33,114 nt of DNA from the NCBI GenBank assembly GCA_016788285.1, contig JAEUSW010000010.1, positions 1 through 33,114 of the forward strand. The letters are read 5' to 3'. This stretch comes from Flavobacteriales bacterium. GTDB taxonomy: Bacteria > Bacteroidota > Bacteroidia > Flavobacteriales_F > PHOS-HE28. Within the stretch, counting starts at the first letter, position 1, and each line of letters starts with the position of its first letter. The notes below the pieces were generated by a model. That model was given only the letters and a program-made list of their open reading frames with translations. It ran no database searches and had not been told where the DNA came from. The position numbers and the translations under genes were made by a program. Below are positions 1 through 33,114 of this stretch, one piece after another.

Positions 1-1323
1 CTACCCTTTGTAGAACAGCCACCGGCCCATTTCGCGCCAGCTCACCTTCTTCCCGTACATGAGGATGCCGGTGCGGTAGATGCGGCCGGCGAGCCAGGTG
101 GTGAACACGAAGGTGCCCACGAGCAGCACCATGCTCAGCACGAGCTGCCAGGGGGTCTCGAGCACGCTGCCCATGGCCACGCGCACCATCATCACCACCG
201 GGCTGGTGAAGGGGATGATGGAGCCCCAGAACACCAGGGGGCTGCCCGGGTTGGTGATGGCCATCTGCGCGATGAAGATGGCGACGATCATGGGCAGGGT
301 GACGGGGAACATGAACTGTTGCGTGTCCGTCTCGCTGTCCACGGCGCTGCCTACGGCGGCGAAGAGGGAGCTGTAGAGCAGGTAGCCGGCCAGGAAGTAG
401 AACACGAACATGCCCAGCACGAAGGGGATGTTGAGGCGGCGCACCACCTCCATCACCTTGTTGCGGTCGGGGGCCTGGGCACCGGCCTCCTTCATCAGTT
501 CGGCCTGCAGTTCACCGGTCATCTGCTGTTCGGCCAGCACCTCGCGCGGGTCCAGGCGGTCCTTCATCAGCAGGGCGGTGCCGGCGGTCATCAGGGTGGC
601 GGTGAGGGCGATCCAGATGGTGAACTGGGCCAGGCCCACGAGGGCGATGCCGATGATCTTGCCCATCATCAGCTGGAAGGGCTTCACGCTGCTGATGAGC
701 ACCTCCACGATGCGGTTGCTCTTCTCCTCCAATACGCCGCGCATCACCTGCACGGCATAGAGGAAGACGAAGAAGAACATGATGTAGCCGAAGCCGAAGC
801 CCACGGCGGCCAGCACCTGCTCGTAGCTCTCCTCTCCGGCCTTGTCGATGTCGAAGAGCTGCAGGTTCAGGGCGGTCTTGATGCGGGCGTAGGTCTCGGG
901 GTCCACCTGGTTCACGCGCAGCTTCTCGCGTTCCAGGGTGCGTTCCAGTTCGCTCTGCACGGTGCGCTGCACGTTGAGGCTGGGCAGGTCCTTGTAGAAG
1001 AGCTGGATGGTGTTGGTCTCCAGGATGGCCTCGTTGACGTCGACCATCAGGGTGTACGGCGAGGCCTTGAAGGCCGAGTCGCTCAGCTCGTCGTAGGCGT
1101 AGAAGAAACGCACCTTGTCGGTGTCGCGCAGCTTGCCGGTCACCACATGGGGCTTGTCCACCACCAGCACCAGGTGCTCGTCGCTCTCCTGCATGCCCAG
1201 GTACACCAGGCCCACCATGGTGCCGGCGATGAGCAGCGGTCCCAGGATGGTCATGATCAGGAAGCTCGGTTTCCGCACGCGGGTGATGAACTCGCGCCGG
1301 ATGATGAGGAGGATCTTGTTCAT
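1..1323 (-). CDS. ABC-2 type transporter permease (NatB-like)
   Basis: This 440-residue inner-membrane protein is the permease half of a NatAB-like ABC exporter; the substrate cannot be read from sequence. A first membrane helix (about residues 20-44) follows a basic cytoplasmic start. A large extracytoplasmic domain fills roughly residues 45-170, and five or so helices follow. Just after the second helix is the motif VLEEKSNRIVEVLISS, the EEK...R..E.L signature of ABC-2 permeases. The stop codon occupies bases 1-3, so the gene is complete. It begins 13 bases after the ATPase gene ends on the same strand, so the two form an operon with the ATPase first. Family assignment is firm; sodium or drug export is only possible by analogy. 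Confidence 0.88.
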   Translation of the reverse strand: MNKILLIIRREFITRVRKPSFLIMTILGPLLIAGTMVGLVYLGMQESDEHLVLVVDKPHVVTGKLRDTDKVRFFYAYDELSDSAFKASPYTLMVDVNEAILETNTIQLFYKDLPSLNVQRTVQSELERTLEREKLRVNQVDPETYARIKTALNLQLFDIDKAGEESYEQVLAAVGFGFGYIMFFFVFLYAVQVMRGVLEEKSNRIVEVLISSVKPFQLMMGKIIGIALVGLAQFTIWIALTATLMTAGTALLMKDRLDPREVLAEQQMTGELQAELMKEAGAQAPDRNKVMEVVRRLNIPFVLGMFVFYFLAGYLLYSSLFAAVGSAVDSETDTQQFMFPVTLPMIVAIFIAQMAITNPGSPLVFWGSIIPFTSPVVMMVRVAMGSVLETPWQLVLSMVLLVGTFVFTTWLAGRIYRTGILMYGKKVSWREMGRWLFYKG

Positions 1324-1336
1324 GGCGGGGGGCGGT

Positions 1337-2272
1337 TCATTCGGTCATGTCGGCGGGCACGGCGCCATGGGCGTTCACGGCGCGGATGAAGACGTCGTGC
1401 ATGCGCGGGATCTCCTCCTGCACGCCATGCACCTCCACGGCCGGCAGGAGCTGGCGCAGCACCACGTTCACCGTGGAGTCATGCGCCAGGCGGACACGGG
1501 CGATGCTGTACTCCTCGCCCTCGGTGTGTTCCAGCAGTTCGCCGGTGAAGGAGAGGGCGTTGGCGAAGGCCACCTTGTTGCCGGTGTGCTCGATGCGGTA
1601 GGTGCGGGTGGCGAACTGGCGGCGGATGTCGCGTACGCGGCCGTCGAGCACCTTGCGGCTGCGGTCGATCAGGGCGATGTGGTCGCAGAGCTCCTCCACG
1701 CTGCCCATGTTGTGTGTGCTCAGCATCACGGTGGTGCCTTCGCTCCGCAGCCGCAGGATCTCCTGGCGCACGAGCTCGGCGTTGATGGGATCGAAGCCGC
1801 TGAACGGCTCATCGAGGATGAGCAGCTTCGGCGCGTGGAGCACGGTGCTCACGAACTGCACCTTCTGGGCCATGCCCTTGCTGAGCTCCTCCACCTTCTT
1901 GTTCCACCAGCCGGTCATCTCCCAGCGTTCGAACCAGGCCTTGAGGCGCTTGCGGGCCTCGGCCTTGGGCATGCCCTTGAGCTGGGCCAGGTACAGGGCC
2001 TGCTCACCCACCTTCATCTTCTTGTACAGCCCTCGTTCCTCGGGCAGGTAACCGATGTGGGCCACGTCGGCGGCGGTCATCGGCCGGCCCTCCAGCAGCA
2101 CCTGCCCGGAGTCCGGTGCGGTGATCCGGGTGATGATGCGGATCAACGACGTCTTGCCCGCCCCGTTGGGGCCCAGCAGGCCGAAGATGCCGCCGGCGGG
2201 GACGGTGAGGGAGACGTCGTCCAGCGCGGTGTGGGCGCCGTAGCGTTTCACGATGTGCTCGCAGGTCAGCAT
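1337..2272 (-). CDS. ABC transporter ATP-binding protein (NatA-like, DUF4162-type C-terminus)
   Basis: This 311-residue ATPase powers the permease encoded just downstream. Visible motifs are Walker A GPNGAGKT (residues 34-41), signature LSKGMAQKVQ (130-139) and Walker B LLILDEP (150-156). The usual Q-loop position reads GYLPEERGLY (74-83), with E where most families have Q, which I associate with the subfamily that carries a DUF4162-like tail. The tail begins near DHIALIDRSRKVLDGRV. I chose the ATG at 2272 because it opens the normal LTCEHIVKRYG beginning. The frame stays open upstream to 2395, but that stretch is proline/arginine-rich, unlike the family, and contains the likely promoter at 2300-2307. 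Confidence 0.9.
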   Translation of the reverse strand: MLTCEHIVKRYGAHTALDDVSLTVPAGGIFGLLGPNGAGKTSLIRIITRITAPDSGQVLLEGRPMTAADVAHIGYLPEERGLYKKMKVGEQALYLAQLKGMPKAEARKRLKAWFERWEMTGWWNKKVEELSKGMAQKVQFVSTVLHAPKLLILDEPFSGFDPINAELVRQEILRLRSEGTTVMLSTHNMGSVEELCDHIALIDRSRKVLDGRVRDIRRQFATRTYRIEHTGNKVAFANALSFTGELLEHTEGEEYSIARVRLAHDSTVNVVLRQLLPAVEVHGVQEEIPRMHDVFIRAVNAHGAVPADMTE

Positions 2273-2299
2273 GGGCGTGCGCCGGGATGGGTGCGGCGG

Positions 2300-2307
2300 C
2301 GAAGATA
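2300..2307 (-). promoter_or_regulatory. Bacteroidota -7 element TATCTTCG
   Basis: TATCTTCG on the minus strand resembles the -7 box TAnnTTTG with one change. It lies 27 bases before the NatA-like ATG, giving a short leader. No TTG is seen about 20 bases upstream. Confidence 0.5.
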
Positions 2308-2363
2308 GCCGGGCGCCATCGGGCGTCCCCAGCGCTCCTTGGAGGCCGACGGCCGCCCGTGGA

Positions 2364-3359
2364 TCAGGCAGTGGCCATGGCGCGGCGCAGCTCACGCATG
2401 GTGAGCATCCGCTGCTGCACGGGGTCCCACACCTTCAGGCGCAGGCACTTCACCACGTCCCAGGGCCACAGGCTGGTGGTCTTGGCATGCTGCAGCTCGG
2501 GGATGGAGGCGTGCACCTCGGGCAGGCGGTAGAAGGGGATCCGCGGGTTGAGGTGGTGGATGTGGTGATAGCCGATGTTGGCCAGGAACCAGCGCATCAC
2601 CGGGCTCATCTTCATGTGGCTGCTGCTGTCCAGCGCGGCGCTGGCGTAGGTCCAGCCCTCCTTGTCGGCGAAGGTCACCCCGGGGAAGTTGTGCTGCGCG
2701 TAGAAGAGGTAGGCCCCCAGGCTCAGGACCAGCAGGAAGGGCAGCATGAAGCCGAAGAGGAAGCCGCTCCAGCCCGTGAAGAGCACCAGCACCACGGCGA
2801 AGGCCACGTGCAGCACCAGGGCGATGATGCTGTCCCAGTGGCGGCCCGTGTTGTTCACCAGGCTGCGGATGCACATGCCGTAGAGGAACATGAAGATGTA
2901 GCCCATGGCGATGGTGAGCGGGTGCCGGATGAACAGGTAGACCCGCTGCTCGAACTTCGAACTGGTGAGGAACTTCTCGGTGGTGACCACCGGGTAACTG
3001 CCGATGCTGCTCGTGTACAGCTTGCTGTTGTGCGCGTGGTGGTAGTTGTGGCTCCGCTCCCAGATGCTCACCGGGGCCAGCATGAACAGGCCGAACAGGG
3101 TGAAGAAGCCTTTGGCCAGATGGGACTTCTGCAGGATGGCGTGGTGCAGGTAGTCGTGGTAGATCACGAAGATGCGGCCCAGGGTGAGGGCCACCAGCAC
3201 GCTGCCCAGGGCCCGGCTCCACCAGGGGTCGGTGCCGAACACCACCGTGTAGCCCGCGGCAAGCACCACCAGGCTCGTGAACACATGCCACCAGCTCTTC
3301 CACCGGATCTCGTGAGCGAAGGGCCGGGTGGCCAGGATGAGGTCCTTTCCGTCGCGCAT
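2364..3359 (-). CDS. Membrane fatty acid desaturase
   Basis: This 331-residue integral-membrane enzyme belongs to the di-iron fatty acid desaturase superfamily, which inserts double bonds into acyl chains of membrane lipids. The three histidine clusters are intact: HDYLHH (68-73), HNYHHAH (104-110) and HHIHH (265-269), with QHNFPG at 222-227. Hydrophobic helices lie near 27-60, 85-100, 145-165 and 175-220. The ATG at 3359 is preferred over a TTG at 3368, because TATTTTTG, a perfect -7 box, ends only six bases upstream and would overlap the longer reading. The exact regiospecificity, or a carotenoid or sphingolipid substrate, cannot be excluded. Its neighbour is a lipid acyltransferase, which fits membrane-lipid work. 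Confidence 0.88.
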   Translation of the reverse strand: MRDGKDLILATRPFAHEIRWKSWWHVFTSLVVLAAGYTVVFGTDPWWSRALGSVLVALTLGRIFVIYHDYLHHAILQKSHLAKGFFTLFGLFMLAPVSIWERSHNYHHAHNSKLYTSSIGSYPVVTTEKFLTSSKFEQRVYLFIRHPLTIAMGYIFMFLYGMCIRSLVNNTGRHWDSIIALVLHVAFAVVLVLFTGWSGFLFGFMLPFLLVLSLGAYLFYAQHNFPGVTFADKEGWTYASAALDSSSHMKMSPVMRWFLANIGYHHIHHLNPRIPFYRLPEVHASIPELQHAKTTSLWPWDVVKCLRLKVWDPVQQRMLTMRELRRAMATA

Positions 3360-3365
3360 GGGGAA

Positions 3366-3373
3366 CAAAAATA
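3366..3373 (-). promoter_or_regulatory. Perfect -7 element TATTTTTG
   Basis: TATTTTTG matches TAnnTTTG at every fixed position and ends six bases before the desaturase ATG. In known Bacteroidota promoters transcription starts a few bases after this box, so the mRNA would have almost no leader. Confidence 0.6.
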
Positions 3374-3405
3374 GCCCACCCGTCCCAGTTCCGGTCGCTC
3401 GATCG

Positions 3406-4278
3406 TCAGGTCTTCGGCCGGTCGTGCTTCCACCGCCGGTGGGACCACAGCCAGATGGCGGGCCGGCGGCGGATGTCCAGCTCGAGCCGGCGGGTGTGGG
3501 CCTCGCTGATGAAGCCCTCCGGGGTGTGGCCCGGCTCGGGCACCAGGTCCTCGAACCGCATCACGTACCGCCCCCTGGCCTCGCGGTCGATGCCGCAGTA
3601 CACCACGGGCCGCCCCAGTTTCTGCGCGATCTTCTCGGTGCCCCAGAACACCGGGGTGTCCTGGTTCAGGAAGGTGGTCCAGTAGGCGCGTTCCGGCGGA
3701 GGGGTCTGGTCGGCGATGAACGCGGTGGCGGTCACCTGATGCCGGTCGCGGACCATGCACTTCAGGGTGTCGGCCATCGGGTAGAGGCCATTGCCGAGCC
3801 GGGTGCGCATGTGCACGATCAGCCGGTCGAAATGCGGGTTCCGCAGGGGGTGGTAGATCACGTTGAGGCGGTGCAGGCCGATCTGGCTGAAGCGTGCACC
3901 GCCCAACTCCCAGTTGCCCCAGTGCCCCATCACGATGATGATGCTGCGCCCGGCCTCGTGATGGCGTCGCAGGACCTCCTCGCCTTCGGTCCGCACCAGC
4001 CGCTTCACCTGCGCCGGGGTGATGGTCAGGGTCTTCAGGGTCTCCAGGGTCAGGTCGCAGAACCACCGGTAGAAGTCGCGCTCGATGCGGGCCAGCGCGG
4101 CGGCATCACGCTCCGGAAAGCTGTTGCGCAGGTTGGTGCGCACCACCCCGCGGCGGTAGCGCAGCCCGTGGAAGAGCAGCAGGAAGAGGCCATCGCTCAC
4201 CAGGTACAGCAGCGGCATGGGCAGCCACGCCACGGCCAGCAGGAAGGGCAGGGAGAGGTAGTAGCCGAGGGCGCCCAC
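3406..4278 (-). CDS. LpxL/HtrB-family lysophospholipid or lipid A acyltransferase
   Basis: This 290-residue protein matches the late acyltransferases of lipid A synthesis (LpxL/HtrB family), which move an acyl chain onto lipid A at the inner membrane; some relatives acylate ornithine lipids or glycans. A membrane anchor covers about residues 5-37. The catalytic HX4E motif is GHWGNWEL, with H119 and E124. PVFWGTEKIAQKLGRPVVY further on is also typical of the family. The start is GTG at 4278. The next methionine (residue 21) would cut the anchor, and a -7-like GATCTTCG sits four bases upstream of the GTG. The next gene upstream ends 44 bases away, so this gene may have its own promoter. Confidence 0.85.
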   Translation of the reverse strand: MGALGYYLSLPFLLAVAWLPMPLLYLVSDGLFLLLFHGLRYRRGVVRTNLRNSFPERDAAALARIERDFYRWFCDLTLETLKTLTITPAQVKRLVRTEGEEVLRRHHEAGRSIIIVMGHWGNWELGGARFSQIGLHRLNVIYHPLRNPHFDRLIVHMRTRLGNGLYPMADTLKCMVRDRHQVTATAFIADQTPPPERAYWTTFLNQDTPVFWGTEKIAQKLGRPVVYCGIDREARGRYVMRFEDLVPEPGHTPEGFISEAHTRRLELDIRRRPAIWLWSHRRWKHDRPKT

Positions 4279-4282
4279 GGTG

Positions 4283-4290
4283 CGAAGATC
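4283..4290 (-). promoter_or_regulatory. -7-like element GATCTTCG
   Basis: GATCTTCG is four bases upstream of the GTG start of the acyltransferase and differs from TATCTTCG at the first base. It supports the GTG choice and a leaderless message, but matches less well than other boxes here. Confidence 0.35.
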
Positions 4291-4322
4291 GGGCGATGCG
4301 GCGCGTCCGCGCGGCCCGATGC

Positions 4323-5165
4323 TCAGCGCTTGATCCAGCGCGCCTGGCCTGTACGGCCATCCTCACTGCGCACCCGCACCAGGTAGAGGCCAGCGGGCAG
4401 GGCGGCCACGTCCAGCCGGACGGGCGCGCCGGGTTGTGCGAGCGCGGTCACGGGGAGCGATCGTCCGTGCAGGTCCAAGACCTCGACCGCCGTGGCCGGG
4501 CCGTTGTCCACCTGCACCATCAGCTCACCCTCCGTGGGAACGGGGAAGACGATGGTGCGCAGCGCTCCGGCCTCCTCCAGGCCCGTGCTCGTGTTCACGT
4601 CGAAGCCGATGTCCTGCCAGGTGGTGCTCGTGGTGTTGCCCGTGATGTCGGTGGGGCTCAGCGAATAGAGCTTGCGGTCGTTGTTGGCGGTGCCGTAGCA
4701 GCCGAAGTTCGTGGTGGTGCTGTTGGTGAAGTGGATGTCCACGATCAACGTCTGCGCCGGGTCGAAGGGGAAGGGCGTCTGCATGGGGATCACGAACCAA
4801 TCCCCCGCGGTGCCGGGGGCGATGTCGAACGTGGCCAGCTGAAGGACGGTATCGAGACCGGTGAAGAAGGTGTTGCCCCCCGTGAAGGCCGTGGCCGTGG
4901 TCTGGCCCATGCGCACGAGCAGGTCACCCAGGGTGTTGCCGTTCGCCACGCCCGTGGTCCCATAGCGGTAGTAGAGCCGCGTGATCTCGCCGGCCACCGC
5001 GTTCGTCAGGTCCCCGGGCAGGTAGAGGCTCTGGGTGTGCGGGGCGGTGCCCAGGTTGCCCAGCAGGAAGGTGCTGTTGCTCGTGCCGCAGCACTTCTGC
5101 ACCGTCTGCGCGGAGGCGGTCGCGAGCGGGGCGGCCAACAGGGCCAAGGTCAGGGTCCGGATCAT
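4323..5165 (-). CDS. Secreted protein with T9SS C-terminal sorting domain
   Basis: This exported protein has 280 residues. A signal peptide (residues 1-20, ending ATASAQ) leads into a Cys-Cys-containing beta-rich body of about 180 residues that I do not recognise; repeated hydrophobic/Thr/Asn strands suggest a beta-sandwich. The last 75 or so residues form a T9SS sorting domain: FPVPTEGELMVQV, VEVLDLHGRSL, LPAGLYLVRV and a final basic WIKR. Such domains direct cargo through the T9SS to the cell surface. I chose the ATG at 5165, which opens the signal peptide. The frame continues far upstream without a stop, but that part overlaps other genes and looks like high-GC noise. Confidence 0.8.
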   Translation of the reverse strand: MIRTLTLALLAAPLATASAQTVQKCCGTSNSTFLLGNLGTAPHTQSLYLPGDLTNAVAGEITRLYYRYGTTGVANGNTLGDLLVRMGQTTATAFTGGNTFFTGLDTVLQLATFDIAPGTAGDWFVIPMQTPFPFDPAQTLIVDIHFTNSTTTNFGCYGTANNDRKLYSLSPTDITGNTTSTTWQDIGFDVNTSTGLEEAGALRTIVFPVPTEGELMVQVDNGPATAVEVLDLHGRSLPVTALAQPGAPVRLDVAALPAGLYLVRVRSEDGRTGQARWIKR

Positions 5166-5183
5166 CGGCGCGGGGTTGTTCCG

Positions 5184-5191
5184 CCAAGGTA
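5184..5191 (-). promoter_or_regulatory. -7-like element TACCTTGG
   Basis: TACCTTGG lies 18 bases before the ATG at 5165 and matches TAnnTTTG except at the seventh base. Confidence 0.4.
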
Positions 5192-5224
5192 GCGGTTCCC
5201 CGGCAGGTCCCGGAAGTGCTCCGC

Positions 5225-5617
5225 TCAGAGCTTCTTGATCTCCTTCTCGGTGACCCACTTGTCGCCGAACAGGCTGTTGTCGAACTTGATGTGGTACTTG
5301 TTCTCGCCCACCTCGATCACGGTCGCCGGCTCGGGCACCATGCCGTACTCCACCTCCACTTTGTCGCCCACCTTGAACCGGGTGAGTCCCCCGGACGGCG
5401 CTTCTCCGGCACCTGCCTTGATGCGGTCCGGTCCCACCCACTCGTTGAAGGTCTCGCTCCAGCCGTCGTAGCTCACGAAGAACTGGCCGTCCTTCACCTC
5501 CAGCACCTTGCCGGGGTACCAGCTGCCGGCGGATTCGATCTGCACCTTGTCGCCGGCTCGCTGAGCGGCGGCGCCGAGGGTGGTCAACAGGAACACGAGG
5601 GGAAGAAGGCTGCGCAT
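5225..5617 (-). CDS. Exported protein with two Tudor/chromo-like (agenet-type) domains
   Basis: This 130-residue protein has a signal peptide (about residues 1-19, MRSLLPLVFLLTTLGAAAQ). Two related halves follow. The first runs GDKVQIESAGSWYPGKVLEV...FFVSYDGW...EWVGPDRI, and the second GDKVEVEYG...PATVIEVGENKYHIKFDN...KWVTEKEI. The GDKV...W.pG.V.ev....y.V.yd...ewv pattern is that of the Tudor-knot/agenet fold. In eukaryotes these folds bind nucleic acid or methylated peptides; the role of an exported bacterial version is unknown. The ATG at 5617 is the only start giving a clean signal peptide; an upstream methionine reading is proline-rich and crosses the likely promoter. No lipobox cysteine is seen. 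Confidence 0.75.
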   Translation of the reverse strand: MRSLLPLVFLLTTLGAAAQRAGDKVQIESAGSWYPGKVLEVKDGQFFVSYDGWSETFNEWVGPDRIKAGAGEAPSGGLTRFKVGDKVEVEYGMVPEPATVIEVGENKYHIKFDNSLFGDKWVTEKEIKKL

Positions 5618-5638
5618 GGGTGAGGGGGATCGGGGGAG

Positions 5639-5646
5639 TGAAGGTA
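5639..5646 (-). promoter_or_regulatory. -7-like element TACCTTCA
   Basis: TACCTTCA lies 21 bases before the ATG at 5617. It keeps the TA and TT of TAnnTTTG but ends in CA. Confidence 0.35.
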
Positions 5647-5689
5647 GTACCGGCGTGGTCGGCAAGCTCCGTGCCACGGGATCGAGGGG

Positions 5690-6244
5690 TTAGGGGGCGC
5701 TGGGCACATAAGGCTCCATGTAGCCCTTGGCCATCTTCCGTCCGATCTCCATGAAGCGTTCCTTCTCCGGCCAGGCCCAGGTGTTCAGTCCGTCCACATA
5801 GCGGTTGAACATGCAGAAGGCGGCGGCGATGAGCACCGTGTCGTGGACCTCGGTGTCGGTGGCGCCGGCGGCCCGGGCCGCGGCGACGGCTTCGTCGGTC
5901 ACCTGGCGGCCACCCTGTTGGGTGAGGTGGGCGATGTGGAGCAGGGCGCGCAGCTTGGGGCTCAACGGCTCGTCGGGCAGGCCCGCCTTGATGGCGTCGA
6001 TGAGCTCGGGCCCGCGGCCCAGGTGGGCGCACGCGGCGGCGGCATGGCTCGTGTGGCAGAAGTGGCATCCGTTCCACCAGCTGACGCTGGCGGCGATGAT
6101 CTCCCGTTCGGCGGGGGTCAGGCTGTTGGGGCCCAGCAGAAGCACTTGCACGAGCTCGCGGAGGGGGCCGGCCGTCTCCGGGCGGTACATCAGCAGGCCG
6201 CTGATGCCCGGGCTGTGTCCCGGGGGCAGGGTGATGTGTGGCAT
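5690..6244 (-). CDS. AhpD-like / carboxymuconolactone decarboxylase family protein (peroxidase-related)
   Basis: This 184-residue helical cytoplasmic protein resembles the peroxidase-related branch of the carboxymuconolactone decarboxylase/AhpD family. The active-site block is E48...C60-H-F-C63...H67 (WWNGCHFCHTSH), matching the E..C-x2-C-x3-H pattern of AhpD, where the two cysteines form a redox disulfide. A second helical block (VHDTVLIAAAFCMFNRYVDG) is also typical. Hydroperoxide reduction is therefore plausible, but partner and substrate are unknown. The ATG at 6244 sits four bases downstream of CATCTTCG, and the gene is divergent from the Mla operon. Confidence 0.8.
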   Translation of the reverse strand: MPHITLPPGHSPGISGLLMYRPETAGPLRELVQVLLLGPNSLTPAEREIIAASVSWWNGCHFCHTSHAAAACAHLGRGPELIDAIKAGLPDEPLSPKLRALLHIAHLTQQGGRQVTDEAVAAARAAGATDTEVHDTVLIAAAFCMFNRYVDGLNTWAWPEKERFMEIGRKMAKGYMEPYVPSAP

Positions 6245-6248
6245 GGCC

Positions 6249-6256
6249 CGAAGATG
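6249..6256 (-). promoter_or_regulatory. -7-like element CATCTTCG
   Basis: CATCTTCG ends four bases before the AhpD-like ATG at 6244. Only the first base departs from the TATCTTCG form seen elsewhere in the window. Confidence 0.35.
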
Positions 6257-6381
6257 GGGCGCACCACCGGCTTCGTCGGACCGATCCCGTCGATGGCCGC
6301 CGCGTGCGTGCGGAACGCCCGGTCCGATGGGCCGGCGGGTGCTTCCTGCCCGGCGTCAGCCGGTGGCCGGTCGGGCGGCCG

Positions 6382-6388
6382 TACTTTG
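6382..6388 (+). promoter_or_regulatory. Possible -7 element TACTTTG (one base short)
   Basis: TACTTTG lies five bases before the mlaE-like ATG. It resembles TAnnTTTG with one spacer base missing, so it is a weak candidate, but its position matches the other start-proximal boxes. Confidence 0.3.
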
Positions 6389-6393
6389 CCGGC

Positions 6394-7164
6394 ATGGCCG
6401 AGCGGAACGGGTTCCACGCCCTGGCGGTGGAGGCGGGTGAGCTGTCGATGTTCGCCGGTCGGTTCTTCCGCAACGCGTTCCACCGCCGGTTCGAATGGCG
6501 CGAACTGCTGCGGCAGGCGGCGATCAACGGGTCCGGATCGCTGCCGCTGGTGGGGATCACGGCCTTCATCATGGGCCTGGTGCTCACCGTGCAGAGCCGG
6601 CCCACGCTGGCGCGTTTCGGCGCGGAGAGCATGCTGCCGGCCATGGTGGCCATCAGCGTGGTGCGCGAGATCGCCCCGGTGATCACCGCGCTGATCTGCG
6701 CGGGCAAGATCGGCAGCAGCATGGGCGCCGAGCTGGGCAGCATGAAGGTCACCGAGCAGATCGATGCCATGGAGGTGAGCGGCACCAACCCCTTCCGCTA
6801 CCTGGCCGTCACCCGCATCTGGAGCACCACACTGATGCTGCCCGTGCTGGTGGTGCTGGCGGACGCCATCGCCATCTGGGCCAGCTGGGTGGGCGTCAAC
6901 ATCCGCGACACGGTGAGCTGGCCGCTCTTCTACCGGCAGGTGTTCGATTCACTGGAGTACGGCGATATCCTGCCGGCCTTCGCCAAGAGCTACTTCTTCG
7001 GCTTCGCCATCGGCGTGGTGGGTTGCTACAAGGGCTTCACCACGGCCAAGGGCACCGAGGGCGTGGGCCGCAGCGCGCACAGCGCCGTGGTGGTGGCCAG
7101 CCTGCTCATCTTCTTCCTCGACCTCATCGCCGTGCAGATCACCGATCTGCTCGGGCTCACCTGA
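6394..7164 (+). CDS. mlaE: MlaE-like ABC transporter permease
   Basis: This 256-residue protein is the membrane permease of an Mla-type lipid ABC transporter, which moves phospholipid between inner and outer membranes. It has the MlaE core: an N-terminal amphipathic segment, a helix near residues 50-70 (LVGITAFIMGLVLTVQS), the conserved block ALICAGKIGSSMGAELGSMK followed by TEQIDAMEV, and later helices at TLMLPVLVVLADAIAIW and SAVVVASLLIFFLDLIAVQ. I chose the ATG at 6394; the frame extends upstream, but the family begins near here and a possible promoter lies just before. The TGA overlaps the next ATG by one base (TGATG), so mlaE and mlaF are probably translationally coupled. Confidence 0.9.
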   Translation: MAERNGFHALAVEAGELSMFAGRFFRNAFHRRFEWRELLRQAAINGSGSLPLVGITAFIMGLVLTVQSRPTLARFGAESMLPAMVAISVVREIAPVITALICAGKIGSSMGAELGSMKVTEQIDAMEVSGTNPFRYLAVTRIWSTTLMLPVLVVLADAIAIWASWVGVNIRDTVSWPLFYRQVFDSLEYGDILPAFAKSYFFGFAIGVVGCYKGFTTAKGTEGVGRSAHSAVVVASLLIFFLDLIAVQITDLLGLT

Positions 7165-7922
7165 TGGCCACCACCGCGAGACCACCTGCCGAGCGTGTCA
7201 TCGCCGTGCGCGACCTGCACGTCGCGTTCGGCGCCAACCAGGTGCTGCGGGGCTTCGACCTCGACCTGTACCGCGGCGAGAACGTGATGGTGCTGGGCAA
7301 GAGCGGCAGCGGGAAGAGCGTGCTCATCAAGTGCATCGTGCGCCTGCTGCGTCCCGATGCCGGCCGCGTGGAGGTGCTGGGCCAGGATGTGCTGGCCCTC
7401 GACCAGGACCAGCTGGACCACCTGCGGGTGCGCATCGGCTTCCTGTTCCAGAGCAGTGCGCTGTACGACAGCATGACCGTGCAGGAGAACCTGGAGTTCC
7501 CGCTCCGGCGGCACTGGCTGGCCACCGCGCGTCAGGAGACCGAGGCGCTCGTGGACGAGGTGCTGGACGCCGTGGGCCTGGCGCACACGCGCGCCATGTA
7601 CCCCAGCGAGCTCAGCGGCGGCATGAAGCGGCGCATCGGGCTGGCGCGCACGCTGATCCTGAAGCCCGAGATCGTGCTCTACGATGAGCCCACCACGGGC
7701 CTGGACCCGATCACGGGGCGCGAGATCGTGGAGCTCATCCTCAAGCTCCAGCGCCAGTACAACACCAGCAGCATCATCATCTCGCACGACCTCAACGTGG
7801 CCAAGCTCGCCGCCAACCGCATCGCCCTGTTGCACGAGGGCCGCAACCGTGTGGAGGGCTCGTATGCCGACTTCCTGGCCAGCGACGACCCTGTTGTGAA
7901 GGAGTTCTTCATCTTCATGTGA
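7164..7922 (+). CDS. mlaF: MlaF-like ABC transporter ATP-binding protein
   Basis: This 252-residue ATPase is the partner of the MlaE-like permease. Motifs are Walker A GKSGSGKS (45-52), Q-loop Q96 in FLFQSSALYDSMTV, signature LSGGM (150-154), Walker B IVLYDEP (170-176), a D-loop TTGLDP and the switch histidine H208. FQSSALYDSMTVQEN and GGMKRRIGLART closely follow MlaF/Ttg2A proteins. The start overlaps the mlaE stop by one base and the MCE gene begins four bases after its stop, making a compact three-gene operon. No MlaB-like STAS gene or MlaC-like periplasmic carrier is next to it. Confidence 0.92.
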   Translation: MATTARPPAERVIAVRDLHVAFGANQVLRGFDLDLYRGENVMVLGKSGSGKSVLIKCIVRLLRPDAGRVEVLGQDVLALDQDQLDHLRVRIGFLFQSSALYDSMTVQENLEFPLRRHWLATARQETEALVDEVLDAVGLAHTRAMYPSELSGGMKRRIGLARTLILKPEIVLYDEPTTGLDPITGREIVELILKLQRQYNTSSIIISHDLNVAKLAANRIALLHEGRNRVEGSYADFLASDDPVVKEFFIFM

Positions 7923-7925
7923 ACC

Positions 7926-8909
7926 ATGCCAAGCACCTCCGGACGTTCCCTCCGCCTCGGCCTTTTCGTGCTCGCCGGCACCGCCGTGCTCGTCATCGGC
8001 CTCTACCTGCTGGGCAGCAAGCGCGACCTGTTCAGCCGGACCCTCACCGTGGAGGCCGTCTTCCAGCAGGTGGGCGGGCTGCGCCCGGGCAACAACGTGC
8101 GCTACATGGGCATCAACGTGGGCACGGTGCAGGACATCGCCATCACCAGTGACACCACGGTGCGGGTGCGGCTGGCGATCCGCGAGGAGGCGGCCGGCCA
8201 CATCCGCACCAACGCGGTGGCCACCGTGGGCACCGATGGCCTGATGGGCAACCGGCTGGTGAACCTGGCCCCGGGCGAGGGCGATGGCGGCCCGCTGGCC
8301 GATGGCACCGTGCTGCCGAGCAGCGTGCCCCTGGACACCGACCTGATGCTGCGCACGCTGGACCGCACCAACGCCAACCTCGCGGCCATCACCGACGATG
8401 TTCGCGAACTGGCCGCGCGGCTCAACACGAAGGGCAACGCCGTGGACCTGCTGGCGGACACGGTGCTCGCGCACGACCTGAGCGCGGCGCTGCGCGAGAT
8501 CCGCATCGCGGCCGAGCATGCGCGTTCGGCCACCGCAGGCATCGATGCGGTGCTGGGTGATGTGCGCGAGGGCAAGGGCGTCCTCGGCACCCTGGTGGGC
8601 GATCCCGCCAGCGAGCGGCAGGTGCGCGGTCTGCTGGGCAACCTGCGCCAGGTGAGCGATTCGCTGCACGCGGCCACCGAGGGCATCAACCGCTTCGCCG
8701 CCGCGCTCAACACCCCGGGCGGCATCGCGCATACGCTGACGGCGGACACCCTGCTCACCCAGGACCTGCGGCGCACGCTGTCGCGGCTCGACACCGGATC
8801 GGCGCTGCTCAACGAGGACCTGCGCGCACTGCAGCGCAACTGGTTCTTCCGCGGCTATTTCAAGGACAAGGAGAAGGTGCTGAAGCGCGGTACGCGGACG
8901 CGGCCGTGA
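7926..8909 (+). CDS. mlaD: MCE (MlaD-like) domain protein, inner-membrane anchored
   Basis: This 327-residue substrate-binding component of the Mla-type transporter has one membrane helix (about residues 10-29, LGLFVLAGTAVLVIGLYLLG) and a single MCE domain from roughly 38 to 120, including GGLRPGNNVRYMGINVG. In the family, MCE domains form hexameric rings that hold lipid. The rest is a long alpha-helical, coiled-coil-like tail (about 140-300) with repeated DTVLA/LREIR/LGNLRQVSDSLHAA segments, as in many periplasm-spanning MCE proteins. The tail ends in a basic stretch (KDKEKVLKRGTRTRP). It follows mlaF by three bases and is convergent with the DUF4907-like gene, leaving only 13 bases between stops. 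Confidence 0.88.
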   Translation: MPSTSGRSLRLGLFVLAGTAVLVIGLYLLGSKRDLFSRTLTVEAVFQQVGGLRPGNNVRYMGINVGTVQDIAITSDTTVRVRLAIREEAAGHIRTNAVATVGTDGLMGNRLVNLAPGEGDGGPLADGTVLPSSVPLDTDLMLRTLDRTNANLAAITDDVRELAARLNTKGNAVDLLADTVLAHDLSAALREIRIAAEHARSATAGIDAVLGDVREGKGVLGTLVGDPASERQVRGLLGNLRQVSDSLHAATEGINRFAAALNTPGGIAHTLTADTLLTQDLRRTLSRLDTGSALLNEDLRALQRNWFFRGYFKDKEKVLKRGTRTRP

Positions 8910-8922
8910 TCCCCCATGCCGG

Positions 8923-9306
8923 TCAGGGTGCGATACCGAGCGCCTGCAGGTCCTCCTCGGTGATGGTCGGCGGCATCGATCCCTCCTGCAGCTTGCGCAC
9001 CACGGCCTGGGCCACCCGCTCGGCATCCTCGGGCGTTCGGAACCCGGTCGTGCCCGGCCTTCCGGGCACGGTTGACTGCTCGATCAGGGCGGTGCCATCC
9101 CGTGTGATGCGGTATCCGTAGGTGCCTCCCTCGGCGTCGATCACCGTGGCGGTGAAGACCGCGGGGGACCGGGCCGGAGCGTTCGCCGGAGCGTCATCGG
9201 TGGCGGGAGGGGGCGGTGGAGCGTCCGGGCCGGCGCAGCCCAGGAGCGTGGCCGACAGCACGATCGCGGTCAACGTGCGGTGGCTTGTGAGCCGGTGGAA
9301 CGGCAT
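8923..9306 (-). CDS. DUF4907-like lipoprotein
   Basis: This is a 127-residue lipoprotein. The signal peptide ends in a lipobox LLGC (C24), followed by a Pro/Ala-rich linker (GPDAPPPPPATDDAPAN). The rest has the pattern I associate with DUF4907: YGYRITRDGTALIEQSTVPG, GFRTPEDAERVAQAVVRKLQ, then PPTITEEDLQALGI. No function is established as far as I know. The ATG at 9306 lies four bases after the TGA at 9311-9313 that would end the Kelch gene in its restored frame. The two would then be an operon, and from memory DUF4907 genes often sit beside Kelch proteins in Bacteroidota. Confidence 0.75.
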   Translation of the reverse strand: MPFHRLTSHRTLTAIVLSATLLGCAGPDAPPPPPATDDAPANAPARSPAVFTATVIDAEGGTYGYRITRDGTALIEQSTVPGRPGTTGFRTPEDAERVAQAVVRKLQEGSMPPTITEEDLQALGIAP

Positions 9307-9310
9307 GCGG

Positions 9311-9423
9311 TCAGGGGATCACGATCCGGCGGACATGATCGGCGCCATCGGTGGGCACGTGGAGCAGATACGTGCCCGGGGACAGGCTGCCGCCCAGGTC
9401 CAGGGTGGTCGTCGCTCCGGTCA
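9311..9423 (-). pseudogene. Out-of-frame C-terminal end of the Kelch protein's T9SS sorting domain
   Basis: Directly after the premature TGA at 9421-9423, another frame encodes PLTGATTTLDLGG, LSPGTYLLHVPTDG and HVRRIVIP, which is the missing second half of a T9SS sorting domain. One extra base in CACTACCGTTGACC would restore HYPLTGATTTL and carry the reading to the TGA at 9311-9313, four bases before the next gene. The distance 9311-12513 is 3203 bases, one short of a multiple of three. This is either a real loss or a one-base sequence error. Confidence 0.75.
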
Positions 9424-12400
9424 ACGGTAGTGGGCCAGGCGCTGCCCGGTCAGGGTGAACACCTCGGCCCGGACCCCATCGGCAGGTGCGGGGTCGAGCG
9501 CCACGTGCAACAGGCCACCGGCACATGGATTGGGCCATACGCGCATGGCGTCCTCCTGGTCGATCGGTCCTTCCTGCTGCAGGTCCATCGAGCGGCCGGT
9601 GCATCCGGTGAAGGTCACCGTGCAGCTTGGACCGAAGGCGCAATACGTGGTGCCCCCATCGAAGCTTGCGCGCACCTGGACAGTGATCGGCGTGTTGCAG
9701 GGCGGCTTGTTGGTGACGAAGCCGGACATCTGCAGGGTGCGCTGCGGAAGGGTGCCGACGGTGGTGGCCGGTGCGGCGATCTGCCGCAGGTAGCCGTTGG
9801 GGCCGCTGAACTGGAACTGGTACCGCGTGGCACCGGGCACCTCGGTGGCGTAGAGCAACCCGGTGTTCACGTTCACCCCGGTGGCACCGCAGCTCACCGC
9901 CGGGCTGGGGGTGGTGGTGAGCTGCGACGGGGAGCAGACCGGCGGTTCGAAGCGGATGCGGCAGGCCGGACCGCACACATCATCGGCTCCATTGATGCGC
10001 GACCTCACCCGCACGTTCAGATGGCGACCGGTGGGAAGGAAGGGGGCATTGCTGAAGTTGAGGTTGAAGTAGGTGGGGCGAAGGGCCTGCGGGGTGTTCG
10101 CCGGCGCGGCCGGGCCCGGGTTGGCCAGGCTCAGGAACACGTTGCGACGGAATCCGCCGTTGGGGTCGAAAAGGCAGATCTGGTAACCGTCATCGGCGTT
10201 GTTGCCGATACCCAGTTGGGCGGTGACGCCGGGGTCCTCCTGCACCCGCACCACGATGGTGCTGTTCAGGGAGTAGTTCTGGTCGCAACTGCCCGGGTCC
10301 ATGGCATCGGTGCTCACGGGCACGCAGAAGCTCCAGGGCGTGGTGTTGTTGTTGGTCACCTGGCTCAAGGAGCCCATGCCGGCGCCGCCCAGCGTGTTGT
10401 CGATGATGCGCCGTGCGTTCGCGTCCATCAGCCGGTAGCCGCCACCCAGGATGCCGTCCCCGAACGCGTCGAACACGCGCAGGTCGTAGCACCCGTTGGG
10501 CACACAGCAGGTGAACGGGACCGTGCTGCCGGCCAACGTGGTCGACCCTGAGCACACCGGCGTGGGGTCGCCCTGCGGCGCGATCTCCCACGTGGTCTCG
10601 TTGGGCTGCGCATCCGTGATGAGCTCCACCGTCAGGTTGTTCGCTGAGCAATCGATCGGGCCGGGTTCATACTCCCAGGTGTCCCTCAGAATGGTGCTGC
10701 CGGAGATATCGTTCGTTCCACCACTGATGTATCCTTTGCTGCCGATCGCGAAGCCCACGGCCCCGAAACGACCATTGAACGGTACGTCGCTGCGTTGCAC
10801 CCACGCGTCGGTCGCCGGGTCATAGGACCATAGGTCGTTCAAAGGCCCGACGGGCCCCAGGCCGGTGCCAAGGAATGCCTTGCCGCCGATCGTGAACGCG
10901 CACGCCTCGGAGCGTGCCGGGCCCGGCAGAGCAGCGCGCTGCTGCCAGCTGTTGGTGCCCGGGTCATAGGCCCAGAGGTCGTTCAGGGGATCACTGAAGC
11001 GATCCCTTCCGCTGCACACATGGCCGATCCCATTGATCACGAAGCTGACCGCACCCCGTCGACCCGGACCCGGAAGGTCCGCCAACTGTGTCCATGCGTT
11101 CGTGGCCGGGTCGTACCTCCATAGCTCCTTCGTTGCTTGGGAGCTCAGCCCGAGCAGGGCACCCGTGGTCACGTACTCCTGACCATTGATGCTGAAGCCG
11201 GCCGCATCGGATCGCGAAGCAGGCATTGGCGCTTTGACGGTCCACGTGTTCGTACCGGGGTCGTACTCCGACTGTTGAGCGACCGTGGTGAAACCGGTTC
11301 GCTCTCCAGCGGCGAGGAGGAGTTTGCCCTGCACGGCCACAGCGGTCGCACGTGCTTCCGCCGGACCGAACGGAGGTGCCGCCAGAAGTTCCCACGTGTT
11401 CGATAGCGGGTCGAACCTGCGAAGGGCGTTGCTGTATACGTTGCCAGCGATCGCCGGAACGTTCTTTCCCCCGTGCACGTACGCCTTGTTGCCGATGCTG
11501 CAGGCCGCGGACCGATACGTGCCCACGCTGGGCTGGTCAGCCCTTCGCGTCCAACTATTGGGTGCCGGGGTGGGCGCCACCGGCCGGAACCGCTGCGTGG
11601 CATTGGTGTAGCCGCCCCCGATGAAGCCGCTGGCGATGAAGCCGGTGTTGCTGATGGCGCAGCCCATGTGCTCGGCCACCGGCTGCGGTGCATTGATCGT
11701 CTGCGACCAACTGTTGATGCCGGGATCATAGGACCAGACCTCCGCGGAGAGCGATGGACTGTTCCCGCCCACCACATGGCCGAGGTTGTTGATGGCGAAA
11801 GCCACGGTGGACCTCCGTCCCGCAGCGGGCAATGATGCCATGGTGGTCCAGGTGTTGCTCCCGGGGTTGAAGCGGTGCAGGTCGCTCACGAGGCCGCCGG
11901 TGGTGCTGCCCGTGCCCACGTAACCGAAGCCGTTGATGGCGAAGGCGCAGGCCTCCGAGCGGGCCGCGCCCGGGACGTTCGCGCGCTGTGTCCATTGGTT
12001 GCTCGCCGGATCGTAGCGCCAGGCATCGCTCAGGCGTCCGTTCGCGCCCGAGCCGGTGGCCACGTAGCCGAAGGTGCCGATGGTGAAGGCCACCGCGTTG
12101 GTGCGCGCCACGCCACCGATGTCCGCCCGTTGCGTCCAGGTGTTCGTGGCCGGCACATAGCGCCACAGGTCCTTCTTGCGCACGCCGCCGGTCTCGGTGC
12201 CCATGCCCACGAAGGCCGCATCCTGCACGGAGAAGGCCACGGCCCCTTCGCGCCCCGTGCCGGGAAAGCTGGCACGCTGGGTCCACACCCCCGTGGCCGG
12301 GTCGAGCTCCCAGATGTCCGTCTGGCGCACCCCGGTGGTGGTGTTGATGCCCATGCCCATGAACACGCGCTTGCCCACGCTGAAGGCGACCCCGCGGCTT

Positions 12401-12513
12401 CGTGGGCCTGCCGGGAACGGGGTGGTGGTGCTGAAGGTGCTCTGGCCATGCGCTGTGATGGCCAGCAGGGTGGATACCAGGAGCGCGCGGAAGGGAAGGG
12501 GCGGGAGCTTCAT
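9421..12513 (-). CDS. Giant Kelch-repeat secreted protein (T9SS cargo, C-terminus frameshifted)
   Basis: As read, this protein has 1030 residues; with one base restored it would be about 1067. A signal peptide (MKLPPLPFRALLVSTLLAITAHGQ) precedes a long series of Kelch units of roughly 50 residues (DLWRYDPATNAWTQLADLPG, then R.gAV.F.I...gyV.tG), about twelve by eye, enough for two propellers. After about residue 620 come Cys-containing, fibronectin-like regions (CCVPNGCYDLRVFDAFGDG, RIRFEPPVC). The sorting domain starts at VWPNPCAGGLLHVAL and stops after RLAHYR; its second half continues in another frame at 9311-9423. The ATG at 12513 gives the signal peptide. A promoter with TTG, 20 bases and GACCTTCG lies just upstream. 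Confidence 0.85.
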   Translation of the reverse strand: MKLPPLPFRALLVSTLLAITAHGQSTFSTTTPFPAGPRSRGVAFSVGKRVFMGMGINTTTGVRQTDIWELDPATGVWTQRASFPGTGREGAVAFSVQDAAFVGMGTETGGVRKKDLWRYVPATNTWTQRADIGGVARTNAVAFTIGTFGYVATGSGANGRLSDAWRYDPASNQWTQRANVPGAARSEACAFAINGFGYVGTGSTTGGLVSDLHRFNPGSNTWTTMASLPAAGRRSTVAFAINNLGHVVGGNSPSLSAEVWSYDPGINSWSQTINAPQPVAEHMGCAISNTGFIASGFIGGGYTNATQRFRPVAPTPAPNSWTRRADQPSVGTYRSAACSIGNKAYVHGGKNVPAIAGNVYSNALRRFDPLSNTWELLAAPPFGPAEARATAVAVQGKLLLAAGERTGFTTVAQQSEYDPGTNTWTVKAPMPASRSDAAGFSINGQEYVTTGALLGLSSQATKELWRYDPATNAWTQLADLPGPGRRGAVSFVINGIGHVCSGRDRFSDPLNDLWAYDPGTNSWQQRAALPGPARSEACAFTIGGKAFLGTGLGPVGPLNDLWSYDPATDAWVQRSDVPFNGRFGAVGFAIGSKGYISGGTNDISGSTILRDTWEYEPGPIDCSANNLTVELITDAQPNETTWEIAPQGDPTPVCSGSTTLAGSTVPFTCCVPNGCYDLRVFDAFGDGILGGGYRLMDANARRIIDNTLGGAGMGSLSQVTNNNTTPWSFCVPVSTDAMDPGSCDQNYSLNSTIVVRVQEDPGVTAQLGIGNNADDGYQICLFDPNGGFRRNVFLSLANPGPAAPANTPQALRPTYFNLNFSNAPFLPTGRHLNVRVRSRINGADDVCGPACRIRFEPPVCSPSQLTTTPSPAVSCGATGVNVNTGLLYATEVPGATRYQFQFSGPNGYLRQIAAPATTVGTLPQRTLQMSGFVTNKPPCNTPITVQVRASFDGGTTYCAFGPSCTVTFTGCTGRSMDLQQEGPIDQEDAMRVWPNPCAGGLLHVALDPAPADGVRAEVFTLTGQRLAHYR

Positions 12514-12539
12514 GCCGGGTGGTTCACAGGTTCGGTCGG

Positions 12540-12547
12540 CGAAGGTC
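12540..12547 (-). promoter_or_regulatory. -7-like GACCTTCG with TTG 20 bases upstream
   Basis: On the minus strand TTG (12568-12570) is followed after exactly 20 bases by GACCTTCG (12540-12547), then 26 bases to the Kelch ATG. The spacing matches the atpD promoter in this window and the Bacteroidota -33/-7 layout. Confidence 0.5.
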
Positions 12548-12572
12548 CCCGAAGGCGGCGGGCGGGTCAATA

Positions 12573-12701
12573 GAGAAAAAGTTATACCCCGGCGCCTGGT
12601 GCGCTTCGGTCCCCACCGGCCGTCCACCGGGTCCACGCCTGGCCAGCGCGCCCTTCTGCGCGAGCGGTTCCTTCGTGATGGCTTGTAGGACAGGGTGCGC
12701 G
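12573..12701 (+). repeat. Intergenic direct repeat, copy 1
   Basis: This copy matches bases 13768-13888 in the same orientation. The core 12618-12701 aligns with 13805-13888 over 84 bases without gaps and with about nine mismatches by hand count. A less conserved flank shares GTTATACCC and GGCGCC. It lies between the Kelch promoter and the terminator of the next gene. No transposase or obvious terminal repeats accompany it. With the neighbouring promoter and palindrome it accounts for most of the 300 bases between genes here. Confidence 0.8.
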
Positions 12702-12731
12702 GCGCGGGATGCGGCCCCGGGGATCGACGTA

Positions 12732-12759
12732 CGAACGGCGTCCCGCGGGACGCCGTTCG
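12732..12759 (-). terminator. Perfect 28-base palindrome, likely terminator of the 12814-13707 gene
   Basis: CGAACGGCGTCCCG is followed directly by its reverse complement, giving a 14-base perfect palindrome 55 bases beyond the stop of the minus-strand gene at 12814. No strong U-run follows, so it could also be a protein-binding site. Confidence 0.55.
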
Positions 12760-12813
12760 CCTGCCGGGGATGAAGCGGCCGGTCCGGTGCCGGCAGCTCC
12801 GTCCAATGCGGCA

Positions 12814-13707
12814 TCAAGCCTTGCTGAAGCGCACCGTGCGGCGCTGGCCGTCCTGGTCCAGGACCAGGATGTAGGCGCCCGGCACCAGGGTGCTCACGTC
12901 CACCCGTTGCAGGGCAGGGCCGTGGAATCGGCCGCCCAGCATGGTGCGCCCGGCCAGATCGGTGATCCGCCAGTCCGCCGCATAGGCCTCCACGAACAGG
13001 TCCTGGCCACAGGGGTTGGGATAGGTCTGTACGAATAGGGCGCCACGTTCGCTGAGGCCCACATCACCTGGTGCGAAGACCAGGATGGTGCTACCATCAT
13101 CGATCATGGCCGGGTGCAACGGGGAGGTGTTCCACAGGATGATGTCACCTTCGGAACTGCCCACTTTCGCCAGGCCGCCGAAGATCCCCAACGGGGTGAT
13201 CGCCGTGCCGTGCCCGGAATAGGTCCAGGTCGCCGTCCCGGGACCATCGCTGTCCTCGTAGCTGTCGGTCTGGCTTTGTCCGAAGTCCATGGGGAAGGAG
13301 AGGAGCCGTTTGGGGTCGATGTAGTTGTTCACATCGGCCGGCACGCCCGTGGCCACCAGCTCCAGGACATTGATGTCGATGGTCACGTAGGTGTAGTCGG
13401 TGCCCACACCGGTGATGGTCTGCGCCCAGGCCCAGTTGGCCGAGGGATAGGTCATGGCGTACGGGGTCCCGCCGGCCTGGGTGAAGTCCAGGGAGCCGAT
13501 GGGTTGCAGGCTGATGCTGCTGAGGTCCCAGGTCTGGTTGGCGCCGTCGGAGGGTTCGGTGGCCGACCCGGGGCTGGTCACCAGGTACATGTCAAGCTGC
13601 ACACCGCTTTGATCCACCAGGGCGGACACCAGGGTGGGTTGGGCTTCCGCCGTACGGTGGAAGGCGATCGTGGAGAGCAGGAGGACCGCAAGGGTTGAGT
13701 TGTGCAT
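12814..13707 (-). CDS. Secreted protein with T9SS sorting domain, flanked by direct repeats
   Basis: This exported protein has 297 residues. The signal peptide covers about residues 1-22 (LAVLLLSTIAFHRTAEAQ). The body is beta-rich with phrases common in Flavobacteriales surface proteins (ANQTWDLSSI, FPMDFGQSQTDSY, YSGHGTAITPLGIF), but I cannot assign a fold or function. The T9SS sorting domain is complete: VQTYPNPCGQDLFVEA, WRITDLAGRTML, LVPGAYILVLDQDG and a final TVRFSKA. The ATG at 13707 opens the signal peptide; TAAGCTTG (13728-13735) upstream is a possible -7 box. The gene has its own 3' palindrome and lies between two copies of an intergenic repeat, so it may be a mobile or duplicated cassette. 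Confidence 0.82.
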   Translation of the reverse strand: MHNSTLAVLLLSTIAFHRTAEAQPTLVSALVDQSGVQLDMYLVTSPGSATEPSDGANQTWDLSSISLQPIGSLDFTQAGGTPYAMTYPSANWAWAQTITGVGTDYTYVTIDINVLELVATGVPADVNNYIDPKRLLSFPMDFGQSQTDSYEDSDGPGTATWTYSGHGTAITPLGIFGGLAKVGSSEGDIILWNTSPLHPAMIDDGSTILVFAPGDVGLSERGALFVQTYPNPCGQDLFVEAYAADWRITDLAGRTMLGGRFHGPALQRVDVSTLVPGAYILVLDQDGQRRTVRFSKA

Positions 13708-13727
13708 GGGTTCTGGTTTTGTGCCTG

Positions 13728-13735
13728 CAAGCTTA
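13728..13735 (-). promoter_or_regulatory. Possible -7 element TAAGCTTG
   Basis: TAAGCTTG lies 20 bases before the ATG at 13707 and differs from TAnnTTTG only at the fifth base. It lies outside the adjacent repeat copy. Confidence 0.3.
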
Positions 13736-13767
13736 GGTCGGATGGGACCTCCACGGGCGTGGCACTT

Positions 13768-13888
13768 GAGAATAGTTATACCCAGGCGCCATTCGGACTG
13801 CGCCGGCCATCCACAGGGTCCACGCTTGGCCGGCGCGCCCGTCAGCGCGAGCGGTTCCTTCGCGATGGCTTAAAGGACAGGGTGCGCG
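13768..13888 (+). repeat. Intergenic direct repeat, copy 2, with perfect hairpin
   Basis: This is the partner of the repeat at 12573-12701. It carries a perfect 10-base inverted repeat, GCGCCGGCCA (13800-13809) and TGGCCGGCGC (13827-13836), around a 17-base loop. In copy 1 the same arms are partly decayed. It occupies most of the gap between the 13707 start and the stop at 13932. Confidence 0.8.
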
Positions 13889-13931
13889 CGGGCACTGGTG
13901 CGGCGAACCCATGGGGTCCAGACCGCCGGGA

Positions 13932-15740
13932 TCAAGGCAGCTGTGCGGTGCGCACAGCGGTCGGCACGCTACCGCCGATGTTCTGGAGGATGAGGTCCCG
14001 GTCATTGCTGCCCCCCGTGTACCGCACCAGGCCGTTCAGATTCACATCCTCCTGCCGGTACTGCCCGAAGAGGGTCGATGTGGGCACGCTGCCGCCGATG
14101 GCGGTGAGGATGGGATCCCGGTCGTTCGCACTGCCCGCGTACTTCACCTGGCCATTACCGCTCACGTCCCCGGCCCAGAGCGCACGGGTGGTTCCCACGG
14201 TCTTCCGCGCGTTCGTTCCGTAGGTGTCGGTGGAAGGGCTTTTGAGGTCGACCGGAGTGGAGGTGGCACTGAGCGCGATCGGCTGCAGCGTCATCGTCGG
14301 CAGGTGGTTGCGGTGGCGCACAGCGACATGGTAGGGCCCGGCGGTGGCCGGCACCGCCAGATCGCTGACGCCGTCCAGCGCCACGACGTCACCGTCCCGT
14401 TGCAATAAGGCAGGCACCCGTTGCACCACCACCGAAGGGTCGGAGGCGGAGCGCAGTTCGATCAGGATCCAGTCCACGATGGCGTCGACCCCGGTCACGC
14501 TCAGGACACCGCTGCCCAGGGTGCTGCCAGCGCCATGGGTGGGCGAGAGGCCAAGGCCCGAATACGGTTCGCTTTGCGGGAACGAAACCTGGGTCCGCAG
14601 GGCATCCAACATGGTGCCGGACACCGCATTGTAGGGCCCTTCGAGCCACACATCCACGGCCAGGCGCACCAGATCTCCGCTACAGGTGCAGTCCGCACGG
14701 ACCTGGTCGTTCACTGTGCCCGGATCACCATCATCACAGGGCACGCCCACTGCGCACGGCCCAGGGGCCATGGAGATGCCCATGGCGGAAAAGGGCAGCA
14801 GGGCGAGTTGCGCCACCGGGGATGGCGCACCGCCATCCACCCACTTCACCAGGTAGTTCGGCCAGGCGAGCACCGCGTAGATCACAGGTTGAGCAGCGCT
14901 GAAGTCCACGCATATGGTCTGGCACAGGGACGCGATGGTCTGTTCGAACTGGTAGGCGAGCGTCCACACGTTCCCGTTCCGCACCCACTTGCGCACACCG
15001 GCCACGGATTGTACGTAGCACACATCGCCGGCCGCATTGAAGAAGAACAACGGGTTGAGCCCGGCGGAGGTGATCACTTGCGAAATGGTGGCGCCTGGGG
15101 CGGTCGGGAGTCCGGTGCCGACGGTATACACCCCGTCGTCCACGGTCGGTGGGCCTGCCTCGAAGATCACCGACGCCATCAGTTGGTCGTTCACGACCTT
15201 CACCGTGGACAACGCGGCGTTCGTTCCGGCCACCATGGTCTGCGGTCCGGGACCGAAGTACGCCACGCCTCCGGAATCACCGACAGCCCAGAAATGGGTG
15301 CCGTCGGTGCAGGCCGCGTGGATGGCTCTGCCGGAGAACAAGATGTTCGAGCTGGCCTGTCGAGTGAAGGTCCCGAAGTGGTCCACGGTCCCTACCACCC
15401 GCGGGTTCGTGGCCGCATCCGTGTTCCGCAGGAGGGTTCCAACGGGTGCGGGATCCCCATAGCCGGTGATCACCAGGGCGTTCGCAGCGGGGTGCGCGTT
15501 GAGCGCACCACTGAAGGAACTGCCTGCTCCGAAGACCCGGTCCGCCCCCGTGGTGGGCAGGGTCACCGTGAGCGCAGCGTTCCCATTGGGATCGTACTCC
15601 CGCAGTTCGATGGCACTGCCATGTGTGGCGGAGGGGTCGGCGAGCGTCGAGATCACCACATTCCCCGGGGTGAACTGTGCGTACGTGTTGGCCCCCACCA
15701 GGAAGATGGAACCGAGGACCAGGACCGAGGTCGAGCGCAT
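13932..15740 (-). CDS. Exported protein with dockerin-like C-terminal repeats
   Basis: This exported protein has 602 residues. A signal peptide (MRSTSVLVLGSIFLVGANTYAQ) precedes a beta-propeller-like region to about residue 335 (repeated V.G.gd, AVGDSGGVAYFG, VRKWVRNGNVW). Next comes a Cys-rich linker, CDDGDPGTVNDQV...CTCSG, seen in many Bacteroidota surface proteins. A middle domain begins at LEGPYNAVSGTM and includes VDWILIELR and YHVAVRHRNHLPTM. The last 83 residues hold two similar units, GDVSGNGQVKYAGSANDRD and EDVNLNGLVRYTGGSNDRD, each followed by IGGSVPT. These look like EF-hand/dockerin-type calcium loops. There is no usual T9SS sorting domain; the protein ends RTAQLP. I prefer the ATG at 15740 over the GTG directly before it. 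Confidence 0.82.
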   Translation of the reverse strand: MRSTSVLVLGSIFLVGANTYAQFTPGNVVISTLADPSATHGSAIELREYDPNGNAALTVTLPTTGADRVFGAGSSFSGALNAHPAANALVITGYGDPAPVGTLLRNTDAATNPRVVGTVDHFGTFTRQASSNILFSGRAIHAACTDGTHFWAVGDSGGVAYFGPGPQTMVAGTNAALSTVKVVNDQLMASVIFEAGPPTVDDGVYTVGTGLPTAPGATISQVITSAGLNPLFFFNAAGDVCYVQSVAGVRKWVRNGNVWTLAYQFEQTIASLCQTICVDFSAAQPVIYAVLAWPNYLVKWVDGGAPSPVAQLALLPFSAMGISMAPGPCAVGVPCDDGDPGTVNDQVRADCTCSGDLVRLAVDVWLEGPYNAVSGTMLDALRTQVSFPQSEPYSGLGLSPTHGAGSTLGSGVLSVTGVDAIVDWILIELRSASDPSVVVQRVPALLQRDGDVVALDGVSDLAVPATAGPYHVAVRHRNHLPTMTLQPIALSATSTPVDLKSPSTDTYGTNARKTVGTTRALWAGDVSGNGQVKYAGSANDRDPILTAIGGSVPTSTLFGQYRQEDVNLNGLVRYTGGSNDRDLILQNIGGSVPTAVRTAQLP

Positions 15741-15826
15741 CACAGGGAGGGTTGGCCGTTTCCAACGGTCGAGGCTTCAGGAAGACGCGCTACACGCTCG
15801 CAGGATGCCTGCGGCCTGAACGAAGA

Positions 15827-15850
15827 ACGGCGCCCATGGGCGCCGTTCGA
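15827..15850 (-). terminator. Palindromic terminator after atpC
   Basis: GAACGGCGCC-CATG-GGCGCCGTTC forms a 10-base stem 45 bases beyond the atpC stop; on the minus strand TTCTTCGTTC follows. It probably ends the atpD-atpC transcript. The rest of the gap 15741-15895 shows nothing else I can name. Confidence 0.6.
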
Positions 15851-15895
15851 TCCGTGTCGCAGGTGTCGGACAGCGGTCCGACGTTCACCTCGGAC

Positions 15896-16129
15896 CTACT
15901 CCGCGAGCACCAGCACGGTGTTGCGGCTCACCTCCACCACGCCGCCCTTCACCGCGAAGGACTGCTCGCCCTTGGCCGTGCGCAGCTTCACCTCACCGGC
16001 CTTCAGCACGGTGATCAGGGGCGCGTGGTTCTCCAGGAACCCCATGCTGCCGTCGACGCCGGGCACGCCGACGTACGAGGCCTCGCCTTTAAAGAGCTCC
16101 TTGTCCGGGGTGATGATCTCGACTCTCAT
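15896..16129 (-). CDS. atpC: F1 ATP synthase epsilon subunit (short form)
   Basis: This is the epsilon subunit of the F1 rotor, which couples gamma to the c-ring. It has 77 residues: MRVEIITPDKELFKGEASYVG, then GSMGFLENHAPLITVLKAGEV and VEVSRNTVLVLAE. That is the whole N-terminal beta-sandwich domain. The C-terminal helical hairpin of E. coli epsilon (about 140 residues in total), which inhibits ATP hydrolysis, is absent. Short epsilon subunits are, from memory, usual in Bacteroidota. It follows atpD by 54 bases, filled by an 8-base ATG ladder. The pair is separate from the other atp genes, as is common in the phylum. Confidence 0.93.
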   Translation of the reverse strand: MRVEIITPDKELFKGEASYVGVPGVDGSMGFLENHAPLITVLKAGEVKLRTAKGEQSFAVKGGVVEVSRNTVLVLAE

Positions 16130-16183
16130 CTGTTCATGTGCTCATGGGCGCATGTGCACATGTGCACATGGCCGCATGGTTCA

Positions 16184-16184
<1 letters not shown>
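16130..16184 (-). repeat. 8-base ATG ladder between atpD and atpC
   Basis: On the minus strand, ATG triplets begin at 16184, 16177, 16169, 16161, 16153, 16145 and 16137, and the eighth, at 16129, is the atpC start. Spacing is 8 bases except for the first step of 7. The unit is roughly ATGNNCNC, with ATGTGCAC twice. The first ATG overlaps the atpD stop (TGATGA). Because 8 is not a multiple of three, the ATGs fall in rotating frames. The reading from 16161 and 16137 ends in a TGA overlapping the atpC ATG (ATGA). Confidence 0.85.
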
Positions 16185-19286
<3,102 letters not shown>

Positions 19287-19290
<4 letters not shown>

Positions 19291-22040
19291 CGCACCATCA
19301 AGCTCGTTCGGGCCATCACCACACCGCGCTCATCCACGCAGGCCAGGTCGTAGAGGCCGGGGGGCAGTGCGACCAGCTCCAGATGGGGCATGCCGCTACG
19401 GCCCCAGGCCACCACACGGCCCAGGGCATCGGTGAGCCGCAGGCGGCTGCCGGCGTGCAGGCCGGCGTAGGTCACCTGCACACGGTCCGTGGCCGGGTTG
19501 GGCCAGGCGATGAGCCCCTCCGCTGGGCCGGGTGCGTCGGTGGCGCTCACCACCAATTCACGCAAGCTCAGCCGGGCGACGAAGGCATCGCTGTTGTCGG
19601 TGTTCAGGCTACCGGAGGTCAGGCTGGGTTCGCAATAGGAGACCCCGGGGTAGGGGCAGCGGTCGTCATAGCTCCAGCCCCCGGCGCTGCCACCCCAATA
19701 GAGGGCCTCGCCTTCCACCAAGGCAAGTCCGTAGCCGAAGTCGTTGCCCCAATCGATCTTCCAGGCGTCCTGTACATCGCTCATGTGATCGAAGCGACTG
19801 CCGAACACGGTGCTCCAGAACAAGCTGTGGTCGTTGAGGAAACAGGCCAGCACCACTTGGGTTTGGGAATTCCCGTCCAAGGTATTGTATGGCAGGTAGT
19901 AGAACGGCGTGGCAGGCACCGTGGGGAAGGAGGCCGGTGCGGGTTGGGTGAGCTGGGCCACGATGCCCAGCAGGTAAAGGTGACCGTCGCCGTCATGGCG
20001 CAGGTGGTAGAACCGGCAGAGGTCAAAGGGGTGCCAATTGGTGTAGGCCAACAGCCGCACCTCCTCGGCATATTCATCGCCGTTGCCACCGAAGAAGGTG
20101 CCCCAGAGCAGTTGTCCGTTCAGCAGGTCGAACTCCGCCAGGTAATGGTCCTGATGGTTCTGCACATCCTCCACCCAGGGGTTGAGGCCGCCCGGGTTGC
20201 AGATGGAGATGGCCCCCGGGGCGGCGGTGCAGGCGTTCACCACCGGCGGCTGGTCACCGCGCCCCACGCCCAGCACCGTCACACGGCCGTCATGCACCGA
20301 GGCGGCGTAAAGCCCTTTCAGCCCATTGAGGTTGGTGGTCCACGCCGGTTCACCCAGGAAGGGGCCCAGCCGGAAGCTGGCCAGAAAGCCGTTCTCCGAG
20401 CCGGTGCCCACCTGCTGAAAGAGGCCCGGTGGTCCTTGCTGGGGCATCGTGCCGGAGGTGCGGCCCACCAGCACAAGGGCCTCTTCGGTGCTGGAGGGCC
20501 CGGTGGGTTGGAACAGGTACGCCAGATCGTAGGCCTCATCGTCCGCCGGACTGCCGTAGAAGGTGCTCCATTGCATGGCGTACCCACTGGTGAGGGCCAC
20601 GAGAAAGCAGTCCGTACCACCCGCGCTGGCGACCTGCTGGTAGTTGGCCGTGGCCGGGTCGCAGAGCGGCAGGCTGTTCACCGTGGCGTTGCAGGCGTTG
20701 TAGCCGCCCGTGCTCGTGCTGGTGGTTCCGGCCAAGAAGGTCCGGCCGTTCACGTCCTCCTCGATCGCGGCGATCAGGTCCACCCCACTGCCGCCAAAAT
20801 ACGTGGAACGCTGAATGGTGCCGATCAACGGATCGAACGCGGCAAGGACACCATCCGTGGTGCCGCTCAGGCTTGTCTGGTAGAAGGTCCCATCCATGGG
20901 ATCATTCGGCGGCCACCGGTACAGGTCCTCGCTGGTGGTCCACCCAACGGCGTACAGGCGGCTGTTGTTGTTGCTGACCCGCAGTTCGGTGAACCGTTCC
21001 CGGTCCGAGCCGCCATAGTACGTGACCCAATCGCGCGTGGCATCCTGCACTGGGTTGCCCGGCGCATAAAGAAAGCGCATGATGTAGGCGTCCCAAAGAC
21101 CGCCTTGGTAGGCCAGGGCACCGGGGGTCACGGGGTAGCTGGGGTCGTCGGAGCTGCCCGCCAGGTAGACCGAGCCGTCGTCGGCCGCGGCGAGCGCATT
21201 GCCGTGGTCGTCCACTGTGGAGGGCAGGTCCGTGCCCACCATGGTGCTCCACTCCAGGTTGTCCGATCCACCGCCTCCGCCGCCGGCCAGCGGGGGCGGG
21301 CCGATCGCGAACACCAAGGGTTTGCTGCTGTCGTAGCTCCCAAAGGTGAACGATACCAGTCCTCCACCGTCGCTGGCGTCGTAGCTGGGCGTCCAGGCCA
21401 CAGGGATCAGCACATCGTTGGGTCCGAGTTGGTAGGCGAAGGCTTCTTCCAGCTTCAGGAAGCGTTGGCCGAGGTATACCCTGAGCATGCCTTGCACGTC
21501 TACGCCCAGGCTGTCCTGGCCGGAAAAGAAGAGCTGCACCGCACTGGGGTCCGCACCCGGCCTGAACACAAAGGTCATCTTGTGACCGGCCGACCCGTAA
21601 TGGTGCTGCAGGTCCACGCGTGGGTAGATGTCCACGCGTTTGATGCCTCGGTACGCTTGGACCCCGGTGATGCCCGTGCCTGTATGAGCCAGGTAGTAGT
21701 TGGCCAAGCCCCCCGTCTCTCCCAAGGTCAGTGTGGTGGCCTGGGGATCGAAGTCTTCGCCCACAAAGGCCATATTCACGCTCCAGATGGTATCTGTGCT
21801 GGCCATGGCCCACGTCACGCTCGCATCCTGGTGCAACCAGCTCTTGATGGGCGCGTTCTCAGAAGAGTGGGCGACGGTGGTCACCACCTGGCCATCGGTG
21901 TCCAAGGTCTGTCCCGCTTCACGGCGGAACCAGGCCGATCCTATGGTGTCATTCTGATGGTCGATGATCTGCGCGTCCAGTGGCACGGAAGGTGCCATCA
22001 TCAGGACGATCATGGCTCGAACTGCGTTCGTCGTGTTCAT
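19287..22040 (-). CDS. Large SBBP-type propeller protein with T9SS sorting domain
   Basis: This secreted protein has 917 residues. A signal peptide (MNTTNAVRAMIVLMMAPSVP...DAQ) precedes an N-terminal domain that ends in a six-glycine linker (LAGGGGGGSDN). The next 500 or so residues are repeated units such as WSTMVGTDLPSTVDDHGNAL, VTYYGGSDRERFTEL, RSTYFGGSGVDLIAAI and WSTFYGSPADDEAYDL. This W.T..GG...D......D..G..Y..G pattern is that of SBBP beta-propeller repeats. The sorting domain is LIAWPNPATDRVQVTY...LRLTDALGRVVAWGR...PPGLYDLACVDERG...SLMVR. The gene is first in a two-gene operon and divergent from ribF. SBBP proteins are surface proteins of unknown binding specificity. Confidence 0.85.
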
Positions 22041-22176
22041 GGTAAATCGGATCGTTGATCGATCGATCCTACGAACGAATCATGGGATCTCAAAATTCAT
22101 GTGGCAGATGGTGGGCCGCACACACGCCAGGTTCCGTCGATCAGCGGATCCCCCGCCCTTCCGACCTTCGCCCCCG
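22041..22176. other. Divergent intergenic region with GATC-rich palindrome
   Basis: This gap separates the minus-strand SBBP gene from ribF. It holds GGATCG (22049-22054) and CGATCC (22064-22069) around a nine-base loop, with four GATC sites in about 20 bases, directly upstream of the SBBP gene. It could be an operator or a leader hairpin; nothing else is evident apart from the ribF -7 element. Confidence 0.3.
22163..22170 (+). promoter_or_regulatory. -7-like element GACCTTCG before ribF
   Basis: GACCTTCG ends six bases before the ribF ATG at 22177. It is identical to the box at the Kelch gene and suggests a leaderless transcript. Confidence 0.45.
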
Positions 22177-23121
22177 ATGCAGGTGCACACCGACCTCGAA
22201 CGGTTCACGGGCGTGGAGCGCCCCGTGCTCACCACCGGCACCTTCGACGGGGTTCACCGGGGGCACCGCGTCATCCTCGACCGGCTGAACCAGGTGGCGC
22301 GGCGCGAAGGGGGCAGCTCGGTGCTGTTCACCTTCCACCCGCATCCGCGCATGGTGCTCTTCCCCACGGACAACGACCTCAAGCTGCTGAGCACGCAGAA
22401 GGAGAAGATCGCCCTGCTGGAGGCCGCCGGGGTGGACCACCTGCTGGTGATCCCGTTCAGCCGCGCCTTCAGCCGCCTGAAGGCGCTGGAGTACGTGCGC
22501 GACGTGCTGGTGGAGGCCATCGGGGTGCACGCCCTGGTGATCGGCCACGACCACCGGTTCGGGCGCAACCGCGAGGGCGACATCCAGCTGCTGCGGCAGC
22601 TGGGCGAGGTCTATGACTTCCAGGTGGAGGAGATCCCCGCCCATGAGGTGGACCATGTGCAGGTGAGCAGCACCAAGGTGCGGCAGGCGCTGCTGGAAGG
22701 CGATGTGCGCGCGGCGGCCAGCTACCTGGGCTACGCCTACACGCTGGGCGGGGTGGTGGTGAAGGGCGATCAGCGCGGCCGTGCCATCGGCTTCCCCACG
22801 GCCAACCTGGGCCTGGTGGACCCCTTCAAGCTGGTGCCGGCCAACGGCGTGTACGCGGTCACCGCCACGCTGCGCGGCCGGAGCTTCCCGGGCATGCTCA
22901 ACATCGGGGTGCGGCCCACCGCGGTGCACGACGGCGAACGCACCATCGAGGCCCACCTTTTCGGGCTGGACCACGAGGTGTACGGCGAGCCCCTGGAGCT
23001 GCGGTTGCATGCCCGTCTGCGCGACGAACGCACGTTCCCCGGCCTGGATGCGTTGAAGGAACAGCTCCACCGCGACCGCGAGGCCGCCCAGGCGGCGCTG
23101 AACGCCCTGTCCGCGTCATAG
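22177..23121 (+). CDS. ribF: Bifunctional riboflavin kinase / FAD synthetase
   Basis: This 314-residue enzyme phosphorylates riboflavin to FMN and adenylates FMN to FAD. The N-terminal nucleotidyltransferase domain shows GTFDGVHRGH (21-30), the HxGH-like motif of FAD synthetases, followed by FTFHPHPRMVLFP and VIGHDHRFGRNREGD. The C-terminal flavokinase domain begins near GYAYTLGGVVVKGDQRGRA and includes the GFPTANL motif (about 205-211) and GMLNIGVRPT. Length is normal. The ATG at 22177 begins six bases after a -7-like box; an upstream frame extension overlaps the divergent gene and is rejected. It heads an operon with the LRR and PnuC genes, gaps 9 and 13 bases. Confidence 0.95.
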   Translation: MQVHTDLERFTGVERPVLTTGTFDGVHRGHRVILDRLNQVARREGGSSVLFTFHPHPRMVLFPTDNDLKLLSTQKEKIALLEAAGVDHLLVIPFSRAFSRLKALEYVRDVLVEAIGVHALVIGHDHRFGRNREGDIQLLRQLGEVYDFQVEEIPAHEVDHVQVSSTKVRQALLEGDVRAAASYLGYAYTLGGVVVKGDQRGRAIGFPTANLGLVDPFKLVPANGVYAVTATLRGRSFPGMLNIGVRPTAVHDGERTIEAHLFGLDHEVYGEPLELRLHARLRDERTFPGLDALKEQLHRDREAAQAALNALSAS

Positions 23122-23130
23122 CCCTGCACC

Positions 23131-23805
23131 ATGTCCATGCCCATCACCACCGCCACGCAGCGCCGGCCTCCGGTCGTCGTCCGCCGGCCGCTCCGCGCCC
23201 ACCTCGTCCTTCGTTCCTTGTTCTTGTTCCTTCTTCCGTTCTCCTTCACCCTTTCGGCCGAGGCCCAGCCCCTGCCGCAGTCCACGCTGGACACCGTGCG
23301 CACCTACCGCAGCCTGGAGCGCGCGCTGGCCGAGCCGATGCTGGTGTACCGCCTGGACCTGAGCAAGCAGAAGCTGAAGGCCGTGCCCGAGGAACTGCGC
23401 CGCCTGCCCAACCTCAACGCGCTCGACCTGGGCCGCAACAAGCTGAAGGAGCTGCCCGCCTGGTTCACCGACCTGGCGAATCTGCAGGAGCTGACCTTGA
23501 GCGGCAACAAGCTGGTCGACTTCCCCAAGGTGATCTGCGGGCTGCGCCACCTGAAGCGGCTGGACATGAGCCGCAACGCGCTCACCGGGCTTCCGGCCTG
23601 CCTCGGCCGCCTCCAGGAGCTCACCAGCCTCGACCTGTGGAGCAACGACCTGGCCACCTTCCCCGAAGAGCTGGACCAGCTGGAGGCTCTGCGCTATGTG
23701 GACCTGCGGGTGATCCAGTTCAGCCCCAAGGAGATGGAGCGCATCGCCGAGCTGTGGCCACGAGCGAAGATCCAGTTCAGCGCGCCGTGCAACTGCGGCA
23801 TGTGA
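23131..23805 (+). CDS. Exported leucine-rich-repeat protein
   Basis: This 224-residue protein has a basic start and a long hydrophobic signal segment (LRSLFLFLLPFSFTLSAEAQ, ending near residue 46). Five or so leucine-rich repeats fill about residues 70-190, of the form L..L.LG.NKLKELP..., such as LNALDLGRNKLKELPAWF and LTSLDLWSNDLATFPEEL. The C-terminus is Cys-containing (FSAPCNCGM). LRR proteins bind other proteins; the target here is unknown. An alternative start at 23137 would remove only two residues. It sits between ribF and the PnuC gene with short gaps, but a link to vitamin metabolism is only positional. Confidence 0.8.
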   Translation: MSMPITTATQRRPPVVVRRPLRAHLVLRSLFLFLLPFSFTLSAEAQPLPQSTLDTVRTYRSLERALAEPMLVYRLDLSKQKLKAVPEELRRLPNLNALDLGRNKLKELPAWFTDLANLQELTLSGNKLVDFPKVICGLRHLKRLDMSRNALTGLPACLGRLQELTSLDLWSNDLATFPEELDQLEALRYVDLRVIQFSPKEMERIAELWPRAKIQFSAPCNCGM

Positions 23806-23818
23806 GCGTGCGCCGCGG

Positions 23819-24412
23819 ATGAGCCCCTTCGCCTGGAGCCTGCTGGAAGCCGTGGCCGCCGCGGGCAACCTGGCCTACACGGTGCTCATGCTCTACGAGC
23901 GGCGCATCGGCTGGCTCTTCGGCATCGCGGCGTCGGCCCTGGGCATCGCGCTCTTCCTGCACCAGCAGGTGTACGCGCAGGTGGCGCTGAACGGCGTGTA
24001 CGTGATCATGGGCGCCTACGGCTGGTGGTCGTGGGGCCGCGGCCCGGGGGCCGAGCTGCCCATCGTCCGCCGCGGGGCCGTCTTCCACGCGACCGTCATC
24101 GCATCGGGACTGGCGGGCACCGTGGTGCTGGCGCTGCTGCTGCGCTGGCTTCCGGATGCGCAGCATGTGGCGATGGACGGCTTCGCCACGGCCTTCAGCC
24201 TGCTGGCCACCTGGATGCTGGCGCGCAAGGTGCTGGAGAACTGGGCCTACTGGATCGTGGCCGACGCCGTGGCCATCGCGCTCTTCGCCCTGCTCGGGCT
24301 GTGGTGGTACGTGGGCCTGTATGCGGTGTACGTGGTGCTCTCGGCCTCGGCGCTGCGACGCTGGCATCGGCAATGGCAGGAGGCACGGCCACCCGCCCGG
24401 GGCCCGGCCTGA
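23819..24412 (+). CDS. pnuC: PnuC-family nicotinamide riboside (or related vitamin) transporter
   Basis: This 197-residue membrane protein has about seven helices. Family motifs are GWWSWGRG (68-75) and TWMLARKVLENWAYWIVAD (131-149); NWxYWxxxD is a PnuC signature. PnuC proteins carry nicotinamide riboside by facilitated diffusion, while the Bacteroidota paralogue PnuT carries thiamine and is normally under a TPP riboswitch. No riboswitch lies upstream here, and a NadR-like kinase is encoded at 29266, so nicotinamide riboside is the better guess. It follows the LRR gene by 13 bases and is convergent with the carotenoid fusion gene, eight bases away. Confidence 0.87.
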   Translation: MSPFAWSLLEAVAAAGNLAYTVLMLYERRIGWLFGIAASALGIALFLHQQVYAQVALNGVYVIMGAYGWWSWGRGPGAELPIVRRGAVFHATVIASGLAGTVVLALLLRWLPDAQHVAMDGFATAFSLLATWMLARKVLENWAYWIVADAVAIALFALLGLWWYVGLYAVYVVLSASALRRWHRQWQEARPPARGPA

Positions 24413-24420
24413 CCGATGGC

Positions 24421-25800
24421 TCAGTCCGCGCCCCGGCCGGGCACGGGCGGCGGCAGGTCGCCGTGCGCGCGCTGCAGCGGCCGCTCGTAGAAGGTGACGG
24501 TGAGCAGCAGGAAGAACAGCAGGTACATGCTGTCCTCCAGCGGGATGGTGCCCACGCGGATGCCCAGGTTCTCGGCGTCGTTGTACCACACCACCGGTTC
24601 ATCCAGCAGCGTGCCGGTGAGGATGCCGTTGACCAGCACGAAGGGGACCAGGTTCACCGCATAGGCCAGCAGAAAGCGGCCCAGGTAGGGGCTGCGCAGC
24701 ACGAACACATGCACGGCCAGCAGGGCGGCGGTGCACAGGAAGGTGATCGCGGTGTAGATGCGGTCGATGTGGACGCCCCCCACCGCGGTGAGCACCACGA
24801 TGAGGGCGATGGCCAGCGGACGGGCCGCGCGCCCCAGCACGTCGCGGCGCACGAAGTAGCGCATCACCTCGTAGATGAAGGTGCAGGAATAGGGCACCAC
24901 CAGGAAGAAGAGCCACTCCTCGATGGGCAGGCCGGCGATGTGCGGCCCGGTGAGGTAGCGCGGGTTGAAGCCCCACACGCCGGTGGCCGTGAAGATGGCG
25001 TCCCACGCGATGAAGGTGGCGGCCATCACGGCCGTGCCGGTGAACAGGCCGGGCCATTTGCGCCAGTACCGCACGCGGGGCTCGAAGCTGCGCAGCAGCG
25101 GGAAGCTCAGCGTGAAGAGGTCGAGCGCCAGATAGGTGTAGGCCTCGCGGCCCTGCAGCGCACCGATGCCGATGATGCCCGCGAAGAAGAAGAGCTGCGC
25201 GCCCAGCACCACGGGGGCCAGCGGGTTCGTGCGCTTCACCGGCAGCGTGAAGTAGGCGGCGAAGAAGACCGCGCTCACCGCGCCCCAGGCGATGTAGTTG
25301 CGCATGGGCACCACACCGCCGTCCCAGCTCCAGAAGCCCAGCTGCATGGCCACGGGCTCGATCACCAGGTCCACGCCCACCATCACCAGGGAGGCCACGG
25401 TGATGCGCGCCCAGGTGGGCAGGGCCACCCCGGCGATCAGCGGACCGATGCACAGCACGAGCAGCAGCCAGTTGACGCCGATCATCAGCGGTGTGTCCCA
25501 GAGCTTCACCCCCAGGGCATCGCCGTAGTGGTAGTGCCCGAAGATGACCCCGGTGCGCACGCCCGCCATCTCCACCAGGAAGCCCAGCACGAGCACGCCC
25601 ACCGCGAACGCCAAGGTGAGCGCATCGGGGCGGGTGTGCAGCAGAAGCAGCAGGGCGATGATCAGCAGCGTCACCGGGGTGAGCGGCACCAGGTGCCCGG
25701 CCCACGGGCTGGCGAGGCCGGCCAGGCCCACGGACTGCAGCACCACGATGATGAAGGTGGCGCGTCCTTCATCCAGGGTCCGGAGGAGGCGCTGCATCAT
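24421..25800 (-). CDS. CruF-like carotenoid hydratase fused to a CrtYcd-type lycopene cyclase
   Basis: This is a 459-residue, many-helix membrane protein with two enzyme modules. Residues 1-215 match CruF (DUF422), which hydrates the 1',2' double bond of a carotenoid end: GHYHYGDALGVKLWDTPLM (88-106), then DLVIEPVAMQLGFWSWDGG. Residues 217-442 match both halves of the heterodimeric CrtYc/CrtYd cyclase: GLPIEEWLFFLVVPYSCTF (about 290-308) and the second-half equivalent IPLEDSMYLLFF (419-430). The tail is Pro/Gly-rich. The ATG overlaps the upstream desaturase stop by four bases. The protein could both cyclise one end of lycopene and hydroxylate the other. Family calls are firm, the combined activity is inference. 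Confidence 0.85.
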   Translation of the reverse strand: MMQRLLRTLDEGRATFIIVVLQSVGLAGLASPWAGHLVPLTPVTLLIIALLLLLHTRPDALTLAFAVGVLVLGFLVEMAGVRTGVIFGHYHYGDALGVKLWDTPLMIGVNWLLLVLCIGPLIAGVALPTWARITVASLVMVGVDLVIEPVAMQLGFWSWDGGVVPMRNYIAWGAVSAVFFAAYFTLPVKRTNPLAPVVLGAQLFFFAGIIGIGALQGREAYTYLALDLFTLSFPLLRSFEPRVRYWRKWPGLFTGTAVMAATFIAWDAIFTATGVWGFNPRYLTGPHIAGLPIEEWLFFLVVPYSCTFIYEVMRYFVRRDVLGRAARPLAIALIVVLTAVGGVHIDRIYTAITFLCTAALLAVHVFVLRSPYLGRFLLAYAVNLVPFVLVNGILTGTLLDEPVVWYNDAENLGIRVGTIPLEDSMYLLFFLLLTVTFYERPLQRAHGDLPPPVPGRGAD

Positions 25801-27278
25801 GCGAGGGGCAGGGCTTCGGTGGCGATGCGGGCGCTCAACAGGCTCAGCGGGATGCCGCCGCCAGGGTGCACGCTGCCACCGCAGAAGTGAAGGCCGCGCA
25901 CCGTGGGATGGTCGTTGGGGTGGCGCAGGAAGGCCGCCCACGGCGTGTTGCTGCTGGTGCCGTAGATGGAGCCCTGGTGGCTGAAGGTGGCGGCCTCGAT
26001 GCCGGCGGGGTCCAGCACCTCCTCCACGGCGATCCGCGGCGCCAGGTCCACGCCCAGGGTGCGGCGCACCTTGTCCAGCACCGTGCGCCGCGCGCGCGCC
26101 ACCAGGGCGTCACGGTCCTGTCCGATGTGGCGCGGGGCGTTGATCATCACGAACCAGTTCTCGCAGCCGGGCGGCGCGTCTTCGGGGTCCTCCTTGCTGG
26201 TGATGTTGATGTACACCGTGGGGTCGTCGCCCAGGTCCAGCGTGTCGAACAGGTGGTGGAACTCAGCGCGGTAGTCCCGGCTGAAGAGGATGTTGTGCAG
26301 GCCCAGCTCGGGGAAGCCGCGGTCCACGCCCCAGTAGAAGACCAGCGCCGAGCTGCTCCGCTCCTGCCGCAGGGTGCGCTCCGGTGCGGGCAGGTCGGGC
26401 ATCAGCCTGCGGTAGGCCGGCTCCACGTCCATGTTGCACAGCACGGCATCGGCGTCCACGTCGGTCCCGTTCACCCGTACGCCCGCCACCCGTCGCCGGT
26501 CCGCGCTGAAGCGGATGCGCTCCACCGGCGCGCCGAAGTGGTACTGCACACCGAGCTCCGTGCCCAGGCCGTGCAACGCGTGCACGATGCGGCGCATGCC
26601 GCCCACCGCGTGGTAGGCGCCCCGGCCGTGCTCCAATCCGGGGATCATGCGCATGATCCCCGGGCTGCGGTGCGGATCGCTCCCGTTGTAGGTGGCGTAG
26701 CGGTCGAAGAGCTGCACGGCCTTGGGGTGGCGGAGGGCGCGGGTGTTCACGTCGTGCAGGCTGCCGAAGAGCTCCCGTGGACGTGCGGCCAGCAGGGCTT
26801 GCGACACGCCGCCGTTCCACAGGGTGCTCCAGCGGTGCAGCGAGTGCTCCAGGAAGGTGCGGCCCGTGCGGTCGAGCAGGGTGGAGGCCCGGTGCAGGTA
26901 CGCCCGGGTGGTCGCGCGGGGAACCTCCAGCACGCGTTCCAGCTCCTCCGCCAGGCGCTCCGGATCGGTCCAGCCCGTCACATGGGTGCCGTCCTCCCAC
27001 CAGTAGCGGAAGGCGACCTCCAAGGGGCGGTAGCTGAAGTGCGGGGCCATGGGCCGGCCGGCCAGGGTGAAGAGCTCCTCCACCAGATGGGGCAGGGTGA
27101 AGAGCGAGGGCCCCTTGTCGAAGCGGAAGCCGCCGAGCCGCAGCTCGGCCAGCTTGCCACCGGGCGTGGCGGCGGCCTCATAGGCGTCCACGCGGTAGCC
27201 CTTCACCGCCAGCCGGACCGCGGCGGCCAGCCCGGCCACGCCGGTGCCGATCACGACGGCGCGCGCAGGCTTCCCCAT
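25797..27278 (-). CDS. crtD: CrtI-family carotenoid desaturase, probably 1-hydroxycarotenoid 3,4-desaturase (CrtD)
   Basis: This 493-residue flavoprotein desaturates carotenoids. The N-terminal FAD fold is VIGTGVAGLAAAVRLA (9-24), with E34 and PGGKL (39-43); the C-terminal motif is FCGGSVHPGGGIPLSLLSA. FDKGPSLFTLPHLVEELF and LHNILFSRDYRAEF resemble what I recall of Bacteroidota CrtD (1-hydroxycarotenoid 3,4-desaturase) rather than their CrtI, which more often reads GPSWYWMPDVF. Overlap with a CruF-cyclase gene supports CrtD, because CruF and CrtD act in sequence. A CrtI role cannot be excluded. The ATG at 27278 lies five bases after TTCCTTTG. No crtB is in the window. Confidence 0.85.
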   Translation of the reverse strand: MGKPARAVVIGTGVAGLAAAVRLAVKGYRVDAYEAAATPGGKLAELRLGGFRFDKGPSLFTLPHLVEELFTLAGRPMAPHFSYRPLEVAFRYWWEDGTHVTGWTDPERLAEELERVLEVPRATTRAYLHRASTLLDRTGRTFLEHSLHRWSTLWNGGVSQALLAARPRELFGSLHDVNTRALRHPKAVQLFDRYATYNGSDPHRSPGIMRMIPGLEHGRGAYHAVGGMRRIVHALHGLGTELGVQYHFGAPVERIRFSADRRRVAGVRVNGTDVDADAVLCNMDVEPAYRRLMPDLPAPERTLRQERSSSALVFYWGVDRGFPELGLHNILFSRDYRAEFHHLFDTLDLGDDPTVYINITSKEDPEDAPPGCENWFVMINAPRHIGQDRDALVARARRTVLDKVRRTLGVDLAPRIAVEEVLDPAGIEAATFSHQGSIYGTSSNTPWAAFLRHPNDHPTVRGLHFCGGSVHPGGGIPLSLLSARIATEALPLA

Positions 27279-27283
27279 GGGCG

Positions 27284-27291
27284 CAAAGGAA
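27284..27291 (-). promoter_or_regulatory. -7-like element TTCCTTTG before the carotenoid operon
   Basis: TTCCTTTG keeps the full TTTG half of TAnnTTTG and ends five bases before the desaturase ATG. It drives the desaturase and, by overlap, the fusion gene. Confidence 0.45.
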
Positions 27292-27329
27292 CGAACGGGC
27301 CCCCGCGGTGGTTCGCGGAGGCCCGTTCG
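27292..27329 (-). terminator. Hairpin terminator of the 27343-29175 gene
   Basis: CGAACGGGCC (27292-27301) pairs with GGCCCGTTCG (27320-27329), and inner arms CCGCG (27303-27307) and CGCGG (27314-27318) extend the stem. It begins 13 bases after the stop at 27343 and precedes TTCCTTTG, which doubles as the next gene's -7 box. Confidence 0.65.
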
Positions 27330-27342
27330 CGCGGCGAGGTGA

Positions 27343-29175
27343 TCAGCGCTTGGTGAACGGCGCCGGTCGCCACCGGCCATCGGTGCCCACGCTCAACCAG
27401 TACGCGCCGGGCGTCAGGGCATGCACATCGATGCGTTGGCGATCGCCACCCGTGGCCGTGTGGTCCTGCACCACGCGACCGGCGGCATCGGTGATGCGGA
27501 GCACGGTGCCGGTCCCCACGGCGGAGGGCAGCGACACCTCCAAGGTGGCGTCGGCCGGCACGGGGAAGAGCCCGGGCGTCGGGCGTTCGTCATCCGGCAG
27601 CCCCACGCTGAGGTCGGTGATGGCCACGTGGGCGTGCACCATCGCGAAGTCGCCGCCCATCACCAGCGCGTTGCCCAGGAGGGCGACCGCATGCACGGGT
27701 GCGTCCAGCCAGGCCATCGGTTCGGCGGCATCGGGCGTGCCGTGGAAGCGGCCGATGTGGTTGCCGTCCGTCATCATCTGGTAGATGGTGAAGTCGCCGC
27801 CGAAGTAGAGGGTGCCGCCGTGGTGCGCGAGCGAGCTGATGTACGTGGGGCCGAGGCCGGCCGGCATGTACAGGTCGTGCCCGGGAAGCAGGTGCTCCCA
27901 CGCGGTGGCGCCGGAGGCCAGGCGGGCCAGGCCGTAGGTGGGTACGATGTTCGCCCAGAGGTCGCCCGCGGCGTACAAGGTGTCGTTCGCGCTCAACAGC
28001 GCACGCACCGGCGCGTCCAGCCCGATGGCCAGGTTCTGCCAGTCGCTGCTGCCGATGGTGGCGCAATGCATCAGCACCGGCTCGATCGGTGCCTCCAGCG
28101 TGGTGAAGGCGCCGCCGGCCACCAGTTGACCGTTGTGCGTGGCCAGGGCCATCACGGTGGCGTCGAAGGGGCTGCCCACCTGCTCCCACATACCGTTCAC
28201 GAGGCGCTTCACCACATCATCGGTGCCCGCGAACCCGCTCGCCTCGCCCGCGGCGTGCAGCACGCCGTTGTGCACGTGCAGCGCGTGGGTGCGCGGGGCC
28301 ATGCCCGGGAACACGTTCGTGTACGACCAGCTGCTCCCGTTCCACACGGCCAGGTCGGCCGCCTCGTTCTCGAAGGTGCCGCCCAGGTAGATGGATCCGT
28401 TGTGCGCGATGGCGCAGCTGGCCGCCCCGCTCACCCCGTTGCCCAGCGCGCTGTAGCTGCTCCCGTTCCACACCGCCACATGCGTGGCCGTGGTGCCGCC
28501 CGCGGTGGTGAAGGCACCGGCCACCAGCAGATCGCCGTTGCCCAGTGCGAGAAGGGCCGTCACGCTGCTGTCCGTGCCCGTGCCCAGGGTGTTCCACGGC
28601 ACGCTGGGCGGATAGCCCGGCTGGATCCACGCCAGCTCATCGGCGCTGAAGCCATGGTCCGCCGCCCAGTCGGCGATGGGTGCGCCGAGCGACGGCGACC
28701 GCACGAGATCGGCCACGTAGGCCAGCTCCTGCTCGTCATCGATGCGTTCGGCCAGCGCGCGATGACCGCTCTCGATCATCAGCTGACCCACCGCGCAGGC
28801 CGTGTGGTGCGGATCGATGAACACCGGGTTGCGGTACGGGAGCACATGGTTCTGCGGAAAGGTGCGGCGCTCGGCGTACGCGCCCAGCGCGTCGAGCAGG
28901 CGATGACGCTCCTCCGCCTGCTCCGCGGAAAGCCCCTCCGGTGCGCGGGAGACGAGCTGTTCGCGCACCAGGCGCAGGTGCGCGGCGATGCGCTCGGCCT
29001 CGCTCCGGAAGGACACGACCGCATCACCGCCTTCGGGCGAAGGGTCCATCACCGCCCATTGGCGGTTCACTTCCAGCAGGTGCGTGCGCAAGGGGGCGCT
29101 GTGCTGCGGGGCCAGCTGCGCGTGCAGCGCGAGGGTGCCCAGCAGGAAGGTCGGGAGTATGCAGGTCCTGTTCAT
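27343..29175 (-). CDS. Secreted propeller protein with conserved N-terminal domain and T9SS sorting domain
   Basis: This protein has 610 residues and a signal peptide (1-20, LPTFLLGTLALHAQ). Residues 25-190 form a helical domain I have seen in other Flavobacteriales surface proteins but cannot name: TFPQN (105-109), R115, PVFIDPHHTACAVGQLM (117-133), ADW (168-170) and ELAWIQPGYPP (180-190). Next come about six propeller units (VAVWNGSSYSALGNGVSG; LYFGGDFTIYQ) like those of the gene at 17845. The sorting domain is GLFPVPADATLEVSL, VLRITDAAGRVVQD, LTPGAYWLSVGTDG and a final FTKR. The ATG at 29175 gives the signal peptide. Function unknown; surface binding is likely. Confidence 0.85.
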   Translation of the reverse strand: MNRTCILPTFLLGTLALHAQLAPQHSAPLRTHLLEVNRQWAVMDPSPEGGDAVVSFRSEAERIAAHLRLVREQLVSRAPEGLSAEQAEERHRLLDALGAYAERRTFPQNHVLPYRNPVFIDPHHTACAVGQLMIESGHRALAERIDDEQELAYVADLVRSPSLGAPIADWAADHGFSADELAWIQPGYPPSVPWNTLGTGTDSSVTALLALGNGDLLVAGAFTTAGGTTATHVAVWNGSSYSALGNGVSGAASCAIAHNGSIYLGGTFENEAADLAVWNGSSWSYTNVFPGMAPRTHALHVHNGVLHAAGEASGFAGTDDVVKRLVNGMWEQVGSPFDATVMALATHNGQLVAGGAFTTLEAPIEPVLMHCATIGSSDWQNLAIGLDAPVRALLSANDTLYAAGDLWANIVPTYGLARLASGATAWEHLLPGHDLYMPAGLGPTYISSLAHHGGTLYFGGDFTIYQMMTDGNHIGRFHGTPDAAEPMAWLDAPVHAVALLGNALVMGGDFAMVHAHVAITDLSVGLPDDERPTPGLFPVPADATLEVSLPSAVGTGTVLRITDAAGRVVQDHTATGGDRQRIDVHALTPGAYWLSVGTDGRWRPAPFTKR

Positions 29176-29251
29176 GATCGTTCGGCTTGGTCCGTGTTGC
29201 CATGTAGAGGAGGACGCGCTCCGCATCGCTGCCTGCGCGGTGATGGACCGT

Positions 29252-29259
29252 TACATTCA
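29252..29259 (+). promoter_or_regulatory. Weak -7-like element TACATTCA
   Basis: TACATTCA ends six bases before the NadR-like ATG. It keeps TA and TT but not the final TG, so support is mainly positional. Confidence 0.3.
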
Positions 29260-29265
29260 CAGCGG

Positions 29266-29847
29266 ATGGAGCTGGTGCGCATCGCCATCGTGGGGCCCGA
29301 GAGCAGCGGCAAAACAACGCTGTGCGAGGCGCTGATGCATCACTTCCTCGCCGGTCACGTCACCGAAGGGGCGCGCGAGTACCTGGAGGAGCTCGACCGG
29401 CCCTACACCGAGGACGACGTGCTGGAGATGGCCCGGGGTCAGGCGCGGATGCATCAGGATGCACCACTGTTCGCAGCGGAGCACTGGGAGGCGACGGGCG
29501 GTGCTGATGGCCAGGGCACCGCACCGCTGGAACCTGTCTTCTTCGACACCGACACGGTGAACTTCGTGATCTGGTCCCGCGAGAAGTTCGGCCGCGTGCA
29601 CCCGACCATCGAGCGCCTGGTGGATGAGGTGCGCTACGACTGGCGCCTGCTGTGCCGCCCGGACATGCCCTGGGAGCCCGATCCCCTGCGCGAGAACCCC
29701 CACGACCGCGACCGCCTCTTCGACGTGTGGGTGAACGAACTGCGCATGCGCGGTCTGCCCTTCACGGTCATCGAAGGGCCGCATGAGCAGCGGATGGACC
29801 TCGCTACGCTGGTGGTGGAGGACCTGATGCGGCGGTGGCGGCGTTGA
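29266..29847 (+). CDS. NadR-like AAA kinase (probable nicotinamide riboside kinase)
   Basis: This 193-residue P-loop protein resembles the kinase domain of NadR, which phosphorylates nicotinamide riboside to NMN. Walker A is GPESSGKT (10-17). Further signatures are EGAREYLEEL (34-43), FFDTD (92-96) with WSREKFG, and PDMPWEPDPLRENP (132-145), matching the PDxPWxxDPLR block of NadR proteins. The NadR adenylyltransferase and DNA-binding domains are absent. It could serve the PnuC transporter encoded 5 kb away. The ATG at 29266 gives the expected VRIAIVGPESSGK beginning. It ends 20 bases before the HEPN gene on the same strand. Confidence 0.82.
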   Translation: MELVRIAIVGPESSGKTTLCEALMHHFLAGHVTEGAREYLEELDRPYTEDDVLEMARGQARMHQDAPLFAAEHWEATGGADGQGTAPLEPVFFDTDTVNFVIWSREKFGRVHPTIERLVDEVRYDWRLLCRPDMPWEPDPLRENPHDRDRLFDVWVNELRMRGLPFTVIEGPHEQRMDLATLVVEDLMRRWRR

Positions 29848-29852
29848 CCCGG

Positions 29853-29860
29853 TATCTTCG
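29853..29860 (+). promoter_or_regulatory. -7 element TATCTTCG before the HEPN-MNT pair
   Basis: TATCTTCG lies between the NadR-like stop and the HEPN ATG, ending seven bases before it. It suggests that the HEPN-MNT pair has its own, nearly leaderless promoter. Confidence 0.5.
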
Positions 29861-29867
29861 GCGGCAC

Positions 29868-30263
29868 ATGGCCACCGGCACGCTCGACCTTGGTCCGTTG
29901 CGCCGCTCGCTCAGTGCGCTGCGCAAGGTGACGCGCATGGACCTGGACGACGATGTGGTCCGTGATGCCGCCGTGAAGCGCTTCGAGTTCACCTACGAGA
30001 TGGCCTGGAAGATGATGCGGCGCCACCTGCAATGGAGCGGGATGCAGGAGCTGGACAGCGTTCCGAGGCGCGAGCTTTTCCGCATCGCCGCCCGGGCCTC
30101 GCTCATCGGCGATCCATCGCCGTGGTTCGCCTACCACGAGGCCCGCAACCTCACGAGCCACACCAACGATGAGGTGAGCGCGCGCAAAGTGACGGTGTTG
30201 CTGGGCGCGTTCGTCAAGGACACGGCCCTCCTCCTGCGTCGGTTGAAGGAACACCATGCTTGA
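29868..30263 (+). CDS. HEPN-domain protein (HI0074/HepT-like), probable toxin RNase
   Basis: This all-helical protein of 131 residues belongs to the HI0074 nucleotidyltransferase-substrate-binding / HepT-like HEPN family. Typical parts are VVRDAAVKRFEFTYEMAWKM (30-49), RELFRIAARASLIGD (68-82) and the HEPN active-site motif R93-N-L-T-S-H98 in YHEARNLTSHTND, an Rx4H with Asn after Arg, as in RNase-competent HEPN toxins. The MNT gene overlaps its end by eight bases, which is the standard HEPN-MNT arrangement. I chose the ATG at 29868, seven bases after TATCTTCG; an upstream GTG reading would cross the promoter. Confidence 0.87.
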   Translation: MATGTLDLGPLRRSLSALRKVTRMDLDDDVVRDAAVKRFEFTYEMAWKMMRRHLQWSGMQELDSVPRRELFRIAARASLIGDPSPWFAYHEARNLTSHTNDEVSARKVTVLLGAFVKDTALLLRRLKEHHA

Positions 30264-30546
30264 CCTGCATCCCGATCATCGCGCCGAGGTGCGGCGGATC
30301 CTGGCCGAGCAGGTGCCGGGTGCGAAGGCCTGGGCCTTCGGTTCGCGCGTGAAGGGCACGGCGCGGCGCTTCAGCGACCTCGATCTGGCCATCGACGCGG
30401 GTGCCGAGCTCGACCTGGCCACCCTGGCCGGATTGCGTCATGCGTTCCAGGAGAGCGACCTGCCGATCAGTGTGGACCTGCTCGACCTGCGCGCGGTACG
30501 GCCCGCGATCAAGCGGCGCGTTCGGATGGAGCAGGTGCCCATCTGA
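30256..30546 (+). CDS. MNT-type minimal nucleotidyltransferase (HI0073/MntA-like), probable antitoxin
   Basis: This minimal nucleotidyltransferase has 96 residues. The catalytic signature is complete: G29-S30, ten residues, then D41-L-D43 (AFGSRVKG...RFSDLDLAID), with a third acidic residue at D74 in ISVDLLDL. MntA-type enzymes are reported to neutralise HepT by adding AMP to a tyrosine beside the HEPN motif; here HEPN Y89 (WFAYHEAR) precedes R93 by four residues and is a candidate. The gene starts eight bases inside the HEPN gene. Regulation is probably shared with HEPN from the 29853 promoter. Confidence 0.88.
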   Translation: MLDLHPDHRAEVRRILAEQVPGAKAWAFGSRVKGTARRFSDLDLAIDAGAELDLATLAGLRHAFQESDLPISVDLLDLRAVRPAIKRRVRMEQVPI

Positions 30547-30579
30547 GCGCTCGCGTGCCGGGTCCGCCGTTCCAGGATC

Positions 30580-30587
30580 TACCTTCG
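30580..30587 (+). promoter_or_regulatory. -7 element TACCTTCG of the TPP riboswitch transcript
   Basis: TACCTTCG stands about ten bases before the TPP aptamer, the right place for transcription to start just ahead of it. It is identical to the atpD box. No TTG is seen 20 bases upstream. Confidence 0.6.
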
Positions 30588-30596
30588 CCCCGTCGT

Positions 30597-30674
30597 GCAA
30601 CGGGGTGCCCCGCCTTCGGGTGGGTGCTGAGATCATACCCGACGAACCTGCGCAGGTAATGCTGCGAAGGGACC
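30597..30674 (+). promoter_or_regulatory. TPP riboswitch aptamer (THI element)
   Basis: The TPP aptamer is recognised by GGGGTGCC near its start (30602-30609), CTGAGA (30627-30632), ACCC..GAACCTG (to 30650), GGTAATGC (30655-30662) and GCGAAGGGA (30664-30672). P3 is CCCGCC-TTCG-GGTGGG (30609-30624), capped by a UUCG tetraloop. It binds thiamine pyrophosphate and normally lowers expression of the following gene. It lies directly upstream of the TonB-dependent receptor. Confidence 0.95.
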
Positions 30675-30687
30675 CGGCCCGCAACGG

Positions 30688-30725
30688 GGCTTCTCCGCGT
30701 CACGACCCGCATCCCCGGAGAAGCC
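30688..30725 (+). promoter_or_regulatory. Start-proximal hairpin, likely expression platform
   Basis: GGCTTCTCCG (30688-30697) is perfectly complementary to CGGAGAAGCC (30716-30725), whose last base touches the receptor ATG (30726). The loop is 18 bases. Closing the hairpin would hide the ribosome landing site (GGAGAAG). The base of the left arm overlaps ACGGGGC (30684-30690), which could instead pair with GCCCCGT (30587-30593), giving a possible switch. Confidence 0.6.
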
Positions 30726-33114
30726 ATGCATCCCCTTCGCACCCTTGTCCTCTGCGCCGCGCTGGCGCCGCTGCTCACCTGCGCCCAAACCACCCTGCGC
30801 GGCACCCTCACCGACGACCAAGGCGGGCCGCTGCCCGGCGCCACCGTGGTGGTGGGCGACGAGCAGCGCTTCGGCACGAGCGCCGACCCGCAGGGCCGCT
30901 ACGTGGTGCCCGGCCTGCGCACCGGGCCGCAACGCGTCCGCATCGCCCACCTGGGCTTCGTGCCGGTGGACACGGTGATCGCCCTGGGCGAAGGGGAACA
31001 GCGCCTGGACCTGATGCTGCGCCCGCAGGCCCGGCTGCTGCGCAGTGCCGAAGTGGTGGCCGTGCGCGCCGGCGAGCGCGCACCGGTGGCCCAGAGCACC
31101 CTCACCCGCGAGGAGCTCGTGCGGATCAACACGGGGTTCGACCTGCCCATCCTGCTCGACGCGCAGCCCAGCGTGGTCACCACCACGGACGCGGGCACGG
31201 GCATCGGCTACACCGGCCTTCGCGTGCGCGGCACCGACCCCACGCGCATCAACGTCACCGTCAACGGCGTGCCCATCAACGACGCCGAGAGCCAGGCGGT
31301 GTTCTGGGTGAACATGCCCGACCTGGCGAGCAGTACGCAGGACGTGCAGCTGCAGCGCGGCGTGGGCACCAGCACCAACGGACCCGGTGCCTTCGGGGCC
31401 AGCATCAACCTGCGCACCACCACGGTGAGCGGGGATCCCTTCGGTGAGGTGAGCGCCTTCGGCGGATCGTTCAACACGCGGCGCTTCACCGCGCGCGCCG
31501 GCACGGGCACCTCGGCCGGCGGCCTCAGCCTCGACGCGCGCCTCAGCCACATCGCCAGCGACGGCTACATCGATCGCGCCAGCGCCGACCTGAAGAGCTA
31601 CTTCGTGCAGGGCGCCTGGGCGGGCCGCACGCGCAGCCTCCGCTTCATCACCTTCGGCGGGCGCGAGGTCACCTACCAGGCCTGGGCCGGCGTGCCGCGC
31701 GAGGTCATCGACACCAACAGGACCTACAACCCCTACACCTATGCCAACGAGGTGGATGACTACCGGCAGACCCACTACCAGCTGCTCTTCGATCAGCAGC
31801 TCGGTGCGCGCACCACGATCAACCTCACCGGCTTCCGCACGGACGGCCGCGGCTTCTTCGAGAGCTACGAGGACGAGGCCGACCTGGGTTTCTTCGGCAT
31901 CGGCGCACCGGTGATCGGCGGCGACACCGTCCGCACCGGCGACCTGGTGCAGCGGCGCTGGCTGGACAACACGCTGCTCGGCGTCAACGCGTCGCTGACG
32001 CACGGCTTCCGCGCGCACCAGCTCATCGTGGGCGGCAGCTACAGCGACTACCGCGGCGACCACTTCGGCGAGGTCATCTGGGCGCGCTTCGCCGGCGCCA
32101 CCGCCCCCGGCGACCGCTACTACGCCAACGATGCCCGCAAGCGCGACGCCAACGCCTTCGTCAAGCTCACCTACAGCGTCGGCGACCGCGTGCAGCTCTA
32201 TGGCGATGTGCAGGTGCGCCAGGTGGACTACGCCTTCCTCGGCTTCGACGATGAGCTGGACAACGTCACGCAGAACGCCGCCTTCACCTTCTTCAACCCC
32301 AAGGCCGGGGTGGACTGGCGCGTGCACGAGGGTGGGCGGATGTACGCCAGCGCGGCCGTGGCCAACCGCGAGCCCAACCGCGACGACTTCACCGAGACCA
32401 CGCCGGAGAGCCGCCCCACCAGCGAACGCCTGGTGGACGTCGAGGCCGGCTACGAACGCCGCAGCGGGCGCCTGGCCGTGGGCCTCAACGGCTACTACAT
32501 GGACTACACCGACCAGCTGGTGCTCACCGGCGAGCTGAACGATGTGGGCGCCGCGCTGCGCACCAACGTGCCCCGCAGCTACCGCGCAGGGCTGGAGCTC
32601 ACCTGGGCGCTGCGCCCCGTGCGCCGGCTGCTGTGGAAGGGCAACGCCACCTGGAGCCGCAACCGCATCCTCGACCTCGTGGAGTACGTGGACGACTGGG
32701 ACACCGGTGGCCAGCAGGCCGTGCGCTATGCCGACACGCCCATCGCCTTCAGCCCCGAGTGGATCGCCGGCAGCGAGCTCGCCTTCACGCTCTGGGACAA
32801 GACCGACCGCGGCCGTGCGGACATCGCGTGGGTGACCAAGTTCGTGGGCGAGCAGTTCCTCGACAACAGCGGCAGCGCCGCCCGCAGGCTCGATGCCTTC
32901 GTGGTGAACGATCTGCGCCTCAACGCCTCGCTGCACCGGTTGCTCCGGATCCCGACCATCGACCTCACCCTCACCGTGCGCAACGTCCTGAACGAGCAGT
33001 ACGAGAACAACGGCTGGAGCTACAGCTTCATCGAGGGCGGTACGCGCCGCGAGCTCGTCGGCCTGTACCCCCAGGCACCGATCCACGTGCTGGGCGGGGT
33101 GACGGTGCGGTGGT
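30726..33114 (+). CDS. TonB-dependent receptor, thiamine-regulated (3' end at window edge)
   Basis: This outer-membrane receptor for energy-driven uptake shows 796 codons, and the window ends on a T that is probably the first base of the stop. After a signal peptide (1-20, LVLCAALAPLLTCAQ) comes a carboxypeptidase-regulatory-like domain, TLRGTLTDDQGGPLPGATVV to about residue 100. The plug domain spans about 110-235 (INTGFDLPILLDAQPSVVTT, GYTGLRVRGTDPTRINVTVNG, GVGTSTNGPGAFGASINLRT) and the 22-strand barrel fills the rest, with LRNVLNEQYENNG-type text near the end (VRNVLNEQYENNGWSYS) and the terminal aromatic of VTVRW. The TPP riboswitch upstream points to thiamine or a precursor as ligand. 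Control is expected at translation. Confidence 0.93.
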   Translation, partial: MHPLRTLVLCAALAPLLTCAQTTLRGTLTDDQGGPLPGATVVVGDEQRFGTSADPQGRYVVPGLRTGPQRVRIAHLGFVPVDTVIALGEGEQRLDLMLRPQARLLRSAEVVAVRAGERAPVAQSTLTREELVRINTGFDLPILLDAQPSVVTTTDAGTGIGYTGLRVRGTDPTRINVTVNGVPINDAESQAVFWVNMPDLASSTQDVQLQRGVGTSTNGPGAFGASINLRTTTVSGDPFGEVSAFGGSFNTRRFTARAGTGTSAGGLSLDARLSHIASDGYIDRASADLKSYFVQGAWAGRTRSLRFITFGGREVTYQAWAGVPREVIDTNRTYNPYTYANEVDDYRQTHYQLLFDQQLGARTTINLTGFRTDGRGFFESYEDEADLGFFGIGAPVIGGDTVRTGDLVQRRWLDNTLLGVNASLTHGFRAHQLIVGGSYSDYRGDHFGEVIWARFAGATAPGDRYYANDARKRDANAFVKLTYSVGDRVQLYGDVQVRQVDYAFLGFDDELDNVTQNAAFTFFNPKAGVDWRVHEGGRMYASAAVANREPNRDDFTETTPESRPTSERLVDVEAGYERRSGRLAVGLNGYYMDYTDQLVLTGELNDVGAALRTNVPRSYRAGLELTWALRPVRRLLWKGNATWSRNRILDLVEYVDDWDTGGQQAVRYADTPIAFSPEWIAGSELAFTLWDKTDRGRADIAWVTKFVGEQFLDNSGSAARRLDAFVVNDLRLNASLHRLLRIPTIDLTLTVRNVLNEQYENNGWSYSFIEGGTRRELVGLYPQAPIHVLGGVTVRW

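Follow-up and report, generated by a model that had tools for sequence, protein, structure and literature searches.

Organization of the crtD-cruF::crtYcd locus

The window, that is the whole stretch of 33,114 nucleotides that was analysed, is one entire contig of the source genome, a Flavobacteriales bacterium (G000). Two overlapping genes occupy positions 24421-27278 of its minus strand, as the first-pass annotation had claimed. Both frames were found at these coordinates, and they share an ATGA overlap (25797-25800, minus strand) formed by the start of the downstream gene and the stop of the upstream one. The upstream gene of this operon (25797-27278, minus strand) is crtD, which codes for a 1-hydroxycarotenoid 3,4-desaturase of 493 aa. 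The downstream gene (24421-25800, minus strand) is a cruF::crtYcd fusion. It is read in one uninterrupted frame of 459 aa, stop-free from residue 1 to residue 459, and its product contains one PF04240 domain, two PF18916 domains and 14 predicted transmembrane helices, seven in each half. The N-terminal half (residues 1-215; 25156-25800, minus strand) is of the CruF carotenoid 1,2-hydratase type, and the C-terminal half (residues 217-444; 24469-25152, minus strand) comprises the two repeats of a CrtYcd-type lycopene beta-cyclase. The junction lies within codons 206-230 (25111-25185, minus strand).

Two genes outside the pathway border the locus. Downstream, pnuC (23819-24412, plus strand; TIGR01528, 59.6 bits for a cut-off of 42.45) is convergent with the fusion gene; it adjoins the cyclase gene in relatives and serves as a syntenic marker. 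The gene upstream of crtD (27343-29226, minus strand) keeps its position in the genus, as seen by tblastn synteny.

Domain composition of the two proteins

Profile searches recovered both modules that had been proposed for the fused protein, a CruF-like hydratase and a two-part CrtYcd cyclase. PF04240 matches residues 49-212 with 89.1 bits for a cut-off of 25. PF18916 matches twice, the better match covering residues 346-439 with 129.6 bits for a cut-off of 27, and the TIGR03462 lycopene cyclase domain is also found twice, the better match covering residues 221-310 with 102.5 bits for a cut-off of 39.4. The protein thus carries the two repeats (PF18916/TIGR03462) that characterize a CrtYcd lycopene cyclase. 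The PF00494 domain expected of a bifunctional CrtYB-type cyclase/phytoene synthase was not found in the fusion by the Pfam search, which returned PF04240 and PF18916 only. The cyclase half keeps the PxEE/PxED and VVWYNDAEN motifs and is expected to be active as a lycopene cyclase. The proposed likeness of the upstream enzyme to CrtD also held: it scores 567.8 bits against NF042421, for an equivalog cut-off of 500, and among solved structures its closest match by sequence is 4rep, a gamma-carotene desaturase (499 bits).

The CruF half retains all of the columns that are invariant in the CruF alignment (25/25). However, it falls below the cut-offs of the three curated CruF equivalogs (62 vs 154.7 bits for TIGR03460, 42.3 vs 300 for NF041333 and 31.7 vs 400 for NF045693). 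We therefore classify it as a PF04240 protein with an expected CruF-like function, an assignment that rests on PF04240, on its context and on the homologue from Nonlabens. The latter, together with the linkage to crtD, suggests that this half acts as a hydratase.

Conservation of the fused frame

A survey for the same fusion found it in three further, separately assembled genomes of the genus, G028, G041 and G014, whose proteins are respectively 94, 94 and 74% identical to that of the window. Over linker codons 206-230, G000 and G041 differ by 7 synonymous and 0 nonsynonymous substitutions, and G028 and G041 by 6 synonymous and 0 nonsynonymous substitutions. This conservation of the linker amino acids in two genome pairs shows that the junction is neither a frameshift nor an assembly joint, an artefact that would have had to fall between residues 215 and 217. 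Apart from the draft status of the assemblies, nothing speaks for a sequencing or assembly error joining two frames; the identical frame in four assemblies and the purely synonymous linker changes in both comparisons refute it, and its probability is practically nil. Finally, dN/dS is about 0.11-0.17 across both halves when G000 is compared with its two nearest relatives, and about 0.16 for the CruF half. These values and the codon comparison indicate that both halves and the linker are under purifying selection.

Origin of the fusion within the genus

PF04240 was found in 11 of the 45 genomes of the genus and the cyclase in 31; an order-wide survey and the family survey yielded an identical set of 45 genomes. 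The gene order crtD-cruF-crtYcd is constant in all 11 PF04240 genomes. Seven of them carry cruF and crtYcd as distinct genes with a one-base overlap (TGATG or TAATG), and the other four carry the fusion. From the conserved Ala-Gly codons to the YYL/TYL motif of the cyclase, 53 nt were counted in split genes and 54 nt in fused ones, a net difference of +1. The fused frame of G014 retains the old start codon (GGC ATG GAA CGC TTC) where the window junction reads GGC CGC GAG GCC TAC. In the cyclase tree, the fused genomes fall in one clade (support 98/99), sister to the split ones. The tree and the internal Met of G014 point to the split state as ancestral. The fusion thus appears to have arisen from neighbouring cruF and crtYcd genes with a TGATG-type stop/start overlap, closed by the net insertion of one base to give a single frame.

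The former start codon that G014 retains in frame at its junction is compatible with the making of two proteins from one gene, either by internal initiation or by proteolysis of the linker, in which case the fusion would have no consequence at the protein level. In the window clade, however, the stretch between codons 198 and 243 is free of in-frame ATG, GTG and TTG, which rules out a separate start of the cyclase at its former position. Moreover, the linker is short and lies between two predicted membrane helices. We regard separate proteins as highly improbable.

Two further genomes, G005 and G006, are nested in the fused clade and have neither PF04240 nor CrtD of the P0002 type. Their cyclase retains the fusion linker (RG-E before TYLALDL) behind a new start and helix. 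These cyclases (L200:41-940 and L201:2075-2968) appear as a natural reversal of the fusion, in which crtD and CruF were lost and the linker was kept. The syntenic order at the locus is flanking gene, crtD, cruF, crtYcd, pnuC and an LRR gene. The crtD-cruF segment is absent between the flanking gene and crtYcd in G006, and also in G004 and G008, on another branch of the tree. At this one locus, the genus therefore displays the split state, the fused state and secondary deletion. Since crtD and CruF were lost in some relatives, their product is not essential in the genus.

Predicted pathway and product

As had been observed beforehand, the window contains neither crtB nor a ketolase gene. On another contig of the source genome, crtI, crtB and idi lie in one cluster, followed by photolyase-like, Polyketide_cyc2-like and crtZ-like genes. 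The crtZ-like gene has no CrtZ match in Pfam or NCBIfam. Its protein is homologous to that of a small gene immediately preceding crtYcd in dozens of Bacteroidota and has histidine motifs, and it is on this homology and these motifs that its identification rests. With crtZ assigned by homology, the source genome holds the whole saproxanthin gene set (crtB, crtI, crtYcd, cruF, crtD and crtZ).

In E. coli, the CrtY of Nonlabens alone converts lycopene mainly to beta-carotene, and its CruF alone yields hydroxy- and dihydroxylycopene (PMC11855829). Together, the two enzymes give mainly 1'-hydroxy-gamma-carotene, which CrtD then converts to 1'-hydroxytorulene (PMC11855829). At the window locus, lycopene would receive a beta ring at one end from the cyclase half and would be hydrated at C-1',2' of the opposite end by the CruF half, with CrtD performing the 3',4'-desaturation. 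This direction of the pathway (one ring, a 1'-hydroxyl and 3',4'-desaturation), already put forward in the first-pass annotation, is supported by the profiles, the genome context and the co-occurrence of CrtD with CruF. Indeed, the distribution of CrtD of the P0002 type (at least 62% identity) coincides with that of CruF, all 11 CruF genomes having it and 0 of the 34 others of the genus. This co-occurrence counts as one correlated unit and not as 45 independent tests because these are operon genes in related genomes. The initial proposal of a saproxanthin/myxol-type product stands as to domain identities and pathway direction, and the addition of CrtZ points to saproxanthin within it. The predicted product is thus saproxanthin or a near relative, with CrtZ supplied from elsewhere in the genome.

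Loss of hydration by the CruF half would lead to a different pigment: the protein would then be effectively a cyclase, and the strain would make gamma-carotene, beta-carotene or zeaxanthin. The scores below every CruF equivalog cut-off and the deletion of the CruF half in two members of the clade lean that way. They are opposed by the retention of all invariant CruF columns, by the purifying selection on this half, and by the fact that CrtD, whose Nonlabens counterpart uses the hydrated product as substrate (PMC11855829), is kept and lost together with the CruF half. An inactive hydratase is accordingly given very little credence, and we retain the three-step pathway.

The source genome carries a second CrtD-like gene, 45% identical to P0002 and scoring 479.6 bits, just below the CrtD cut-off, which is oriented divergently to a second CrtZ-like gene. 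The pair lies on contig C41 (L098:6609-7130, minus strand, and 7119-8615, plus strand). This CrtD-like paralogue occurs in the fused clade, in the CruF-less G005 and G006, and in G039. No rhodopsin gene, a possible partner of the pigment, was found in any genome with the fusion, the source genome included. Within the genus, microbial rhodopsin genes are confined to two split-gene species (G043:C13:35612-36268 and G036:C220:4298-4969); the remaining 43 genomes lack them.

Topology and structure models

The two halves were modelled apart with AlphaFold2 because alignments of mixed halves misplaced the CruF rows. Both models show seven long helices, with pLDDT values of 90.3 for CruF and 92.3 for CrtYcd. 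Over the alignments, the mean number of Lys and Arg per CruF protein is 7.8 on the N-terminal side of the membrane vs 2.2 on the other, and the corresponding values per CrtYcd protein are 3.4 and 9.8. The positive-inside rule thus predicts an N-in/C-out orientation for CruF and N-out/C-in for CrtYcd. With the C-terminus of CruF and the N-terminus of CrtYcd both outside, the two can be joined in this order without an additional helix.

The models place the conserved loops of both halves (FGxYxYG and PxxNY in CruF, LPxEE and VVWYNDAENxGIRxxTIPxED in the cyclase) on what is predicted to be the same outer face. As a membrane-spanning lycopene exposes one end there, channelling would need the molecule to be turned or to lie differently, and a membrane-spanning carotenoid would probably have to turn round between the two steps. 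The first-pass annotation had read the fusion as a sign that a single membrane protein acts on both ends of one molecule. That the 14-helix enzyme binds one lycopene once, treats one end with each half and releases the asymmetric product only is an unlikely scheme. If it were true, the recurrent CruF fusions would mark selection for such coupling.

Sequence comparison found no solved relative of either half, and a search of solved structures with both half models gave no significant match for either. The best solved fold match of the CruF half is weak: the mycobacterial Insig homologue MvINS, with a probability of 0.98, an E value of 0.21 and TM scores of 0.38-0.44. Cross-hits obtained with phmmer and a MAFFT alignment that drew CruF onto the cyclase raised the question of a common ancestry of CruF and CrtYcd, which we do not claim. 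Comparison of the two profiles was non-significant (probability 1.2%, E value 0.044).

Recurrence of CruF fusions

The search was extended to two wider samples, in which PF04240 was present in 166 of 395 genomes class-wide and in 107 of 395 phylum-wide. The listed PF04240 matches were sorted by the length of their open frame and the long ones were inspected. Since the survey is a sample, the number of fusion events is a minimum. A second CruF-CrtYcd fusion was found in G173 and its congener G432, which belong to another family and are placed apart from the window clade in the CruF tree. This position indicates that the CruF-CrtYcd fusion arose independently at least twice. The fusion is confirmed as real, conserved and convergent. 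In G428, a congener of these two genomes, cruF and crtYcd lie in the same frame, with one TAG and a few codons between them (L247:4107-5441); this arrangement is possibly a pre-fusion state or a case of readthrough.

Other partners were also found. CruF is fused to CrtZ in UBA10329, one genome only (L016:5950-7056, same as L171; CruF at residues 16-208 and CrtZ at 218-366), and this gene overlaps crtYcd at 7041-7760. The reverse fusion CrtB-CruF occurs in five genomes of family f43 (L189:4752-6344, L190, L191, L192 and L193), where it adjoins two CrtI-family genes. Fusions with CruF first and CrtB second occur in several families outside the class (L248-L251 and L256-L259), including Rhodothermus marinus DSM 4252 (G451). 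The R. marinus protein (L260:4097-5857) has 586 aa, with PF04240 at residues 63-262 and PF00494 at 302-560. A single CruF-CrtB gene of R. marinus was reportedly described in 2020 by Kristjansdottir and colleagues in Metab Eng Commun. An earlier study of 2017 reported no CrtC or CruF homologue for the R. marinus genome (PMC5822342). Long frames in L196, L198 and L199 resembled fusions and were set aside, as they seem to contain upstream open frame only. Taken together, the sampled sequences point to CruF as a repeated fusion partner, joined twice to CrtYcd, once to CrtZ, and to CrtB in both orders.

Significance of the fusion

The separate Nonlabens enzymes already yield mainly the asymmetric product, and the fusion is therefore not required for its formation. 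The fusion may be a neutral accident, in which translationally coupled neighbours lost the stop codon between them and each half works on its own, with product and flux unchanged. This account rivals the benefit of the fusion and not the identity of the enzymes, and we hold it to be a substantial possibility. It agrees with the low mutational cost of the fusion (a net single base in the window clade, one stop codon in the second case), with the separation of cruF and crtYcd in most CruF genomes, and with the predominance of 1'-hydroxy-gamma-carotene when separate Nonlabens enzymes are used (PMC11855829). However, it accounts less readily for the recurrence of CruF fusions across lineages and for the complete lack of amino-acid changes in the linker among the three closest species.

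Our preferred reading, which we consider probable, is that of a two-gene operon encoding CrtD and a bifunctional hydratase-cyclase membrane enzyme, fused from an overlapping pair of genes and beneficial through a fixed ratio of its activities. A 1:1 tie of two enzymes that compete for the ends of lycopene would favour the asymmetric product. We infer that this fixed 1:1 ratio is the most likely benefit of the fusion, and it is a simpler advantage than channelling.

Monocyclic carotenoids require that one end be cyclised and the other not, and the enzymes alone treat both ends. Fused relatives, split relatives and those with crtD and the hydratase deleted form a natural series, in which the control of this asymmetry and the reason for enzyme fusion can be tested. 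The fusion is also a ready-made construct for the engineering of saproxanthin-type pigments, and it records how a net change of one base can turn overlapping genes into a single fused membrane protein.

Comparison with known systems

Fusions of carotenoid enzymes, including those of CruF, are already known. For the pair of CruF and CrtYcd we found no report in the literature, in a search limited to open-licence papers. The CruF-CrtB protein of Rhodothermus marinus resembles that of the window in having CruF in one frame with another enzyme of the same carotenoid pathway. However, its partner is phytoene synthase, which catalyses an early step, whereas the cyclase joined to CruF here competes with it for the ends of the same substrate. 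In the fungal CrtYB-type fusions, a CrtYcd-type cyclase is likewise joined to another carotenoid enzyme, but this is again phytoene synthase, and there is no hydratase (PMC2889829). The Algoriphagus genes for flexixanthin include cruF, crtD and crtYcd for a monocyclic 1'-hydroxycarotenoid, and the so-called fusion-type cyclase of this organism joins CrtYc and CrtYd, as does the cyclase described here (Tao et al. 2006; PMC10784355). Unlike at the window locus, its CruF (221 aa) has a gene of its own, and there is a ketolase gene, crtW (Tao et al. 2006; PMC10784355). Finally, the myxol cluster of Nonlabens spongiae contains the same enzyme families along with crtD, crtZ, crtB and crtI, with activities demonstrated in E. 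coli, but there cruF and crtY are separate genes encoding separate proteins, and the cluster includes crtA-OH for the 2'-hydroxyl (PMC11855829).
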